Assembly: GCA_009692665.1 (NCBI GenBank)
Contig: SHYT01000001.1
Location: forward strand, 62,001-126,000
Source: Dehalococcoidia bacterium
Lineage (GTDB): Bacteria > Chloroflexota > Dehalococcoidia > Lucifugimonadales > SHYT01
Length of the DNA stretch: 64,000 nt
Reading direction: 5' to 3'
In this document: in pieces, positions 1 through 64,000 of the stretch
How positions within the stretch are numbered: position 1 is the stretch's first letter
Layout: every line of letters begins with the position of its first letter
The notes under the pieces: generated by a model
Databases searched by the model: none
What the model saw: the letters and a program-made list of their open reading frames with translations, nothing else
What the model was told of the DNA's origin: nothing
Translations under genes and position numbers: made by a program

Positions 1-374
1 GGCACAGCCCGGCGCAGCACAGCCTTCACACGGGCCAGCAGTTCCCGGGAGAAAAACGGCTTAATAACGTAGTCGTCCGCGCCAATCTCCAGGCCCCGCA
101 CACGGTCTTCGTCGCCGCCCTTGCCGGTTACCACAATAATGGGAACTTGAGAGAACTCGCGTATGCTGCGGCAGACGCTGAACCCGTCCATGCCCGGCAT
201 GGCAACGTCCAGCAACACCAGCGATGGAGGCGTCTCAGCTACAATCTGGATGGCTTGCGGCCCATCCTGCGCCGCTACCACCGTGTAGCCTTGCGTCTCA
301 AGGATGCTGCGTTCAAGCTTCAGGATACGCGACTCATCATCCACGGTCAGAATAGTGATACGTCCCTGGGTCAT
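1..374 (-). CDS. Response regulator, receiver domain (partial, runs off left edge)
   Basis: The reverse strand translates from ATG at 374 as MTQGRITILTVDDESRILKL..., a CheY-like receiver domain. The acidic pair is in TVDDES, the phospho-acceptor Asp is in LVLLDVAMPGMDG, the switch Thr is in VVTGKGG and the conserved Lys is in DDYVIKPF. The translation continues through RELLARVKAVLRRA, the usual join to an OmpR/PhoB-type winged-helix output domain, which lies outside the window. A ribosome binding site (GAGGAG, about 5 bases before ATG) supports the start. The family acts as a phosphorylation-controlled transcription regulator. No sensor kinase is visible. Family assignment is firm; the OmpR subclass is inferred from the linker. 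Confidence 0.9.
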   Translation of the reverse strand, partial: MTQGRITILTVDDESRILKLERSILETQGYTVVAAQDGPQAIQIVAETPPSLVLLDVAMPGMDGFSVCRSIREFSQVPIIVVTGKGGDEDRVRGLEIGADDYVIKPFFSRELLARVKAVLRRAV

Positions 375-573
375 GCTGCTCCTCAGAACCATGCTTTTGC
401 AGCGACGGACTTCTAGGGGCTTGATACTTTGCCGCATACTTCCACAGGAATTCCAGATCTATGTCAAGGTGTAAAACCGCAGCATGCAGTGCTACCACTC
501 CCGAACATACGAATGGACACGTTGTGGGGATTGGAAATCTTGTCGCTGTGCGAGCTATCAGGAGGAAGTCAAG

Positions 574-1542
574 CTAGCGAGTGCGCGGGTTCAGCACGTC
601 GTTGAGCGCGTCCCCCAGCAGATTCCACGCAAAGATGATAACCATGAGCACAATCACTGGGGGCAGAATGATCCATGGTTGGTTACGCAGAATGGTCAAG
701 TTCTGCCCTTCTCCAATCATTCTCCCAAGTGAAGGAATGGGCGGCTGGATGCCAATTCCCAAAAAGCTGAGCGTGGCCTCTGCAGCGGCAACAGACCCGA
801 AACCCAAGGACACGGCCACAATGATGGGCGGAAGCGCGTTGGGCAACAGATGCACAACCATGATGCGCCATACCGATGCACCTGAAGCCCTGGCTGCATC
901 CACAAATTGGGTCTCTTTGAGATAGAGGATTTGGCCACGCACCAGACGGGCCATACCCACCCAGCTAAAGGCTGCAAGGGCGCCAAAGACAACGAGATAG
1001 TCCACAATACCCCATCGGACAAGGCCGGTGATGCCAGTACTATCTTCAAAGTTACGGATCATGTCTAACACGCGAGGTCTGATGGTAGCCGCAATGATGA
1101 TCATAAGGAAGATGTGAGGGAACGCCATAAACACTTCGCCAACCCGTGAGATGAGGGTGTCCACCCACCGGCCATAGTAGCCCGCCAAGAGTCCCAGGAT
1201 GAGACCGATGAGCAAGGTTCCGGTGATAACGGATACAACTGTGAGGATGAGGCTGGTCCGCATGCTAAAGACGAGTCTGCTGAATATGTCCCGCCCAATG
1301 TAGTCCGTTCCCAAAAGATGCTGCGTGCTGGGCGCCTGGCGCACCTGTGTGACGTCCTGATGGTTGTAGTCGTAAGGGGCGATAACGTTTGCAAAGATGC
1401 CAGATGCATAAAGGATGGCGAGCAGGGCAATGGCAATGACTGCCTTAGGCCTTCTTAAAAGGCGGCGCGCGGCAATAGCCCAGAGGCCGCGATTTTGCGC
1501 CGGCTTGACGCCTAACGATTGTTCAGCTGGTGTAGTGGCCAC
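574..1542 (-). CDS. Peptide/nickel-type ABC transporter permease (DppC/OppC family)
   Basis: 322 aa with a GTG start. An N-terminal cytoplasmic segment leads into a first membrane helix (AVIAIALLAILYASGIFANV), then the periplasmic part with the family motif LGTDYIGRDIFSR. Further membrane helices follow, and the EAA loop that contacts the ATPase is visible (DAARASGASVWRIMVVHLLPN, around residues 217-237). The C-terminus ends in DALNDVLNPRTR, typical of DppC/OppC. It forms the inner-membrane channel with the upstream permease at 1550-2479; only 7 bases separate them, so they are co-transcribed. ATP-binding subunits are not in the window. Peptide is the likely substrate class, but the exact substrate cannot be read from the sequence. 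Confidence 0.93.
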   Translation of the reverse strand: MATTPAEQSLGVKPAQNRGLWAIAARRLLRRPKAVIAIALLAILYASGIFANVIAPYDYNHQDVTQVRQAPSTQHLLGTDYIGRDIFSRLVFSMRTSLILTVVSVITGTLLIGLILGLLAGYYGRWVDTLISRVGEVFMAFPHIFLMIIIAATIRPRVLDMIRNFEDSTGITGLVRWGIVDYLVVFGALAAFSWVGMARLVRGQILYLKETQFVDAARASGASVWRIMVVHLLPNALPPIIVAVSLGFGSVAAAEATLSFLGIGIQPPIPSLGRMIGEGQNLTILRNQPWIILPPVIVLMVIIFAWNLLGDALNDVLNPRTR

Positions 1543-1549
1543 CGCTCAC

Positions 1550-2479
1550 TTACCTGTACCTGATTCGCGGGTCAGCCACGGCGTAGAGGATGTCCGCAAT
1601 GAGATTGGCAACTACGAATGCGGTCGCGCCCATAAGCGTGGTGCCCATGACTACCGGGTAATCTCTCTGTGACACCGCCGTAAGAGCCAAGTTGCCAACC
1701 CCAGGAATGCCAAATAGCAGCTCAATGATGACTGCGCCTGAGACAAGCCCAGCCAAGGAGAGCCCTGCCGTCGTGATAATCGGGATGAGCGCATTACGGA
1801 GCACGTGGCGCGTCTGGACAACGAATTCAGGCAGGCCCTTTGACCGCGCTGTCCGGACGTAATCCTGGCTCACCACTTCCAAGGCACTTGCTCGGGTATA
1901 CCTAACGTAGACGGCCACTTCGGGCAGGCTCAGCACAAGCAGCGGCAAGACGATTGCCGGGTGGAAAAGTCCATACCAACCGCTTGCCGGAAACAAATGG
2001 AGCCGCAAAACAAAAACCAGGACGAGGAAGGGTGCTGTAAGGAACACAGGAAGGGCGTTGAAAAAAAGTGCGAAGCTGACCAGCGCAGTGTCAATCCATG
2101 TGCCTTGTTTGATAGCAGCCAACAGGCCAAGCGGAATCCCTATCAAAAGGCTGATGAGCAGTGCAGCACCCATGAGCTGCGCCGAGACAATAAGTTTGGG
2201 TTCGACAAGTTCCCAGACCGTTCTTCCGCGAAAGGAATAGCTCTCCCCTAAATCGCTATGCAGCGCCCTCCATACGTAGTCGCCGTACTGCACCAGGAAT
2301 GGACGGTCCAACCCCATCTGTTTGCGCTGCTGTGCCACCGCCTCCGGCGTGGCGCGCGTCCCCAGCCGCACTTCAGCCGGGTCTCCCGGGCCGTAGAAGC
2401 CCAGCGTGAACGTGATGAAGCTGACAATAAGCAAGAGGAACGGCAGCCACAGCAAGCGCCGGACGATGTAGACGCCCAT
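1550..2479 (-). CDS. Peptide/nickel-type ABC transporter permease (DppB/OppB family)
   Basis: 309 aa. It starts MGVYIVRRLLWLPFLLLIVSF, the family's first membrane helix, followed by the conserved GPGDPAEVRLG and QMGLDRPFLVQYGDYV segments. The EAA loop is visible as DYVRTARSKGLPEFVVQTRHVLRNAL, and the C-terminus ends ILYAVADPRIRYR as expected for DppB. The length matches the family. It pairs with the DppC-like permease just downstream and follows the lipoprotein binding protein, from which it is separated by a perfect stem-loop that could reduce permease expression relative to the binding protein. Assignment of family is firm; substrate is inferred. Confidence 0.93.
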   Translation of the reverse strand: MGVYIVRRLLWLPFLLLIVSFITFTLGFYGPGDPAEVRLGTRATPEAVAQQRKQMGLDRPFLVQYGDYVWRALHSDLGESYSFRGRTVWELVEPKLIVSAQLMGAALLISLLIGIPLGLLAAIKQGTWIDTALVSFALFFNALPVFLTAPFLVLVFVLRLHLFPASGWYGLFHPAIVLPLLVLSLPEVAVYVRYTRASALEVVSQDYVRTARSKGLPEFVVQTRHVLRNALIPIITTAGLSLAGLVSGAVIIELLFGIPGVGNLALTAVSQRDYPVVMGTTLMGATAFVVANLIADILYAVADPRIRYR

Positions 2480-2540
2480 TGGCCTCCTTAATCCACCACA
2501 CGGCTGTGCTTACAGGTAGCGCGCACTGGATGTGATGCTT

Positions 2541-2577
2541 GGAAGAAAGTCTGCCGATACCTGGCAGACTTTCTTCC
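2541..2577 (-). terminator. 15-bp perfect stem-loop between binding-protein and permease genes
   Basis: Positions 2541-2555 and 2563-2577 are perfect reverse complements around a 7-base loop. The hairpin sits just after the stop of the solute-binding gene and before the permease start at 2479. There is no obvious U-run on the minus strand, so it may act as an mRNA stabiliser or partial attenuator rather than a full terminator. Confidence 0.6.
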
Positions 2578-2589
2578 GGCGTGCGTGGG

Positions 2590-4248
2590 TTAGTCCTTCC
2601 ACACAGCGCGCAAGTTGGGCACAATCAGTGGCGAAACTTTGAAACCGTGAACGTTCGATTTGACCAGTAGCACGGCCTCGCTGCTGAACCACAGCGGCAC
2701 CCACACCGCGTCGTTGATGACCATCTGCTCAGCCTGCTGATACAGTACGGCGCGCTTATTAAAGTCCGGCTCCGTGCGTGCTGCCACCAGCAGCTTATCT
2801 ACCTCGGAGTTGGCGTACCCGTTGTGGTTCAGCTCGCTCTGCGAGTTGAAGAGCACGTCCAAGAAGTTGTGTGGGTCAGGGTAGTCCGCCTGCCAGCCCA
2901 GCCCGGCGAACATCTGGAACTTTCGCGCGTTCAGGTCTTGCAGGAATGTGGCCCACTCTACCTGCTGCATCTCCACGTTCACGCCCAGCGTCTGCTTCCA
3001 CATTTCAATGATGACTTCCAAGTCTAGGCCAAGCCCTCCACCCGTGCCCGGTACGGTGAGCACAATACGCGGGATATTGTTGGCGTACTTGGACTCGGAC
3101 AGGAGCTGCTTCGCCTTCTGGGCGTTGAATGCCAGCGGCTGGATCTTGCCGCTGTACCCTGGGAACCCTGGTGGCAGAATGCTGTCCGCAGGCACCACCA
3201 AGTTTGCCAACACTTGATCCGCAATGAGTTTCTTGTTCACGGCGTAATTCAGCGCCTGGCGGAACTTTACGTCGTCAAACGGCGCCACGCTGGCGTTGAA
3301 GCCAATGTAGCTGATGTCAAATCCAGGAGGCACGCTGACCACGTCCTTGTGCAGCGGGTCCTTGACGTCCCGCACACGGTCAAGGTCAGCCAGGCCAACG
3401 CCCGTCAGATCAATTTCGTTGTTCTCATACATCGCCATCGGCGAGCCGCCGCGCAGCAGGTAGACGACTTGGTCCAGCTTGGCAGGTTCCTTGTAGAAGT
3501 TGGGGTTGCGCTCCAGCACCAGCTGGTCACCAATACGGTACGACTTCAGCTTGAAGGGGCCAGTGCCATTGGGCTGTTTGGTCCAGTTCCGGCTCATCTG
3601 CTCAATGTTGTTCTTGTCGACGATAAATGCCGTGGGATACGTGAGCATGGCCAGGAAGTACGCTGTTGGCTGCTTTGTCGTGATCTGTATGGTGGAGTTG
3701 TCAATGACCTTCACGCCGCTAAGTTCATTCGCCTTGCCCTGGATACGGTCGCGGGCTCCCATGATCTCGCCAAGGTATGTGTCCGCGAAGGGGGAGAACA
3801 GCTTAGGGTCTGTGGCGCGCTCCAGCGAGTACTTCACGTCCTGTGCGGTCACCTGCCTCCCGTCATGGAACTTGGCGTTCTTGCGCAGGAAGAAGGTGTA
3901 GACCGTATTGTCCTTGTTGACTTCCCATCGCTCCGCAACGTCTGGCTCCAGCTTCAGGTCTGGCGTAATAGTCACCAGGCCGCTGAAGATTTCCACGACG
4001 TACATTGCCGAGGTGGTGTCACCAGTCAGGTGGGGGTCAAGCGTTGGCGGGTCTGCCCCAAGCCGCTTGAACACGCCGCCCTGTGTACCGCCCGTGGAAG
4101 GCGCCGGAGTCGCCGTCTTCCCCGCGGCCGCTGGAGACGGGGTTGCGCTCGGTCCCGCAGGCGGCGCGTCCTTGCTGCCGCACGCCGTCAGAAAGATGCT
4201 CAGTACAACAAGTGCGCTGACGAATGCAGACAATGTCCTCTTTACCAT
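2590..4248 (-). CDS. Extracellular solute-binding protein family 5 (oligopeptide-binding lipoprotein)
   Basis: 552 aa. The N-terminus has a lipoprotein signal peptide with lipobox LTAC (Cys 23), then a Pro/Ala/Thr linker. The mature part shows the SBP_bac_5 hallmarks: LGADPPTLDPHL, ERWEVNKDNTVYTFFLRKNAKFHDG (the family signature) and later QALNYAVNKKLIADQVL and VNVEMQQVEWATFLQDL. It would be anchored on the outer face of the membrane and deliver peptides to the DppB/DppC-type permeases encoded next. An RBS (GGAGG-like, GAGGGGCAGC) precedes ATG at 4248. It follows prfB by only 26 bases. Family is firm; ligand is unknown. Confidence 0.93.
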   Translation of the reverse strand: MVKRTLSAFVSALVVLSIFLTACGSKDAPPAGPSATPSPAAAGKTATPAPSTGGTQGGVFKRLGADPPTLDPHLTGDTTSAMYVVEIFSGLVTITPDLKLEPDVAERWEVNKDNTVYTFFLRKNAKFHDGRQVTAQDVKYSLERATDPKLFSPFADTYLGEIMGARDRIQGKANELSGVKVIDNSTIQITTKQPTAYFLAMLTYPTAFIVDKNNIEQMSRNWTKQPNGTGPFKLKSYRIGDQLVLERNPNFYKEPAKLDQVVYLLRGGSPMAMYENNEIDLTGVGLADLDRVRDVKDPLHKDVVSVPPGFDISYIGFNASVAPFDDVKFRQALNYAVNKKLIADQVLANLVVPADSILPPGFPGYSGKIQPLAFNAQKAKQLLSESKYANNIPRIVLTVPGTGGGLGLDLEVIIEMWKQTLGVNVEMQQVEWATFLQDLNARKFQMFAGLGWQADYPDPHNFLDVLFNSQSELNHNGYANSEVDKLLVAARTEPDFNKRAVLYQQAEQMVINDAVWVPLWFSSEAVLLVKSNVHGFKVSPLIVPNLRAVWKD

Positions 4249-4274
4249 GCTGCCCCTCCTACAAACACTTGCGA

Positions 4275-5427
4275 TTATAGCGCATCATTCCCGTCTGGCT
4301 GATGGTTTCCGTGCGGATTGTCACCTCTCCCGCCGCCGACCTGGCTCAGCAGGTACGCTTTAAGAACATGTTCAAGCCCGCCGTCCAACACCTCTTGCGG
4401 GTTATGACTCTCGTATCCCGTGCGGTGGTCCTTCACTAGCTTATACGGATGAAGGACATAGCTTCGGATTTGGTTGCCCCATTCCGCGGACACGTGCGCG
4501 CCTTTCACTTGGGCCATCTCTTCGGCGCGCCTCTGCTCCTCCAGCGCTATCAAGCGGGCCTTCAAAATCTTCATGGCGGTCTCTCGATTCTGCCGCTGTG
4601 ACCGCTCGTTTTGGCAAGTCACTACAATGCCGCTGGGAATGTGGACAATGCGGACGGCAGTGGAGTTCTTCTGGACATTCTGGCCGCCCGCGCCGCTGGC
4701 ACGGAACACATCCATGCGGATATCATCGTCGCCGATGATGACTTCCGTGTTTCCTTCGGCTTCCGGCAGCACCTCAGCCAGCGCGAATGACGTGTGCCGC
4801 GCATGCGCGGAGTCAAACGGCGAGAGGCGCACCAGGCGGTGTACGCCCTTTTCGCCCTTCAGCCAGCCATAGGCGTCCGGGCCTGAAATCTCTATCGTGG
4901 CGCTCTTAATCCCCGCCTCCTCACCCTTGGACTCATCCAGAATGGCAGCCTTGTAGCCGTTCTGCTCAGCCCAGCGCAGGTACATCCGCAGCAGCATCTC
5001 CGCCCAGTCCTGCGAGTCTGTCCCCCCTGCGCCTGCATGGAGGGCGACAATCGCGTTCCGCGAGTCGTACGGCCCGGACAAGATAAGCTGGAACTCAAGC
5101 TGGTCGAGCTTCTGTTCCAGCGCGGCGCTATCCCGTTCCAGATCAGCCGCTAGCGACTGGTCACTTTCGTTTGCTGCAAGTGCGGCAAGCTCAATAAGCG
5201 ATGCAACATCTTTGCTCAGTGTGCGCCAGGTCTGTACCTCGTTCTGAAGCTGGGAAAGCCGCTGCATCAGGCCTTGCGCCTTCTGCGGGTCATCCCATAA
5301 GTCAGGCATTGCAGCGCGTGTTCGCAGGTCTCGCAGCGCTTGCTCTTTTGCAGCCAGGTCAAAGACGGCCCGTCAGCGTGGCAATACGGGCCTCAAGCGT
5401 CTGGAGGCGGTTGCTGAGTTGTTGCAT
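4275..5427 (-). CDS. prfB: Peptide chain release factor 2, with programmed +1 frameshift
   Basis: RF2 ends translation at UGA and UAA. Translation starts at ATG 5427 (GGAG 7 bases upstream) and reads MQQLSNRLQTLEARIATLTGRL to an in-frame TGA at 5359-5361. The slippery sequence CTT TGA C (5358-5364) is the known prfB autoregulatory site. Skipping one base gives DLAAKEQALRDL... and joins the 344-aa downstream frame, for a full product of about 383 aa. Diagnostic motifs are SPF (in VRLSPFDSAH), which reads the stop codon, and GGQ (in RASGAGGQNVQ), which triggers peptide release. The usual strong internal Shine-Dalgarno before the shift site is weak here (only ACGGGC). Confidence in gene and mechanism is high. 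Confidence 0.96.
5358..5364 (-). promoter_or_regulatory. prfB programmed +1 frameshift site
   Basis: Reading the minus strand, codon 22 is CTT followed by TGA and C. In bacterial prfB this pauses RF2-limited ribosomes, which then slip forward one base. When RF2 is plentiful, translation stops, giving negative feedback. Both flanking frames translate into recognisable RF2. Confidence 0.93.
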
Positions 5428-5662
5428 AGTTGCACTCCATGTATGAAGTCTAGAATTAATAGTAATGCTCACGGGGGAGTTGGGCTAGGGAGTAAGGACG
5501 GAAACACTGTGCGCGAAGTGAAGATACGACTAGGCGCCAAAGCCCGTTGATGGTCTGGTACTCATCAGGGTCAGATAATGACGAGAAAGAGCATAAGCCA
5601 AAATCCATACCGCTCCTGCACCATGCGCGGGATAGTTGCGCCGTGCATGGGGTCTGCGAGCG

Positions 5663-5692
5663 TTGACAGTATGTGCGCCCTCGACATACCAT
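5663..5692 (+). promoter_or_regulatory. Probable promoter for tRNA-Phe
   Basis: TTGACA at 5663-5668 is a perfect -35 box. An 18-base spacer leads to TACCAT at 5687-5692, a partial -10 match. The tRNA begins about 30 bases downstream. Confidence 0.55.
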
Positions 5693-5724
5693 ATGCAGGT
5701 TCCGCTTACGGTCAACGGTGCAAC

Positions 5725-5799
5725 GCCGAGGTAGCTCAGTGGTAGAGCAGTGGACTGAAAATCCGCGTGTCACAAGTTCGACTCTTGTCCTCGGCACCA
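5725..5799 (+). tRNA. tRNA-Phe (GAA)
   Basis: Cloverleaf: acceptor GCCGAGG/CCTCGGC, D arm GCTC/GAGC, anticodon stem GTGGA/TCCGC with loop CTGAAAA (anticodon GAA), T arm ACAAG/CTTGT with TTCGACT loop. The 3' CCA is encoded. Confidence 0.97.
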
Positions 5800-5815
5800 G
5801 TTCATGGAGCCACGG

Positions 5816-5849
5816 AAAGGCCCCGGAGACAGCAACCTCCGGGGCCTTT
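5816..5849 (+). terminator. Rho-independent terminator after tRNA-Phe
   Basis: 13-bp perfect stem (5816-5828 with 5837-5849), GC-rich core, ending in a run of T. Confidence 0.85.
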
Positions 5850-5880
5850 TGACACGTGGATGGGCTCTCGCGGCCACGTC

Positions 5881-5917
5881 AATAAGAGCGCCCCGACTTC
5901 GTCGGGGCGCTCTTATT
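5881..5917. terminator. 17-bp perfect hairpin, bidirectional terminator-like
   Basis: 5881-5897 pairs perfectly with 5901-5917 around a 3-base loop; the outer bases are A/T-rich on both sides (AATAAG...CTTATT). No gene ends immediately beside it, so its partner transcript is unclear. It lies between tRNA-Phe and tRNA-Gly. Confidence 0.7.
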
Positions 5918-5998
5918 GTCCGCATACCTGACATGGCATTGAAGCACCTGCGCTTGACCGTTACCGCCTGCCACCCTACAATAACTGAGCTATTACGG

Positions 5999-6073
5999 GC
6001 GGAAGTAGTTCAGTGGTAGAACGCCTCCTTGCCAAGGAGGAGGTCGGGAGTTCGAGCCTCCTCTTCCGCTCCA
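5999..6073 (+). tRNA. tRNA-Gly (GCC)
   Basis: Acceptor GCGGAAG/CTTCCGC, D arm GTTC/GAAC, anticodon stem CCTCC/GGAGG with loop TTGCCAA (anticodon GCC), T loop TTCGAGC, encoded CCA. Confidence 0.97.
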
Positions 6074-6084
6074 TTTTTTCATCT

Positions 6085-6167
6085 GGCGAAGTGGCGGAAC
6101 GGCAGACGCGACGGTCTCAAAAACCGTTGAGCGCAAGCTCATGTGGGTTCGATCCCCTCCTTCGCCA
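6085..6167 (+). tRNA. tRNA-Leu (CAA)
   Basis: Class II tRNA: acceptor GGCGAAG/CTTCGCC, anticodon stem ACGGT/ACCGT with loop CTCAAAA (anticodon CAA), and a long variable arm TGAGC-GCAA-GCTCA. The T stem GTGGG/CCCTC has a T-T mismatch at its second pair (6144 and 6158). CCA is not encoded, unlike the two neighbouring tRNAs. Confidence 0.93.
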
Positions 6168-6184
6168 CACCGTATTAGACGCAG

Positions 6185-6221
6185 AAACGGCCCCTGAGTG
6201 TTACAAGCTCAGGGGCCGTTT
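6185..6221 (+). terminator. Terminator after tRNA-Leu
   Basis: 14-bp perfect stem, 6185-6198 with 6208-6221, ending GCCGTTTGTTGT. Confidence 0.85.
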
Positions 6222-6243
6222 GTTGTGAAATGCTACCCGTTTG

Positions 6244-6358
6244 CTACCCAACTGGTTGGGGCATGATCTCCTTATATGCCTCGTCCCGCTTGTCCGCCAG
6301 TTCTTTCTTGGTTTCGTCCAGCAGGTGGCTGGTAATAGTCGCCAACCGGCTGAACCTG
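6244..6358 (-). pseudogene. C-terminal gene remnant beside tRNA-Leu (possibly integrase)
   Basis: The minus strand reads FSRLATITSHLLDETKKELADK... and ends EIMPQPVG before a TAG at 6244-6246. No start and no upstream domain exist in this frame. Its place directly after a tRNA gene, and the GTAGCAAACGGGTAGC string that follows its stop, are what one would expect of a decayed tRNA-targeting tyrosine integrase. No catalytic residue remains, so this identity is only a guess. Confidence 0.35.
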
Positions 6359-6403
6359 ACGCATCAACGGCACAACGATAACCGAGCGTAGGCGGGCGTA
6401 TCG

Positions 6404-6600
6404 CTATGGATGCAGCCCGCTGAGTTCGTTCACCTCAAGGGCACTCAGTGCACGATTGAAGATCCTTATTTCGTCCATTCTCCCGTTGAAAAAGAATCCC
6501 CGTGTGTCGGTCGACGATGTTCCGGTGGGTTCCGCACCTCGTCGGCCAAATTTCAGCGTCGCGTCGGAATCCAGGTTGATACTCGCCGACGCTGAGCCGA
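6404..6600 (-). pseudogene. LamG/concanavalin-like domain C-terminal remnant
   Basis: The minus strand encodes INLDSDATLKFGRR... and GFFFNGRMDEIRIFNRALSA LEVNEL, the characteristic last strands of a LamG-type (concanavalin A-like) domain. Such domains are found on large secreted surface proteins. Only about 60 residues survive. Upstream, the frame runs into a GC-rich hairpin repeat (6600-6720) with no LamG similarity, so the rest of the gene is lost. Confidence 0.6.
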
Positions 6601-6712
6601 GTCCCTCTCCAGCAGGTCGTAGACCCTTCGCCGAAGCCGAAGGGGTGTTACCCGACATGGCCCCAGGTAGGGCGAAGCCGAATGGGGAGAGGTTGGCGGG
6701 GGGACGGGGAGG
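6598..6712. repeat. Intergenic GC-rich palindromic repeat (REP-like)
   Basis: The stretch begins CCCTCTCC and ends GGGGAGAGG, with internal CCTTCGCC/GGCGAAGG-type inverted pieces (TTCGCCGAAGCCGAAGG, GGGCGAAGCCGAATGG). No plausible protein is encoded. It interrupts the LamG remnant. Confidence 0.45.
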
Positions 6713-6856
6713 CGTTCGCAACCCTGCTCAGAGCCCCAACAGCGCCCGCCGAGGCAACACCAATCTCGACAGCCGGCATGCCGCCAAGCACTATCCGACT
6801 GCTTACAGTAGAGATGACCCAAGTCATTCGGGGTGTTACCAAGATGGCCTTTAGGA

Positions 6857-7045
6857 CATTCGTGGGAGCACGGGAGATTGCATGCAGCCAGCCCACCAGC
6901 AAGCTCGAAGACAAAAATAGTGGGTAATTGTGGATAAATGTTGACAATTGCTGGTGCGTTTCGTCTGAAAAGTAGGTGGGGAGCTGGTCGGAAACTGGTT
7001 GAAAGCTGGCAGGGATAGCGGCAGCAAATTGGCAGACAGGGACCC
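6857..7045 (+). repeat. 189-bp repeat, copy A (inverted partner at 19795-19983)
   Basis: About 96 percent identical by eye (7 differences counted) to the reverse complement of 19795-19983. Sequence similarity stops sharply on both sides. Each copy contains the string TGTGGATAA/TTATCCACA, the consensus DnaA box (here 6929-6937). No conserved open reading frame explains it. Confidence 0.85.
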
Positions 7046-7185
7046 ACCACCGGAGATTCTGGAATAAAGCTGTCTTGCGGCTGGTTACTATTTTTCAGAT
7101 GTACGGTTCTACTTCTCCTTCCTCAGAATTGCTAAGAGGCGTGGGCTACAATGAGCACCAGGAAGCAGGACGGAGCCAGCACAGC

Positions 7186-7959
7186 ATGATTTTTCATATC
7201 GTCACACTTTTCCCTGCGATGCTTGGGGGCGTCCTGTCGCATAGCATCCTAAAGCGAGCGCAGGATGCCGGCCGCTTGCAGGTGAGGCTGTATGACCTAC
7301 GGAGCTTCACGCATGACAAGCATCATGTGGTGGACGATACGCTATATGGCGGCGCGCCTGGAATGCTTCTGAAAGCCCCGCCGTTCTTTGAGGCGGTGGA
7401 TGCGGTGCGTGCGGACGTAACGTCGCGGCGGGGAGATGATGCAGCAAAGGCGCTGCGTGTTGTGCTGACCGCGCCGAGCGGACGGCCGTTCAACCAGCGT
7501 GTGGCGGAGGAGCTAGCGCGGGACGAGGAACTGGCCATCTTGTGCGGGCACTATGAAGGTGTGGACGCGCGGGTGGAGCAAGCGCTGGCCACGGAGGTGA
7601 TCAGCATCGGCGACTTTGTCTTGACGGGCGGCGAGCTGCCCGCGCTGGTGATACTGGACGCCGTGGCGCGGCTGCAGCCCGGTGTGCTGCACGACATCGG
7701 GTCCGCGCAGGACGATTCGTTTACGACGAGGTTGCTCCAGGAGCCCCAGTACACGCGGCCACCAGAGTATCGCGGGATGCAAGTGCCGGAGGCGCTGCTC
7801 TCTGGCAACCACGCGGAGCTGGCCAAGTGGCGCCGCCGTGAGGCGCTGCTGCGGACACTGCGGCTCCGGCCGGACTTGCTTGCGCTGGCGGATGTATCAG
7901 ACAAAGAGCGCGCCTGGCTGGAAGAGCAGGGATGGTTGGCCTCTGGGCCGGATTCATAG
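7186..7959 (+). CDS. trmD: tRNA (guanine-N1-)-methyltransferase
   Basis: TrmD methylates G37 next to the anticodon, preventing +1 frameshifting. The reading frame is open further upstream, but the family starts MIFHIVTLFPAML at ATG 7186, with GGAG 10 bases before. The resulting 257 aa fits the family. Visible motifs of the trefoil-knot SAM fold: VDDTLYGGAPGMLLKAPP, CGHYEGVDARVE, and EVISIGDFVLTGGELPALV. The C-terminal part with GNHAELAKWRRREALLRT is also conserved. It stands about 130 bases before mutS on the same strand, without the usual rimM/rplS neighbours. Confidence 0.95.
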   Translation: MIFHIVTLFPAMLGGVLSHSILKRAQDAGRLQVRLYDLRSFTHDKHHVVDDTLYGGAPGMLLKAPPFFEAVDAVRADVTSRRGDDAAKALRVVLTAPSGRPFNQRVAEELARDEELAILCGHYEGVDARVEQALATEVISIGDFVLTGGELPALVILDAVARLQPGVLHDIGSAQDDSFTTRLLQEPQYTRPPEYRGMQVPEALLSGNHAELAKWRRREALLRTLRLRPDLLALADVSDKERAWLEEQGWLASGPDS

Positions 7960-8087
7960 ATCGAGACGTAGGACATCTGGCGGTTTACTCCTCCGGCTAG
8001 TGGCAATGAGTGCTTGCGTCTTCAGCCCTCGCTGCCGCACTATAGAGCCGTTCTCAGCGGCACAAACACCGTGTGGCGAAGGTTTGC

Positions 8088-10835
8088 ATGACTGAACTCC
8101 ACGACCCAGCTTCTAGCGGCCTCACGCCTCTGCGGCGGCAGTACCTGCGCGTGAAAAAGCAGTTCCCAGACGCGATTGTTCTGTTCCGCCTGGGCGACTT
8201 CTACGAGACGTTCGACGGTGACGCGGAAATCACGGCTCGAGAACTGGAAATAGTGCTCACGGGCCGGGAGATGGGCAAGGGTCAGCGCGTGCCCATGGCG
8301 GGCATCCCCTACCACGCCCTCGACTCGTACCTGGCGAAGCTGGTGCGGCGCGGGCACAAGGTGGCAATCTGCGAGCAGCTTACGGACCCGGCGATGAGCA
8401 AGGGATTAGTGGAGCGGGACGTAGTGCGCGTAGTGACGCCTGGTACAGTGCTGGAACCCGCCCTGCTGGAGCAGAAAGCGAATAACTACCTGATGGCAAT
8501 TGCGCCGCTGGAACTCTCGCCCTCCCCCACCTCGACCTCTCTCAACGGAAGAGGAGATCGGGTCGGGTTGGCGTATGCGGATATCACGACAGGCGAGTTC
8601 GCGGTGACCCAGATGGCGGCAGAGCGAATATCGCTGGAGATGGAGCGGCTTAATCCCGCTGAGGTATTGGTGGCGAAGGGCGGGGTGTACAGGATGCAAC
8701 CACTCATGTTCCGGCAGTCTCAGGACGAACGGGACATCCCTGGTGCGGCGGTCACTGAGCTAGAAGCTCGGGACTTTGATACTGCATCGGCGCAGGAATT
8801 GCTGCAAGAGCACTTTGGCGTGATGACCCTGGCCGGGTTTGGACTGGATGGCATGCCGCTGGCGGTGAGCGCCGCAGGTGCGCTGGTGGCGTATTTGCAG
8901 CGGACGCAAAAGGCCGCGCTCACACAGCTCTCAACCCTTCGCACGTATACCACCGAACGCATTGTGCCGTTAGATCCCCAGACTCGGCGCAACCTGGAGT
9001 TGTTCCAGGCGGGCCGCAGCGGAACGGGCAAGCCTCTGCTGACTGAATTAGACACGACCAAAACGCCCATGGGTGGGCGGCTCTTGCGTGCGTGGCTGGG
9101 CCAGCCACTGTACGACCTCGAAGAGTTGCGCCACCGGCAGCACGTGGTGCAGTGGTTCTTTGGCCGTGCCCTCGTGCGCGATCAGGTAAGCAAGCTGCTG
9201 GGGCGCATTATGGATATTGAGCGACTGGTGACTCGTGTGCAAACGGGGATTGCGCTGCCGCGCGAACTGGTGGCCTTGCGACGAAGCCTGGAGGCGCTGC
9301 CTGAGGTCAAGGGCACGCTGGCAACGGAAGGCTTCCCTGATTGGCTTCTCTCTGACCTGCGGCCTTGTGACGAGGTGGCGGCCTTGCTCGCAAAAGCGAT
9401 TGTGGAAGAGCCTGTTGCGCCGCTTGGCGATGGCGGGGTCATCCGGGAAGGATTCTCGCCGGACTTGGACCAATTGCGCGCGGCGTCGCGTGACGCTACG
9501 GGATACCTGGCAGGGTTGGAGCAGCGAGAGCGGGAACGGGCGGGCATCCCCCTCAAGGTCGGATACAACCGCGTGTTTGGCTACTACATTGAAGTCAGCA
9601 AGGCACATGCTGCAAAGGTGCCGCCGGACTTCATTCGCAGGCAAACGTTGGTGAACGGTGAGCGGTATATCACGCCGGAGCTGAAGGAGCATGAGGCCAC
9701 TGTTCTGGGTGCGCAGGAGCGGATGGCGGAGAGGGAGAGCGCGCTGTTTCGCCAGGTGTGTAAGCAGGTAGCGGACTCTGCGGCGCGCCTGCTAGCAACT
9801 GCTCGGGCCGTGGCGCACGTGGATGTTTTCCTGTCGTTCGCGGATGTAGCAGCCAGGCGCGGGTACTGCCGGCCTGAGCTGAATGACGGGACGGAGATTC
9901 GCATTAAGGCGGGCAGGCATCCGGTAGTGGAGCGCTTGCTGCCACAGGGTACGTTTGTGCCCAACGACTTGGAATTGGGGTCGCCGGAGTGCTCCCTCAT
10001 CATCTTGACCGGCCCGAACATGGCGGGCAAGTCAACGTTCCTGCGACAAACTGAATTGATTGTATTGATGGCGCAGGTGGGCAGCTTTGTGCCTGCGGAC
10101 GAGGCGACGATTGGGCTGGTTGACCGCATCTTCACACGCGTGGGGCTGCAGGACGATCTGACGACCGGTATGTCAACTTTCATGCTGGAGATGGTGGAGA
10201 CCGCTCACATCTTGAATAACGCAACGGCGAAATCGCTGGTAATCCTGGACGAGATTGGGCGCGGTACGAGCACGTATGACGGGCTGGCGATTGCGCGCGC
10301 GGTGGCGGAGCACCTGCACAACAGTCCGAAGCTGGGCTGCAAGACGCTCTTTGCCACGCACTACCATGAACTGACGGAGCTTGCGTCAGCCAATGGTGGA
10401 CTGCCCAGGGTGCGAAACTTCAACGTATCCGCGGTGGAGCAGGACGGCAAGCTGGTGTTCCTGCATTCGCTGCGGCCAGGCGGCGCCGACCGCAGCTACG
10501 GCGTGCATGTGGCGCAGTTGGCAGGCTTGCCAAAGCCAGTCGTGCAACGGGCGGAAGAGGTCCTAAGCCAGTTGGAGAGCGGGCAGGGTAACGAGCCGTC
10601 TGTTCACGGTCCGACAAGTCCTTCAATGCACACAGGGCCTGCTTCGCTCGGCACTGGGCGAACGGGGAAGGGGAGCGTGGTTCGGAACACATCACCACAA
10701 CTGCCGCTGCTGCCATCGAACGAAGTGCATCCGGCGTTTCAGGCGCTGATGGAGCTTGACCTGAACGCAATGACGCCTCTGGAGGCGCTGAACAAGCTAG
10801 CGGAGTTGCAGAGACAGGCGAAACGGGGAAAGTAG
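8088..10835 (+). CDS. mutS: DNA mismatch repair protein MutS
   Basis: 915 aa. ATG 8088 is preferred because GAAGG lies 5 bases upstream; an in-frame GTG at 8073 is possible. The N-terminal mismatch-binding domain has the Phe-X-Glu element in GDFYETFDGD. The connector, lever and clamp domains follow. The C-terminal ATPase shows Walker A GPNMAGKSTFLRQ (about residue 640), Walker B LVILDEIGRGTSTYDG, and the TLFATHYHELTEL segment. The last 70 residues are a low-complexity linker and a short helical tail (FQALMELDLNAMTPLEALNKL), the dimer/tetramerisation tail. The protein recognises mispairs and recruits MutL; no mutL is in the window. There is no sign of truncation. Confidence 0.97.
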   Translation: MTELHDPASSGLTPLRRQYLRVKKQFPDAIVLFRLGDFYETFDGDAEITARELEIVLTGREMGKGQRVPMAGIPYHALDSYLAKLVRRGHKVAICEQLTDPAMSKGLVERDVVRVVTPGTVLEPALLEQKANNYLMAIAPLELSPSPTSTSLNGRGDRVGLAYADITTGEFAVTQMAAERISLEMERLNPAEVLVAKGGVYRMQPLMFRQSQDERDIPGAAVTELEARDFDTASAQELLQEHFGVMTLAGFGLDGMPLAVSAAGALVAYLQRTQKAALTQLSTLRTYTTERIVPLDPQTRRNLELFQAGRSGTGKPLLTELDTTKTPMGGRLLRAWLGQPLYDLEELRHRQHVVQWFFGRALVRDQVSKLLGRIMDIERLVTRVQTGIALPRELVALRRSLEALPEVKGTLATEGFPDWLLSDLRPCDEVAALLAKAIVEEPVAPLGDGGVIREGFSPDLDQLRAASRDATGYLAGLEQRERERAGIPLKVGYNRVFGYYIEVSKAHAAKVPPDFIRRQTLVNGERYITPELKEHEATVLGAQERMAERESALFRQVCKQVADSAARLLATARAVAHVDVFLSFADVAARRGYCRPELNDGTEIRIKAGRHPVVERLLPQGTFVPNDLELGSPECSLIILTGPNMAGKSTFLRQTELIVLMAQVGSFVPADEATIGLVDRIFTRVGLQDDLTTGMSTFMLEMVETAHILNNATAKSLVILDEIGRGTSTYDGLAIARAVAEHLHNSPKLGCKTLFATHYHELTELASANGGLPRVRNFNVSAVEQDGKLVFLHSLRPGGADRSYGVHVAQLAGLPKPVVQRAEEVLSQLESGQGNEPSVHGPTSPSMHTGPASLGTGRTGKGSVVRNTSPQLPLLPSNEVHPAFQALMELDLNAMTPLEALNKLAELQRQAKRGK

Positions 10836-10933
10836 ACAGAAGGGGCGGCTTGAGGGAGCCTTCCACACGATTAGAATGGGTATCCCTTTGAGCGCGGTGT
10901 ATACGTTTTGGGCCTGCGTACAAGTCCAGCGTC

Positions 10934-11709
10934 CTAAGTAAAGGCGACCCTCAAGAACCGCTCCAACATGGCGTGCACCTGATCAGGCGCTTCAAGCTGA
11001 AGGAAGTGGCCCGCTCCGACAGTCTGCCCAGTGAAGACCTTCTTCCCCAACCCTCGCAGCGACGCAAGCTGTTGAGGGACGCCATACTGGGCGTGCAGAT
11101 AGAGCGCCGGGACTTGGCAAGCCTTGACTGCGGCGGGGCTATCGTAGGTGAATACGCTCCACATCATGCTTGGCACCACGTGAAGAGGCGTCGCCGTCAT
11201 CTGCTGGAGGATACGCTCTCCGCGGGCGGGGTCATCGGCAAAGCCCAGGTTGCTGCGCATGAGCGTACGGATAATATCCGCGTACTCCGGTCCATTCAAC
11301 CGGTTCAAAAGCGGACGCAAGCGATCCAGCGTGCCTGTGTCTAGAAACAATGGGCTGTCCAGTGCAGCTATGGCGGCCGGCACATCCGGGTGGCGCAAGG
11401 CGAGTCGAGCGTGATTTGCCCGCCCATGCTGTGGCCGATCACCACGGGCTTTTGAATGCCAAGCTGCCGCACCAGCCAGATCACATCGTCGGCAAAGCCG
11501 GGAATGGAGTAGGGCTGGGACAGCTTATCGCTACTGCCGTGGCCGCGAAGATCAACGCTTATGACGTGGTGGGTGCGGCGGAAGTGCTCGAACTGCGGCG
11601 CGAGGAAGGTGTGGTCACAGCACACACCGTGAACAAAGAGCAACACGGGCGAGCCGGCGCCAGCCTCCTCGTAGTAAAGCGAAACCCCGTCACGGCGCAG
11701 CGATGGCAT
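10934..11709 (-). pseudogene. Alpha/beta hydrolase, interrupted by a one-base frameshift
   Basis: From ATG 11709 (GGAG about 7 bases upstream) the frame reads MPSLRRDGVSLYYEEAGAG, then LLFVHGVCCDH, VDLRGHGSSD and the nucleophile elbow IGHSMGGQITLD, followed by unrelated residues and a stop near 11368. The other frame resumes exactly with LRHPDVPAAIAALDSPLF and continues to VGAGHFLQLEAPDQVHAMLERFL, which holds the catalytic His (AGHF). Restoring one base near 11400 rejoins them into a normal protein of about 258 aa. The broad family hydrolyses esters or other small substrates. It may be a true pseudogene or a sequencing error. Confidence 0.85.
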
Positions 11710-11752
11710 GCACGTCTCCAATGTATGAGCGGGTTGCTGAAACGGCAATGAA

Positions 11753-11790
11753 GGGAGTCCTGACGCGTCCGCGGACGCGTCAGGACTCCC
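11753..11790 (-). terminator. 38-base perfect palindrome (terminator of SnoaL gene)
   Basis: Nineteen bases on each side of 11771/11772 are exact reverse complements. It lies 19 bases beyond the stop of the minus-strand gene at 11809, so it would fold in that transcript. The following U-run is weak. Confidence 0.65.
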
Positions 11791-11808
11791 AGACGCTGAG
11801 GGTGCCGG

Positions 11809-12486
11809 TTATCGCCTGCGTGCCGCTGTCTGTCGAGCGGTGGCGCGGACCGCAGGCCGGCGGGCTGGCGCGGCCTTGCGCGCAGGGGCAGCCTTTCGCG
11901 CGGGCGCTCGCTTAGCGGCGGTCGCGCGCTTTGCGGCTGCGGCGGGCTTCCGAGCGGGTGCGGCCTTGCGGGCTGGCGCAGCCTTCTTCGCGGCAGGCCG
12001 CTTGGCTGCGGCGCGCCGAGTTGCTGGCCTGGCGGCTCGGCGTGCGGGCGCGGCGGATGCAGGGCTGGGCGGCATCAAGCCAAGCTGTGCCATGAGTGCC
12101 ATGGGGTCGTGGTAGCGGCGCTCTTCGGCGATCTGACCGCTTGGGGTCAGGCGCCAGAAGGCGGCGCCAGAGATGGTGATCTTCTTGTTCGTCGCCGGGA
12201 TGGTGCCCCGTGACCCCACGAGCGGCCCGGTGTGTGTGCCAGTCAACACCATCTCGGCCGAGGCGGTGTCGTTCTTGACGAGGAGGTTTGAGAGCACCAT
12301 CAGGATATCGGGGAACGCCTTAATAAAGGACTCGGTGTCTTGCCTCGCCGCCCGCAGGCCCCGCAGCGGCTGAGGGAGCGTCGGGTCCATGACCATGATG
12401 TCCTCAGTGAGGTAGCGCAAGCTCGCATCAACGTCTTTCCGATTGAACGCTTCTATATAACTGTAGATCGTGTCCTCTACGGGCAT
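11809..12486 (-). CDS. SnoaL-like domain protein with histone-H1-like basic tail
   Basis: 225 aa with two contrasting parts. Residues 1-133 (DTIYSYIEAFNRKDVDASLR, LRGLRAARQDTESFIKAFPD, ISGAAFWRLTPSGQIAEERR) form a SnoaL/ester-cyclase-type NTF2-like fold. From about residue 141 the protein is a 85-residue Ala/Lys/Arg/Pro tail of imperfect repeats such as PAKKAAPARKAAPARK and AAKRAPARKAAPARK, resembling eukaryotic H1 and bacterial Hc1/AlgP-type DNA-binding tails. The start is supported by AGGAGG-like AGGAGGGG upstream. NTF2-like domains serve as enzymes or binding modules; no substrate can be named. The tail probably binds nucleic acid. Transcribed after recQ, with 85 bases between. Confidence 0.8.
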   Translation of the reverse strand: MPVEDTIYSYIEAFNRKDVDASLRYLTEDIMVMDPTLPQPLRGLRAARQDTESFIKAFPDILMVLSNLLVKNDTASAEMVLTGTHTGPLVGSRGTIPATNKKITISGAAFWRLTPSGQIAEERRYHDPMALMAQLGLMPPSPASAAPARRAARPATRRAAAKRPAAKKAAPARKAAPARKPAAAAKRATAAKRAPARKAAPARKAAPARRPAVRATARQTAARRR

Positions 12487-12570
12487 TCTTTCCCCTCCTA
12501 CGCGGATTACGCTGCTACTCTACCGGATGGGAGTTGCATGCACCAGTCCCAAACACAGGTTCCTGTGCCG

Positions 12571-14772
12571 TCATAGAGAGACCTGTTTTCCCCATCTCTG
12601 CATGTGTGGCTCTTGACCATGCACGGCGCGGTAGACGCGAAGCTGGCCGTATTCGAACTCCCCTTCCAGAGCTTCCCTTGCGCCTACGATATTGCTCCAT
12701 CCGGTCTGTTGAAACGCGTTCGCGATGCGGGCCTGCTGCTCCGCGGTAAGGAGGCGGTCCAGGTCAAATGACTCGCCGTTGGCTATAGCTTCGGAAAGAT
12801 GGCCATAAATGGTGCTGGTAACGAATCCGCGCGCCTGAGCAATCTGCTCTACCGTCTCGCCCGCGCGGAAGCGGCGCAACGTTTCAAGGACGGAGTCGCC
12901 GATAGGCTTGATGGCGGTTGGCTTCGCAGTGAGCTCCTGCGTGAACGCCTTGCGCGGGTGCGTTTGCAGGTGCAGAGCGATTTCGCCCATGAAGACCGCG
13001 CCGAACTCACGGAGCTTTTGCTGACCCACGCCGCTGATGCGAGCAAACTCCTGCTCGTTTGCGGGGTACTCCTGGGCCATCTGGCGAAGCGCTGCATCGG
13101 AGAAGACGACGTAGGCCGGAACGCCGCGTTCGTCGGCGAGGCGCTTGCGGAGGTGGCGGAGTGCTTCCAACAACTCATCGTTGCAGGCTGGGACATCACG
13201 CTCGGCCTTGGGCGTGGCGGCTACGGGAACAGTAAGCGTGACAGGCATACGCTGCCGGAGCAGCATTTGGCCTTTATCGGTAATCTCGACGACGCTGTAT
13301 TGGCCGTCAGTCAAGCGGACGTAGCCGAGGCGGATGAGCTCGCGGCCAATGGCGGACCACTCGCCGCGCGTTCGCTCTTTGCCTATGGCATACGTGGACA
13401 GGCTCTTGTGGTCCCACGAGCGGATTTTCTCGGTGTCTGCGCCGGTGAGCACTTCAACCACGTGCGCGAGGCCCACGCTGACGGTGCTCTTTTCGCGGAT
13501 GCGGTAGATGCAGGATAGGAACTTTTGCACCTCTATGGTGCCATCGAAAGTCGCCCGTGGAGTGAGGCAGTTGTCGCAGCCGTTGCAGGTGTTATCGACA
13601 TACGTTTCACCGAAGTAGTTGAGCATGCTTGCACGGCGGCACTCGGCGGACTCGGCATACTGCACTATTTGGTGGAGCTGCCAGTTGGCAATGTCCCGCT
13701 CTTGTGCGTCCGGCTTCTCATTGATGAACTGCTTCTGCTTGACCGCATCGGCGGGGTTGTAGAGCATCAAGCACTCGCTGGGGAGGCCGTCGCGGCCGGC
13801 GCGCCCCGTCTCCTGGTAGTAGCCCTCAACGCTCTTGGGCAGGTCATAGTGCAACACATAGCGGACGTTGGACTTGTTGATACCCATGCCAAAGGCGATG
13901 GTGGCGCACATCACCTGCACCTCGTCGCGGAGGAACAGGTCTTGGTTCTTCGTTCGCTCTTCCGAGGTAAGACCGGCGTGGTACGGCTTGGCGCGGATGC
14001 CGGCGCGAATTAGGTTGTCGGCGACGCGCTCGGTAGTACTGCGGCTGGCGCAGTAGATGATGCCGCTTTCTCGCTGCCGCTCCCGCACAAAGGCGAGCGT
14101 CTGGTCAGGCGCTTTGGACTTGCCGACGACCCGGTAGGACAAATTATGCCGGTTGAAGCTCGCGATGTACTTGGCCGGGTTGCGCAGCCGCAACAGAGTC
14201 GCAATGTCGTCGCGTACGCGCTCCGTGGCGGTGGCCGTGAGCGCCATGATGGGCACCGTCGGGAAGAGGCCGCGAAGCTGCGAAAGCTGACGGTACTCCG
14301 GGCGGAAGTCATGCCCCCATTCGCTGATGCAGTGCGCTTCGTCAATGGCGATGAGAGTGGGGTTCCAACTACGGACGTTATCCAGGAAACCGGGCAGCAT
14401 CAAACGTTCGGGCGCGACGTAGAGCAGACAGTAGCGCCCATTGTGCAGGTCTCGCAAGCGGGTGCGGGCTTCATCGGGTTCGAGAGACGAATTTAGGAAA
14501 GTGGCGGCGATACCGTTCGCTCGCAGCGCGTCCACCTGATCCTTCATGAGCGCGATGAGCGGAGAGACCACGACCGTCAGGCCGGGCCGGATGACCGCCG
14601 GAAGCTGGAAGCACAGCGATTTGCCGCCGCCGGTAGGCAGCAACGCGACCACGTCACGGCCGGCGAGCGCGTCACGGATAATCTCCTGTTGCAGCGGACG
14701 GAACGACGTGAACCCGAAGTACTGTTTGAGGGCGGGCAGCAATAAGGTTTTCTGCGTCGTAAGCACTATCAT
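12571..14772 (-). CDS. recQ: ATP-dependent DNA helicase RecQ
   Basis: About 733 aa. 3'-5' helicase that unwinds recombination and replication-fork structures. Motifs in order: FGFTSFRPLQQEII (Q-motif region), Walker A LLPTGGGKSLCFQ, IAIDEAHCISEWGHDFRPEY (motif II and the aromatic-rich loop), ALTATATERV, and GYYQETGRAGRDG (motif VI). Next come the zinc-binding cysteines in CRRASMLNYF...CNGCDNC, the RQC winged helix, an HRDC domain (ISGVGQQKLREFG) and a final helix-turn-helix (GETVEQIAQARGFVTSTIYGHL). The start is ambiguous: TTG 14784, ATG 14772 or GTG 14766, the last having the best-spaced GGAG. All give complete helicase domains. Confidence 0.95.
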   Translation of the reverse strand: MIVLTTQKTLLLPALKQYFGFTSFRPLQQEIIRDALAGRDVVALLPTGGGKSLCFQLPAVIRPGLTVVVSPLIALMKDQVDALRANGIAATFLNSSLEPDEARTRLRDLHNGRYCLLYVAPERLMLPGFLDNVRSWNPTLIAIDEAHCISEWGHDFRPEYRQLSQLRGLFPTVPIMALTATATERVRDDIATLLRLRNPAKYIASFNRHNLSYRVVGKSKAPDQTLAFVRERQRESGIIYCASRSTTERVADNLIRAGIRAKPYHAGLTSEERTKNQDLFLRDEVQVMCATIAFGMGINKSNVRYVLHYDLPKSVEGYYQETGRAGRDGLPSECLMLYNPADAVKQKQFINEKPDAQERDIANWQLHQIVQYAESAECRRASMLNYFGETYVDNTCNGCDNCLTPRATFDGTIEVQKFLSCIYRIREKSTVSVGLAHVVEVLTGADTEKIRSWDHKSLSTYAIGKERTRGEWSAIGRELIRLGYVRLTDGQYSVVEITDKGQMLLRQRMPVTLTVPVAATPKAERDVPACNDELLEALRHLRKRLADERGVPAYVVFSDAALRQMAQEYPANEQEFARISGVGQQKLREFGAVFMGEIALHLQTHPRKAFTQELTAKPTAIKPIGDSVLETLRRFRAGETVEQIAQARGFVTSTIYGHLSEAIANGESFDLDRLLTAEQQARIANAFQQTGWSNIVGAREALEGEFEYGQLRVYRAVHGQEPHMQRWGKQVSL

Positions 14773-14982
14773 CTTCTCCGTCAACGTATCATCTGCAGGG
14801 CATTGCCCTGAGTGTAGCGTAATCGGGACATATGTTCTAGTCCAAATCGGTGCGACATTGGCGCGTTTTTACGTTCTTTGTGCTATGTAGCTTTGTTCCA
14901 AAAATCGTTTAGCTGGTGCCATCCGGGCGGGTGCCGATCGTTTCCTTGGCATTGGTTACCACTGTGCTCATCCTGGTAATAC

Positions 14983-15063
14983 CTCATCCCCTTCTCAGCA
15001 GGAGAAGGGGATGAGAAGTTAAGAGGGAAAGCGGCGGGCGAAGCCCCGCTCGCTTTCCCTCTT
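14983..15063. repeat. Two adjacent strong hairpins in the recQ-tlpA gap
   Basis: In the 390-base gap between recQ and the thioredoxin-like gene, a 14-bp perfect stem (14983-14996 with 15002-15015) is followed by a 13-bp perfect stem (15021-15033 with 15051-15063) with a further GC-rich inner stem. The first resembles a shorter hairpin at 22654-22673. They look like REP-type repeats or back-to-back terminators between divergent genes. Nothing else is seen in this gap. Confidence 0.6.
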
Positions 15064-15167
15064 ATATACCCATTTCTCTGCCGTGCGGGGAACCGTGGCA
15101 TCGTTCAGCACTGTCTTTTTTGAAACAAAGCGGTGCTGTGTAGATTGAGGTTTCTTGGGAGACTAAC

Positions 15168-15740
15168 GTGGGATGGAAAAGAGTTGCGCTTGGGCTGGCT
15201 GCGCTTTCACTCCTAAGCGGACTGCTGGTGGCGTGCAGTGCGCCGGAACAAGCACCCGCTTCGACGACTCAACCTACCACCACTGTGGGGCTCGGTGTAG
15301 GCAACATGCCGCAGCAGTTCGTGGCTACGACGCTCGATGGCATGAACATCACCAACGACACCTACGCCGGAAAGCCGTACGTGCTCTTTTTCTTCGCGTC
15401 CTGGTGCACGACGTGTCGCGCGGAGTTGCAGAGCTTGAAGGCGATTTACCCCGGCTACGCAGACCAAGTGGCGTTCCTTGCGGTGGACATGGGTCTGCTG
15501 GAATCGCAGGAAACCGTGCGCGCATATGCGAGGGAGCAGCAATACCCGTGGCCCGTGGCGCTGACCGACGGCGCAACATTGCAGGCATGGGAGTACGTGA
15601 GCCGCGATTCCAAGTTTGCCGTCAATAAAGACGGCTTCATCATCTACCGTGGCGGCTACGGAGAGGGAAGCGCGGACACGTGGCGGAAACTATTTGACGC
15701 CCTTTCCAACAACGTATGCGCCACCTGCTTTAAGCCGTAG
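15168..15740 (+). CDS. TlpA/ResA-like thioredoxin-fold lipoprotein
   Basis: 190 aa. GTG start with GGGAG 6 bases upstream. Signal peptide with lipobox LVAC (Cys 23), then a Ser/Thr linker and a redoxin fold: MPQQFVATTLDGMNITNDTY, the active site FFFASWCTTCRAEL (Cys-Thr-Thr-Cys rather than the common CPPC or CEPC), QVAFLAVDMG, and the cis-Pro-region equivalent SKFAVNKDGFIIYRGGY. Such proteins face outward from the membrane and reduce disulfides, often for cytochrome c maturation. No cytochrome biogenesis genes lie nearby. Two more cysteines stand at the C-terminus (NVCATCFKP), which is unusual. Confidence 0.88.
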   Translation: MGWKRVALGLAALSLLSGLLVACSAPEQAPASTTQPTTTVGLGVGNMPQQFVATTLDGMNITNDTYAGKPYVLFFFASWCTTCRAELQSLKAIYPGYADQVAFLAVDMGLLESQETVRAYAREQQYPWPVALTDGATLQAWEYVSRDSKFAVNKDGFIIYRGGYGEGSADTWRKLFDALSNNVCATCFKP

Positions 15741-15759
15741 GGCGCTGCCCTGGGCCTAG

Positions 15760-17034
15760 CTACCGGGGGTCCAGCACCAGCCCCATGAAGAGCACTGTGT
15801 TGGTAACATTGTCACGCACCAGGGTTAGGAATGGCTGGTCCACCGCGAAGGGCACGGGCATGCTGGTGACGTTTACGCCCACGCTGGTGGCAGCGGCAGC
15901 TTCTGTGCCTTCCTCGTTTACTACCACGAAAGTCTTGTGCTTCACTTCGCTGATGTAAGCGCGCTGCGAGCCGGTGTTCACCATGCCGCTGAAATCGGCG
16001 CTTCCGGCATTGAATGCCTGCGCCATGCCGAGCGACTTCAACGCGTCGTTGAGGGTGATGTCGTACGCAAACGTGAACTTGGGCATCATGAGCGGCACGT
16101 TTCGCTTGCCAAAGCCTGACGACCAGCTTTGCCAGGTCTCCGGCGTCAGTTGTTTCGCTATGCCGTAGGCGTCCTGGTTAGCGGTCGGAACGAAAATGTA
16201 CATGCTGAACCGCCCATCGCCGTAGGGCAGGCGCACCACCTGGTAGCCGTCGCCGTTCTTCGTCTCAAAGTCGCCGATGCGGGACATGGTGGGCACGTTG
16301 ACCTTGGCGCCATTGAGCAGCGTGAACGGCGCATCGCGCGTTTGCTTGGGGTCAAACTGCGTGGACCACTGGCCCTTGAAGTAGAGCGCGTTGACGAGGA
16401 ACAAAATCTTGTCGTCCGCGATGGGCGACGCGACGATGTCCTTGATCTTGCCCTTGGTCTGGCTATTGACCCACGCGTTGATGGTGCCGGCCGCGTCCGG
16501 CTTCGAAAAGTCTAAAGTGTTCACTTCAGCGCCATAGCTTGCTTTGACCCGATCAGAGAATTGCGGCAGGAGTTGTATACCTTGCCGAGCCCAAATGGAG
16601 TTGGCAATGGAGATATCCACTTTGGGCGTAGGCGTCTTGAGCGCTTGAAGCCAGGCGTTTGCCGATTTGTTCACGTCGTCCATGGACATGCCGCTCAGCC
16701 GAAGCGTCTGCTCCATGGCTTTCTGCGTGTCCCCTTGCGCGCCGTTGTACGTCATGGCGAGCGCCACCGCCACGCTGGACGGTGAGACAAACAGGTTCTT
16801 CCCCTTCTCCGTCTGCGATATCTGATTGAAGAGGGCAAAGCCAAACGCGTTTTGGGCTGCGCTAAAGCGCTGGTCAACGACCGGCATTGGCGCCGGTGAC
16901 GGACTAGGGTTTGGCGACGGAGACCCCGACGGGGATGGCGCCGGCGGCTGAGATGAAGGTGGTGTTGGCGCGCATGCCAGAAGGGTGAGCACTGCGGCGG
17001 CGGCCAGAATAAGTATTGACTTACGTCCGTTCAC
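15760..17034 (-). CDS. Serpin-family protease inhibitor, lipoprotein
   Basis: 424 aa from GTG 17034, chosen because GGAGG lies 6 bases upstream and the product then begins with a lipoprotein signal (ILILAAAAVLTLLAC). A Pro/Ser linker of about 30 residues leads to a complete serpin: AFGFALFNQISQTEKGKNLF, SPSSVAVALAMTYNGAQG, ILFLVNALYFKGQW, the inhibitory hinge EEGTEAAAATSVGV and the C-terminal PFLTLVRDNVTNTVLFMGLV. The small-residue hinge is the pattern of inhibitory serpins, which trap serine or cysteine proteases covalently. The reactive-site residues lie in the GVNVTSMPVPF region; the P1 residue cannot be fixed by eye. It would sit on the outer cell surface. Confidence 0.93.
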   Translation of the reverse strand: MNGRKSILILAAAAVLTLLACAPTPPSSQPPAPSPSGSPSPNPSPSPAPMPVVDQRFSAAQNAFGFALFNQISQTEKGKNLFVSPSSVAVALAMTYNGAQGDTQKAMEQTLRLSGMSMDDVNKSANAWLQALKTPTPKVDISIANSIWARQGIQLLPQFSDRVKASYGAEVNTLDFSKPDAAGTINAWVNSQTKGKIKDIVASPIADDKILFLVNALYFKGQWSTQFDPKQTRDAPFTLLNGAKVNVPTMSRIGDFETKNGDGYQVVRLPYGDGRFSMYIFVPTANQDAYGIAKQLTPETWQSWSSGFGKRNVPLMMPKFTFAYDITLNDALKSLGMAQAFNAGSADFSGMVNTGSQRAYISEVKHKTFVVVNEEGTEAAAATSVGVNVTSMPVPFAVDQPFLTLVRDNVTNTVLFMGLVLDPR

Positions 17035-17143
17035 GATCTGCCTCCATGCGGGTACAAGGGCAGGTACAAGGCTCTTTTGGAGAAACGCTGGGCACGCGAA
17101 AAAGGTAGAGCACGGTGCAAGGGAGCCTTCACTAGAACTCGCC

Positions 17144-19264
17144 TTATCGCGCTTTGTATCGGCCACGCCGCCCGCCGTTGCCTTTCGGGTCTCCAGAGGG
17201 GCTTTCCCCGGCCTTGCGCGGGGCGTAGGTCATGGTGCTGTCCGGCAGCGCGCGGATGGGCAACGCGTTGGTGTCTTCCAGCAGGACGCGGCGAAGGTCT
17301 ACCACTTGGTCGCGGAGCATGGCCGCTTTCTCGAACTCGAGGGCGTGTGCGGCTTCTTTCATTTGCTTCTCAAGCTCCTTGGTGAGCCGAACGATCTCGT
17401 CCTTGGGCAGGGAGCGCGCCGTGGGCTGACCGGATGTGGGGTTGTAGGCGGCGTCGGACTCGGCAAGCTGGCGCACGCGGTCAGAGATGTCCTTGATAGC
17501 CTTCTTGATGCTGGTGGGCACGATGCCGTGCTCCTTGTTGTAGGTGTCCTGGATATGACGGCGGCGGTACGTCTCGTCAATGGCGAACTTCATTGAGGCG
17601 GTCACCTTGTCCGCGTACATGATGACGTGGCCTTCCACGTGGCGGGCAGCGCGGCCGATGGTCTGGATGAGGGAGGAATTGGCGCGCAGGAAGCCCTCTT
17701 TGTCCGCGTCCAGGATGGCGACGAGGCTGACCTCGGGCAGATCCAAGCCTTCACGCAGGAGGTTGATGCCGACGACCACGTCGTAGACGCCCAGGCGTAA
17801 GTCACGCAGGATTTCGGTGCGCTTCAGTGTCTCGATGTCCGAGTGCAGGTAGTGGACTTTGACGCCCATCTCAAGCAAGTAGTCAGCGAGTTCCTCCGCC
17901 ATGCGTTTGGTGAGCGTGGTGCAGAGCGTGCGCTCCTTGCGGCTGACGCGCGTCTGGATTTCCGCGAGCAAGTCGTCCACCTGTCCCTTGGTGGGCTTCA
18001 CCTCGATGGTTGGGTCGAGCAGCCCAGTGGGCCGGATGACCTGCTCCACCACCTGCTGGCTGGTTTGCAGTTCGAACTGCGCGGGCGTGGCGGAGACGAA
18101 GACTACCTGCTTGATGTGCTCCTCGAACTCCTTGACGTTCAGCGGGCGGTTGTCCATGGCGGACGGCAGCCGGAAGCCGAAGTCCACCAGCGTCTGCTTG
18201 CGGGACATGTCGCCGCCGTACATGCCGCGGATCTGCGGGATGGTCATGTGCGATTCATCTATGAACATCAGGAAGTCGTCCGGGAAGTAGTCAATCAGCG
18301 TCCACGGCGGCAGCCCGGGTGCGCGGCCCGTTAGGTGGCGGGAATAGTTCTCGATGCCAGTGCAGAAGCCGGTCTCGCGCATCATCTCCAAGTCGTACTT
18401 TGTACGCTGCTCCAGGCGGGCGGCTTCCAAGATTTTGCCCTGGTCTTTGAGGGTCCTGAGGCGTTCGTCCATTTCGTCCTCAGCGGCCTTGATGGCGCGG
18501 AGGAGCTTCTCCTGGCTCGTTACGAAGTGCTTGGCCGGGAAGATGGAGATCTCCTCTTTGTCCGAGAGCACTTCGCCGGTGAGCGGGTCCATTTCCAAGA
18601 TGCGCTCCACCTGGTCGCCCCAGAAGGAGATGCGGATGCCTAGCTCTTCATAGGCGGGGAAGATGTCGATGGTGTCGCCGCGGACGCGGAAGGTGCCGCG
18701 CTTGAAGTCGATGTCGTTGCGGTCATACTGCATGTCCACGATCGAACGGATGAGGCGCTGGAGGCTGCGCTGCTCGCCGCGCTTAACGGTCGCCACGAAC
18801 TGCGCGTATTCCTGCGGGTCGCCAAGGCCGTAGATGCAGGACACGGAAGCGACGATGAGTACATCCTGCCGGGTGAGCAGAGCGCGAGTGGCGGCGTGGC
18901 GGAGGCGGTCGATCTCTTCGTTGATCTCCGTCTCTTTTTCGATGTAAGTGTCTGTCTGTGGGACGTAGGCTTCCGGCTGGTAGTAGTCGTAGTACGAGAC
19001 AAAGTACTCGACGGCGTTGTCCGGGAAGAACTCGCGGAACTCCGAAGCAAGCTGGGCGGCCAGCGTCTTGTTGTGGGCGATGACGAGCGTGGGTTTTTGC
19101 ACCTTCTCCACGATGTTCGCCATGGTGAAGGTCTTGCCGGAGCCGGTCACGCCCAGCAGCGTCTGGGCGCGCATGCCCTTCTGGACACCCTGAGCCAGGC
19201 GGTCAATGGCCGCTGGCTGGTCGCCGGTGGGATGGAATGGTGAAACGACTTTGAATGGAGGCAT
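17144..19264 (-). CDS. uvrB: Excinuclease ABC subunit B
   Basis: 706 aa. UvrB is the damage-verifying helicase-like subunit of nucleotide excision repair. Motifs: [14 protein letters not shown], Walker [15 protein letters not shown], the DNA-clamping beta-hairpin [62 protein letters not shown] and QTIGRAARH. The C-terminal UVR motif [20 protein letters not shown] binds UvrC/UvrA. After it comes a short basic tail rich in Gly and Arg. AAGG 8 bases before ATG supports the start. uvrA and uvrC are not in the window. Confidence 0.97.
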
Positions 19265-19266
19265 TT

Positions 19267-19356
19267 CTAACCTTGCAACAGCTTCCGGAATTCAGGTAGT
19301 TCAAGTCCCGCTTGGTGGAGAATGCTGAGCAACGTCCGGCGCGCTAGGTCGTTGCG
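19267..19356 (-). pseudogene. HicA-toxin-like C-terminal remnant
   Basis: The minus strand reads PRRNDLARRTLLSILHQAGL then [11 protein letters not shown] and a stop, immediately upstream of uvrB. This matches the usual end of HicA mRNA interferases (a basic DL-X2-GTL-X2-IL-X2-AGL helix and a final EF-X2-LL). The N-terminal dsRNA-binding-like part with its catalytic His is absent; the frame merges into the end of the 112-aa gene. No HicB partner is visible. Identification rests on about 30 residues. Confidence 0.4.
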
Positions 19357-19682
19357 CCGGGGCGCTGCGGAGTGCCTTCCAGGCCCTGCTTGCCCCAGAA
19401 CTTAGTGAGGGCTTCCCGCCCGTCGTCACCCTTGACATTGAGGGTGGCGTCCGAGTTGCCGACGAAGTCCCAGAGCAGGCGACGGGTATCTCGCGGAAGG
19501 CTGCCGGGGGCCTTGCGCGCCTCCATGATGATGGCAATGCTGAGGAAGTTGAGCGCGGTGGAGTAGTTGGCGTCCGCGCCGGTGTCTATGAGCATGGCCC
19601 ACACCTTACGCACGTAGGCGTCCACGATGGGGTCTAGCACCACGGTGCGCTTGATCATGCGGTTCTTCGGTTTCTGCTCCAC
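19344..19682 (-). CDS. Unknown 112-aa protein, ribbon-helix-helix-like N-terminus
   Basis: GTG start with GGAGG 6 bases upstream. I do not recognise a family. The sequence KRTVVLDPIVDAYVRKVWAM, followed by NYSTALNFLSIAIIMEA, has the strand-helix-helix rhythm of small ribbon-helix-helix DNA-binding proteins, and the C-terminal half is charged and probably helical. No membrane segment or cysteine pair is present. Its 3' end overlaps the HicA-like remnant in another frame, which fits an antitoxin-like regulator, but this is inference. Confidence 0.6.
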   Translation of the reverse strand: MEQKPKNRMIKRTVVLDPIVDAYVRKVWAMLIDTGADANYSTALNFLSIAIIMEARKAPGSLPRDTRRLLWDFVGNSDATLNVKGDDGREALTKFWGKQGLEGTPQRPGATT

Positions 19683-19794
19683 AGGTGGCCTCCAATCGTC
19701 TTAGAACGTTTGGACGATTGTCGTACAAGGCTGGGCTGACGTAAAGGGGTTCCTAGAGCGAACGTCTGCATCTTCATGAAAATAGATATCCTAG

Positions 19795-19983
19795 GGGTCC
19801 CTGTCTGCCAATCTGCTGCCGCTATCCCTGCCAGCTTTCAACCAGTTTCCGACCAGCTTCCCACCTACTTTTCAGGCGAAACGCACCAGCAATTGTCAAC
19901 ATTTATCCACAATTACCCACTATTTTTGTCTTCGAGCTTGCTGGTGGGCTGGCTGCATGCCATCTCCTGTGCTACCACGAACG
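19795..19983 (-). repeat. 189-bp repeat, copy B (inverted relative to copy A)
   Basis: Reverse complement of 6857-7045 with 7 observed differences. Holds TTATCCACA at 19903-19911, the DnaA-box consensus. The two copies bracket 12.7 kb containing trmD through uvrB. The flanks on either side are unrelated. Confidence 0.85.
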
Positions 19984-20170
19984 ACCACGCCGCTATTTTG
20001 AACGCTGTCTGGCGCTTGTTCATTCTAAAGATGCAGCGTGCGTCACCAAGCGCTGCACCATGATAAGCATAGCGGGCAAAAGAAAAGGTGGTGGTTCAAT
20101 TTGAGTATCTGGAACTATGGATTTGCCCTAAGTCCAATTTGGCCGACCAAAGTGGGAAACGCTGCCAGCT

Positions 20171-20255
20171 CCTGTGGTGTCCGTTCATCCTTCGACTCCG
20201 CCCTGCTTGCAGGCAGTCGGGTACTACTGCGCTTCGCTCAGGACGAACGGGCTGA
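20171..20255 (+). repeat. Dispersed intergenic repeat (CGTTCAT...ACGAACGGG family), copy 1
   Basis: Begins GTGTCCGTTCATCCTTCGAC and ends CAGGACGAACGGG, so the ends are short inverted repeats (CCGTTC/GAACGG). Related copies occur at 28413 and 30889. The gap 19683-20459 otherwise holds copy B of the 189-bp repeat and a second CACGAACGGGG string at 20301-20312; no gene is visible. Confidence 0.6.
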
Positions 20256-20400
20256 AATGGAGCTCCCCGACTTCGCTCGGGACTCCGCTGTGGCTCCGTA
20301 CCACGAACGGGGAAAACAAGTGGCTGCGAGAGGGGCAAGAAGTCGGGCGCCCTGTTCACCGTGTCGAGCAAATAATCACATGGCAAATTGACCCACTACC

Positions 20401-20438
20401 AAAGAAAACGGGGCCGATATATCGGCCCCGTTTTCTTT
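20401..20438. terminator. 38-base perfect palindrome, bidirectional terminator
   Basis: 20401-20419 and 20420-20438 are exact reverse complements with AAAGAAAA at one edge and TTTTCTTT at the other, giving a GC core and a U-run in either direction. It lies 22 bases past the stop of the polyproline lipoprotein gene. Confidence 0.85.
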
Positions 20439-20459
20439 TGCCTTGAAAGCTGGAGGCAA

Positions 20460-21095
<636 letters not shown>

Positions 21096-21215
21096 TGCGC
21101 TTACTCCTCGTACGAATTCATCATCCAATGTACAAATTAGACAAGGGCGGGTCAACAGGACAAATACCGAAAAAGGGGCGATTCCCGCTGCGAATAGGCC
21201 TAACCGTATATGCGT

Positions 21216-21657
21216 TTACGCCCCCGCCAGCCCAAACAGCGACGCCATGTACACCGTGTCTGCCACAACGAGCGCCCCTAGCGCCAGCAAAACAATGGGA
21301 GCTATTCCATCGTGTGCAAACGTGTGCGAATGACTCCGATGTGCTACGTAATCGCCGCGCCGCTACAAGAGCTACCACAATTAGGAGCAGCACCAGCACT
21401 AAGAGGATTGCACGTCCAGCCTGGCTATCCGCTCCGCCAAAGAACCCAGCGACGGCTAAAAGGAGGACTGGAACAGAAAGCACAAAAGCAGTGCCCTCAG
21501 AGACACCAACAATCGCAAGTAGCCTGCTGCGGGTCCCGTCCAGGCTGAGGATGTTTCCTCCCCAAGCGGCCCCCAGCGCAGCAACCAGCCCGCACAGTCC
21601 CAGCCCGCCTGCCAAAGCCAGTACGACGACCAAGAGCCACCATGCCAAACGCTTCAT
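21216..21657 (-). pseudogene. Small membrane protein of unknown function, frameshifted near its end
   Basis: ATG 21657 with GGAGG upstream. The frame gives membrane helices LAWWLLVVVLALAGGLGLCG, AFVLSVPVLLLAVAGFF and AILLVLVLLLIVVALVA, then a Cys/His-rich tail of poor quality ending at 21121. Shifting frame near 21345 gives instead SHTFAHDGIAPIVLLALGAL and VVADTVYMASLFGLAGA with a stop at 21216-21218, a clean fourth helix. One extra base near 21345 would explain this. I do not recognise the family. It may be a real frameshift or an error. Confidence 0.55.
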
Positions 21658-21765
21658 GCCAGTTCCTCCAGCACCCGGAAAAGCACCCGAGCATCATATC
21701 CAAGCAACTGCAGGCCCAGTGTCCCAGGCGTTTCCTTGGCAGCGGCGGACGACGGCGTGGGCACC
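21655..21765 (-). CDS. Possible 36-aa leader peptide coupled to the membrane protein
   Basis: The minus-strand frame from GTG 21765 reads MPTPSSAAAKETPGTLGLQL then LGYDARVLFRVLEELA and stops at TGA overlapping the next ATG (ATGA). That overlap is typical of translational coupling. There is no convincing ribosome binding site and no known family, so it may be a remnant. Confidence 0.25.
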
Positions 21766-21827
21766 CGCGACGTCTAGTACTGCACGGCGCGGCAGGCATT
21801 CAAGGGCAAAAGCGACGCCATCGAAAG

Positions 21828-21854
21828 TAGAGGCGGGTTTGAAACCCGCCTCTA
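21828..21854. repeat. 13-bp hairpin repeat
   Basis: 21828-21840 pairs with 21842-21854 (TAGAGGCGGGTTT type). Lies between divergently oriented small genes and may be a REP element. Confidence 0.5.
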
Positions 21855-21897
21855 TGCTGCATCAGAGGCAGGCTAGGCGGGCACGCGGCCGGAGGCT

Positions 21898-22278
21898 TTG
21901 CGGCGGATATATTCGTCTAGGTGGTATGGACTCACAGAACTTCAAACGTACGTAGCTTTGTACGGCTTGGCTGCGCTGGGCTTCTATGGGTTGGTTGCAG
22001 CATGGTTTAGCAAGCGCTCGCGTCCAGTACCGGACCTCCTCGCAATTGGCGGAATTGCGCTCATTGAAATCTGTAATTTCGCCAGAGTATTCGCTCCATT
22101 TAGCATGAACGGGTGGGCAGCGGCTTTATATATCCTGTCTGTCATAGCAGCGTTTGCACTTGCAGTAGCAACCATTTGGAATAGGCGCATAAGTATCGGT
22201 GGCCGCATCATCATAGTTGCAATAGGTGCCGCCGGGTTCGTCCCTGTGTTTGACGCCTTGATGGTTTCGCCCATGTAG
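21898..22278 (+). CDS. Unknown four-helix membrane protein
   Basis: 126 aa if it starts at TTG 21898, where GGAGG lies only 2 bases away; a start at TTG 21958 is an alternative. Four hydrophobic segments: YVALYGLAALGFYGLVAAWF, LLAIGGIALIEICNFARVF, AAALYILSVIAAFALAVATI and IIIVAIGAAGFVPVFDALM. I recognise no family and there are no conserved polar residues suggesting an enzyme. The weak start makes the N-terminus uncertain. Confidence 0.5.
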   Translation: MRRIYSSRWYGLTELQTYVALYGLAALGFYGLVAAWFSKRSRPVPDLLAIGGIALIEICNFARVFAPFSMNGWAAALYILSVIAAFALAVATIWNRRISIGGRIIIVAIGAAGFVPVFDALMVSPM

Positions 22279-22320
22279 ACTGGGGCATATCCAAAGGGAG
22301 CATGGCTTGCGGACGTGGGC

Positions 22321-22351
22321 TTGACGGACGTGCGCCGGATACTGCTATGAT
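22321..22351 (+). promoter_or_regulatory. Candidate tatA promoter
   Basis: TTGACG (22321-22326) and TATGAT (22346-22351), spaced 19 bases, which is longer than optimal. The tatA start follows about 28 bases later. Confidence 0.35.
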
Positions 22352-22378
22352 GGCCGCAACGGGTTTTCGGAGGGTACT

Positions 22379-22573
22379 GTGCGACTTGGCCCGATTGAAC
22401 TGGTCCTGATCCTGGTTATCGTACTGCTCCTGTTTGGCGCGAGCCGACTGCCGGGGGTAGCACAAGGAATGGGCAAGGCGCTGCGGTCTTTCAAGGAGGC
22501 CATTGGCGGCTCTGACGAGGAAAAGCCGAAACGGCAGGCGCGCAAGTCTTCCACCGAGAAACCAAAGTCGTAG
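22379..22573 (+). CDS. tatA: Sec-independent translocase subunit TatA/E
   Basis: 64 aa, GTG start with GGAGG upstream. Standard TatA plan: a short N-terminus, one membrane helix (IELVLILVIVLLLFG), the hinge SRLPGVAQGMGKALRSFKEA forming the amphipathic helix, and a Lys-rich tail. TatA oligomers widen the membrane for folded proteins bearing twin-arginine signals. The partner genes tatC and tatB lie on the opposite strand just beyond. Confidence 0.93.
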   Translation: MRLGPIELVLILVIVLLLFGASRLPGVAQGMGKALRSFKEAIGGSDEEKPKRQARKSSTEKPKS

Positions 22574-22653
22574 GATTTTGGTTCAAAGTTCCGTGCCGCG
22601 GGATACCGATTGTAAGTGATATCGTCATTGGAGCATTCCAACCCTCATCCTAG

Positions 22654-22673
22654 CCTTCTCCCTTAGGAGAAGG
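22654..22673. terminator. 8-bp hairpin between convergent tatA and tatC
   Basis: CCTTCTCC (22654-22661), loop CTTA, GGAGAAGG (22666-22673). Located between the two convergent genes and similar in sequence to the first hairpin at 14983. Confidence 0.5.
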
Positions 22674-22700
22674 AAAAGAAACGCGCAGCCTTGACGTCGG

Positions 22701-23444
22701 TTATGTCTTGTTGCTTGGCTTTTTGTCGCGCGGGCGGACGAGCCAGGAGAGCCAGATGCCAATCTCGTAGAGGACGAAGACCGGCAGGGCCACGAAGGTC
22801 TGGTTGAGCGGGTCAAACGTTGGGGTAATGATGGCGCCCAACACGAACGCTCCCACAAACACCCAACGCCGCATGCGGCCAAAGGTCTTGTAATTCACGA
22901 TCCGTAGCCGGGCAAGCAGCACCATGACGAGGGGTGTCTCGAAGATAAGGCCCGTCCATATCAGCAGAGTGATTACCAGGTTCACATAGTTGCTGATGCG
23001 GATCATGGGCTGCGCGATATCGCTGCCGAAGGTGAGCAGAAATTGGAACGCCGGCGGCAGCAGGATGAAGTAGGAGAACGCCACGCCACCCGCGAAGCAG
23101 AAGAACGCTGAGGGAATAAACAGCAGGGCGAGCCGCCGCTCTCTGGGATTCAGAGCGGGCGCGACGAACATGGCGATTTGATAGATGAAGATGGGCAGGC
23201 CGCACACGATGCCGCCCAGGATAGCAACCTTCATCCAGACGCCAAGGATTTCTGTGACCTCGGTGTAGACCGGCTTGCCAGCCCCGGAGAGCAAGCCGCC
23301 GGACGGCGCCAGGAGCAGGCGGACAAGCGGCTCGAAGAAGTAGCCAGCGAGCGCACCGCCAATGACGACGGCGAGTGCGGACCAAACCAGTCTGCGCCGG
23401 AGCTCTTCTAAATGCGCCCAGAGCGGACGCGGTTGGTCTTGCAT
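22701..23444 (-). CDS. tatC: Sec-independent translocase subunit TatC
   Basis: 247 aa. TatC is the receptor for twin-arginine signal peptides. The N-terminus LWAHLEELRRRLVWS contains the conserved HLEELR signature with the Glu that contacts the signal peptide. Six hydrophobic segments follow, including FCFAGGVAFSYFILLPPAFQF (conserved F-Y...P region) and the final FVALPVFVLYEIGIWLSWLV. The tail is basic (RPRDKKPSN). tatB begins 300 bases upstream and ends 9 bases before this start, so the two are co-transcribed. Confidence 0.96.
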   Translation of the reverse strand: MQDQPRPLWAHLEELRRRLVWSALAVVIGGALAGYFFEPLVRLLLAPSGGLLSGAGKPVYTEVTEILGVWMKVAILGGIVCGLPIFIYQIAMFVAPALNPRERRLALLFIPSAFFCFAGGVAFSYFILLPPAFQFLLTFGSDIAQPMIRISNYVNLVITLLIWTGLIFETPLVMVLLARLRIVNYKTFGRMRRWVFVGAFVLGAIITPTFDPLNQTFVALPVFVLYEIGIWLSWLVRPRDKKPSNKT

Positions 23445-23453
23445 TGCGGCGGG

Positions 23454-23747
23454 TTAGGAGCCGCCCGCCGGCTTTTTCGGTTCCGGCGGTTCCGGGTTGC
23501 CAGGCTGCCAAGGTGTGGCGTCAGCCGAGGGCTCGTCTGCGCGCAGGCTGGTGGTTTTCTGCTTGTCCTGCGATGGTTCCCCCAATTTCTCCAGATCCTC
23601 CAGCGACTTGGGCAATCCTTCCGTCATTTTGCGCAGCTGGCGCGCCATCTTGCCAGCCTGTCGCGCGCTGCTCACCATGCGGGTTGGCCCCAGCACGATA
23701 AACGCGATGACAAGAATAGCAAGGAATTCCAGCGGGCCGATGCCCAT
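23454..23747 (-). CDS. tatB: Sec-independent translocase subunit TatB (TatA/B family)
   Basis: 97 aa from ATG 23747; the open frame extends upstream but that part overlaps the preceding gene and has no TatB similarity. MGIGPLEFLAILVIAFIVLG is the family membrane helix, with the Glu at position 7 typical of TatB-like members. It is followed by PTRMVSSARQAGKMARQLRK, the amphipathic helix, and a long Pro/Glu tail. TatB hands cargo from TatC to TatA. TatA and TatB are hard to tell apart outside Proteobacteria; the context with tatC suggests TatB. Confidence 0.85.
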   Translation of the reverse strand: MGIGPLEFLAILVIAFIVLGPTRMVSSARQAGKMARQLRKMTEGLPKSLEDLEKLGEPSQDKQKTTSLRADEPSADATPWQPGNPEPPEPKKPAGGS

Positions 23748-23752
23748 AAAGC

Positions 23753-25630
23753 TCACTGCTTGGCCTCTTGGATGGGCGCCCATATGTGGCACACATGACA
23801 GTCGCCAGTCTTGCCCCACACGTGCGTGAATGGAGTATCGAGGTTGAACTCTGCTAACGCGGCCCCAAGTACGCACACGGGCAGCCCGACGACGTTGAAG
23901 TAGCAGCCTTCCACGTGCTCCACCGGGTGAAACCCGGTGTGTTGAATGGCGTACGCGCCAGCCTTGTCCAGCGGGTCGCCAGTTGCGATGTACGCGTCGA
24001 TTTCAGCGTCGGTGTAGTGGCGCATGTGCACGACGCTGCGGTGGTGGCGCACCTGTGCTTGCCCGGATGCGGCATCGAGGATTGCGATGCCCGTGAACAC
24101 CTCGTGAGTGCGGCCGCGCAGGTGGCGGAGCATAGCGCGGGCTTCGTCAGCGGACGCGGGCTTGCCCAAGCGACGGCCGTCCACTACGACGGTGGTGTCT
24201 GCGCCAATGACGAGCGCTTGCGCGTCCTGCAGTGTGCCAGCGACGGCTTGCGCCTTGGCGAAAGCGAGCTGCTCCACGTACAGCGCCGAGTCCGGCTGGC
24301 GGTCAAATGCGCTTTCATCCAAACTCGATGGGGCGACATCAAACGGGACGCCAAGCGCGGCCAGCAACTCGCGGCGGCGAGGCGAGGCAGATGCCAGCAC
24401 CAGCCGCCTTCTTGGCAGGGTTGCGCTGCCCCTCTTGAGGACTACGACAGCTTCTATATGGTGGGTGTGCGGGAACATATCCACTGGATAGACGGCCGAC
24501 ACTTGATAGCCCCCACCAGTGAGAATGGCGAGGTCGCGGCCTAGCGTAGCGGGATCACAGGAGATGTAGAAGACCGTCTCCGGCTGGAGCTTGACCGCAG
24601 CGGCAAGCGCTTCCGGAAAGCAGCCTGTTCGCGGCGGGTCCAAGATAAGCACGTCCGGCCGCTCTGTCATCTGCGGGAGCAGCGCCTCCGTCTTGCCCAG
24701 CAAGAATTCAACGTTCGCCAGTCCGGCGGCGTTCTCTCTCGCGTCCTTGACTGACGAGGCGGACTCCTCAATCGCGATGACGCGTTCCACAAATGGCTCA
24801 AGGAGCACGCTGAACGTGCCGACGCCTGCATAGGCATCTATCAGGAGCTTTGGCTTTTCAGTGAGGTGTGCGCGGACAAGCTGCACCATGCGGGTGGCCT
24901 GGGGCGTGTTCACTTGAAAGAACGAGGGGGACGCCACGCGGAAGCGCCTGCCGAGTATTTTTTCCACGTAGGCGATCTGGCCAGAGGGCACGGTAATAGC
25001 GGGGTCACGGAAGCGCGGTTGCAAGAGCTGGTCGGCTGTGTTGGCGCCGTAGCGGACGGACAGCTGCGTGGTCTCAGCGCTGTGGCCCTGAAGCACGCCC
25101 AGCGTCTTGTTTATGCCCTCATGCATGATGAGGCACTCTTCAATCTTCACGAACTGACGATTAGAACGGTTGACGAATCCTACGCTGCCCGCAGGGCCGA
25201 CGGTAAACCGCGCATGGTTGCGGTAGCCCGTGGGTTGCGGACTGGGAAGCGCGGGCCACACCGGCATATGTTCCAAGCCGTGCGCGCTCAATGCGCTCTC
25301 CACGACGCGGCGCTTGATGGCAAGCTGCTCGTCATAGCGGATGTGCTGCCACTGACAGCCGGTGCACGGCCAGAAGTACGGGCATGGCGGCGAGACGCGG
25401 TGCGGCGATGGTTCCAGGACTTGAACACTGTGCGCCACTGCGCGCTCAAAAAAGCACCTATCGACTTCCACGGACACAAGCTCACCCGGGATGCCGCCGA
25501 AGACGTGGACAGGGAAGCCATTGCAATCGGCGATGCAGTCGCCCAACTGGTCCATCTGGCCAAGCCTGAGGGTGAGCCGCTGCCCCCGCTCCAGCGGGCG
25601 CGGTTGTGCCTTTAATGCCGTCTTTGCCAT
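23753..25630 (-). CDS. RlmD/RumA-type RNA m5U methyltransferase fused to a Maf-family pyrophosphatase
   Basis: 625 aa, two complete enzymes in one frame. Residues 10-400: a TRAM domain, four cysteines for an Fe-S cluster (C83, C89, C92, C166), the SAM site LLIDAYAGVGTFS, DPPRTGC, and the catalytic Cys in FYISCDPATLGRDL. This family makes 5-methyluridine in 23S rRNA or tRNA. Residues 407-598: a Maf domain with LVLASASPRRRELLAALG, VIGADTTVVVDGRRLGKPAS and DKAGAYAIQHTG. Maf proteins hydrolyse (often modified) nucleoside triphosphates. There is no stop or RBS at the junction. No Shine-Dalgarno precedes ATG 25630, but TATAGT lies about 7 bases before it, so the mRNA may be leaderless. Confidence 0.9.
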   Translation of the reverse strand: MAKTALKAQPRPLERGQRLTLRLGQMDQLGDCIADCNGFPVHVFGGIPGELVSVEVDRCFFERAVAHSVQVLEPSPHRVSPPCPYFWPCTGCQWQHIRYDEQLAIKRRVVESALSAHGLEHMPVWPALPSPQPTGYRNHARFTVGPAGSVGFVNRSNRQFVKIEECLIMHEGINKTLGVLQGHSAETTQLSVRYGANTADQLLQPRFRDPAITVPSGQIAYVEKILGRRFRVASPSFFQVNTPQATRMVQLVRAHLTEKPKLLIDAYAGVGTFSVLLEPFVERVIAIEESASSVKDARENAAGLANVEFLLGKTEALLPQMTERPDVLILDPPRTGCFPEALAAAVKLQPETVFYISCDPATLGRDLAILTGGGYQVSAVYPVDMFPHTHHIEAVVVLKRGSATLPRRRLVLASASPRRRELLAALGVPFDVAPSSLDESAFDRQPDSALYVEQLAFAKAQAVAGTLQDAQALVIGADTTVVVDGRRLGKPASADEARAMLRHLRGRTHEVFTGIAILDAASGQAQVRHHRSVVHMRHYTDAEIDAYIATGDPLDKAGAYAIQHTGFHPVEHVEGCYFNVVGLPVCVLGAALAEFNLDTPFTHVWGKTGDCHVCHIWAPIQEAKQ

Positions 25631-25818
25631 GCATCAACTATAGCACTCAGGCCCCACTCTTAAAGAGATGGGTACAGCGCGTGCGCCGCGTTTGGCGGGT
25701 AAGGCATCTTTCATCCAGCGTGAGGTACGATGAGCAGATGCTTGCAAGAAGTGGGCTTCACCCGCACCACTTGTGACGGGTACACTAAGGACATACATTT
25801 GAAATAGGCGCATCCTAG

Positions 25819-25831
25819 TGATAGCCTATCA
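25819..25831. promoter_or_regulatory. Small palindrome upstream of lpdA (possible operator)
   Basis: TGATAG-C-CTATCA is a perfect inverted repeat 52 bases before the lpdA start. It may bind a regulator of the pyruvate dehydrogenase genes; no direct support. Confidence 0.3.
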
Positions 25832-25882
25832 ACTGATCGAAAAAGGTTATCAGAGAGTTCCATCCGGTAAAGAGCGTGCTTT

Positions 25883-27259
25883 GTGGCCGACTTTGACGTG
25901 ATTGTGATCGGTTCCGGCCCAGGCGGGTACGTGGCGGCCATCCGCGCGGCGCAGCTTGGGCTGAAGACGGCCGTGATTGAGCGGGATGAGATTGGCGGCG
26001 TCTGTTTGAACTGGGGGTGCATCCCCACCAAGTCGCTCCTGCGCAACGCGGAAGTGGTCACCTTATTCAAGCACGCCGCCGACTACGGCATCTCCGCTGA
26101 AAACGTGCGGTTTGACTTTAGTGTTGCTATAGACCGCAGCCGGCGTGTGGTCACCAAGCACGTGAAAGGCATTGAGTTGCTATTCCGCAAAAACAAGGTC
26201 GCTCTCATTAAGGGCACCGCCAAGCTGCTGGGAAATGGACGAATAGCCGTTGAAGGCGGCCAGGAACTGTCGGCCTCATCCATCATCCTTGCTACTGGCG
26301 CGCGGGCGCGGAGCCTGCCAATGCTGCCGATAAACGGCACGTCCGTGGTCACCAGCCGAGAGGCGCTTGCCATGAAAGAGATGCCGGCGTCGGTGGCCAT
26401 TGTGGGCGGCGGGCCGACAGGGTGCGAGTTCGCTTCTATCTACAGCTCCTATGGCGCGCAGGTGACCATTGTGGAAATACTGCCGCACCTGCTGCCGAAC
26501 GAAGATGCCGAGGTGAGCGAGGCGCTGGAGCGCGCGTTCCGCGAGCAGGGCATTAGCTGTCTCACCAAGACCAAAGTGTCTGGGGCACGGGTTGGCAATG
26601 GCGTGCAGCTCTCCCTGGAAGCAGCGGACGGCAAACAAGAACTGACTGTCGACCGCGTGTTTGTATCGGTGGGCATTCAAGGCAACACAGAAAACATTGG
26701 CCTGGGAACGGCTGGCGTGGCCGTTGAGCGTGGCTTCATTCAGGTGGACGACCTGATGCGCACCAGCGCGCCGAACGTGTACGCCATCGGCGACGTGACG
26801 GGCAAACTGGCGCTGGCGCACGTGGCGTCCGCGCAAGGCGTGGGTGTGGTAGAGCGCATTGCGGGACGGCAGGCGCCACCGGTGGACTATAGGCTGATGC
26901 CGCGCGCGGTGTACTGCACGCCGCAGGTGGCAAGCTGGGGAATGACCGAGGCTGAGGCAAAACAGGCCGGGCAAGGCATTAAAGTTGGCAAGGTTCCAAT
27001 GGCCGCTGTGTCCAAAGCTACAATTCTTGGCGAGTCGGCGGGCTTTGCGAAGGTAGTGGCGAACGCAGAGACCGGGGAGATTCTAGGTGCGCACCTGGTT
27101 GGGCCGGAGGTCACAGAACTGCTTGGCGAACTGTCCATGACGCGCGCGCTGGAAGGCACTGTCCACGAGCTTGGAACGACGGTGCACGCGCACCCTACGC
27201 TGTCGGAGATGCTGAAGGAAGCAGCGCTGGCGGCAAACGGGGAAGCCATTAATATATAA
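25883..27259 (+). CDS. lpdA: Dihydrolipoyl dehydrogenase (E3)
   Basis: 458 aa, GTG start (AAGAG upstream, weak). E3 reoxidises dihydrolipoamide on E2 and passes electrons to NAD. Visible: FAD site VIVIGSGPGGYVAAIRAAQLG, redox disulfide GGVCLNWGCIPTKS, NAD site VAIVGGGPTGCEFASIYSSYG, second FAD motif NVYAIGDVTGKLALAHVASA, and the C-terminal catalytic His-Glu in TVHAHPTLSE. It precedes pdhA by 93 bases on the same strand and, with the following genes, would supply the whole complex converting pyruvate to acetyl-CoA. Confidence 0.96.
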   Translation: MADFDVIVIGSGPGGYVAAIRAAQLGLKTAVIERDEIGGVCLNWGCIPTKSLLRNAEVVTLFKHAADYGISAENVRFDFSVAIDRSRRVVTKHVKGIELLFRKNKVALIKGTAKLLGNGRIAVEGGQELSASSIILATGARARSLPMLPINGTSVVTSREALAMKEMPASVAIVGGGPTGCEFASIYSSYGAQVTIVEILPHLLPNEDAEVSEALERAFREQGISCLTKTKVSGARVGNGVQLSLEAADGKQELTVDRVFVSVGIQGNTENIGLGTAGVAVERGFIQVDDLMRTSAPNVYAIGDVTGKLALAHVASAQGVGVVERIAGRQAPPVDYRLMPRAVYCTPQVASWGMTEAEAKQAGQGIKVGKVPMAAVSKATILGESAGFAKVVANAETGEILGAHLVGPEVTELLGELSMTRALEGTVHELGTTVHAHPTLSEMLKEAALAANGEAINI

Positions 27260-27352
27260 GCTGATTTTCCTTTCCAGATTCTTGGCCCTGGTGTAAGCAG
27301 CCGGGCCGGGCGGCTCAGAATGGCATATACCATAACGCTGTAGGAGCGATGC

Positions 27353-28351
27353 ATGACACAGACAAGAGCAGGCTTTACTAAGGCACAGCTGCTGGAATTC
27401 TACCGGCAGATGCTCCTTATCCGACGATTCGAAGAGCGCGCCGCTGAGATGTACACACGCGGGAAGGTGCGGGGATTCTTGCACCTGTACATTGGCGAAG
27501 AGGCGATTGCGGTGGGGACGATGGCGGCGCTGGACCCAGCGGACTACATCGTCACGCACTACCGCGACCACGGGCATGCGCTGGCGCGCGGGATTCCTTC
27601 CAAGTCGATTATGGCGGAGCTGTTTGGGAAGGTCACCGGCACCAGCCGGGGCAAGGGCGGCTCCATGCACATCTACGACGTTTCCAAGAACTTCATGGGC
27701 GGATACGCCATTGTGGGCGGACAAATGCCGATTGCGGCGGGCCTGGCGCTATCGGCGCGGTACAAGAATGAGAATCGCATTGCAGTGGTGTTCTTTGGCG
27801 ACGGCGCGCTGAACGAGGGCGAATTCCACGAGACGCTGAACCTTGCATCGCTCTGGAAGCTGCCCGTTTTGTTCTATTTGGAGAACAATCTGTACGGCAT
27901 GGGCGACACGATTGATAACACCTACGCCGGCGGGCGAGACGTATCGCGCGCGGCGACACACTATCGCATCCCTGCGCGGCAGGTGGACGGGATGAACGTG
28001 CAGGAAGTGTACGGCGCGGTGCGCGATGTGACCGCGTCCATTCGCAAAGGCAACGGCCCGTTCTTCCTGGAAGCGCTGACCTACCGCTTCCGCGGGCATT
28101 CGATGGCGGACCCGGCGAACTACCGGTCAAAGGAAGAGCTGGCTTCCTGGATGAAGCGCGACCCAGTGCCCACACTCCGCATCCAATTATTGGACATGGC
28201 GGTGCCCAAAGCAGAGCTAGAGGCGATTGAGCAGGGTGTTGAACAGGAGATCAACGAGGCCGTGGACTTTGCCGACAAGAGCGCAGACCCTGATCCGTCG
28301 GACCTGTACCGCGATATTGAAGCGGACAGCGTATCAGCGACGCATTCATAG
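27353..28351 (+). CDS. pdhA: Pyruvate dehydrogenase E1 component, alpha subunit
   Basis: 332 aa. AGGAG 7 bases before ATG. Thiamine-diphosphate enzyme that decarboxylates pyruvate and acetylates the lipoyl group of E2. Conserved parts: QMLLIRRFEERAAEMY, FLHLYIGEEAIAVG, HYRDHGHALARG, KGGSMH, GGYAIVGGQMPIAAGLA, the ThDP-Mg motif GDGALNEGEFHETLNLA...ENN and the phosphorylation-loop-like YRFRGHSMADP. The substrate could be another 2-oxo acid, but similarity is to the PDH/acetoin group and the complete E1-E2-E3 set supports pyruvate. Confidence 0.93.
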   Translation: MTQTRAGFTKAQLLEFYRQMLLIRRFEERAAEMYTRGKVRGFLHLYIGEEAIAVGTMAALDPADYIVTHYRDHGHALARGIPSKSIMAELFGKVTGTSRGKGGSMHIYDVSKNFMGGYAIVGGQMPIAAGLALSARYKNENRIAVVFFGDGALNEGEFHETLNLASLWKLPVLFYLENNLYGMGDTIDNTYAGGRDVSRAATHYRIPARQVDGMNVQEVYGAVRDVTASIRKGNGPFFLEALTYRFRGHSMADPANYRSKEELASWMKRDPVPTLRIQLLDMAVPKAELEAIEQGVEQEINEAVDFADKSADPDPSDLYRDIEADSVSATHS

Positions 28352-28412
28352 AGGCAGAGGAATGGAGTATTTGACACTGTGAGGCGGGGACCGAGACAGG
28401 TGGTTTCCATTG

Positions 28413-28535
28413 AGGTGGTGTCCGTTCATGGATTCGACTCCGCTGCGCTGCGCTCACCACGAACGGGTAGCAAAACTGATTGGCCTATTAGGTCTGGGCA
28501 CGGATTCTTCTTTCTTCAGAATGACAGGTAACATG
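28413..28535 (+). repeat. Dispersed intergenic repeat, copy 2 (between pdhA and pdhB)
   Basis: GTGGTGTCCGTTCATGGATT leads to CACCACGAACGGGTAG, then GGTCTGGGCACGGATTCTTC and CAGAATGACAG. The same blocks occur in the same order at 30889-31044. Noncoding; separates pdhA and pdhB. Confidence 0.65.
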
Positions 28536-28551
28536 AAAGCGAGACGGTTGC

Positions 28552-29529
28552 ATGCCTGAAATGACGTTCCGCGAAGCGATCCGCAAAGGACTCACTGAGG
28601 CGATGGATGGAGACCAGAAGGTGTTCCTCATGGGCGAGGACATTGGCGCGTACGGCGGTTCCTACGCGGTGACCGCGGGATTCCTGGAGAAGTACGGCCC
28701 TATACGCGTGCGTGATACACCGATCTCGGAGTCAGCCATCGTGGGCACGGGCGTGGGCGCAGCCATGGGAGGCCTTCGGCCAATAGTAGAGATCATGACG
28801 ATCAACTTTAGCCTGCTGGCGATGGACCAGATAGTGAACCACGCGGTGAAAGTGCGTTCGATGTCGGCAGGCGCGGCGCACGTACCGATGGTCATGCGCA
28901 CGGTCACCGGCGGCGGCGCCGGCCTGGCGGCCACGCATTCGCAAAGCCTGGAAGGGTGGTACGCCACCGTGCCGGGAATGAAAGTCGTCATTCCCTCGAC
29001 GCCTGCGGACGCGCTGGGGCTGCTGCGCACGGCGCTACAAGACGAAGACCCGGTGCTGTTCTGCGAGCACGCGCTGCTGTACGGGACTAGGGGCGAAGTG
29101 CCTGCGAAGCCGTACACGATCCCGTTCGGCAAGGCGCGGATTGCACGGCAAGGGAAAGACGTGACGCTGGTGGGAAATGCGCGCATGGTGCACGTGGCGC
29201 TGCAGGCCGCGGATGAACTGGCGCAGCGCGGCGTGCAGGCCGAGGTCATTGACCTCCGGACTCTCCGGCCGCTGGACGTGGAGACAGTAGCGACATCGGT
29301 GAAGAAGACGCACCGGTGCTTGATCATTGATGAGGCGTGGAAGACCGGCGCGATTGGCACGTACCTGGCGTTCCGCGTGCAGCAGGAGGCGTTTGATACG
29401 CTGGACGCGCCTATTGCGCATATTGGCGGCGAGGATGTGCCGATGCCGTATGCACGGAACCTGGAGCAGCTCGCTATACCGAGTGTGCAAACGGTGCTCA
29501 AGGCGCTCAAAGACCAAATTGGTGTATAA
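28552..29529 (+). CDS. pdhB: Pyruvate dehydrogenase E1 component, beta subunit
   Basis: 325 aa. Starts MTFREAIRKGLTEAMDGDQK within four codons of ATG. Typical beta-subunit segments: VFLMGEDIGAYGGSYAVTAG, RVRDTPISESAIVGTGVGAA, the ThDP-contacting region PIVEIMTINF, THSQSLEGWYATVPGMKVV, and the C-terminal half with VIDLRTLRPLDVETVATSVK. Forms an alpha2-beta2 E1 with pdhA. The Shine-Dalgarno is weak. Ends 11 bases before the open frame of pdhC and 68 bases before its preferred start. Confidence 0.94.
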   Translation: MPEMTFREAIRKGLTEAMDGDQKVFLMGEDIGAYGGSYAVTAGFLEKYGPIRVRDTPISESAIVGTGVGAAMGGLRPIVEIMTINFSLLAMDQIVNHAVKVRSMSAGAAHVPMVMRTVTGGGAGLAATHSQSLEGWYATVPGMKVVIPSTPADALGLLRTALQDEDPVLFCEHALLYGTRGEVPAKPYTIPFGKARIARQGKDVTLVGNARMVHVALQAADELAQRGVQAEVIDLRTLRPLDVETVATSVKKTHRCLIIDEAWKTGAIGTYLAFRVQQEAFDTLDAPIAHIGGEDVPMPYARNLEQLAIPSVQTVLKALKDQIGV

Positions 29530-29597
29530 CATCTTGCAGGTTGGATCTCACTTTTCTCTATCACTTGGATCTCGAGTTCTTGGCGAAGGAGGCTGGC

Positions 29598-30857
29598 TTG
29601 GCGAGTGAAGTAGTCATGCCGCAGCTCGGCTACGACATGAAGGAAGGCCGCATCGTCAAGTGGCTGATTGCCGAGGGCGCGCCAGTGAAGCGCGGGCAGG
29701 GCATTGCTGAGATAGAGACGGACAAAGCCAACGTTGAACTCGAGGCATTTGGCGAAGGCGTCCTTCGGAAGATTATCGTGCCGGAAGGGCAGACAGTGCC
29801 GGTGGGCAAGCTCATTGGCTACATCACCGCGCCGAATGAGGCGCTGCCTGCCGAAATTCCGACAACGGCTCCAACTGCCCAGCCTTCGCAAGTGCCTCAG
29901 CCGACTCAGGCCCAGTCGCCTGCGTCACAACCTGCTGTCCAACAGCAGCCAAGCGCGCCCGCCGCGCAAGGCGAGGTGCGGGCATCGCCGCTGGCGCGCA
30001 AGCTGGCACAGGATAAAGGTGTTGATATCAACAGGGTGACCGGGACGGGACCCGGCGGACGCGTTGTTGAGAAAGATGTTGAAGCGTACGCGCAGCAGCC
30101 CAAGGCCACGCCACAGCCTGCCGCGCCGACTGCTCTGCCTGTGACCGCGCAGGCACCCGTGGTTCAGGGTGACCGCATTGTAGAGCTGTCCCGCATGCGG
30201 CAGGCCATTGCCAGGCTAACGGTTGCCTCCAAGATGACGATACCGCACTTCTACGTATCGGCCGACGTGAGCATGGGCGACGCGATGGAGCTGCGAAGGC
30301 AGATCAACTCCTCGTTGGAGAGCAATCAGCCACGGGTGAGCGTAAACGATTTGCTTATCAAGGCGTGCACACTCGCGGTGCAGAAGTACCCGAACTTTAA
30401 TGCATCGTTCAAAGATAACAAGCTGGAGATGCACGGCAGCATAAACATCGCGATTGCGATTGCGCTGGAGGGCGAAGGGCTCATTGTGCCGGCGGTGCTT
30501 GACTGCGGGAACAAGTCGCTGTTGCAGATTGCCGCCGCGTCCAAGGACTTGATTGACCGGGCGCAGCAGCAGAAGCTGCACGACCAGGAGTATTCGGCAG
30601 GAACATTTGCCATCAGCAACTTGGGGATGTTTGACATCGAGAGCTTCATTGCCATCATCCACCCGCCGCAGAGCGCGGTGCTGGCGGTAGGCCAGGTGCG
30701 GAAGACGCCTGTAGTAAAGGGCGACCAAATTGTGGTGGGACAGGTGATGAAGATGACACTGTCCAGCGACCACCGGGTCAATGACGGCGCAGCGGCAGCG
30801 GTGTTCATCGCGCACCTCAAAAGGCTGCTAGAGCATCCGGTCACGCTGTTGATGTAA
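29598..30857 (+). CDS. pdhC: Dihydrolipoamide acetyltransferase (E2)
   Basis: 419 aa from TTG 29598, preferred because AAGGAGG lies 5 bases upstream and the product starts right at the lipoyl domain; the open frame reaches back to 29541. Domains: lipoyl (VVMPQLGYDMKEGRIVKWLI, lipoylated Lys in ETDKANVELEAF), an Ala/Pro/Gln linker of about 60 residues, a peripheral subunit-binding domain (SPLARKLAQDKGVDINRV) and the catalytic acyltransferase domain ending DHRVNDGAAAAVFI with active-site His and Asp. One lipoyl domain only. E2 forms the core to which E1 and E3 bind. Confidence 0.94.
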   Translation: MASEVVMPQLGYDMKEGRIVKWLIAEGAPVKRGQGIAEIETDKANVELEAFGEGVLRKIIVPEGQTVPVGKLIGYITAPNEALPAEIPTTAPTAQPSQVPQPTQAQSPASQPAVQQQPSAPAAQGEVRASPLARKLAQDKGVDINRVTGTGPGGRVVEKDVEAYAQQPKATPQPAAPTALPVTAQAPVVQGDRIVELSRMRQAIARLTVASKMTIPHFYVSADVSMGDAMELRRQINSSLESNQPRVSVNDLLIKACTLAVQKYPNFNASFKDNKLEMHGSINIAIAIALEGEGLIVPAVLDCGNKSLLQIAAASKDLIDRAQQQKLHDQEYSAGTFAISNLGMFDIESFIAIIHPPQSAVLAVGQVRKTPVVKGDQIVVGQVMKMTLSSDHRVNDGAAAAVFIAHLKRLLEHPVTLLM

Positions 30858-30888
30858 GCTTTCACGGCGCGGACTCGCCACTACAAAT

Positions 30889-31044
30889 GTGGCGTCCGTT
30901 CATGGTTCGACAGGCTCACCCACGAACGGGTAGTCCAACTCTGGCTGACGACGAAGGTCTAGGCACGGATTCTTCGCGCTACTCGGAGCCCTGCTGTATA
31001 CAGTCGGGTAATACTGCGGCTCAGAATGACAACGGGTGTGGTGA
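30889..31044 (+). repeat. Dispersed intergenic repeat, copy 3
   Basis: GTGGCGTCCGTTCATGGTTC, then CACCCACGAACGGGTAG, GGTCTAGGCACGGATTCTTC and CTCAGAATGACA. Same block order as copy 2 with extra sequence (GAGCCCTGCTGTATACAGTC) partly shared with copy 1's CCTGCTTGCAGGCAGTCGGG. No gene is seen in 30858-31137. Confidence 0.65.
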
Positions 31045-31137
31045 GAATGGTGGAAACCGACCACTAAAAGCGCAGCGAATGGACGAGGGTGGCGACAGGC
31101 CACCCTGCTACAAAAGGGCGAGGGAGACGAGGTTGCA

Positions 31138-31965
31138 ATGGTGCAAGAACTGACGGTTGAGATTGTGTGCATTGGCACCGAGCTATTAAGGGGGCTGACG
31201 CAAGACACCAACTCCCACTGGCTTGCAAAAGAATCCAGCTTCCTTGGCTGCGAGATGCGACAGATCACCGTTGTGCCGGATGATGTTAACTTGATGCTGG
31301 AGGCGTTCCGGTCAGTGGTAAACCGCGGCACTGATGTCCTGATGACCAGCGGCGGCCTTGGCCCCACGGCAGACGACATGACCGTTGCCGTCATGGCCCA
31401 GTTCCTGGGCTGCAAGGTTGTTGTGGACGAAGATCTTGTACGGCTACAGATGGAACGGCGAGGCATCAAAGAGCGCAAAGACGTGCAGGGGGGGGCGCTC
31501 GCCATGTCCAAACGGCCGGAGAGCGCCGTTGCCCACCCTAATCCCGTGGGATCAGCGCCGTGCATCCAGGCCAAGTCGGGCGGCACGACTATCTTCATGA
31601 TGCCCGGCCCACCACGCGAGGTACAGGGCGTATTTGAGGCGCACGTGAAGCCGTTCGTCCAGAAGGCCTCACCGTTCAAGACCGCTCGGCAGCGCGTCAT
31701 TGTAAACATGCCGGAGTCACAGGTGGGACCGCTGCTGGTCCAGGTGATGAAGACGTACTCCGGCACCTACCTCAAGGGGGCCATCGCGACCTCACAGCGC
31801 ATAGGGGAAACCTGGTTCCTGCCCATTGACATCGTGAGCCGCGGCGAAACGCTGGAGCGTGCATCCGCGATGCTGGTGCAGACCGTTGAGCTTTTCGAAC
31901 AACTTGTGCATCAGCAAGGACGGCAGTTTATTGATCCGGAGAGCTTACCAGCCGTATCCCATTAG
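31138..31965 (+). CDS. CinA-like N-terminal (MoCF-type) domain protein
   Basis: 275 aa, ATG 31138 with GAGG upstream. The N-terminal 165 residues carry the molybdopterin-binding fold shared by CinA and MogA: EIVCIGTELLRG.TQDTN, TSGGLGPTADDMTVAVMAQF and FMMPGPPREVQGVFEAHV. The C-terminal CinA deamidase domain of full-length CinA (about 410 aa in total) is absent. The N-terminal domain of CinA proteins has ADP-ribose pyrophosphatase activity in some species. Here the role is unknown; the protein appears naturally short rather than broken because the end is clean. Confidence 0.8.
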   Translation: MVQELTVEIVCIGTELLRGLTQDTNSHWLAKESSFLGCEMRQITVVPDDVNLMLEAFRSVVNRGTDVLMTSGGLGPTADDMTVAVMAQFLGCKVVVDEDLVRLQMERRGIKERKDVQGGALAMSKRPESAVAHPNPVGSAPCIQAKSGGTTIFMMPGPPREVQGVFEAHVKPFVQKASPFKTARQRVIVNMPESQVGPLLVQVMKTYSGTYLKGAIATSQRIGETWFLPIDIVSRGETLERASAMLVQTVELFEQLVHQQGRQFIDPESLPAVSH

Positions 31966-32149
31966 TAATGCTCAGGGCCAATACCCTAACGTTACGAAAT
32001 TCGTCTCAGTGGGCATTTACGCCTGAACTTCGGGCTGGACAAGAGTCCGCTCTTTAGGCTTTCAGGCGGATTCCATCTCTCTTCCAGGCGGTCTTTCATT
32101 TGTAACGCACTGATGAGCGCTGGTACTATCAAATGTACGGTGATTGCCG

Positions 32150-35100
32150 ATGAATGCTGACCGCGCCAAACGCGTCGAACAACTTAAAGCGCTCCTGCAA
32201 GAGCGCCTTTTGGTGTTGGATGGCGCGATGGGCACCTCTATCCAGACGCTCAACTTGTCCGCCCGCGACTTTGGCGGCACGGAGTATGAGGGGTGCAACG
32301 AGTACCTGGTTGTCACGCGGCCGGATGCGATCGAAGGGATTCATCGCGGGTACCTGGAGGCGGGCGCGGACATCGTAGAGACGGACACGTTCGGTGGAAC
32401 GCCAACCGTGCTTGGCGAGTACGGGCTGGGCGATCGGGCGAAGGAGATCAACCGGAGAGGAGCTGCGCTAGCTCGAAAGGCGGCGGACGCTTTCTCCACG
32501 CCGGACCGCCCGCGGTTTGTGGCAGGCTCCATAGGGCCGACCACCAAGGCGATGTCGGTGACCGGCGGGATCACGTTTGACGACCTTGTGGCAGCATTTG
32601 AGGTGCAGGTAGAAGGGCTTATTGAGGGCGGCGTCGACCTGTTGCTCATAGAGACGTCGCAGGACGGGCTTAACATCAAAGCCGCGCTGATGGCCATTGA
32701 TAACGTGAATGCGCGGCTTGGCGAGGACGTGCCGATAGCGGTGCAGGGCACCGTGGAAACAAGCGGTACGCTGCTGGCAGGGCAGGACATTGAAGCGCTG
32801 TACACCTCACTGATGCACCGTGACTTGCTGTGGATAGGCATCAACTGCGCCACAGGGCCTGAGTTCATGACAGATCACATCCGCACGCTGGCAGGCATCT
32901 CGCGGTTCCCGATTGCGTGCGTGCCGAATGCCGGTTTGCCGGACGAGAACGGCACCTACCGCGAATCGCCGGATGACATCAAGCGGGTGCTAGACCGGTT
33001 TGCGGCTGAGGGCTGGGTCAACGTGGTGGGTGGATGCTGCGGAACGACGGCAGCGCACATTCGCCGCCTGGCTGAACTGGTGCCCACGCGCAAGCCTCGC
33101 ACAGTGGCACCCACTACACAGACGCGGGTGTCCGGCATCGAGACACTAGTGATCACCGATGAGATGCGTCCGATTCTTGTGGGCGAACGGCTAAACGTGC
33201 TGGGCAGCCGCGCGTTCAAGCGGCTTATTGCTGACGGGAAAATAGAGGAAGCAGCCGAGATTGGCAGACAGCAGGTAAAGTGGGGCGCGCAAGTGCTGGA
33301 CGTGTGCTTGCAAGACCCGGACCGCAATGAGATTGCGGACGTGATGGCGTTCCTGTCCATCCTGACGAAAATGATCAAAGCGCCGCTGATGCTGGACTCC
33401 ACTGACCACAAGGTGATTGCTGAGGCGCTGAAGTATACGCAGGGCAAGTGCGTCATCAACTCGGTCAACCTGGAAGATGGCGAGGCCAAGTTCCAGGTGG
33501 TAGTGCCGCTGGCCAAGCAGTTTGGCGCGGCTCTGGTGGTGGGCTGCATCGACGAGGACAAACAGCAAGCGCAGGCGATCACGCGGCAACGCAAGCTGGC
33601 GGTGGCGCAGCGCGAGTACCAACTATTGACCGAGAAATACGGCATCCCACCTGAAGATATCATCTTCGACCCTCTGGTGTTCCCAGCTGCGAGCGGCGAT
33701 AAGACCTATATCGGCTCCGCGGTGGAAACCATTGAGGGCATCCGGCTCATTAAGGAGCATTTGCCGAAGGCGAAGACCATCTTGGGCATTTCGAACGTCT
33801 CGTTTGGGCTGCCCGTGGCTGCGCGCGAGGTGCTGAACGCCGTCTTCCTGTACCACTGCGTGCAGGCGGGCCTGGACATGGCGATTGTGAACCCTGAGCG
33901 GCTGGAGCGGTACGCGTCCATTCCTGAGGAAGAACGCAAGCTGGCGGACGACCTCATTTTCTGGCGTGGCGACGACCCCATCGCAGCGTTTGCGGCGGCG
34001 TTCCGCAACCGCGCGCCAAAAGCAACGAAGCAGGCGAAGGCGAATATGTCGCTGGACGAGCGGCTATCCAGCTGCATTCTGGAAGGCTCGAAGGACGGGC
34101 TGGTTGAGGACCTCGACGAGGCGCTGAAGACCCGCAAGCCGCTGGAGATTATCAATGGGCCGCTCATGGCCGGCATGGACGAAGTGGGCCGCTTGTTCAA
34201 CGCGAACCAGATGATCGTGGCTGAAGTGCTCCAGTCTGCCGAGGTAATGAAGGCGGCTGTGAGCCATCTGGAGCCGTTCATGGAGAAAGTGGACTCGGCG
34301 AGCAAGGGCAAAGTGATTTTGGCCACGGTCAAGGGCGACGTCCACGACATTGGCAAGAATCTTGTGGACATCATCCTGTCCAATAACGGCTACAAGGTGA
34401 TCAACCTGGGCATTAAGGTGCCGCCGCAAGAGCTTATCAAAGCGGTGGAGGAGCACAAGCCGGACTATATTGGACTGTCCGGGCTGCTGGTGAAATCGGC
34501 GCAGATGATGGTGGAGACGGCTCAGGAATTTAAGCGCGCGGGGATTAACGTCCCAATGCTGGTGGGGGGCGCGGCGCTCACCAACCGGTTCACGCGGCTG
34601 CGGATTGCTCCCGAATACGCAAACCTTGTTGTTTACGCGAAAGACGCCATGGAAGGGCTGGCGATTGCCAACCGTCTGGGCAAGCCGCAAGAGCGCGACC
34701 TGATGAACGCGGAGCTGGCGCAGTTGACCAGCACGTTTGCGGCAGCGGGCACGAAGTCGGCTGAGGTGGGCGCCAAGCCGGTGGAGCGGCGCTCGCCGAC
34801 CGTGCGCGAGGACGTGCCAATTCCGGCACCGCCTGACCTTGAGCGGCACACACTGCTTGACTATAACTTGCGGGAGATTTTCGCGTACATCAACCCGGTG
34901 ATGCTGTACACGCGGCATCTGGGATTCCGGGGTCGCTTTGAGGATGCTCTAGCAGCCGGCGATGAAAAGGCTATTGAGCTGCAAAACGCTGTGCGCGCCG
35001 TGGAAAAAGAGATGATTGCGCGAACGGACATTCGCGCGGACGGGGTGTACCAGTTCTTTCGGGCGCGCTCTGATGGCCGGTGGCTTGAGCTGCTGGCACC

Positions 35101-35665
35101 GGACAAGCAGGTGCGTGAGCGGTTCTTCTTTGGCCGTCAGGCTGCCGACGATGGGCTGTGCCTGTCGGACTACGTGGCGAGCAAGGCGTCCGGCAAGGAT
35201 GACTACATCGCGTTTTTCACCACGTCCGTTGGGCCTGGCGTGCGCGCGCTGGCGGACCAGTGGCGGGAGCAGGGTGAGTTCCTGCGGTCGCATATCTTGC
35301 AGATACTTGCGCTGGAAGGTGCCGAAGCGTTTGCCGAAGTGCTGCACCAGAAGCTCCGCGCGATATGGAGCATTGGGGACAAACCCAACATCTCTAAGGC
35401 GGAGCTTTTCCAGGCGCGATACCACGGCAAGCGGTACTCTTTTGGGTACCCGGCTTGCCCGCGGCTGGAGGACCAGGCCAAACTATTCAACCTGCTGGAC
35501 GTGGAACGGGCCATTGGCGTCAAACTGACCGAAGGGTTCATGATGGAGCCGGAAGGGTCCGTGAGCGCCCTGGTGATACACCATCCTGACGCCAAGTATT
35601 TTAACCTCAGCGAGACAGACGCATTGCGCCTCGAGCAGGAAATCAAGGAGCTTGGGCAGAGGTAG
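32150..35665 (+). CDS. metH: Cobalamin-dependent methionine synthase
   Basis: About 1171 aa. ATG 32150 is preferred (GGTGA 6 bases upstream) over TTG 32144. MetH transfers a methyl group from methyltetrahydrofolate to homocysteine through cobalamin. Four modules: homocysteine-binding with zinc cysteines (INCATGP near 233 and GGCCGT near 295); pterin-binding (VGERLNVLGSRAFKRLI near 342); B12-binding with the Co-ligating His in GDVHDIGKNL near 730; and AdoMet reactivation domain with RADGVYQFF near 961 and RYSFGYPACPRLEDQ. All modules are complete. No cobalamin or SAM riboswitch is recognisable upstream. Confidence 0.96.
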   Translation: MNADRAKRVEQLKALLQERLLVLDGAMGTSIQTLNLSARDFGGTEYEGCNEYLVVTRPDAIEGIHRGYLEAGADIVETDTFGGTPTVLGEYGLGDRAKEINRRGAALARKAADAFSTPDRPRFVAGSIGPTTKAMSVTGGITFDDLVAAFEVQVEGLIEGGVDLLLIETSQDGLNIKAALMAIDNVNARLGEDVPIAVQGTVETSGTLLAGQDIEALYTSLMHRDLLWIGINCATGPEFMTDHIRTLAGISRFPIACVPNAGLPDENGTYRESPDDIKRVLDRFAAEGWVNVVGGCCGTTAAHIRRLAELVPTRKPRTVAPTTQTRVSGIETLVITDEMRPILVGERLNVLGSRAFKRLIADGKIEEAAEIGRQQVKWGAQVLDVCLQDPDRNEIADVMAFLSILTKMIKAPLMLDSTDHKVIAEALKYTQGKCVINSVNLEDGEAKFQVVVPLAKQFGAALVVGCIDEDKQQAQAITRQRKLAVAQREYQLLTEKYGIPPEDIIFDPLVFPAASGDKTYIGSAVETIEGIRLIKEHLPKAKTILGISNVSFGLPVAAREVLNAVFLYHCVQAGLDMAIVNPERLERYASIPEEERKLADDLIFWRGDDPIAAFAAAFRNRAPKATKQAKANMSLDERLSSCILEGSKDGLVEDLDEALKTRKPLEIINGPLMAGMDEVGRLFNANQMIVAEVLQSAEVMKAAVSHLEPFMEKVDSASKGKVILATVKGDVHDIGKNLVDIILSNNGYKVINLGIKVPPQELIKAVEEHKPDYIGLSGLLVKSAQMMVETAQEFKRAGINVPMLVGGAALTNRFTRLRIAPEYANLVVYAKDAMEGLAIANRLGKPQERDLMNAELAQLTSTFAAAGTKSAEVGAKPVERRSPTVREDVPIPAPPDLERHTLLDYNLREIFAYINPVMLYTRHLGFRGRFEDALAAGDEKAIELQNAVRAVEKEMIARTDIRADGVYQFFRARSDGRWLELLAPDKQVRERFFFGRQAADDGLCLSDYVASKASGKDDYIAFFTTSVGPGVRALADQWREQGEFLRSHILQILALEGAEAFAEVLHQKLRAIWSIGDKPNISKAELFQARYHGKRYSFGYPACPRLEDQAKLFNLLDVERAIGVKLTEGFMMEPEGSVSALVIHHPDAKYFNLSETDALRLEQEIKELGQR

Positions 35666-35676
35666 CTACGTGTGTT

Positions 35677-36087
35677 CTACTCTACTGCCCGCCGCGCCTT
35701 GGGGTCCCACGCCTGCACGATTTCTACCGGAGCGTTGCGCGCCACGATGAGCTCCATAGTCTCACTGCTATCGTTGGCGGGGGAGTGGACAACGCCAGGC
35801 GGGACGTAAATCATATCGCCTTCTTCAATGACCAGCGCTTCCTCCAGGCCTTCGCCAACCAGAAAGCGGCCCTTGCCTTTGAGGACGTAGATAGCAGACT
35901 CGCAGTTCACGTGGTAGTGGGCGGTTGAGGAACAGAACGGCGGGATGGACGCAACAGCCAAATGGATACCTTCAGCGTCCGAGAGGAGGCTGGAGACACC
36001 CTCAACACGGGTCATGGCGCCAGACGCTATCTCGGTCCGCCGTTCGTGCGGTTTAATGAGTTTGACTTGCTTCGGGGGCTTTGGCAT
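35677..36087 (-). CDS. Single-domain cupin protein
   Basis: 136 aa from ATG 36087; an in-frame GTG at 36141 would add 18 residues without a better ribosome site. Conserved beta-barrel motifs: FCSSTAHYHVNCESAIYVLK (His and Glu of metal motif 1) and GDMIYVPPGVVHSPAND (His of motif 2), separated by KGRFLVGEGLEEALVIEEG. These would hold one divalent metal. The family is functionally diverse (isomerases, dioxygenases, sensors). It lies convergent to metH, 11 bases away. Confidence 0.85.
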   Translation of the reverse strand: MPKPPKQVKLIKPHERRTEIASGAMTRVEGVSSLLSDAEGIHLAVASIPPFCSSTAHYHVNCESAIYVLKGKGRFLVGEGLEEALVIEEGDMIYVPPGVVHSPANDSSETMELIVARNAPVEIVQAWDPKARRAVE

Positions 36088-36199
36088 GTTGCTGAGTATA
36101 GCTTCCGCCGCAAGGGAACGGCAAGGCAGTTCCCTTGACACTCACCGAGGCCACGGGTAGGCTTCGCCTGTCCTATTTCATTTCGTAAAGGGGTCTGTC

Positions 36200-37192
36200 A
36201 TGGTAAATATTGCTGTCCTTGATGACTACCAGGGCGTGGCGCTGACGCTGGCTAACTGGAAGGCGCTGCCGGGCGACGCGCGCGTGACCTCATTTCGAGA
36301 CCATCTTGACGATCAGGCTGCCGTCATTCGGCGGCTCCGTGACTTTGAGGTGGTGTGCGTCATGCGCGAGCGAACGCCGCTGCCGCGCACCGTGCTTCAG
36401 CAACTGCCCAAGCTGCAGCTTCTTGTGACCACTGGCGGAGCAAATGCTTCCATTGACATGAACGCAGCCACAGAACTGGGCATCCTTGTCTGCTCCACGG
36501 GCAATTTTGGAAACCCGACGGCCGAGCTGACATGGGGCATCATCCTAGGGATGCTGCGAAGCATTCCCCAAGAAGACCACGCTGTACGCGCCGGGAAGTG
36601 GCAGACGTCGGTGGGCATTGGCATGCAGGACAAAACCTTGGGGATTATTGGGCTTGGCAACTTGGGGTCACACGTGGCGACCATAGGCAAGGCATTTAAG
36701 ATGCACATCCTCGCGTGGAGTCAGAACCTCACGGCAGAACGGGCACGACAGTTTGGCGCGACGCTGGTGTCGAAAGACGAGCTAATGTCACAGTCAGATA
36801 TCGTGACGATTCACACGCGGCTGAGTGAGCGCACACGGGGACTGATTGGAGCGCGCGAGCTGGCGCTCATGAAACCCACGGCTTATCTGGTGAACACATC
36901 GCGCGGGCCGATTGTAACGGAGGATGCGATGGTGCAGGCGTTGCGCGAGCGGCGCATTGCGGGCGCGGGGCTGGACGTGTTTGACCAAGAACCCTTGCGG
37001 GCAGATCACCCTCTACTGAGTATGAATAACGTGGTACTCACGCCGCATCTTGGGTACGTTACCAAGGAAACGTATGGAGTCTTCTACCGGGACACAGTAG
37101 AAGATATTGCCGCGTTTCTGGAAGGCAAGCCGATGCGCATGATCAACCCGCAAGCTCTGGAGAACACCAAGCGACGAACGATGCGTCCGTAA
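36200..37192 (+). CDS. D-2-hydroxyacid dehydrogenase
   Basis: 330 aa, GGGG/AAAGGGG upstream of ATG. NAD-dependent oxidoreductase of the 2-hydroxyacid family (SerA/GyaR group). Rossmann motif LGIIGLGNLGSHVATIGKAF. The catalytic triad is complete: Arg in VNTSRGPIV, Glu in DVFDQEPL, His in VLTPHLGYV. The substrate cannot be deduced, and no ACT or regulatory domain is present. It faces the truncated phoU remnant downstream. Compare the related gene at 55398, in which the Arg and Glu are not conserved. Confidence 0.9.
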   Translation: MVNIAVLDDYQGVALTLANWKALPGDARVTSFRDHLDDQAAVIRRLRDFEVVCVMRERTPLPRTVLQQLPKLQLLVTTGGANASIDMNAATELGILVCSTGNFGNPTAELTWGIILGMLRSIPQEDHAVRAGKWQTSVGIGMQDKTLGIIGLGNLGSHVATIGKAFKMHILAWSQNLTAERARQFGATLVSKDELMSQSDIVTIHTRLSERTRGLIGARELALMKPTAYLVNTSRGPIVTEDAMVQALRERRIAGAGLDVFDQEPLRADHPLLSMNNVVLTPHLGYVTKETYGVFYRDTVEDIAAFLEGKPMRMINPQALENTKRRTMRP

Positions 37193-37210
37193 AAATGCCT
37201 TGGCGAACGC

Positions 37211-37347
37211 CTACTTTTTGACGTTCTTTGGCACGTTCATTTCTTCCATTTTCCCGGTGACCAGGAAGATGACACGTTCAGCAATATTGGTGGCCCGGTC
37301 CGCTGTGCGCTCCACGTCATGCGCCACCCACAGCAAGTTTGACTGAG
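37211..37347 (-). pseudogene. phoU: phoU C-terminal remnant
   Basis: The minus strand reads QSNLLWVAHDVERTADRATN then IAERVIFLVTGKMEEMNVPK and stops at 37211-37213. This is the last helix bundle of PhoU, including the metal-binding-type ER-X-ADR-X-X-NIAE motif. Upstream (beyond about 37347) the frame has stops and no PhoU sequence, so roughly the first three quarters of the gene are gone. The break point coincides with the start of the region leading to the DUF47-PiT pair. Confidence 0.8.
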
Positions 37348-37421
37348 CACATCAAGATAAATATCATAGTGCCAGCGGGAAAGGCCAAAAGATGTTCCAG
37401 ACTAAGGCGCAACTTTAGAAC

Positions 37422-37436
37422 TGGAATACCATTCCA
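37422..37436. promoter_or_regulatory. Small palindrome upstream of the DUF47 gene
   Basis: TGGAAT-ACC-ATTCCA, perfect inverted repeat, 44 bases before the ATG at 37480. Possible operator; no direct evidence. Confidence 0.3.
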
Positions 37437-37479
37437 AAAGTCAATCTTCATCCTTTCTTTTTGTCAGCAAGGAGATGCC

Positions 37480-38112
37480 ATGAGATTCCCTACCTTCGTA
37501 CCGAGAGAGGAGAAGTTCTTCTTTCTCTTACACCAGAGCGCGGAGAATCTGCAAAAGGCTTCGATTAAACTACAAAACCTCTTCAACAATTATGAAAATG
37601 TATCCGCAAAGGTTAAGGAAATCAAGGATCTGGAAGAATTTGGGGACCAAATTATCCATGATATTTTCCAGGCATTGCATCGCACGTTCGTGACGCCTAT
37701 TGATCGTGAGGACATCAGCGCGCTGGCGCAGCGTCTGGACGACTTTATTGACGCAATCGAAGAGGTCTCTAACTACTTGATTGAGTACAGAATTCAAAGG
37801 CCAACAGAATACGCTCAACATTTGGCAACCATCCTCGTTCATTCGGCCGACCAATTGGAAAAGGCCACCGCGCTGCTGCACTATCGAGGATCTAAGCTGA
37901 AGCAAATACTGCCGCACACAGTGGAGATTAACCGCCTGGAGAACGAGGCGGATCAAGTCATTGGACGAGCGATGGGCGACTTGTTTGACAACAACACAGA
38001 CGCCATTTACATCATGAAGTGGCGTGACATTTATAACGATCTGGAATCCGCCACGGACCGGGCTGAAGATGCTGCAAACGTTCTCGAAGCGATTGTGCTC
38101 AAGAATGCGTAG
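37480..38112 (+). CDS. DUF47/PhoU-like phosphate transport accessory protein
   Basis: 210 aa from ATG 37480 with AAGGAGA 6 bases upstream; the longer open frame lacks a ribosome site. An all-helical PhoU-like protein: FFFLLHQSAENLQKASIKLQ, IKDLEEFGDQIIHDIFQAL, TPIDREDISALAQRLDDFID and the repeat NRLENEADQVIGRAMGDLF, with Glu/Asp clusters that bind metal ions in relatives. It almost always precedes a PiT transporter, as here (38 bases), and is thought to control its activity. Confidence 0.92.
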   Translation: MRFPTFVPREEKFFFLLHQSAENLQKASIKLQNLFNNYENVSAKVKEIKDLEEFGDQIIHDIFQALHRTFVTPIDREDISALAQRLDDFIDAIEEVSNYLIEYRIQRPTEYAQHLATILVHSADQLEKATALLHYRGSKLKQILPHTVEINRLENEADQVIGRAMGDLFDNNTDAIYIMKWRDIYNDLESATDRAEDAANVLEAIVLKNA

Positions 38113-38150
38113 AAACCATCACAATTGCGACGACCTGGCCGTGATGCCCC

Positions 38151-39167
38151 ATGTTTGAGATGTCGTTCCTATTCTTGGTGCTGGTCATCACCGTGGCAGT
38201 CATCTTCGACTTCGTTAACGGGTTTCATGATTCCGCCAACGCGATTGCCACCGTCGTTTCGACACGCGTTCTTACCATTCTCACCGCAGTCATCATGGCT
38301 GGCGTGCTAAATTTCGTGGGCGCATTGTCGGGTACTGCCGTAGCTAAGGTGGTAGGTGCTGGAATCGTAGCGCCTGGCGCCATCACGATGACCACCGTGG
38401 CGGCTGGCCTGATGGCAGCCATTGTCTGGGAAATCCTCACCTATTTCCTAAAATTGCCTGTTAGCGCCAGCCACAGCCTCATAGCTGGAGTCGCGGGTGC
38501 AGGTGTCGCCACTGCCGGATTTAAGGTGCTGGTATGGACAGGTATCAGCAAGACTCTGCTCGGCGTCATATTGTCGCCACTCGTCGGATTCATCATCGGT
38601 TACGTAGTAATGCTTGCGCTGTATTGGCTCCTTCGCCGCGCTAGCCAAAGCATGGTAAATCACACGTTTGGCCGATTGCAGATCGTGTCCGCCGCGGCCA
38701 TGGCTTATAGCCACGGCTCTAACGACGCTCAGAAAACGATGGGGATCATCACTCTAGCGCTGTCCGTCCACTATAGTTGGGCGGCGCGGGGCATTCCATT
38801 TGAGGTACCTTTTTGGGTTATCGTTCTTTCGGGAATAGCCATCGCACTGGGAACGTACGCTGGCGGGTATCGCATGATCAAGACTCTAGGTGTGCGGATT
38901 GTGCAGATGCAGCCAATCAACGGCTTTGCCGCCGAAAGTTCGGCCGCGGTTGTGATCGAAACAGCGTCCCGCTTTGGATTCCCACTGAGTACGACTCACG
39001 TCATTAGCTCGACTATTATGGGCCAGGGTGCAACCCGCCGGGTCTCTGCTGTCCGATGGGGCGTCGTTCGCAGCATCGTGCTGGCGTGGGTCATCACCTT
39101 TCCATTTTGCGGACTGCTCGGAGCGCTCATCTATAGGCTCCTGAAACTGGCGCTCAGCGCCTTTTAG
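38151..39167 (+). CDS. pit: PiT-family inorganic phosphate transporter
   Basis: 338 aa. Low-affinity, cation-coupled phosphate permease of the inner membrane. The two duplicated signature segments are clear: IFDFVNGFHDSANAIATVVS near the N-terminus and SAAAMAYSHGSNDAQKTMGI in the second half, with further helices GAITMTTVAAGLMAAIVWEI and LPVSASHSLIAGVAGAG / FPLSTTHVISSTIMGQGAT. About ten membrane helices. Length matches short bacterial PiT proteins. Forms a two-gene operon with the DUF47 gene; the operon sits inside a decayed phosphate-regulation locus. Confidence 0.95.
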   Translation: MFEMSFLFLVLVITVAVIFDFVNGFHDSANAIATVVSTRVLTILTAVIMAGVLNFVGALSGTAVAKVVGAGIVAPGAITMTTVAAGLMAAIVWEILTYFLKLPVSASHSLIAGVAGAGVATAGFKVLVWTGISKTLLGVILSPLVGFIIGYVVMLALYWLLRRASQSMVNHTFGRLQIVSAAAMAYSHGSNDAQKTMGIITLALSVHYSWAARGIPFEVPFWVIVLSGIAIALGTYAGGYRMIKTLGVRIVQMQPINGFAAESSAAVVIETASRFGFPLSTTHVISSTIMGQGATRRVSAVRWGVVRSIVLAWVITFPFCGLLGALIYRLLKLALSAF

Positions 39168-39182
39168 GCAGCTTTCCGCAGC

Positions 39183-39251
39183 GTGATTGTATCGAAGGGC
39201 TTCGAGAAGGTTTTCTTCGTCCTCTACTACCAGGACTGTTGGTTCAGTCAA
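39183..39251 (-). pseudogene. Response regulator N-terminal remnant
   Basis: From TTG 39251 (GGAG 6 bases upstream) the minus strand reads MTEPTVLVVEDEENLLEALRYN, the first strand, acidic pair and first helix of a PhoB/RegX-like receiver. After about 22 codons the match ends abruptly at the 3' end of pit and continues as antisense of that gene. The start and RBS are intact, so only the remainder has been lost. Confidence 0.75.
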
Positions 39252-39443
39252 TGTGTGCTCCGGCTGACCATGTCAAAAGCATTATACGGTGAGCAGATAC
39301 CATCCTTGCTGCACTTCCGAACCACTCCGGATACCACCCTCCGGCGTGGCCGGCCAGTTTGGACGGCAGTACCGACTGCCCCCTACAGCGAAGTCACACT
39401 ACGCACGAGCACTCGGAACGTGAAACGGGGGGGGTGCTTGGCG

Positions 39444-40349
39444 TTAGGCCAGCAGCTGTACCAGGCGGATCACGACAGTCAGCGTGACAATACTCGCCGC
39501 CGTTGAGAACACCACGCTGGAGGTCACAAGGGCCGCGTTTGCGGAAAACTCTGTGGCAAGGATGGTAGTAAAGACCGCCGTAGGCATAGCAGCACCAACG
39601 ATCAGCACCTGACGGTCAAGCCCTTCAAGGCCTAGGAGCATTGCCAGAGGCACCGCGATGACAGCAGATAGCACCAAGCGAATGAAGACGCTCACACCCA
39701 TAGCCACTGGCTGCTTCAACGCGCCGCCACCAAGTTGGAACCCCAGCACTACCAACATGGTTGGAATAGATGCCTGACCCAGCAGGTTTAGCGGCTGGAA
39801 AATTGTTGCGGGAATTGGGATATGCACCAGGTTCACCAAGATGGCCGCGAGCGCAGCGTAGATGCTAGGGAGGCGAAGCACACCCAGCATTGGCCGCCAC
39901 CCCACGGCGGAACTGCGCGCAGCAATGAACGTACCAAGCGTCCAGATCAACACGGACTGGGTGACAAAAAAGGTAATCGCCTTGCCCTGCGCTTCTTGCC
40001 CAAACGCAAACGTGATGACCGGTATAGCAAGATTCGCGGCATTCATGAACGTGCTGGTCAGGAGAATGGCGCTTTCTGTTGACCTATCCGCACGTATCAC
40101 CCTGGCGGCAATCCACCCCAGCACAAGCGTACAAAACGCCAGCAGCAGGACAAAGATGCCCACTTTCAGGAACGCGCCATCTCCAAGTTCGGTGCGCGAC
40201 AAAGACGTGAAGACCAGCGCAGGGCTGAAAAGGTAGAGGATGAGCAGGTTAAGCACGGCTGGGGACGGCTTTTTCCAGCGTTGGATTACCAGACCCAAAG
40301 CAGCAACGAGAAAGACGGGGAGAATGACGTTGACAAAGATTCCAAGCAC
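39444..40349 (-). CDS. AEC-family (auxin efflux carrier-like) permease
   Basis: About 301 aa from GTG 40349; the frame is open to 40421 but that part is not membrane-like. Ten or so hydrophobic segments, with family features IFVNVILPVFLVAALGLVIQ at the N-terminus, LLILYLFSPALVFTSLS, STFMNAANLAIPVITFAFG (the conserved N-X-X-x-G/P region) and VGAAMPTAVFTTILATEF in the C-terminal half. Such carriers export or import small carboxylates or auxin-like acids. No ribosome site is seen, but TACAAT stands about 6 bases before the GTG, so the transcript may be leaderless. Substrate unknown. Confidence 0.85.
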   Translation of the reverse strand: MLGIFVNVILPVFLVAALGLVIQRWKKPSPAVLNLLILYLFSPALVFTSLSRTELGDGAFLKVGIFVLLLAFCTLVLGWIAARVIRADRSTESAILLTSTFMNAANLAIPVITFAFGQEAQGKAITFFVTQSVLIWTLGTFIAARSSAVGWRPMLGVLRLPSIYAALAAILVNLVHIPIPATIFQPLNLLGQASIPTMLVVLGFQLGGGALKQPVAMGVSVFIRLVLSAVIAVPLAMLLGLEGLDRQVLIVGAAMPTAVFTTILATEFSANAALVTSSVVFSTAASIVTLTVVIRLVQLLA

Positions 40350-40491
40350 CGCGCTATTGTAGCAGAAGAACCCTGCTTCTTCCGGCTGTTGACGCGCCAC
40401 AAACGCAATGGTATGTTCCAATTGGAAGGCCTTGTGGCGTGATTATAGGTGGTGAGAAGGCTTTCACGTGAATACTCGTTAGAGGCCATGC

Positions 40492-41838
40492 ATGGCGTTA
40501 CGCACGGTAGTGTACCCACCTGGCCCCAAGCCGCTGCTTCCAGGCGCACTGTTGCTGGCATTTCGCAGAGACCCGCTCCGCATGCTCATTCGCATTGCAC
40601 ATGATTACGGCGACATCGCGCACTTTCGCCTCGGCCCGCAACACATTTACCTCGTCAGCCATCCGGACCATATCCGTGATGTGCTGGTTACACATCATCA
40701 GGCTTTTAGGAAGAGCCGCGCGCTTGAACTTGCCAAGCGCGTTGTGGGCGAGGGACTGCTCACCAGCGAAGGCGAGTTCCACCTGCGGCAGCGGCGCCTA
40801 GTGCAGCCTGCATTCCACAGGCAGCGCATCGCTGGCTACGCCAACATCATGACCGACTACGCCGCGCAGGCCGCGGCGCGCTGGCCGGATGGCGGCGTGG
40901 TAGACATTCACCAAGAGATGCAGCGGCTGGCGCTGGGCATAGTGGGCAAGACACTTTTTGACGCCAACGTGGAAGATGAGTCGCCGGAAATCAGCGAGGC
41001 GCTCACTATAACTATGAACCTGTTCGACAAACTGACTACCCCTTTTTCAGACGTTCTAGACAAACTGCCGCTGCCCGGCAATCGCCGCATGGACACTGCT
41101 ATCAAGCGCCTGAATGAGACTATCTACCGTATCATCCGCGAGCGGCGTGTTAGCGGCGAAGATCGCGGGGACTTGCTTTCCATGCTGTTGCACACCCAGG
41201 ACATAGAGGGTGACGGTGGCTCCATGACAGACCTCCAGATCCGTGACGAGGCTATGACACTGTTCCTTGCGGGCCATGAAACCACGGCCAACGCGCTCAC
41301 GTGGGCCTGGTACCTTCTGTCACAGCACCCGGAGGTAGAAGCGAAGCTGCTTGAAGAAATAACCACTGTGCTGCACGGCAATCCCGCTACATTCGAGGAC
41401 TACCCACGGCTTCACTACACTGAGATGGTGTTCTCTGAAGCTATGCGCCTCTATCCACCCGCGTGGGCGCTGGGACGCAAAGCCTTAGCGGAGGTGCCGC
41501 TTGGCGACTATGTGGTGCCCGTCAATGGCGTCATTCTGATGAGCCAGTACATCACGCACCGCGACCCGCGCTTCTTTCCTGACCCGGACCGCTTTGACCC
41601 TCTCCGCTGGACACTGGAGGCTAAAGCGGCGCGGCCCAGGTTCAGCTATTTTCCCTTTGGGGGTGGGCCAAGGGTCTGCATTGGCGAGCCGTTTGCGTGG
41701 ATGGAGGGGGTCATTCTCATGGCCACTATTACCCAGCGCTGGCAGATGCGTTTGGCACCCGGCCACCATGTGGAGGCATTCCCGCGCGTCACGCTGCGGC
41801 CAAGATACGGCATGAAGATGACGCTGCACCGGCGATGA
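40492..41838 (+). CDS. Cytochrome P450
   Basis: 448 aa, complete. Proline-rich start ([11 protein letters not shown]), I-helix oxygen-binding motif [13 protein letters not shown]-helix EAMR (EXXR), PERF-like region [13 protein letters not shown] and the haem-binding loop [17 protein letters not shown] with the axial Cys. The general type resembles soluble bacterial relatives of the CYP102/CYP110 fatty-acid or terpenoid hydroxylases. Substrate is unknown and no ferredoxin or reductase gene is adjacent. No membrane anchor is present. Given the organism's hopanoid genes, a terpenoid substrate is conceivable but unsupported. Confidence 0.95.
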
Positions 41839-41853
41839 TGGGCCGCCGGTGCC

Positions 41854-42306
41854 TTAGGGCAGCCGACTACCAACGAAGGTCACCGCTGCCGAGAGGAGGC
41901 GCGATTGCTCAATGTTCTGGCGGAGCGGGGCTGGTGTTTGTGGGACGGCGCGGAGGACGAGCAAGACCAGGCCAAGGATGAGCGCGGCGATGGCGGCGCG
42001 AAATGCGGCTCCCGCCAACGAATCAATCCAGGCGAGCAGGATGATTTTGAGCACGTCGCGCACCAGGCGGGCGACGAGGGAAGCGACCAGTATCACAAGT
42101 GCGAATACAACGGCGCCACCAACCAACGAGGCGATTGCCGACTGCCCCAGGAAAAGTCTGCCCAATTGAGGGCCGAAAATAATCGCCAGCGGGTTTGCGA
42201 GCACGAAGCCGATGAGATGGATGATGCCGCCGATGAAGCCTGCACGCCACCCTAAATAGGCCGCAATTGCGAGGATAACGACGATGAGCGCGTCAACCCA
42301 ATTCAT
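41854..42306 (-). CDS. CvpA-family membrane protein
   Basis: 150 aa from ATG 42306 with GGAG upstream. Family features: NWVDALIVVILAIAAYLGWRAGFIGG at the N-terminus, then three more membrane segments (VGGAVVFALVILVASLVARLV, AFRAAIAALILGLVLLVL) and a short hydrophilic tail. CvpA was named for colicin V production in Escherichia coli; recent work ties it to envelope homeostasis. Convergent with the P450 gene. Confidence 0.85.
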   Translation of the reverse strand: MNWVDALIVVILAIAAYLGWRAGFIGGIIHLIGFVLANPLAIIFGPQLGRLFLGQSAIASLVGGAVVFALVILVASLVARLVRDVLKIILLAWIDSLAGAAFRAAIAALILGLVLLVLRAVPQTPAPLRQNIEQSRLLSAAVTFVGSRLP

Positions 42307-42351
42307 GCTTGACTCCACAGGGAGTTAGGCGTTAAGAACAAGGCTCGTTTC

Positions 42352-42603
42352 TCAGCACCGCCAAAAATCGTCCGCTGCCACGCCGTATGAATCCAGTAGC
42401 TGAACGGAAATATCGGAGTCGCGGCAACCAAACACGCCAACACCAATCGGATTTATTGATACAGTCAGCCAGATGCCCAACAGTCCGCCGGGGATGAGCA
42501 GCCAATCCATAGGCAGTAGCCTTAAGCCACCGCCTGGACGCCCTTGCCAGAGAACCCGCTCGCCTTGGCTCAGTTCCCGTTGCAGGATGTTATCCGATAC
42601 CAT
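42352..42603 (-). pseudogene. N-terminal remnant of a small bacterial PH-domain-type membrane protein
   Basis: 83 aa. The first 50 residues (LQRELSQGERVLWQGRPGGG, LLPMDWLLIPGGLLGIWLTV) match the usual start of short proteins with a W-x-GRP motif and two membrane segments followed by a PH-like domain. The remainder loses this pattern and ends in an unrelated short tail, so the gene looks truncated. It could still be expressed. Confidence 0.4.
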
Positions 42604-42778
42604 CGCCTCTCACGATACTCCAACCTAGGGAGACAAGCATCCCGTGCCAGGCTTAGTTGCTTAACACCGTTGCAACGGATTTCGATGCATTGCAGTCAGC
42701 TGATAGCGAACCTGCCATAGGCTAGGAAACTGTTCGTGTACGGGCTGTTTTGGTGGGCCAAGAGGGATTAGGAAAGTC

Positions 42779-42816
42779 TACGAACAAGCCTTAACTCTTG
42801 GGGAAGCTTGTTCGTA
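42779..42816 (-). terminator. Stem-loop downstream of tRNA-Asp
   Basis: 11-bp perfect stem, 42779-42789 with 42806-42816, just 12 bases from the 3' end of the minus-strand tRNA. Loop of 16 bases with an internal AAGCTT/AAGGCTT partial pair. Confidence 0.55.
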
Positions 42817-42827
42817 AACGGACTACC

Positions 42828-42904
42828 TGGCGACCCGGAAGGGATTCGAACCCTCGGTCTTCTCCGTGACAGGGAGATATGTTAGGCCACTACACCACCG
42901 GGCC
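42828..42904 (-). tRNA. tRNA-Asp (GTC)
   Basis: Reverse strand GGCCCGG...CCGGGTC acceptor (one G-U pair), anticodon stem TCTCC/GGAGA with loop CTGTCAC (anticodon GTC), T arm GAGGG-TTCGAAT-CCCTT type, encoded CCA. Asp is the only reading of GTC. Confidence 0.95.
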
Positions 42905-42991
42905 AGTGTTACTGCGGCGCATACCATCCTAGCACGCGGCCGCTAGTGCGGCAATAACAGGCAGAAACTGTATCACGAGTGGAACTTGCCG

Positions 42992-43246
42992 CTATGCCGC
43001 ACGCCGATCGTCTTGCTGTGCCTCATAAACATCCAGCGTTGGCCGTTCAATCCCCATGCCCCGCGCACGCGCAACGCGCTCATACTCATCACGAGGGATC
43101 TGGCCTTCCAGATACCGTTCCCAGGCTGTCCCCTCTGGATTTTCCTGCTGGCGAGAACGCCGTATGTCTCGATACAGCCATATGGAACCCGCCACCGCAA
43201 AGGTAAAGACTGCCACTAGTGCAAGAAAAAAGAGGTCGAAAACCAT
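42992..43246 (-). CDS. Small membrane protein with SHOCT-like domain (1)
   Basis: 84 aa from ATG 43246, where GGGAGG lies 5 bases upstream. One membrane helix (LFFLALVAVFTFAVAGSIWLY), a basic stretch (RDIRRSRQQ) and a SHOCT-like oligomerisation motif TAWERYLEGQIPRDEYERV. It follows a similar gene 11 bases upstream. Such short proteins are common and poorly understood; many are thought to oligomerise at the membrane. Confidence 0.75.
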   Translation of the reverse strand: MVFDLFFLALVAVFTFAVAGSIWLYRDIRRSRQQENPEGTAWERYLEGQIPRDEYERVARARGMGIERPTLDVYEAQQDDRRAA

Positions 43247-43256
43247 ACGCACCTCC

Positions 43257-43445
43257 CTACGCCTTAGCACCCTCCGTTTGCCGCTCATACTGCTCGTAGG
43301 TAATGTCGCCTTGGAGGTATCGCTCCCATAGTGCCTCTTCCTGTGCCACCATGCGCCGGCTGCTGGTGAATTCGCGGTAGAGCCAACGGGTGCCAAATAT
43401 AAGAATGAATGGGATCGGCAGCGCCAGCCATAAGAAAAAATCCAT
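43257..43445 (-). CDS. Small membrane protein with SHOCT-like domain (2)
   Basis: 62 aa, GAGGAGGGCAGGAGC before ATG. Same plan as its neighbour: a membrane helix (FLWLALPIPFILIFGTRWLY), a short basic linker, then ALWERYLQGDITYEQYERQ. The two share the W-ERYL-G-I...EYER pattern and probably arose by tandem duplication. They are divergently transcribed from rpoB. Confidence 0.75.
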   Translation of the reverse strand: MDFFLWLALPIPFILIFGTRWLYREFTSSRRMVAQEEALWERYLQGDITYEQYERQTEGAKA

Positions 43446-43515
43446 GCTCCTGCCCTCCTCGATCTAACGGTACGCAGTCGAAGCGAATTTGTCACTACCG
43501 AGACGGTGGGGAATC

Positions 43516-43544
43516 TTGACAGCCGGGGACTGGGGTACTATTCT
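43516..43544 (+). promoter_or_regulatory. rpoBC promoter
   Basis: Perfect -35 TTGACA (43516-43521), 17-base spacer, -10 TATTCT (43539-43544). The -10 sits inside an inverted repeat GGGTAC...GTACCC (43534-43552), which could be an operator. The rpoB start is about 100 bases on. Confidence 0.7.
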
Positions 43545-43653
43545 AGTACCCGTATTATTATGCCTCAAGAAACGTTTGCTCCAACTGCTCCTGATCTCCC
43601 CAGGTAACGTTTGCCCCACGGCCTAGAAATTCTCCATTGTTAAAGGAGAGCGT

Positions 43654-46600
43654 ATGGTATTGACTCCGTTGCGAAGCAGTTCTGGTCTCCTTCCCAAGAA
43701 ATCGTTTAACAAGGTCTCGCAGATTTTAGACATTCCTAACCTTGTTGAAGGGCAGTTGCGCTCGTTTGCCTGGCTCAAGACCGAGGGCATTCAACAGGCG
43801 CTTCAAGAAGTATCGCCTATTTCGGACTTCACCAGCAGCCGATTCGAGCTTAGCTTCCATGAGCATGAGTTCCGCGCGTCTAAGCTAAGTGAATGGGAAT
43901 GCCGCGAGCGTGAGGCCACCTACGAAGCCCCGCTCTATATCACTACGCGCCTTTTGGTGAAAGAGACCGGCGAAATCAAGGAACAGCGCCTATTCTTTGG
44001 CGAACTGCCCATGATGACGGACAAGGGTACATTCATCATCAACGGCGTAGAGCGTGTGGTTATCTCGCAACTGCAGCGTTCGCCGGGCGTGTACTTCACT
44101 TTGGAAGAGGACGCCAATACCGGGCGTAAACTCGGCTACGCTAAGCTCATCCCCTACCGCGGCGCATGGATTGAGATGGAGACCAGTACCCGCGACTTCG
44201 TTGCGGTGAAAGTTGATCGGAAGCGCAAGGCCTCTGTAGCAACCCTTATCCGCGCCCTGGGCCATCCAACGCCGGAAGAGATCATCAAGATCTTTTCGGA
44301 TGTGGACAGTGACCCTGACCACCAGTTTATCAAGACCACACTAGAGCGAGAAGGCATCGATACCGAGCGCGCGGAGAACCTGAGCGAGGACGCGCTTCGC
44401 CGCCAGTGGGGAAAGTGGTGCTCAGGCCGAGCTTTCAACAAAGAAGCCGCTCGGATGTTGGCCGGGGCGCAGCTTGAGTTTTATCGCCGCATGCGCCCGG
44501 GCGAGCCGCCCAATCTGGACAATGCCGATGCATTGCTACGGTCGCTCTTCTTTGACCCACGCCGGTACGACTTGGGCCGTGTGGGCCGTTACAAGCTGAA
44601 CCGCACGCTCAACATTAACACGCCCCTGACACACCGGACGCTTACCCCGGACGACCTCATTGCGGTAGTCAAGGAAGTTATTAAGGCCTCCAATCTCCAG
44701 CGCCCGTCTGAGGATATTGACCACCTGGGCAACCGCCGCGTGCGCGCTGTGGGCGAACTGATTCAGAATCAACTCCGCGTTGGTATGGTCCGCATGGAAC
44801 GGGTTATCCGCGAACGCATGAGCTTGCAGGAACCGCAGGACGCCACGCCGGCCGCGCTGGTGAACATCCGGCCCGTCGTTGCTGCCATCCGCGAGTTCTT
44901 TGGCAGTTCCCAGCTTTCGCAATTCATGGAGCAGACCAATCCGCTGGCAGACCTGACGCACAAGCGCCGCCTGTCCGCGTTGGGCCCTGGAGGCTTGAGC
45001 CGTGAGCGTGCCGGGTTTGAGGTGCGCGACGTGCACCACTCGCACTACGGCCGTATCTGCCCCATTGAAACGCCGGAAGGACCCAACATCGGCTTGCTCG
45101 GCTCGCTTGCCACGTTTGCCCGCACCAATGAGTACGGCTTTATCGAAACGCCGTACTACAAAGTATTCAGCGAGCTTCCCGCGAAGGACCCGCGGCTGGT
45201 TGGGCGCACGCTCCGCGACGAGGTGAAAGACGGCCGTGGCCGCGTCATTGCCAAGGCCGGCGAAGTCATCAGTAAGGGAGATGCCAAGAGGTTTCATGGT
45301 ACTATTCCGGTCAAGCCGTTTGTCTCGCACGACCTTAAGGATGTAGCCTACTTCTCCGCCGATGAGGAGGACAAGTACGTCATCGCCCAGGCAACCTGTC
45401 CCGTTGACGAGCTTGGCCAGCTTATCGACGAAAAGGTAGAAGCTCGGTTCGGCTCTGAAGTAGCTATACAGCCCGCCGGGCGCATTGGCCTGATGGACGT
45501 TTCACCCATGCAGATTGTCAGCGTCTCCGCGGCGCTTATTCCGTTCCTGGAGAATGATGACGCCAATCGCGCGCTCATGGGCTCCAATATGCAGCGCCAG
45601 GCAGTCCCGCTCCTGAAGCCCCAGGCACCGCTTGTAGGCACCGGCATGGAGGGCAAGGTCGCACAGGACAGCGGCCTAGTGGTCCTTGCACTGGAGGACG
45701 GTATGGTCAGCGGCGTTGGTGGCCGCGAGATTACCGTCCGCGACGCACAGGGCAAGGAGCACAAATACCAACTTATGAAGTTTGTCCGCAGCAACCAGAG
45801 CACATGCATCAACCAGCGCACGCTCGTCAAGCTGGGCGACAGGGTTGTGAAGGGCCAACCGCTCGCGGATGCCTCCTCTACGGACGCCGGCGAGCTTGCG
45901 CTCGGCCAGAACATCCTGGTGGCGTTCATGATCTGGGAGGGCTACAACTTTGAGGACGCCATCATCCTGAACGAGGAGCTCGTCCGTGACGACCGCTTCA
46001 CCTCTGTCCATATTGAGCGGTTCGAATGCGAAGCGCGCGACACTAAACTGGGACCAGAGGAAATCACGCGCGACATTCCGAACGTCGGCGAGGATGCGCT
46101 CCGCGACCTGGACGAGGACGGCATTATCCGCCTGGGCGCCGAAGTCGGCCCCGGCGATATCCTGGTGGGCAAGATCACGCCCAAGGGTGAGACAGAGCTC
46201 ACGGCAGAAGAGAAGCTGCTCCGCGCCATCTTCGGTGAGAAGGCGCGCGACGTGAAGGATACCTCGCTCCGCCTGCCGCATGGCGAGCGTGGCAAGGTCA
46301 TTCAGGTGAAGGTGAGTACCCGCGAGAACAAGGACGAGCTTTCACCCGGTGTGAATAAGCTGGTCCGCGTCTGGGTCGCTCAGACCCGCAAGGTGACCGT
46401 GGGCGATAAGATGGCAGGCCGCCACGGCAATAAGGGCGTTGTGTCCCGCGTCATGGCCACGGAAGATATGCCGTTCAATGAGGACGGTACCCCTGTAGAC
46501 ATCATCCTGACACCTATTGGCGTGCCGTCTCGTATGAACCTGGGCCAGGTGCTGGAAGTGCATCTTGGCTCCGCCGCCCACGCCTTGGGCTTCCGTGCGG

Positions 46601-47454
46601 TCTGTCCCGTGTTCCAGGGCGCCAGCACTGCCAGCATCGAGGATAACCTTGCACGCGCCTGGTTCGTCACAGCCTCGGGTGCTTTAGACAACCGCGACCT
46701 GGATAACCCCACAGTCGAATGGAGCAAGGTACACGACTGGCTCAGCTCTAAGGGCTATCAGATGGACCGCCTCTTTGACGACAAGGTTGAGGGCGAGGCT
46801 CGTGATGCCTGCTTGAAGCTCTGGCTTAAGGACGTGGGCGGAGTGAACCCCAAGGGTATGTCCAGCGCGCAAATGCTCGCTGAGTGCCTGCGTCTCCACC
46901 GGGACCAGCGCATGGCGCCGCCCATCTTGGGCAAGAGCGTACTGTACGACGGACGCAGCGGTGAGCCGTTTGACCAGCCCGTGACGACTGGCTATATCTA
47001 CATGTTGAAGCTTATCCACTTGGTGGAGGACAAGATCCACGCCCGATCCACCGGCCCATACTCTATCATCACTCAGCAGCCGCTTGGCGGTAAGGCGCAA
47101 TTCGGCGGCCAGCGCTTCGGCGAAATGGAAGTCTGGGCGCTAGAGGGCTATGGCGCGGCCTACAATCTGCAGGAGATGCTCACGGTCAAGTCAGACGACG
47201 TAACCGGCCGCAAGAAGACCTATGAGGCAATGGTCAAGGGCGAGGAGGTCATCCAGCCCGGCGTACCGGAATCATTCCAAGTGCTTGTCAAGGAATTGCA
47301 GGCGCTGGGCTTGGACATATCCCTGATTCCCTCGGACGAAGAAGGGTCGCATCCACCGCCTGAGCAGGCTGCTCTACGCGCAGGCCAGCGTCCCGTGGCA
47401 ACTGGCGGTACACCCGGCACTACCACAAATGAGGGGGCGAGCACTTCTCAGTAA
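43654..47454 (+). CDS. rpoB: RNA polymerase subunit beta
   Basis: 1266 aa, AAAGGAG upstream of ATG. Standard regions are all present: N-terminal [14 protein letters not shown], the rifampicin pocket [20 protein letters not shown] and [39 protein letters not shown], the DEAD-type [26 protein letters not shown], and the C-terminal [20 protein letters not shown]. Residues of the rifampicin pocket are the wild-type consensus as far as readable. There is no rplJ or rplL in front, so rpoBC is transcribed on its own, from the promoter described. A 50-residue low-complexity C-terminal tail ([13 protein letters not shown]...) follows the core. Confidence 0.98.
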
Positions 47455-47508
47455 GCATCTAGTGTCACATCGGCTGCTTGAGATTTGCTTCTATGAGGAG
47501 TTGGAATC

Positions 47509-50500
47509 ATGGTAATAGCACCACCCGGACCACAGACAACGAATAACGGAACTGAGTTCAGCGCGATCAAAATCTCGCTTGCCTCACCTGACCAGATCCT
47601 CGCATGGTCGCACGGCGAGGTCACCAAAGCGGAGACTATTAACTACCGCACGCTCCGCCCGGAGCGTGACGGCCTGTTCTGCGAGCGCATCTTCGGCCCC
47701 ACCAAGGACTGGGAATGCGCGTGCGGCAAATACAAGAAGATCCGCTATAAGGGCGTTGTCTGCGAGCGCTGTGGCGTAGAGGTCACCCGCTCCAAGGTCC
47801 GCCGCGAACGCAATGGCCACATCAAGCTGGCCGCGCCAGTGGCGCACATCTGGTTCTCCAAGGGCATTCCTAGTCGTCTTGGCTTGCTCCTTGATCTGTC
47901 ACCGCGCAACCTGGAGCGCATCCTCTACTTTGCTCAGCATGTCATTGTGGACGCGGACGAAGACGGCATCAAGAAGGCGATGGACAAGGCCGAGGCAGAC
48001 TTTAACAAGGCCGTAGAGAAGTTAGAAGGCCGCACGCCCGGGAAGGACGAGCCATCTAACGCTATCAAGGGAGAAGAACTGCAAGAGCAGCTTGACGCCA
48101 CTCTGGCCGACCTGGACGAGCTGCGTCCTATGAAACTCCTTGTGGAATCTCGCTACCGTGAGCTCCGCGACAAGTATCCCGGACTCTTCCGCGCTTCTAT
48201 GGGCGCTGAGTCCGTCTTGGAGCTGCTCAGGAAGATTGACTTAGACAAGCTGGCAATAGATCTCTATGACGAGATGCGCCGAACCTCCGGCCAGCGTCAC
48301 CGCAAGGCGCTCAAGCGCTTGCACGTGGTCCGGTCATTCCTGAAGAGCGGCAACAAGCCAGAGTGGATGGTCCTAACGGTGCTGCCCGTACTGCCTCCTG
48401 AGCTGCGTCCGATGGTGCAGCTAGACGGCGGCCGCTTTGCCACTAGCGACTTGAACGACCTCTACCGCCGCGTCATAAACCGCAACAACCGCTTGCAACG
48501 CCTGCTAGAACTTGAGGCACCGGAAATCATCATCCGCAATGAGAAGCGCATGTTGCAGGAGGCCGTGGATGCCCTCATCGACAACGGCCGCCGGACGCGC
48601 GCAGTGGCCGCACGCCATAACCACAAGCTCAAGTCGCTGTCCGACCTGCTGCGTGGCAAGCAGGGCCGGTTCCGTCAGAATCTGCTCGGAAAGCGCGTAG
48701 ACTACTCCGGGCGCTCTGTCATCGTTGTTGGCCCTGAGCTACGCCTTGACCAGTGCGGCCTGCCCAAGCGCATGGCCCTAGAATTGTTCAAGCCACTGGT
48801 CATGCACCGCCTTGTTGCCAAGGGTCTCGTGCCCAACATCCGCAGCGCCAAGCGCTCGGTGGAGCGTGTGCGGCCTGAAGTTTGGGACGTTCTGGAAGAG
48901 GTTATTAAGGACCGCCCTGTGCTGCTCAACCGAGCGCCTACTCTGCACCGCCTGGGCATCCAGGCGTTTATGCCCGTCCTCATTGAGGGCAGCGCAATTC
49001 AGATTCATCCCATGGTCTGCACGCCTTTCAACGCAGACTTTGACGGTGACCAAATGGCCGTCCACGTGCCATTGTCCCGCCGAGCTGTGGCGGAAGCCAA
49101 GGAGGTCATGCTTAGCACTCACAACCTCCTGTCCCCCGCATCCGGCGAGCCGCTGGTCACGCCAGCCCTTGACCTTGTGCTCGGCTGCTACTACCTGACA
49201 ATGCTGGAAAAGCCCACTCAGGAGCAGGCGGCGAAGGATAGCAACGATACGGAAGCGCAAGTCTGGCGCTTCAGCGACGTGGAAGAGGTCAGGCTGGCGC
49301 TCAACCTGGGGCAGGTACGCCTCCAGACCGCTATCAAATACCTGCTGCGTGGTAAGAGCGATATTCCATCGCAGTGGGTCGACACGACCGTGGGCCGCAT
49401 CATCTTCCGCGAGATTGTGCCATCTGAACTCGTGTCAGACCAGAACACCTGGAACAAGCTTATGGACAAGAAGGCCCTCCGCGAACTGGTGGGTCTTTGC
49501 TACCGCAGACAAGGCGATAACGGCACCGTTGACTTGCTGGACGCTATCAAACGCCTGGGCTACCACTACGCAACATTCTCCGGTATCAGCATCGGTATCC
49601 ATGACCTGGATGTGCCGCCAGAGAAGGGTGGCGTCATCAGCCGCGCGGAAGGGCGCATCGAGCAGCTTGAGGAGCAGTACCAGACCGGCCTGCTGAGCGG
49701 TGATGAGCGCCGCGACCAAGCCATTCGCATCTGGACAGAAGCTAGCGACGAAATGAGCAAGATCGTTGAGAAAGCATTGCCCAGCTTTGGCGGTGTCTAC
49801 CTCATGGCGCAGTCCGGCGCAAAAGGCAACATCAGCCAGATTAAGCAGATGGCTGGTATGCGCGGCCTGATGTCCGACCCTAAGGGCCAGTTGATTGAGG
49901 TGCCTGTAAAGTCCAGCTTCCGCGAGGGCCATAGCGTGTTGGAGTACTTCATCTCCACGCACGGCGCCCGCAAAGGCTTGGCCGACACGGCACTCCGCAC
50001 GGCAGATTCAGGCTACCTCACCCGCCGCATGGTGGACGTGGCGCAAGACGTCATAACCACTAGCGAGGACTGTGGCACTCCGCAAGGCGTGTGGATCCGC
50101 CATGACCGCGAGAAGGAGCGCAGCAACTACGTTGCAGCGTTCACGGAGCGCATTGTGGGCCGCATCGCCGCCGAGGCCATCGCCGACGTAAAGACCGGCG
50201 AAATTATCGTTGACCGGAACCAGGAGATCACGGAAGACTTATCCAAGAAGCTATGGGATGCAGGTATCCGGGAAGCTTACGTCCGCTCGCCCATCACCTG
50301 CGACAACAAACGGGGCATCTGTATCCTCTGCTTTGGCCGTATGCCTGCTACCAGCAAGATGGTGCGCATGGGCGAGGCTGTGGGCATTGTCGCCGCGCAG
50401 TCTATCGGCGAACCTGGCACGCAGTTGACCATGCGTACGTTCCACACTGGCGGTATCGCGGGCGTAGACATCACCAGCGGCATTCCTCGCGTGGAAGAGT

Positions 50501-51564
50501 TGTTTGAGGCGCGTGTGCCCAAGTACCGCGCTATCCTTGCGGAAATCGACGGCAAGGCTGAGATCACCGAGACGCCGGACGGCTGGCGCATCCGCGTCGC
50601 CAGTTCTGAGGAGTACCGCGAAGAGTATCGTGTGCCCAAGGGCTTCAAAGTGGTTGTGGACGAAGGCGACCTGGTGGGGGTTGGTGCGCCACTGGCGCTG
50701 CCACCGGCCCGTCGTGGCGCCGCCAAGGAAGAGCTCGCACCAGAAAGGCTGGTCAGCCAGGTGGCCGGCAAAGTCACCATCAAGGGAGACAAGGTATCCG
50801 TGGTCTGGTCGGACCAAGAAGAGCGGGTCTACGTGGCGCCGCTCACCGCCACACTGCTCGTGAAGTCTGGCGACGTGGTGAAGGCTGGCCAGGAACTCAC
50901 CAAGGGTCCGAAAGACCCGCACGACATCCTGCGTATCCAGGGTGGTGAGGCAGTGCAGCAGTACATTTTGGAAGAGATCCAGAAGGTGTACCGCGCGCAG
51001 GGCGTGACCATCAATGACCGACATGTCGAAATCATCATCCGCCAGATGCTCCGCCGCGTGCGTGTTGACCACCCTGGCGACACCGACCTTCTGCCAGAGC
51101 AGATTGTCGACCGATTCAAGTTTGAGGATATCAACCAGACAGTGCTTGCCCAGGGCGGCGAACCTGCCCGTGCAACGCCAAGACTCATGGGAATCACCCG
51201 TGCATCGCTGGGTACGGACAGCTTCCTGGCAACCGCCTCCTTCTTGGAGACGGCTCGTGTACTGACCGAAGCTGCGGTCTCCGGCGAGGTAGACTATTTG
51301 CGCGGTCTCAAGGAGAATGTCATTCTCGGCCGGCTCATCCCGACGCGCCACATCGAAATCGAGGAGCAGATTCCTGAGTCAATTCTAAGCGCTGTGGACG
51401 CCGCCACACTGGAAAGCGCCCTTAGTGACGCCGCCTTGGAAGTCGCCTCCCTAGACGACAAGCGTGGTCTGGATGACGATGACCTGGAGACCATGTCGCT
51501 CCCACCGGATGACGAGGACGAAGAAGAGGGTACGGTGGAGCCTAAAGAAAAGCCCAGTCGGTAA
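47509..51564 (+). CDS. rpoC: RNA polymerase subunit beta-prime
   Basis: 1351 aa, GAGG upstream of ATG. Key sites: zinc ribbon [20 protein letters not shown] near the N-terminus, the clamp and lid ([20 protein letters not shown]), the catalytic Mg loop [16 protein letters not shown], the trigger-loop region [17 protein letters not shown], and a second zinc site with [21 protein letters not shown]. The last 40 residues are strongly acidic ([19 protein letters not shown]). It follows rpoB by 54 bases and is followed by a terminator. Confidence 0.98.
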
Positions 51565-51585
51565 GAAGCGAAAAGGGTTGTTTAT

Positions 51586-51619
51586 GAAGAGCGCTGCCCA
51601 TCCATGGGCAGCGCTCTTC
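51586..51619 (+). terminator. rpoC terminator
   Basis: 16-bp perfect stem, 51586-51601 with 51604-51619, 2-base loop, followed by CATTTGTT. Confidence 0.85.
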
Positions 51620-51672
51620 ATTTGTTAAGCAGACCACTTTGCATCCCAAAGTTCTTCGCGGATTATTCAGGG

Positions 51673-52776
51673 CTAGCGCTTAACAAGCTGCTCTCTCAAG
51701 AATGCTTCCACTGTCTCCCGCGAGGTGTGCTTCAGCATAAATCTGTATTCCTGGCGAAGCTTCTCGGTGCTTGCCACCCAAGGCCAGCGAATGAAGTCCA
51801 CTCCGCATGCTGGTGAATCGTTTTGCAATCGAAGTACCCACATCGCATTGATGAGCGGGTACAGCAGCCAGGCCGGTAGCCACGTAACCTTGCGCCCGGA
51901 CATCCCCACCATTTCGCTGTAGCGTACGGTGTCTTGGCTGCCGATGTTGAATGTCCCCGGCTTGGGCTGCCGCAGCACATGCTCCAGTAGCGCCACCAGG
52001 TCATCCTCATGGAAAAATTGCATGGGCGGGTCAGCGCCCGTCACACCAACCATCCGGGGCCGCATCAACGCATCTGCGATGAAGTTGCGTGCGTGCGGCC
52101 CCATTACCACACTGCTGCGCAGAATCGTCACGCAGGTCTTCGGGCTCACCTTTGCGTAATCGATCAGCAGCTTTTCCGCCGCAACCTTGTCCTCCGAGTA
52201 TGCAAAGCCCGGCACTGGCCTCGCCGGTTGCTCCTCCGTAATGGCCTGCGGGTTGTCCGGATGCGCCCCATACACCGATGTACTACTCAGATATACAATA
52301 TGCTGTACGCCCGCCAGCGCGCACGCCCGCAGCACGCTAGACGTGCCTCCCACGTTCACCATCCGCGCCGTATTGCGGTTCCTGCTCGAGTTAAGCACGA
52401 AGGCTAGGTGCATAACCTGCTGCACGCCTTCTTCCACAAACAGCTGGTCCAGTGGCCGTGTCACGTCCTGCACCACAACATGCACCTTGGGCGGGAGCAA
52501 CCCTGTGAGCGGTTTCACGTCAATCGCAACCACACGCTCCACATCGCCACGCTCCGCCAGCGCTGTGACCAGCCGCGAGCCAATGTACCCTGTTGCGCCG
52601 GTGACGGCGACACGGAGCGTCTTTGGCGGCGCGAAAACAATCGGTTCCGGCGCTGGGGCCGCCTTGGCAACTTCGATGACAGATGCGCTGGGCACGGCTG
52701 GCCGCCACTCTCGCCGCTTGGGCGGACGGACGGTAGGCACCTGTGGCTGGCGCGGGCCTCTACGTTGTGATGACAT
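51673..52776 (-). CDS. NAD-dependent epimerase/dehydratase (extended SDR)
   Basis: 367 aa from ATG 52776 (TTG 52788 possible). About 55 residues of Pro/Arg-rich N-terminal extension precede the Rossmann domain: LRVAVTGATGYIGSRLVTAL, then IDVKPL, VYGAHP with STSVYGA (active-site Ser), YSEDKVAAE (Tyr and Lys), and substrate-side IGSQDTVRYSEMVGM. A typical member acts on nucleotide sugars, but HpnA-like and 3-beta-HSD-like proteins share this form. It ends the hopanoid/sugar gene string and overlaps the preceding gene by 17 bases. Function not assignable beyond family. Confidence 0.85.
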   Translation of the reverse strand: MSSQRRGPRQPQVPTVRPPKRREWRPAVPSASVIEVAKAAPAPEPIVFAPPKTLRVAVTGATGYIGSRLVTALAERGDVERVVAIDVKPLTGLLPPKVHVVVQDVTRPLDQLFVEEGVQQVMHLAFVLNSSRNRNTARMVNVGGTSSVLRACALAGVQHIVYLSSTSVYGAHPDNPQAITEEQPARPVPGFAYSEDKVAAEKLLIDYAKVSPKTCVTILRSSVVMGPHARNFIADALMRPRMVGVTGADPPMQFFHEDDLVALLEHVLRQPKPGTFNIGSQDTVRYSEMVGMSGRKVTWLPAWLLYPLINAMWVLRLQNDSPACGVDFIRWPWVASTEKLRQEYRFMLKHTSRETVEAFLREQLVKR

Positions 52777-53128
52777 CGGTGAAATCAAAGCTCAGCGTGC
52801 CCAGCCCTGGCACGTCAAAGCTCATGCCAATTTTGTGCGGCCCTGGCGAAAGCTGCTGCCCTCTGGCCTTGATCTCGATGGTTTTATTCATGCTAAGCGT
52901 GAACGGCTGTTCCTCTGATACGTGAGTGAACAGCACGGCCTGGACACCCATTTGAAAGGTGGTGAACTCCATGGGGAGCGGATTGTCGTCCACCGCCAGC
53001 GGATGCATCTTGCGTGCATAGCCGGATCCCAATGTGTTCTTTATCGAAAATACGAACCCGTCCGGCGTATTCTTCAAGCTACCCTTCAAGTACAGCCGCT
53101 TGAGCAGAAACCCTGGCACCGAGACCAT
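52760..53128 (-). CDS. Unknown 122-aa soluble protein
   Basis: GGAGGG upstream of ATG. No signal peptide or membrane helix. LYLKGSLKNTPDGFVFSIKN, followed by a beta-rich chain ending VPGLGTLSFDFTDVI, looks like a compact all-beta domain. I recognise similar uncharacterised proteins in this phylum only by feel and cannot give a function. It overlaps the epimerase start and follows the aldolase by about 96 bases. Confidence 0.6.
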   Translation of the reverse strand: MVSVPGFLLKRLYLKGSLKNTPDGFVFSIKNTLGSGYARKMHPLAVDDNPLPMEFTTFQMGVQAVLFTHVSEEQPFTLSMNKTIEIKARGQQLSPGPHKIGMSFDVPGLGTLSFDFTDVITT

Positions 53129-53224
53129 CGAACCCTCCAGAAAGGATAGGCCCGCGCGCGGCGGGGCACAAGTGTCTTATGACCGAACTTGTGGCAAGCC
53201 GTTGGGAGGGGCAAGCGAAAGGAG

Positions 53225-53893
53225 TTACCCCTTTTGTTGGGCCCGCAGCTTCATCAGGTACATGGTACGCTCTTTTTCCACCACGTCGGCGGGCAACACG
53301 TTGACCGCCCCCAAGTTGCGCGCGTGCACGTAGATCTGGGCCACGCGCTCTACCAGGCGGCAGTGGGCCAACGCCTCTGTCAGCGACGCGCCGCACGCGG
53401 CCATCCCGTGGTTCCGCAGCAAGATGGCCTTCCGGTCTTCCAGCGCCGCTACCGCTTTGTCCGCCAGGTCTCGCGTCCCAGGAAATCCGTATTGCGCTGC
53501 CTTAATTGGCCCGCCCAGGTAGACCGCGACTTCGTCCACGAGCGGCGGAATGTCCCAGCCAGCCACGGCGCAAACGCTGGCGTAAATGGAGTGCGTGTGG
53601 ATAACGGCCTGGACGTCCGGACGTGCCTGGTAGATGGCAACATGCAGGTACATCTCCGACGAGGGCGGCAGGTCGCCTTCCACCGGCTCGCCCTCGTAGT
53701 CCACCACGGCCACCTCATCCACTGTCAGCTCCGCGTACGGCTTCGAGGTGGGGGTAATCGCCATGAGGTTGTGCTTGCGGTCGCCCACCCGCACGCTGAT
53801 GTTGCCGCTCGACACCGCGACGAGGCCGAGGCGCTCAAGCTCTTTGGCGACTTCCATGACCTGGCGTCGCTCATTCAAAAACCGATCTGCCAT
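53225..53893 (-). CDS. Class II aldolase (FucA/AraD-like)
   Basis: 222 aa. Zinc-dependent aldolase or epimerase of the L-fuculose-phosphate aldolase/L-ribulose-5-phosphate epimerase family. Motifs: LVAVSSGNISVRV, TPTSKPYAELTVDE, the catalytic Glu in PPSSEMYLHVAIY, zinc histidines in AVIHTHSIYASVCA, and RNHGMAACG. Starts 9 bases after the FGGY kinase ends, so the two probably act in one pathway: phosphorylation of a sugar followed by cleavage to dihydroxyacetone phosphate and an aldehyde. Which sugar is unclear. Confidence 0.9.
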   Translation of the reverse strand: MADRFLNERRQVMEVAKELERLGLVAVSSGNISVRVGDRKHNLMAITPTSKPYAELTVDEVAVVDYEGEPVEGDLPPSSEMYLHVAIYQARPDVQAVIHTHSIYASVCAVAGWDIPPLVDEVAVYLGGPIKAAQYGFPGTRDLADKAVAALEDRKAILLRNHGMAACGASLTEALAHCRLVERVAQIYVHARNLGAVNVLPADVVEKERTMYLMKLRAQQKG

Positions 53894-53902
53894 GTGTTCC
53901 GC

Positions 53903-55405
53903 CTACCCTAGTGAGATTCTTTCCAGTTCCGTACGAACGTGCCGCCACCGCGCGTAGTGGTCATTATACTGAAGCGCGCGTTCCGCATCCGGCGTTATGG
54001 CCGTTGCATTAGCCGCGCCAAGGCGAGCGGCTTCTTGCGCGTCCTTGAACCCTCCGGCAGCCACCGCCGCCAGCAGCGCCGCGCCGTACGCGCTTGCGTC
54101 AGGCGTGCCACACAGCGCAACCTCTCGCCCGCACGCGTCCGCCACCAGTTGCGTGAACAGCGGCACGCGCGTCATCCCGCCACCAACCGCCACTCGCGTA
54201 GGCGCAGTGCCCGTCACCTCTTGAAGCCGCTCCAACGCCTCACGCACCGCGAATGTCATGCTTTCCAGGTGCGCACGCACCAGGGCCGCGCGGCCCACAC
54301 CCGAATACGCCATCGGCACCGGAAACAGCAGGCCGCCTGTGCGCATGCCCAGCCGGGTGAAGTCCACAGGAGCTGTACCCAAAATGGCAACGACTCCACC
54401 AGCGTCAGAGTCCGCTGCCTCTGCGCCGGCTTTCGTAAAAGCGCTTTGCGACTCGCCGCCGTAGAGCGTGCGCACCGACCAGGTCAACGCGTTCCCCGTG
54501 TCACCGAGGTTCACTTCAGATACCCATGTGTCCGGCAGGCCATGCAGCCCCGCCAACGTGCGGTAGCTGCCGTCCAGGACTGGCTGGCTGGTCACCTGCT
54601 GCGCCGTCATGCTCCACCCTGCGAGTACCCCTACCTGCCCCGCACCGACGACACCCATTCCCAGCAGCCCGCACTGCGTATCCGCCCCTGCCGTGACAAC
54701 GGTGACGCCGCCAGCCAGCCCCAAGTCCCCAGCGGCGCTCGCAGTGAGCTTCCCAACCACAGCGCCCGAAGGCACCAATCGAGGAAACCAGTCAGTTTGT
54801 AAACCAAGTTCTTTCAGAAGCTCAGCCGCCCACGTGCCGGACGTGACGTCGAGCAAGCCCGCCTCGCACGCTAGCGTTCGCTCGCCCGTTCGCTCGCCTG
54901 TGAGGCGGAACGTCAGCCAGTCACCAAGCGTCATGACGGTGCGGATGCGCTGATAGACCTTGGGCTTTTGCGATTTGAACCATTGGAGCTTGCCGGAGGC
55001 CAAGAGGAACGAGGGAAGGTGCCCGGTCGTCTGATAAATGCGCTCTCGGTGGGCTTCGTCCTGCGCCGCGCCTTCCATGACCGCTCTCAAGTCCGTATTG
55101 GGCGCCAGGTACAGCTCTTTGCCAGCGCCATCCAGGAAACACAGCCCCTGCCGCTGGCTGGTCACGCCAATGGCGGCAATGTCTTCAAGCGCTACCCCCG
55201 ACTGCGACACCGCCTGCCGAGCCGCCGCGCAGACGGCGCGCCACAGGCGTTCCGCCGAAAAGTCTTTCGCCAGCGAAAGCCCGGATTGGGAACTGCGGAC
55301 GGGCGAAGGCTGCCTGGCGACCGACATGGGTGTGCCATCCAACCGCATGACCATTGCCTTAATAGAACTGCTGCCCAGGTCGAGCGCGAGCACGCAGCTA
55401 CTCAC
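53903..55405 (-). CDS. FGGY-family carbohydrate kinase
   Basis: 500 aa from GTG 55405, overlapping the preceding gene by 8 bases. Two actin-like halves: LALDLGSSSIKAMVMRLDGT (phosphate 1), IGVTSQRQGLCFLD, GDWLTFRLTGERT, VVTAGADTQCGLLGMG (adenosine side) and the C-terminal RVAVGGGMTRVPLFTQLVAD. Closest in general form to xylulokinase and related pentulokinases. It would phosphorylate a ketose for the aldolase encoded next. The start overlap indicates translational coupling to the 2-hydroxyacid dehydrogenase. Confidence 0.9.
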   Translation of the reverse strand: MSSCVLALDLGSSSIKAMVMRLDGTPMSVARQPSPVRSSQSGLSLAKDFSAERLWRAVCAAARQAVSQSGVALEDIAAIGVTSQRQGLCFLDGAGKELYLAPNTDLRAVMEGAAQDEAHRERIYQTTGHLPSFLLASGKLQWFKSQKPKVYQRIRTVMTLGDWLTFRLTGERTGERTLACEAGLLDVTSGTWAAELLKELGLQTDWFPRLVPSGAVVGKLTASAAGDLGLAGGVTVVTAGADTQCGLLGMGVVGAGQVGVLAGWSMTAQQVTSQPVLDGSYRTLAGLHGLPDTWVSEVNLGDTGNALTWSVRTLYGGESQSAFTKAGAEAADSDAGGVVAILGTAPVDFTRLGMRTGGLLFPVPMAYSGVGRAALVRAHLESMTFAVREALERLQEVTGTAPTRVAVGGGMTRVPLFTQLVADACGREVALCGTPDASAYGAALLAAVAAGGFKDAQEAARLGAANATAITPDAERALQYNDHYARWRHVRTELERISLG

Positions 55406-56384
55406 GCCGCTTGCCCCACGCCTGTGGGTTCACCAGGTGCGTTGGCCGCTTGCCATCCAGAAAGCGCAGTATGTCCTGCGCCATCATGTTTGAATACCGC
55501 TCAATCGTTTCCTCCGTGGCGCCGCCGATGTGCGGTGTCAGCACCACGTTGGGTAGCGACAGCAGCGGACTGCTCGTCGGTAGTGGCGCCGAGTCAAACA
55601 CGTCCAGCGCTGCGCCTGCCAGCTTGCCCGCACGCAGTGCACCGACCAGTGCAGTGGTGTCTACCAGTCCGGGTGCGGCGGTATTGATGAGGTACGCCGA
55701 AGGCTTCATGGCCGCGATGCGGCCGATGTCCAGCATCGGCTTTCCGTCCGCAGGCTCAGGCGCGTGCAGCGTCACCACGTCGCTTTGCGCCAGCAGCGCA
55801 TCGAGCGGCACCATCTCCACGCCACGCACGGGCTTGGCGTACGGGTCGGTCGCCACCACGCGCATGCCAATCGCCCGTGCGATTCCTGCCATGCGCTTGC
55901 CCACCTGCCCGAGGCCAACAACGCCCAGCGTCTTCCCCGCAAGCTCGCGTCCGCGGAGGGTAATGTAGGGCTCAACCGGGTCTTGCCACTTGCCCGTTCG
56001 CACGTACTCGTCCGACGCCGGAATGTGCCGCGCCAGCGCCAGCATCAGCCCGATGGTGTGCTCCGCGACCGCGGCTGCGTTGCGCGCGGGCGTGTTCACC
56101 ACCAGCACGCCGTGCGCGGTGGCTGCGTCTACGTCCACGTGGTTCACCGCGCTCCGGCACACGCCAACAAACCGTAGCGGCGAGCCTTCCTGGAATACAT
56201 CATCGATGAGAAAATCAGCTTCGATGACAACGGCTTGAATGCCGTGGGCCTGAATGTGCTCCGCCAAGTCGCGCGGGTCCCACAGCTTCCGCGTTTCCGT
56301 CCACGGCTCGTACGTCACGCGCATCCGTTCGCGCAGGGCACTCAATGCGTCCGAGTGGAACGGCGCCAGCACGAGGGCGTTCAC
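55398..56384 (-). CDS. D-2-hydroxyacid dehydrogenase-like protein lacking Arg and Glu of the catalytic triad
   Basis: 328 aa from GTG 56384, which overlaps the hpnE stop as GTGA; the longer open frame is antisense-like and lacks the fold. Rossmann motif TLGVVGLGQVGKRMAGIARAIG is normal. The canonical Arg (N-T-x-R-G) is replaced: the sequence reads LINTAAPGLVDTTAL. The canonical Glu (F-x-x-E-P) is also missing: LDVFDSAPLPTSSPLL. The His of VLTPHIGGATEET remains. Family members use Arg to bind the carboxylate and Glu to tune the His, so the protein may act on a non-acid substrate, bind without catalysis, or be inactive. Translationally coupled to both neighbours. Confidence 0.88.
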   Translation of the reverse strand: MNALVLAPFHSDALSALRERMRVTYEPWTETRKLWDPRDLAEHIQAHGIQAVVIEADFLIDDVFQEGSPLRFVGVCRSAVNHVDVDAATAHGVLVVNTPARNAAAVAEHTIGLMLALARHIPASDEYVRTGKWQDPVEPYITLRGRELAGKTLGVVGLGQVGKRMAGIARAIGMRVVATDPYAKPVRGVEMVPLDALLAQSDVVTLHAPEPADGKPMLDIGRIAAMKPSAYLINTAAPGLVDTTALVGALRAGKLAGAALDVFDSAPLPTSSPLLSLPNVVLTPHIGGATEETIERYSNMMAQDILRFLDGKRPTHLVNPQAWGKRRE

Positions 56385-57781
56385 TGGGCGGCCAAGGTCT
56401 GCTGCCGCGCGAGACCGCGCGTAGCCGCCTGCGCCGCAAGCTGCCCGCTGCGCACCGCCGACTCCATGGTGGACGGCCAGCCAGTTTGCGTCCAATCGCC
56501 CGCCAAAAACAAGTTCAGGATGGGCGTCTCTTGCTGTGGCCGGAACGCCTCGGCTCCGGGCTTTGAGCGAAACGTTGCAGCAAGCTGCTTGACGACGATG
56601 AACCGCTCGACGTGCGCGTCACGCGCCTTGGGGAAGAGGTGCGCCATCTCCTTCGTGAATAACTGGCGCAGTCCTTCTTTGCCCATTGTGGCGTACTCCC
56701 ACGCTCCGCTGAGCGAGATGCAGACGTACTGCCACGGGCCTGCCAGTCCCTGAATCCGCGACTTGTTGAACACCCACTGCACGGGGCTGTCCACAAATGC
56801 CGCGAACTCGTCGTCCATCACACGCCGATCGTACCAGATGTGTATGCCCACAATCGGCGCGCCCTCCAGATGCTGGGCCTCTGCGAAGAACGGGACTTGC
56901 GCCGTCTCAGCCGGCAGCAGCTTGGGGAGCGCGTCCCAAGGCACTGCAGCGACAAACACGTCTCCGGTGATGACCTGCCCGCTTGCCAGTTCTGCCCCGT
57001 ACACTCGGTCGCCGTCCATGTGCAGCTTGGCAACCGCGCTCCCGAGCAGCATTCTGCCCCCGGCTGCTTTCACTACGCGCTGTGCAGCATCGCTCAGCAG
57101 CGCGGTTAAGCCCACGCGCGCGTACCCTACGTCAGCGCCATGCCTGCCCTTGAGCAGCGCTCCCTGGAAGACCATGATGCCCATGTCCGCGCTGACGGCA
57201 GCTATGTCATCGTTCAGCGTGGGCAGGACGATCACGTTCCAGAAACGCTGGATGGCTCCTTCACGCTCGCCATGCACCAGAAGCCAGTCGCGGAACGACT
57301 GTGCCTGCAACTGCTCTGTCTGCCGCCATCGATCCGTGCGCATCAGCCGCAGCATCACGCGCAGCGTGTTCAAGCGCTCGCCAAAGGTCAGATGCCTGTA
57401 CGTGAGCGACGTGGGGAGAAGGTGCAGCGGCGACGGCAACCACGGCGCAGCGCTGATGACGCTCGTACGCCCATCGCGTGAGGAAACGGGGATGGACAGC
57501 CGCTTTTGGATAGATGTCTTGTCTACGACTCCCAGGCGCTTGATGAACGCCATGTACGCGGTACAGCACCCCAAGAAAACGTGCTGCCCGTTGTCTACCT
57601 CTTGGCCGGTCTCCTGGTCTACAAACGAATACGCCCGTCCCCCCAGGAACGGGCGTCGCTCAATCAGGGTCACGTGGTGGCCCGCATCCAGCAGGGCAAT
57701 CGCGGCGGACAGGCCCGCCAGCCCGCCACCTATGACGACGCAGCGGCGCCCTTGTGTCTCGCCAGGGACGATTGCACCCAC
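56381..57781 (-). CDS. hpnE: Hydroxysqualene dehydroxylase
   Basis: 466 aa. FAD-dependent amine-oxidase-like desaturase family. N-terminal dinucleotide site CVVIGGGLAGLSAAIALLDAG and LIERRPFLGGRAYSFVD, with EVDNGQHVFLGC typical of the squalene-associated subgroup. C-terminal FAD motif NLFLAGDWTQTGWPSTMESAVRSG. Within HpnCDE it removes the hydroxyl from hydroxysqualene to give squalene. GTG start overlapping hpnD by 52 bases; GTGA overlap with the next gene. Phytoene desaturase is an alternative, but the neighbours decide. Confidence 0.93.
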   Translation of the reverse strand: MGAIVPGETQGRRCVVIGGGLAGLSAAIALLDAGHHVTLIERRPFLGGRAYSFVDQETGQEVDNGQHVFLGCCTAYMAFIKRLGVVDKTSIQKRLSIPVSSRDGRTSVISAAPWLPSPLHLLPTSLTYRHLTFGERLNTLRVMLRLMRTDRWRQTEQLQAQSFRDWLLVHGEREGAIQRFWNVIVLPTLNDDIAAVSADMGIMVFQGALLKGRHGADVGYARVGLTALLSDAAQRVVKAAGGRMLLGSAVAKLHMDGDRVYGAELASGQVITGDVFVAAVPWDALPKLLPAETAQVPFFAEAQHLEGAPIVGIHIWYDRRVMDDEFAAFVDSPVQWVFNKSRIQGLAGPWQYVCISLSGAWEYATMGKEGLRQLFTKEMAHLFPKARDAHVERFIVVKQLAATFRSKPGAEAFRPQQETPILNLFLAGDWTQTGWPSTMESAVRSGQLAAQAATRGLARQQTLAAQ

Positions 57782-58614
57782 AGCTTCAACGCTAACGTCA
57801 ACTTCTCCGCTGAGGAAAGTCCAATCCGCTCTTGGAACACATTGTAGCCGCGCGCCTCAATGTGGTGCAGCACGCGCTGGTACAGCCCACCGAGCACCGC
57901 CGGACACGCGCGCGACCGCCGCGGCAGCATGGGCACCAACCGCAGCCCGCTGTCAAAATACTGACGCGCCCGCTCCCCCTGATACCGCATCAGCGCTACA
58001 AACGCGTCGTTGTAGACGTTGTTCTTCGCATCTTGCGGCGAATAGCCGAACCGCGCCATCTCGTCCAGCGGGATGTAGATGCGGTCGTTTGCCGCATCTT
58101 CGCGTACGTCGCGCATGATGTTCGTGAGCTGCATCGCCATGCCCAGGTCCACCGCCGCTGGCTCAAGTTTCGGGTCATCGCCTGCAAAAATCCGCACCGA
58201 CACGAGCCCAACGGCCGACGCCACCCGATAGCAATACGTCTTCAGTTCTTCGAACGTCTGGTACCGGGTGGTGGTCAGGTCCATCTGCACGCCGCGTATA
58301 ATCTCTTCAAGATAGGCCCGCGGTATGGAATACTTCTGCGCCGCGTCCGCAAGCGCCACAAACGTTTCACCACGGGGCATTCCCCGGTACGCTTCCTCAA
58401 GTGCAGCGCCTACCTGCAGCAGCCCCATCGCTTTGTCATCAACACTGGCGTCGCCGTCGGCCACGTCATCACACAGGCGGCAAAACGCGTACACCGCGTA
58501 AATTGCTTGCCGCTGTGGCTTGGGCAGGGTAATGAACGCATAGTAGAAGTTCTTGGCAGATGACTTGGTCACCCGCTGGCATTGGAGGTACGCCTCTTGC
58601 AGTGCAGTAGCCAT
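57730..58614 (-). CDS. hpnD: Presqualene diphosphate synthase
   Basis: 294 aa from ATG 58614. Trans-isoprenyl head-to-head synthase that joins two farnesyl diphosphates to presqualene diphosphate. The aspartate motifs are present: YAFCRLCDDVADGD (first) and NIMRDVREDAANDRIYIPLD (second), with SAKNFYYAFITLPKPQRQAI at the start. A start further upstream (58695) is open but overlaps hpnC. Order hpnC-hpnD-hpnE is the common one. Confidence 0.93.
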   Translation of the reverse strand: MATALQEAYLQCQRVTKSSAKNFYYAFITLPKPQRQAIYAVYAFCRLCDDVADGDASVDDKAMGLLQVGAALEEAYRGMPRGETFVALADAAQKYSIPRAYLEEIIRGVQMDLTTTRYQTFEELKTYCYRVASAVGLVSVRIFAGDDPKLEPAAVDLGMAMQLTNIMRDVREDAANDRIYIPLDEMARFGYSPQDAKNNVYNDAFVALMRYQGERARQYFDSGLRLVPMLPRRSRACPAVLGGLYQRVLHHIEARGYNVFQERIGLSSAEKLTLALKLWVQSSLARHKGAAASS

Positions 58615-58643
58615 GCTGTGGCACCCCTCGTGCTCCAGGTGCC

Positions 58644-59549
58644 TTAGGAAAAGCGCCCTGTTTTCAGAGCGACAAACGTGGTGGCAGCCAGCCACGCCTT
58701 CCGCGCTTTGCTGACGGTTGGCCGCTGCTTCAACACATCGTAGCCCTGCCGTTCGATGGCGTCCAGCACGCTCATGCCGCCCCGAGAGAACAGCGCCAAG
58801 TCCAGCCGCAGTTTTCCGGGCACCATCCTGACCAGCGGCAGCCCCTGCCGAAATAGTTCCCGCGCACGATTTACTTCAAACTCCAGCAGCCGCAGAAACT
58901 CAGCACTTGCCGCGTCTCGCGCAAGTTCTGCCTCTGTGCAGCCGAACCGCGCCAGGTCTTCCTGTGGAATGTAGATGCGGCCCATCGCGTAGTCCCGCCG
59001 GACGTCTTGCCAGAAGTTCGCAAGCTGTAACGCTGTGCACGTTGCATCGGACAGCCGCTGCCGATCAGCATCCCGAAATCCAAAGACGTAAAGCGCCAGA
59101 TGTCCCACGGAGTTCGCCGAATTTTCGCAGTAGACCAGCAGGTCCTTAAACGTGGGATATCGATTGATAGCCTGATCCATCCGGTTGGCCTGCACGAGTT
59201 TCAGGAACGGCTCGCGCGGGATGTCAAACGTTGCGATGGTCTGCTGCAAAGCTACAAGGTACGGGTGCTGAGGCTGACCACCATAGCACTGGAGAAAGTC
59301 CTGCTCCCACGCGTCCAACTGCGCCAGCCGGTCGCCAACCGCTTCATCGCCCAGGTCGTCAACCGCACGCGCAAAGGCATAGATAGCCGCTATGTGTGGG
59401 ACCAGATGCTTGGGGAGGAACCACGTAGCAATCGAGAAGTTTTCGTAATGGTATCCGAGCAGCGCCAGGCATCCCTTGTACGCCTCGTCAACAGCAGCGG
59501 CGGACGCTCCTGTTCCAGGCCTGGGCTGGACAACCCAGGAATGCGCCAT
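58644..59549 (-). CDS. hpnC: Hydroxysqualene synthase
   Basis: 301 aa. Same fold as HpnD. Motifs AIYAFARAVDDLGDEAVGDR and NFWQDVRRDYAMGRIYIPQED hold the metal-binding aspartates, and YHYENFSIATWFLPKHL marks the HpnC subgroup (which begins ENF.V.S.LLP). It converts presqualene diphosphate to hydroxysqualene. Starts 6 bases beyond the stop of the YjbQ-family gene, so the two share a transcript. Confidence 0.92.
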   Translation of the reverse strand: MAHSWVVQPRPGTGASAAAVDEAYKGCLALLGYHYENFSIATWFLPKHLVPHIAAIYAFARAVDDLGDEAVGDRLAQLDAWEQDFLQCYGGQPQHPYLVALQQTIATFDIPREPFLKLVQANRMDQAINRYPTFKDLLVYCENSANSVGHLALYVFGFRDADRQRLSDATCTALQLANFWQDVRRDYAMGRIYIPQEDLARFGCTEAELARDAASAEFLRLLEFEVNRARELFRQGLPLVRMVPGKLRLDLALFSRGGMSVLDAIERQGYDVLKQRPTVSKARKAWLAATTFVALKTGRFS

Positions 59550-59555
59550 ACCCGG

Positions 59556-60074
59556 CTACTCGCCCAGTACCTGGAGTATGACCTCGCGGTTGCGCGGGCA
59601 GTCTAACTCCAGGAAAAAGATACTTTGCCAGGAGCCAAGTGCCACCTTCCCGTCCACGATGGGAATAGTTTCACTCACGCCCACCAGCAGGTGCTGGCAG
59701 TGCGCGTGGCCGTTGGGCCCTTCGCTAGCGGTCATGTTAACGGTGCGGATGGTGAAGTCATTGTGCTGGTAATACGCGCTCTTTGGAGCAAATGCTTCTA
59801 ACCGCTTCTTCATGTCTTCCAGCAGCAGGGGCTCATTCTCATTGATGAGGACCGCTGCAGTCGTGTGCTTAGAGAACACCACCACCACGCCGTTCTGCAC
59901 TTGCGTCTCTTTCACAAAATCGCGGACGCGATCGGTAATGTCCATGAAATCCGGCGCCCGCTTCGTTGAAATCTTCAAGGTTATTGTGTACATGCCAAAG
60001 CCCAGCTTTTTAGCGGGAGACTTACCATTTCCGTTCTCCCGCGTTGTCTTGCCTGGCTGCTTGGTAGCTACCAT
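59556..60074 (-). CDS. YjbQ/UPF0047 family protein
   Basis: 172 aa from ATG 60074 (AGGAG 8 bases upstream). After a 25-residue Lys/Gly-rich lead comes the compact YjbQ fold: DFMDITDRVRDFV, GVVVVFSKHTTAAVLINENEP, LLLEDM, GHAHCQHLLVGVSETIPIVDG and ALGSWQSIFFLELDCPRNRE, with the clustered His, Glu and Cys that define the family. Some members have thiamine-phosphate synthase side activity; the true function is unsettled. Unusual inside a hopanoid string. Confidence 0.88.
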   Translation of the reverse strand: MVATKQPGKTTRENGNGKSPAKKLGFGMYTITLKISTKRAPDFMDITDRVRDFVKETQVQNGVVVVFSKHTTAAVLINENEPLLLEDMKKRLEAFAPKSAYYQHNDFTIRTVNMTASEGPNGHAHCQHLLVGVSETIPIVDGKVALGSWQSIFFLELDCPRNREVILQVLGE

Positions 60075-60096
60075 GCTTGCGTCTCCTGCTTCGCTC

Positions 60097-60640
60097 CTAG
60101 TTTGCTGTACTCTGTTGCATAGCCCCATCGCGATACCGTTTATGGCGCCCCAGCGCCATTAGGGGCCAGTAGATGCGGTACATGTGGTACTTGATCATAA
60201 ACCCCGCTGACAAGTCGGTTGCTTGATACCTTAGATTTCCCGGCCTGCGCATTTTATCAAGCCGCTTACCAATACCGTATCCGGGAAATCCCGTGCCAGT
60301 GAACCACGGCTCATCCCAGGAACCATCCTCGTTTTGTGTCCCAGCCAGGTATTGTAACCCTCGTTCCAAGGTTGGGTGCTCCCACTCGCCCGCCGCCATT
60401 AGCGCCAACAGGGCCCAGGCTGTCTGCGAAGCCGTGCTTGCCCCACACCCACGCCAAGTGGGAGCGGCGTAGTTGGCGCATGATTCACCCCACCCGCCAT
60501 CCTGGTTCTGATGCATCGCTATCCAGTCTACAGCCTTTCGGACGCGGAGGTCTTGCACAGGCTCTCCAAGCGCTTCTAGAGCAGGCAGCACCGCGCCCGT
60601 TCCGTAGTCAAAAGCCACCCGTCCGAGCGCCGCCCCACCG
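60097..60640 (-). pseudogene. shc: Squalene-hopene cyclase, C-terminal fragment only
   Basis: From about 60640 (open frame; first start GTG 60618) the minus strand encodes FDYGTGAVLPALEALGEPVQ, MHQNQDGGWGESCANY (a QW repeat), STASQTAWALLALMAAG, GTQNEDGSWDEPWFTGTGFP and IKYHMYRIYWPLMALGRHKRY, the normal end of SHC. Only about 175 of about 640 residues are left. The half with the DXDD proton donor and most of the active-site cavity is missing. The 5' edge abuts, out of frame, a truncated hpnA. As it stands it cannot cyclise squalene. Confidence 0.9.
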
Positions 60641-60986
60641 TTACCCAGCTGCTCGTGTGCACCACACGCTGCACGCCTTCGTCCAGCGCTGCCTGCATGA
60701 TATTGCGCGTGCCTATCACGTTCGTCTCATAGTATGGCCGCTCGTCCAAGGGCCAAAACGCGTAGAGCGCCGCCACGTGGAACACCAGGTCGCATCCGCG
60801 TACCGCCTCCCGTACCGACGCCTTGTCGCGGACATCGCCCTCCACTCGCTCCCAGCCTTTGTCTAACGCGTCAAGGTGCTGACTGTCCTTCCGCACTAGC
60901 GCCCTGACCTTCAGCCCGTCATTGGTCAGAGCGCGCGCCACGTGCCCGCCAACGAAGCCCGTTGCTCCGGTCACCAGCGCTCTCAT
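60576..60986 (-). pseudogene. hpnA: Hopanoid-associated sugar epimerase HpnA, N-terminal fragment
   Basis: 136 aa from ATG 60986 (overlapping the hpnG stop as TGATG). RALVTGATGFVGGHVARAL is the NAD site, followed by GDVRDKASVREAVRGCDLVF, HVAALYAFWPLDERPYYETN and VQRVVHTSS (active-site Ser region). The match ends near residue 116; the YxxxK motif and the substrate half (about 215 residues) are absent. The remaining frame runs about 60 bases into cyclase sequence and stops. HpnA-type proteins are extended SDRs thought to modify a sugar-like side chain. Confidence 0.88.
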
Positions 60987-61747
60987 CACTCGATGGTCGC
61001 CGTCGTAGGCCGCTTGCTGAACTGCTCAATGAACTCAAACATGCAAAGCGTCAAACTCCGACGCGCCTTGTCGGACTTCTGCCACAGCATGTACAGTGAC
61101 GGTAGCTGAAGCGGGTTCTTCAAGATTGAGCCAAGGACATTCCCCGCGCTTGGCTCCTGCTGTGCCAACTTGGGTAGGCTGTCGCCAAGCTCGTCAACAA
61201 TGGCGCGCATGGCCGCAAACGGAATGCCCTGCCGGTGCGCCGCCTCCGCGAGCCAGTACGTCTCCATGTCCACGCCAACAGCGCGCGACTGCTGCGCCAA
61301 CTGCTGCTTCGTTTCGGCAGTGCCCGCCACGGCATCCACCGTCACCATTGGCCCGTCATGCGCCACCAACTTTTGCGCCTGCGCTGACTCCAAGATCAGC
61401 TTCACCAGCGACTTGTTGGGCTTCAGCTCCGGCGTCAGTGTCCCGCGAGATGGCGATACGTGCAGCGCACTTGGCACCATTAAATCCCCAGCTCGAAATG
61501 CAAACTCCAGCGCCCCGGCAAACCCAATGCCCACAATGGCCATCGGATGCTCTCGGGCGCATACCATTTGTACCGCGCGCTGAGCCGCTTCTCTTCCCAT
61601 CCCGCTGACCACCAGCACCACACCTGTATGCCGCCGTCCGCGCCAAACCTTGGTGGCCGCACCAAACGACCTGTCTGGGCTCCACCGAAATGGAAACTGC
61701 CCATCTTTGGTTACTTCTTGCTCTAGGGCGGCGACGATTGCCAGCAT
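60986..61747 (-). CDS. hpnG: Hopanoid-associated nucleoside phosphorylase-like protein
   Basis: 253 aa. Nucleoside-phosphorylase fold: VVSGMGREAAQRAVQMV, IVGIGFAGALEFAFRAGDLM, MVTVDAVAGTAETKQQLAQ, and AVGVDMETYWLAEAAHRQGI (substrate-contacting Glu/Met). In hopanoid makers HpnG removes adenine from adenosylhopane to leave ribosylhopane or its phosphate. Follows hpnH by 4 bases and overlaps hpnA. Confidence 0.93.
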   Translation of the reverse strand: MLAIVAALEQEVTKDGQFPFRWSPDRSFGAATKVWRGRRHTGVVLVVSGMGREAAQRAVQMVCAREHPMAIVGIGFAGALEFAFRAGDLMVPSALHVSPSRGTLTPELKPNKSLVKLILESAQAQKLVAHDGPMVTVDAVAGTAETKQQLAQQSRAVGVDMETYWLAEAAHRQGIPFAAMRAIVDELGDSLPKLAQQEPSAGNVLGSILKNPLQLPSLYMLWQKSDKARRSLTLCMFEFIEQFSKRPTTATIE

Positions 61748-61751
61748 GGGG

Positions 61752-62890
61752 TTAACTAGCCCCTACGCCGCTCTTGTTGCTCACAATCCCCTTCACCAGC
61801 ACCGCCATCTCGCGCGGGCTGCTGAACGCCTTGAGAATCATCGCCGACTCAAACCCGCAGTGCATCATGCAATTGGCGCACGCCGGGTTCTTACCCACGC
61901 CGTACCGCTCCCACAAGCTCGCATCGAACAGCTCGTTCACGTCCTGAATGTGCCCCTCGCTCGCCAGCGGGTAGCACGGCTTGCGCCAGCCCTGGATGGT
62001 GTAGGTGGGGTTCGAGTACGCTGTGCACTGGTAGTGCCGCTTACCCTTCAGGAAGTCCGGATATAGGGGATTGTTGTAGAACCGAAATCGACGTAGCGCC
62101 CCGTCGTTCAAGATGTCGGCATACAGGTCGTGCGACTCCTGCCGCTTCAGGAACACCTCCTGGTCCGGCACCATCGCGAAGTCGTATCCCGCCGACGTCA
62201 TAATCCCTTCAAAGCCCATCTTCGTGACCGTCTCGTACAGCTCGTACAGGTCGTCCTTCTGCGAACCCTTAAACAGCGTTGAGTTGCAACACACGCGGTA
62301 TCCCTGCTCCAGCGCCTTCTTTGCCGCCCGCATGGCCACACGCCACACGTCGCGACGGGCGACGGCTACGTCGTGCCGGTCTTCCATCCCGTCCAGATGA
62401 ATCACCCAGCATAGATATTTGGAGGGCGGCACCTGCGGCAACAGCTTCTCTAGCAGCAACGCATTTGTGCAGCAGTACACAAAGTATTTGCGTTTGATGA
62501 GCTCGTTCAGCAATTCCGGAAGCTGTGGATACATAGTCGGCTCGCCGCCCGCCACCGACACAATGGGCGCGCCCGATTGCTCCACCGCACGCAGAGCGTC
62601 GTCCAGCGGCAGCATGCAGTGGAGCACCGGCTCGTACTCCCGAATGCGCCCACACCTCTCGCACGTCAGGTTGCATGCTTCCAGTGGCTCCAGCATCGTC
62701 ACCAGCGGAAACCGCTTCTGGCCCCGAACCTTCTGCTTGAAATGTACGCAAACAGCCGGATGCCAATCTCCACTGGCCTCTTGGGGGCGCGCTGAGGGCC
62801 TTCCGGTATGTATTCCTTGAGCGCATCCTCCGCGGTCCTGATACGAGGAGCCTGCTTGGTAACCTGAAGCGGTTTGATCGTGACGCTCAT
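61752..62890 (-). pseudogene. hpnH: Adenosyl-hopene transferase HpnH (radical SAM), with one-base frameshift near N-terminus
   Basis: The main frame (61752-62702) holds MLEPLEACNLTCERCGRIRE, with the CxxxCxxC cluster motif, SVAGGEPTMYPQLPELL, CCTNALLLEKLL and GWRKPCYPLASEGHIQ. The true N-terminus is in another frame: ATG 62890 with AGAGG upstream reads MSVTIKPLQVTKQAPRI through VEIGIRLFA. Near 62744-62750 one base seems missing; adding it yields RLFAVHFKQKVRGQKRFPLV joined to TMLEPLEA. HpnH adds 5-deoxyadenosine to diploptene. If the shift is real, an internal start would give about 316 aa keeping the cluster cysteines, so activity is not excluded. Confidence 0.85.
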
Positions 62891-62914
62891 AGCAGCACCT
62901 CTTGGCCTAGTCAA

Positions 62915-63949
62915 CTATTTCTGGCGGATTAAAACGAACTCTACCAGCGCTTCCAATTCCTGCTGCGCGGCCTTCGACAGCCGCGCCTGCCGAGCGCATG
63001 CCAGCGCCTGCGTGCCTTGATCCTCAGCCAGCTTCTGCGCAAACTCGTGCGCCCGAACGTCCTCCAGAATGCCTAGCATTTCATCCACTGCTGCCTCTTC
63101 CACCTGCGGCTGGGACGCCAATACCTCTAGCCGCTTTTTCTGCTTCCCTCGGCTTACTTGGAGCGCGTGCACCACCGGGAACGAGCGCTTTTGCCGCCGC
63201 AAGTCCGCGCCAATCGCTTTGCCGGTCACCTTCTCGTCACCCCAAACGCCCAGCACGTCGTCACGCACCTGAAATGCCAACCCCAACAGCCTTCCGCACT
63301 TCGCCAACGATTCCACTCGGGCCGCGTCCTCAGTCCCCAGAAACGCGCCCAGGCGAGTCGCCGCCTCCATGAGCGCTCCGGTCTTCCGGCTAATCATGTC
63401 TAGATACGCGTCCTGCGAGATGTCCGTGCGCCCCTCAAAGCTCAAGTCCAGGTACTGTCCCTCAATCATTTCGAGGTACAGCTCCGTCAGCATCCGGCTG
63501 GCCGCTACTGCCTTGCCAGCGGGCACACCGGCGCCGGCGAGGCCTCCCAGCGCCAAGTCTGCCACACAGCACAGCACGTCACCAGCCATCAGCGCCGGTG
63601 CTTTGCCCCATACCGTCCAGACAGTCGGTCGGTGCCGCCGTTCCCGGTCGCCATCCTGCAAATCGTCGTGGATGAGGGAAAAATTATGAATAAGTTCCAG
63701 ACTGACCGCCGCGGGCATTGCGCGTTCGGCGTGGCCGCCGACGGCTTCGCACATGAACAGGCAAAGAAGCGGACGTATGGCCTTACCGGAGCCGATGCTG
63801 GACAGCCTTCCGCGCTGGTCTTCCCAGCCCAGGTGGTAGCGCAGCATGTGGAACAAGGGCTGGCTGTCTTGAGGAAGCGAAAGCTTCAGCGCGGCATTGA
63901 GCGCCGAACCGAACCGTTCCAGCGGGGCGCGCGTTTCTACTCGGGCCAT
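62915..63949 (-). CDS. Polyprenyl diphosphate synthase (FPP/GGPP type)
   Basis: 344 aa from ATG 63949; an in-frame GTG at 63997 is possible at the window edge. Trans-isoprenyl diphosphate synthase fold with first aspartate motif LIHNFSLIHDDLQDGD and second motif LGLAFQVRDDVLGVWGD; GSGKAIRPLLCLFMCEAVGG is the conserved start. In a hopanoid locus it most likely supplies farnesyl diphosphate to HpnC/HpnD. Chain length depends on residues upstream of the first motif (here SLELIHNFS), which do not give a clear answer by eye. Transcribed ahead of hpnH. Confidence 0.92.
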   Translation of the reverse strand: MARVETRAPLERFGSALNAALKLSLPQDSQPLFHMLRYHLGWEDQRGRLSSIGSGKAIRPLLCLFMCEAVGGHAERAMPAAVSLELIHNFSLIHDDLQDGDRERRHRPTVWTVWGKAPALMAGDVLCCVADLALGGLAGAGVPAGKAVAASRMLTELYLEMIEGQYLDLSFEGRTDISQDAYLDMISRKTGALMEAATRLGAFLGTEDAARVESLAKCGRLLGLAFQVRDDVLGVWGDEKVTGKAIGADLRRQKRSFPVVHALQVSRGKQKKRLEVLASQPQVEEAAVDEMLGILEDVRAHEFAQKLAEDQGTQALACARQARLSKAAQQELEALVEFVLIRQK

Positions 63950-64000
63950 GCGCTTTTCCGCCTTTTGGTGAGTTGCGAACGAGGGTGAGGCTAGCACACA

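Follow-up and report, generated by a model that had tools for sequence, protein, structure and literature searches.

Probable in-place replacement of a phoB-phoR-pstSCAB-phoU operon by a DUF47-pit pair in a Dehalococcoidia bacterium

We describe a DUF47-pit gene pair that has, in all probability, replaced a phoB-phoR-pstSCAB-phoU operon in place in the genome of a Dehalococcoidia bacterium, as one of several such exchanges in its order, a reading to which we assign a probability of roughly 0.88. The ends of the old regulated operon are still legible on either side of the new importer, making this a scarred case of the replacement of one uptake strategy by another. Taken with the mutual avoidance of PiT and PhoU across the order and the exchanges in other genera, the case makes it testable whether a single recombination event removes phosphate regulation and whether the change is selected by phosphate supply.

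Results and discussion

Two ends of a pho operon enclose a DUF47-pit pair

Unless stated otherwise, positions are those of the window, the whole 64,000-nucleotide stretch of DNA that was analysed. The segment of interest (37211–39251) lies on contig C25 of a draft genome of 1.58 Mb in 31 contigs, which is 91.3% complete with 3.65% contamination. When the window's RpoB was compared with 16 named genomes, 13 matched, and the three top scores were to Chloroflexota records (61% over 960 residues to one from Dehalococcoidales, 58% and 62% over parts to two others); in other phyla the top-scoring pieces were shorter, at about 56–60%, and the organism probably belongs to Chloroflexota. The features and neighbours of the segment are as follows.

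36200–37192, plus strand: D-2-hydroxyacid dehydrogenase gene (PF02826, E 3.1e-60), the left neighbour, convergent with the phoU remnant
37211–37338, minus strand: 3' end of phoU, a remnant of 41 codons and the stop (PF01895; DNA and protein likeness to relatives)
37339–37479: leader of the inserted segment, 42% GC (41.8%)
37480–38112, plus strand: DUF47 (PhoU_div) gene, probable Pit accessory protein (PF01865, E 5.9e-27; solved relative 3l39, E 8.5e-29)
38151–39167, plus strand: pit, PiT-family transporter, intact, 338 aa (PF01384 positions 1–350 of 350, E 5.5e-90; solved relative 6l85, E 3.3e-36)
39168–39185: junction zone from the pit stop to the phoB remnant, into which weak PhoB likeness may reach as far as 39171
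39186–39251, minus strand: 5' end of a phoB-type response regulator gene, a remnant of 22 codons with a TTG start (aligns with PhoB of relatives)
39444–40421, minus strand: AEC-type membrane transporter gene (PF03547, E 1.7e-32), the right neighbour

The initial annotation had described a minus-strand regulator start and a phoU end flanking a plus-strand DUF47-pit pair, and this arrangement holds, with coordinates right to a few bases (phoB 39251–39186, phoU 37338–37211). On the phoU side the homology spans 37338 to about 37223, and the open frame continues to the stop at 37211–37213; the last 45 or so codons of phoU that had been proposed are indeed a phoU tail, now refined to 41 codons and the stop. 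The tail matches positions 68–89 of the 89 in PF01895 with an E value of 2.9e-4, slightly below the curated Pfam cut-off, and is 74–85% identical in DNA to phoU 3' ends in relatives of the order and 60–88% identical in protein to the order's PhoU over 26–38 residues. Its best tblastn matches have E values of 2.5e-17 to 1.8e-13, which exclude a chance likeness. An alignment with 33 phoU copies from 31 relatives, the half gene of G002 (see below) included, places the boundary of homology at 37337/37338: mean DNA identity of the window to these copies falls from 72% within phoU to 19% in the insert, and over that second stretch the relatives are 62% identical among themselves.

The phoB remnant (MTEPTVLVVEDEENLLEALRYN) begins with TTG at 39251 behind GGAG at 39261–39258 and can be aligned from residue 1 with PhoB of four relatives (G001, G003, G013 and G020), confirming the 22-codon regulator start with its ribosome-binding site. 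The start stands at the same position in all of them and is TTG in the window, G003, G013 and G020, and GTG in G001. Identity drops past 39186, or perhaps past 39171, to which one alignment extends (27 aa, 59%), and the gap between the remnant and the pit stop (39165–39167) is 0–18 bp. Taken alone the PhoB piece is weaker than the phoU tail, its best DNA E value being 4.7e-9 in a small search set; its order and strand are nonetheless right. The stretch 39252–39443 had no meaningful match in the relatives' loci searched. A TATAAT hexamer lies at 39286–39281 (minus strand), about 30 bp ahead of the old phoB start, from where it would read antisense into pit; by eye, similar hexamers stand before phoB in some relatives, and a promoter scan gave no support.

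Between the retained ~66 and 128 bp of the old cluster lies ~1.84 kb of new DNA, in which the PF01865 gene is directly upstream of a full-length PF01384 gene on the same strand, 38 bp apart. The DUF47 start is most likely the ATG at 37480 behind AAGGAG, rather than the TTG at 37339, and with this start ~141 bp separate the phoU remnant from DUF47; both remnants are thus cut off close to the ends of the inserted pair, as originally noted. The leader had no meaningful match in the relatives' loci compared. Neither the promoter-like TTGACT-17-TATCAT at 37339–37367 (plus strand) nor the result of a terminator scan was above chance. The composition of the pair, a point raised in the initial annotation, differs from that of most neighbours: GC is 47.7% in DUF47 and 55.7% in pit, versus 60.4 ± 2.3% in 31 window open reading frames of at least 250 aa, and GC3 is low as well. 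Composition alone is no proof of foreign origin, because the neighbouring AEC gene is also AT-rich (56.1% GC).

The operon is intact in relatives and missing from the rest of the genome

In G001, G003, G013 and G020 the genes to which the two pieces belong stand first and last in a single phoB-phoR-pstSCAB-phoU cluster, so that the claim of a broken pho operon stands. From phoB start to phoU end the cluster measures 6.4 kb in G001, 6.9 kb in G003, 7.3 kb in G020 and 8.8 kb in G013, with a PhoB-type gene first, phoU last, the pst genes between them and all on one strand. The order in G003 is phoB, phoR, pstS, pstC, pstA, pstB, phoU, and the NCBIfam models for PstS, PstC, PstA, PstB and PhoU all score over their cut-offs there. 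The G003 regulator and kinase fall below the PhoB and PhoR cut-offs, the YycF and WalK models scoring higher and also below cut-off; since neither PhoB nor PhoR exceeds its cut-off, the names phoB and phoR rest on place. The cluster is complete in G020 by Pfam and tblastn and in G001 by tblastn; in G013 it was traced by tblastn, with PstC over cut-off, and two extra open reading frames lie between phoR and pstS.

The flanks common to the old and new genes lie, in the window, inside the operon, as the phoB start and the phoU end. A search for the undisturbed ancestral site, flanked by the same genes as in the window, found none: no genome of the same genus came up among the relatives compared, G001 and G002, the other two members of the family, gave no match to the AEC transporter (6 of 20 genomes matched, the window's own included), and the flank comparison found no flanking gene common to the window and the pho locus of G001. 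In that comparison G002 was entered as a pit locus and set against G001 only. In the window's own genome, the counterparts of the G001 genes upstream of phoB are on contig C13, and the pho neighbourhood has therefore changed within the family. As a control, the G001 pho locus was compared with six other places in the window's genome (75 kb in total); one of these had genes in common with it, so that the within-family control is not clean.

A profile search of the 91% complete assembly found no PF01895 match besides the remnant, and no full copy of the phoU or phoB from which the remnants derive was found, so that the initial reading also survives the possibility that they duplicate genes elsewhere. 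No PstC scored above cut-off in the genome, the best reaching 69.7 bits against 196.45. By eye, the best PstC-like permease reads as part of a putative sulfate gene cluster: the PstC-like permeases on C13 follow an ATP-sulfurylase gene, named from likeness to G002 genes that were named by Pfam, and precede an ABC ATPase gene. The searches thus found neither a full phoU nor a full pst operon at another place in the assembly. The NptA-type importer (Na_Pi_cotrans) was likewise absent by profile search. Only stubs of the phoBR-pstSCAB-phoU operon are present in the assembly, and its absence from the whole genome is likely, about 9% of the genome being missing from the assembly.

Four receiver-domain genes were found in the genome, none of which is the phoB remnant. 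Three of the four look broken, with in-frame stops or a broken C-terminal half:

Window 1–437 (minus strand), L159 about 9680–10440: broken receiver-domain gene
G000:C22:76997–77320: broken receiver-domain gene
G000:C20:60978–61256: broken receiver-domain gene

Barring errors of assembly, two-component regulators seem to be decaying generally in this genome.

PiT and PhoU avoid each other across the order

Among 250 genomes of the order, the window's own included, PiT was above cut-off in 44 and PhoU in 201; 12 had both, 32 PiT only, 189 PhoU only and 17 neither. PhoU is thus present in 12/44 genomes with PiT versus 189/206 without it (Fisher p 2e-18, kinship ignored), and the 12 include G002, whose phoU is a half gene only. 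A hand count restricted to genomes with completeness of 90% or more and contamination of 5% or less gave PhoU in 2/14 with PiT versus 79/81 without, and in a set of 59 genomes, again with the window's own, PstC was found in 2/19 versus 37/40. A quick rpoB tree built for 57 of the 59 genomes (G007 and G046, with no rpoB match, were left out) has at least 11 changes in PiT; of seven independent pairs, an average of 5.7 show PhoU loss together with PiT and 0 show the opposite (median p 0.03, range 0.016–0.125). After correction for kinship the avoidance is modest but one-sided.

Exchange at the same place in other genera

The flanks of 38 of the 44 pit loci (G013, G036, G039, G040, G070 and G077 were left out) were compared with those of 49 pho loci from the 201 genomes with PhoU. 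In at least four other genera pit occupies the pho site of relatives, in some on one side only; the genomes concerned are G002, G068/G069, G066, G173/G044 and G181. Outer flanks are common to old and new genes on both sides in two comparisons, G069 with G061/G063 and G002 with G001. The two genes that flank DUF47-pit in G069 are those on either side of the complete phoB...phoU operon in G061 and G063, and G068, where a contig ends, agrees with these pho flanks on one side. In G002, of the window's family, a phoU half is followed ~9 kb further on by DUF47-pit, both inside the outer genes that enclose the pho operon of G001. This C-terminal half (L064:15797–16144) has, by eye, an in-frame stop near its start, and its frame is open only from about 15839–15848; it adjoins sufB and a repeat-like stretch, and adds to the window's scar another trace of pho loss within the family.

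G066 was compared on one side: a run of four collinear genes found ahead of phoB in G065, of the same genus, here stands before an aquaporin-type (MIP) gene and the pit pair. G181 has kept phoB-phoR, followed by DUF47-pit and then by the MIP gene that follows phoU in G020. The MIP gene lies at L068:4432–5121 in G020, after phoU, and borders pit at L269:10722–11417 in G066 and L275:4073–4717 in G181. DUF47-pit adjoins an intact-looking phoB-phoR in G181 (L275:4832–9032) and in G172 (L293:2453–6621), and in the genera of these two, PiT rather than Pst may be what the regulator pair controls or accompanies.

G173 has four collinear genes (52–86% identity) on one side and part of a helicase gene (54–56%) on the other; in G007 and G175 the same flanks enclose pstB-phoU and a second DUF47 gene, and G044 agrees on the helicase side. 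Because a UvrD-type helicase is found by pit, or close to it, in other families too, these flanks do not give the direction of change in G173/G044. A UvrD/PcrA-type helicase was seen beside pit in seven genomes of several families (G044, G173, G014, G021, G048, G082 and G180), ~2.3 kb away in G082, and Pfam was run on two of them:

G044 L261:2267–4468: helicase gene by pit
G173 L266:402–1739: helicase gene by pit

The G173 open frame fuses part of a sugar transporter with the helicase end. The second, divergent DUF47 gene, 33% identical to that of the window, follows phoU at L267:17709–18386 in G175 and L074:11331–11927 in G007, and a profile search found no PiT gene in either genome.

Of the 27 pit genomes with a pho locus in the same family, nine share a flanking gene with it at 60% identity or more (15/91 pairs), versus 10/1771 pairs from different families; between pho loci a flanking gene is common to 24/60 same-family versus 7/1116 different-family pairs. 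Since the remaining 18 of the 27 share no flanking gene at 60% identity, in-place exchange is not a general rule. Two of the nine were rejected as swaps, G207 (the common gene ~11 kb from phoU) and G180 (a single common gene ~3 kb beyond phoB).

How the replacement may have come about

We suggest that an ancestor carried phoB-phoR-pstS-pstC-pstA-pstB-phoU at this site, and that the ~1.84 kb DUF47-pit segment, in opposite orientation, replaced all of it save 22 phoB codons and 41 phoU codons. The DNA would have been exchanged either by recombination with an incoming fragment or by insertion followed by deletions. The initial annotation had favoured a one-step replacement; replacement in place is upheld, and the single step is not, since an insertion followed by deletion both ways leaves the same scars. 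A course in several steps, with pit inserted into or next to a decaying pho operon and later deletions trimming both sides, is a variant of the main reading whose odds overlap with it, and we would put it at about even. The G002 locus speaks for it, with a decayed phoU half and DUF47-pit some distance apart within the old outer flanks, as do the broken-looking receiver-domain genes, which suggest that two-component loss proceeds without insertion. Set against this, both stubs of the window abut the insert and their frames are free of stops, whereas a slow decay ought to have left more or longer debris.

It is highly improbable that the assembler joined a pair and stubs from different molecules, as the contig number and contamination of the draft and the deviating GC of the insert might lead one to suspect: a random join would not set a phoB start and a phoU end in the right strand and order around a phosphate gene pair, searches of the genome did not recover the remainder of the operon, and other, separate assemblies show substitutions at the same place.

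From the PiT family and the solved relative 6l85 we infer that the pair imports phosphate. As judged from the families, PiT, an ion-driven low-affinity carrier, would then bring in phosphate, DUF47 would take over from PhoU as partner protein, serving PiT as PhoU serves Pst (PMC13170248), and the PhoB-PhoR-Pst switch would be lost, so that phosphate genes would no longer be switched by that system. Some members of the PiT family are sulfate permeases, and we give very little credence to the window's transporter carrying sulfate like CysP, with phosphate entering by a system absent from the assembly: CysP is a weak NCBIfam match (63.8 bits, cut-off 400), while PitA scores higher (140.7 bits, cut-off 800, also below cut-off), the partner is a DUF47 gene, what reads as a sulfate ABC transporter lies elsewhere in the genome, and PiT and PhoU avoid each other across the order.

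The best match to the window's PiT among 80 listed is from Nitrospirota (59% identity), and in the PiT tree the order's sequences (18 rows) stand beside Nitrospirota and one Deferribacterota row; no close donor appeared among the 80 best matches listed or in the PiT trees. A single PiT clade of the window and G002 was not rejected (p 0.146) on a tree whose bootstrap was unsettled and in which G224 is a very long branch, and the two are 78% identical in rpoB and only 66% in PiT. The PiT genes of the genomes with same-place swaps are spread over several branches of the PiT tree.

More speculatively, and with somewhat less than even confidence, the pho locus may be an exchange site in this order, where Pst-Pho and DUF47-Pit cassettes repeatedly displace each other, with phosphate supply as the driving force and common flanking genes or operon ends as an aid; single recombination events would then take a lineage from regulated uptake of high affinity to unregulated uptake of low affinity, or back.

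Comparison with known systems

DUF47-pit (orfA-pit) operons occur in bacteria such as Sinorhizobium, and there as here an accessory PhoU-like gene adjoins pit. Measured against the phoB-phoR-pstSCAB-phoU operon, the remnants are its first and last gene, and the five between are gone. As in gene displacement in situ, in the accounts available to us, a new set stands in the exact place of a resident set with the same role; the difference here is that the replacing transporter is unrelated to the one replaced and that regulatory genes were lost too. In the open literature, covered mostly through titles and the openings of abstracts, we found no report of in-place replacement between Pst-Pho and DUF47-Pit in bacteria.

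A related arrangement is that of PitR and PitA, in which an accessory PhoU-like gene (PitR) adjoins pit (PitA) and each accessory regulator serves its own transporter (PMC13170248). More than one accessory regulator was present in 48% of the genomes in that survey, in contrast to this order, where PiT and PhoU are mostly mutually exclusive. PitR would appear to be a member of the DUF47 family, although the name DUF47 does not occur in that text (PMC13170248).

A known case of the same kind is archaeal, that of 'Ca. N. brevis', of the genus Nitrosopelagicus. Pst and DUF47-Pit are reported to substitute for each other at one locus in this marine thaumarchaeon, two ocean sites differing (PMC9239043). 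PstSABC and DUF47-pit there swap at the same location beside a phoU gene, and a MIP gene near phoU is named as well (PMC9239043). The archaeal case concerns populations of one species in which phoU was reportedly kept; here it is a bacterial order, and in the window phoB, phoR and nearly all of phoU are gone, leaving stubs at both ends. The alternation of Pst and DUF47-Pit at one location was seen in other genera of the window's order, in some on one side only. Thus, while the kind of exchange itself is known from the archaeal report (PMC9239043), what is new here is the presence of scars at both ends, the loss of phoBR as well, and the recurrence in a bacterial order.

Follow-up and report, generated by a model that had tools for sequence, protein, structure and literature searches.

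The hopanoid biosynthesis (hpn) operon of this Dehalococcoidia bacterium, a member of the SAR202 order, contains hpnA and the squalene-hopene cyclase gene shc as two abutting remnants, and we consider it about 75% probable that these record a real and recent deletion of ~2.2 kb in a lineage that is giving up hopanoids while keeping squalene synthesis. HpnD and HpnC convert farnesyl diphosphate to presqualene diphosphate and hydroxysqualene, and HpnE reduces hydroxysqualene to squalene. Hopene is then formed from squalene by the cyclase SHC, and the adenosyl side chain is attached and trimmed by HpnH and HpnG. The deletion would have cost hpnA two thirds of its length from the 3' end and shc three quarters from the 5' end, and hpnH, encoding the next hopanoid-specific enzyme, would also have been disrupted, by a frameshift. 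Such decay is expected, as HpnH is left with nothing to act on once SHC is lost; since the prenyl synthase, hpnC, hpnD and hpnE are intact, squalene is the predicted end product of the operon. We infer that living cells, and not the assembly alone, carry the deletion, that this organism (hereafter G000) contains no hopanoids, and that squalene builds up in it and serves some purpose in its own right.

The window, which is the whole stretch of 64,000 nucleotides that was analysed, carries the operon on its minus strand in the order prenyl diphosphate synthase, hpnH, hpnG, hpnA', 'shc, yjbQ, hpnC, hpnD, hpnE (Table 1). All three genes of the HpnCDE squalene route have open frames, each scoring above its curated cut-off. 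The original prediction that the rest of the operon is intact held for the polyprenyl synthase, hpnC, hpnD, hpnE and hpnG, the last with an open frame; it had not listed hpnH, which is frameshifted near position 62741.

Table 1. Features of the hpn operon in the window, in order of transcription.
Feature	Position	Strand	Evidence
Polyprenyl (farnesyl-type) diphosphate synthase, intact	62915..63997	-	60-61% identity to G001/G002, same position
hpnH (adenosyl-hopene transferase), frameshifted	61752..62890	-	TIGR03470 match from model position 16
hpnG-like phosphorylase, open	60986..61747	-	TIGR03468 E 7.5e-35, 120 bits vs cut-off 187
hpnA 5' remnant (~118 codons)	60630..60989	-	TIGR03466 1-124/327; 79% identity to G002
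Putative deletion junction, breakpoint inside range	60616..60645	-	~2.2 kb missing vs G001/G002
shc 3' remnant (~173 codons)	60097..60618	-	TIGR01507 502-637/640; alignment A2; rate, GC3
yjbQ (UPF0047), intact	59556..60128	-	same position conserved in relatives
hpnC squalene synthase, intact	58644..59549	-	TIGR03464 325 bits vs cut-off 250
hpnD presqualene diphosphate synthase, intact	57730..58695	-	TIGR03465 293 bits vs cut-off 279
hpnE hydroxysqualene dehydroxylase, intact	56381..57781	-	TIGR03467 413 bits vs cut-off 283

As predicted, the start of HpnA runs out of frame and without a linker into the end of SHC, the two remnants comprising ~118 hpnA and ~173 shc codons. The hpnA open reading frame (60576-60989, minus strand) runs on into the shc region and matches TIGR03466 over positions 1-124 of 327 only, while the frame at 60097-60618 (minus strand) covers TIGR01507, the SHC model, only over its final fifth, from ~491/502 to 637 of 640 (E 3e-44). 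Its 133-151 bits lie far below the curated cut-off of 431 for a functional cyclase. The remnants lie in different frames, each free of stop codons in its own, and meet at about 60616-60645; the breakpoint can be placed only to within ~15-30 bases, as the residues LGR preceding the GTG codon may belong to shc (as FGR, with WG deleted) or to hpnA. In the full-length cyclases of two sister genera, G001 and G002, the catalytic acid motif DXDD stands at residue 386 of 677 and 411 of 703 respectively, and the surviving tail begins beyond it, at about residue 507/533 in the same numbering; the motif falls within the missing part, in line with the claim that the cyclase active site was removed. Two near-invariant columns are altered within the tail (N143K and D52A in alignment A2).

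Comparison within the family, which comprised the two genomes G001 and G002 (about 65% identity in the shc tail), bears out a loss of some 2 kb between originally adjacent genes. Both relatives have the gene order ispA-hpnH-hpnG-hpnA-shc-yjbQ-hpnC-hpnD-hpnE, as in G000, and the proposed check of this locus in sister genomes found hpnA and shc full-length in each, the shc open frames encoding 677 and 703 amino acids. The homology to the HpnA N-terminus and that to the SHC C-terminus are spaced 2155 and 2235 bp apart in G001 and G002, against about zero in G000, and hence ~2.2 kb are missing here. Only the interior of hpnA and shc is absent, as the synteny of a deletion pseudogene would have it.

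The reading frame of hpnH is broken close to its start. The N-terminal ~50 codons (62890-~62742) lie in one frame and the remainder (~62741-61752) in another, such that frame 0 reads KRPVEIGIRLFAYI and frame 2 then continues as FKQKVRGQKRFPLVTMLEP, compared with KRPVEIGIRLFAYLARQKLRGRKRFPLVTMLEP in G002, to which the frame-0 segment is nearly identical; one base is therefore missing near 62741. The long frame has no ATG, GTG or TTG before 62702, and no single open frame with a start codon spans the whole protein. Evolutionary rates were compared across 34 orthologous triples on the contig, as the ratio of the G000 branch to the sister branch (1.48 for the median gene). The ratio of hpnH is the highest of all, at 3.8 (3.87 by maximum likelihood, and 3.55 after trimming, which stripped hpnH and shc of terminal residues read out of frame), and six of its 91 otherwise invariant columns have changed uniquely on the G000 branch. 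The shc tail has a ratio of 2.4 (2.09 trimmed, 2.55 by maximum likelihood), placing it second of 34, or about fourth once trimmed, and its GC3 is the lowest observed (0.59-0.61, against a mean of 0.71 with standard deviation 0.05). The hpnA remnant, at 0.83-1.02, is not accelerated. Signs of relaxed selection are thus seen in the shc tail and hpnH and not in the hpnA remnant, and the rate data favour true decay of the hopanoid-specific genes, short of proof for the junction itself.

A second genome of the same order, G139 (family f28), contains a comparable scar in which residue 239 of hpnA joins residue 409 of shc (G116 numbering). Its hpnA has a further internal deletion ahead of the junction, its shc remnant has accumulated frameshifts, stops and an additional deletion, and its hpnH is without the first ~258 residues; hpnG, yjbQ, hpnC, hpnD and hpnE are intact. 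The breakpoints differ from those in G000, so the two deletions, though alike in kind, arose independently.

Two rival accounts dispute how far the deletion extends beyond this assembly. The original prediction had allowed for a chimeric assembly, and strain mixture or graph simplification might indeed have dropped ~2.2 kb from an intact operon, with a base-calling error in hpnH and normal hopanoids in the cell. On contig C25, 87 kb of conserved coding DNA contain ~4 frameshifts of a single base; in G001 there were none (100 kb) and in G002, tRNA genes aside, none either (75 kb). This is a warning that G000 has more errors at single bases, or more gene decay in general, than its sister genomes; the frameshift in hpnH could accordingly stem from sequencing, and the assembly may be imperfect. 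Besides the one in hpnH, three single-base frameshifts occur on C25 outside the window, at about 61.8, 137.6 and 146.2 kb (L046-L048), in genes resembling a response regulator, an M28-type peptidase and an M50-type protease, and candidates at ~5,940-6,160 of the window turned out to be tRNA genes. The stop-free remnants, the normal rate of the hpnA remnant and the retention of most of hpnH, in an order where SHC and HpnH are rarely found apart, also suit an artefact. Against it, the operon order of the family is kept on both flanks, and therefore two unrelated loci have not been joined; hpnH, which bears the second lesion, evolves faster than any other of the 34 genes; shc, which argues less strongly, is among the faster ones; and G139 shows the same kind of scar, decayed further. 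An assembly origin is weakened by these observations and we regard it as quite unlikely. A genuine deletion confined to a minority or to particular strains, most of the population retaining intact hpnA and shc, is unlikely rather than implausible: the remnants are young and stop-free, and a species-representative genome samples one variant, although the raised rates of hpnH and shc hint weakly at relaxation extending beyond one strain.

The remaining alternatives concern what the cell makes of the damaged operon. Retention of the 173-codon shc tail, or of the hpnA' frame, as a small functional protein might be read from the open state of both remnants and from a GTG start for the tail at 60618, but the tail is accelerated, low in GC3, carries N143K and D52A and has no catalytic acid motif, and the corresponding G139 tail is riddled with frameshifts and stops, so that we give this idea almost no credence. 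Replacement of the hopanoid branch, with another cyclase (sterol-type or unrelated) taking squalene, is very improbable on present evidence. Two relatives of genus g54, G084 and G085, do encode a divergent full-length protein of the SHC superfamily elsewhere in their genomes (256-287 bits). This protein (L180 6817-8718 in G085; contig C15 in G084), which is 27-28% identical and situated away from the hpn operon, is possibly another triterpene cyclase. In G000, however, nothing similar and no second SHC was detected across the whole assembly (1.58 Mb, 91% complete) with the full SHC model or that of the SHC N-terminal domain; at this completeness a second cyclase could lie in the missing part. 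HpnA-like matches elsewhere in G000 were other epimerase-type proteins, well under the cut-off. A study of Methylobacterium extorquens reports C30 carotenoids, with a cluster naming HpnCDE (PMC10448405). No long desaturase-like match was found in G000 besides HpnE, the matches to the HpnE model outside the operon being short FAD-motif stretches, and there is thus no obvious desaturase for C30 carotenoids. Among the outcomes first proposed, use of another cyclase consequently found no counterpart genome-wide, and hopanoid loss with squalene synthesis retained provides the best fit.

Loss of hopanoid genes with retention of squalene genes can be seen on a wider scale in 250 genomes of the order, including the cultured Ca. 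Lucifugimonas marina. SHC is matched in 119 of these and HpnE in 125; 53 of the HpnE-bearing genomes have no SHC match, HpnE scoring above its cut-off in 45 of them, and they include the single-contig G120 (CP046147.1, Ca. Lucifugimonas marina), G049 and G086. SHC and HpnH co-occur almost perfectly across the order; G153, G212 and G248, which have HpnH without SHC, were rejected as cases of loss since a contig ends close to hpnH in each. Operons without SHC still have the prenyl synthase alongside hpnCDE, and yjbQ, which in most relatives across the order stands between shc and hpnC, is kept in several; the gaps of ten such operons contained no relics of shc, hpnA or hpnH. At L034-L038, several SHC-bearing relatives match HpnD only, with no matches to hpnC, hpnE or hpnA at the locus, and squalene may be made differently there. 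A tree of HpnC, HpnD and HpnE from 49 genomes, made by a quick method and including some long branches, implies 11-12 changes of SHC status, of which well-supported branches force at least 8-9, and it groups G000 with G001 and G002, both of which have SHC, at 100% support. The tree alone cannot tell gain from loss; the remnants show loss in G000 and G139. Median estimated genome size is 1.9 Mb for genera having HpnE without SHC (16, G000 and G139 included) against 3.1 Mb for those with SHC (52), a difference (Mann-Whitney p = 1e-4) based on sizes for most rather than all genomes and uncorrected for phylogeny; Lucifugimonas and genus g72, whose genomes are large, run against this trend.

Loss of a gene by deletion is in itself ordinary. 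That the same loss should recur many times within one order suggests that its members benefit from retaining squalene as such. Our tentative proposal, to which we would give somewhat less than even odds, is that squalene, and not hopanoids, is a functional membrane lipid or end product in SAR202, such that hpnCDE have been selected repeatedly while shc, hpnA and hpnH were discarded, often in smaller genomes, and the window captures one such step in progress. Hopanoids are major geological biomarkers, and squalene synthesis genes are easily taken as a sign of their production; since about 14 genera of an abundant group of ocean bacteria have kept these genes beyond the loss of the cyclase, their presence does not by itself predict hopanoids. 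Two independent half-decayed operons, in the window and in G139, make the order of events visible, and the cultured, SHC-less Ca. Lucifugimonas marina offers a direct way to test for free squalene. We found no description of a recurrent reduction from hopanoid to squalene operons in SAR202 in a literature search that took in few subscription journals; the SAR202 literature searched mentions hopanoids as substrates only and does not describe SHC loss.

In the content and order of its surviving genes, the G000 locus resembles an hpn operon using the HpnCDE route, and differs from one in having hpnA and shc as fused remnants and a frameshifted hpnH, so that neither cyclisation nor the side-chain steps are expected to work. 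G139 shares with it the hpnA'-'shc scar, the damaged hpnH and the intact hpnG, yjbQ and hpnCDE, but has its own breakpoints and an older decay marked by stops, frameshifts and further deletions. Ca. Lucifugimonas marina and its sister species likewise keep ispA, yjbQ, hpnC, hpnD and hpnE, and SHC is missing from the closed genome of Ca. Lucifugimonas marina; in contrast to G000, hpnH, hpnA and shc have left no trace, and an hpnG-like gene is retained. In Lucifugimonas this phosphorylase gene adjoins the prenyl synthase (L164 5097-5735, L165 4660-5286, L166 about 9530-10290), and, because it has outlasted hpnH, hpnA and shc, it probably has another role.
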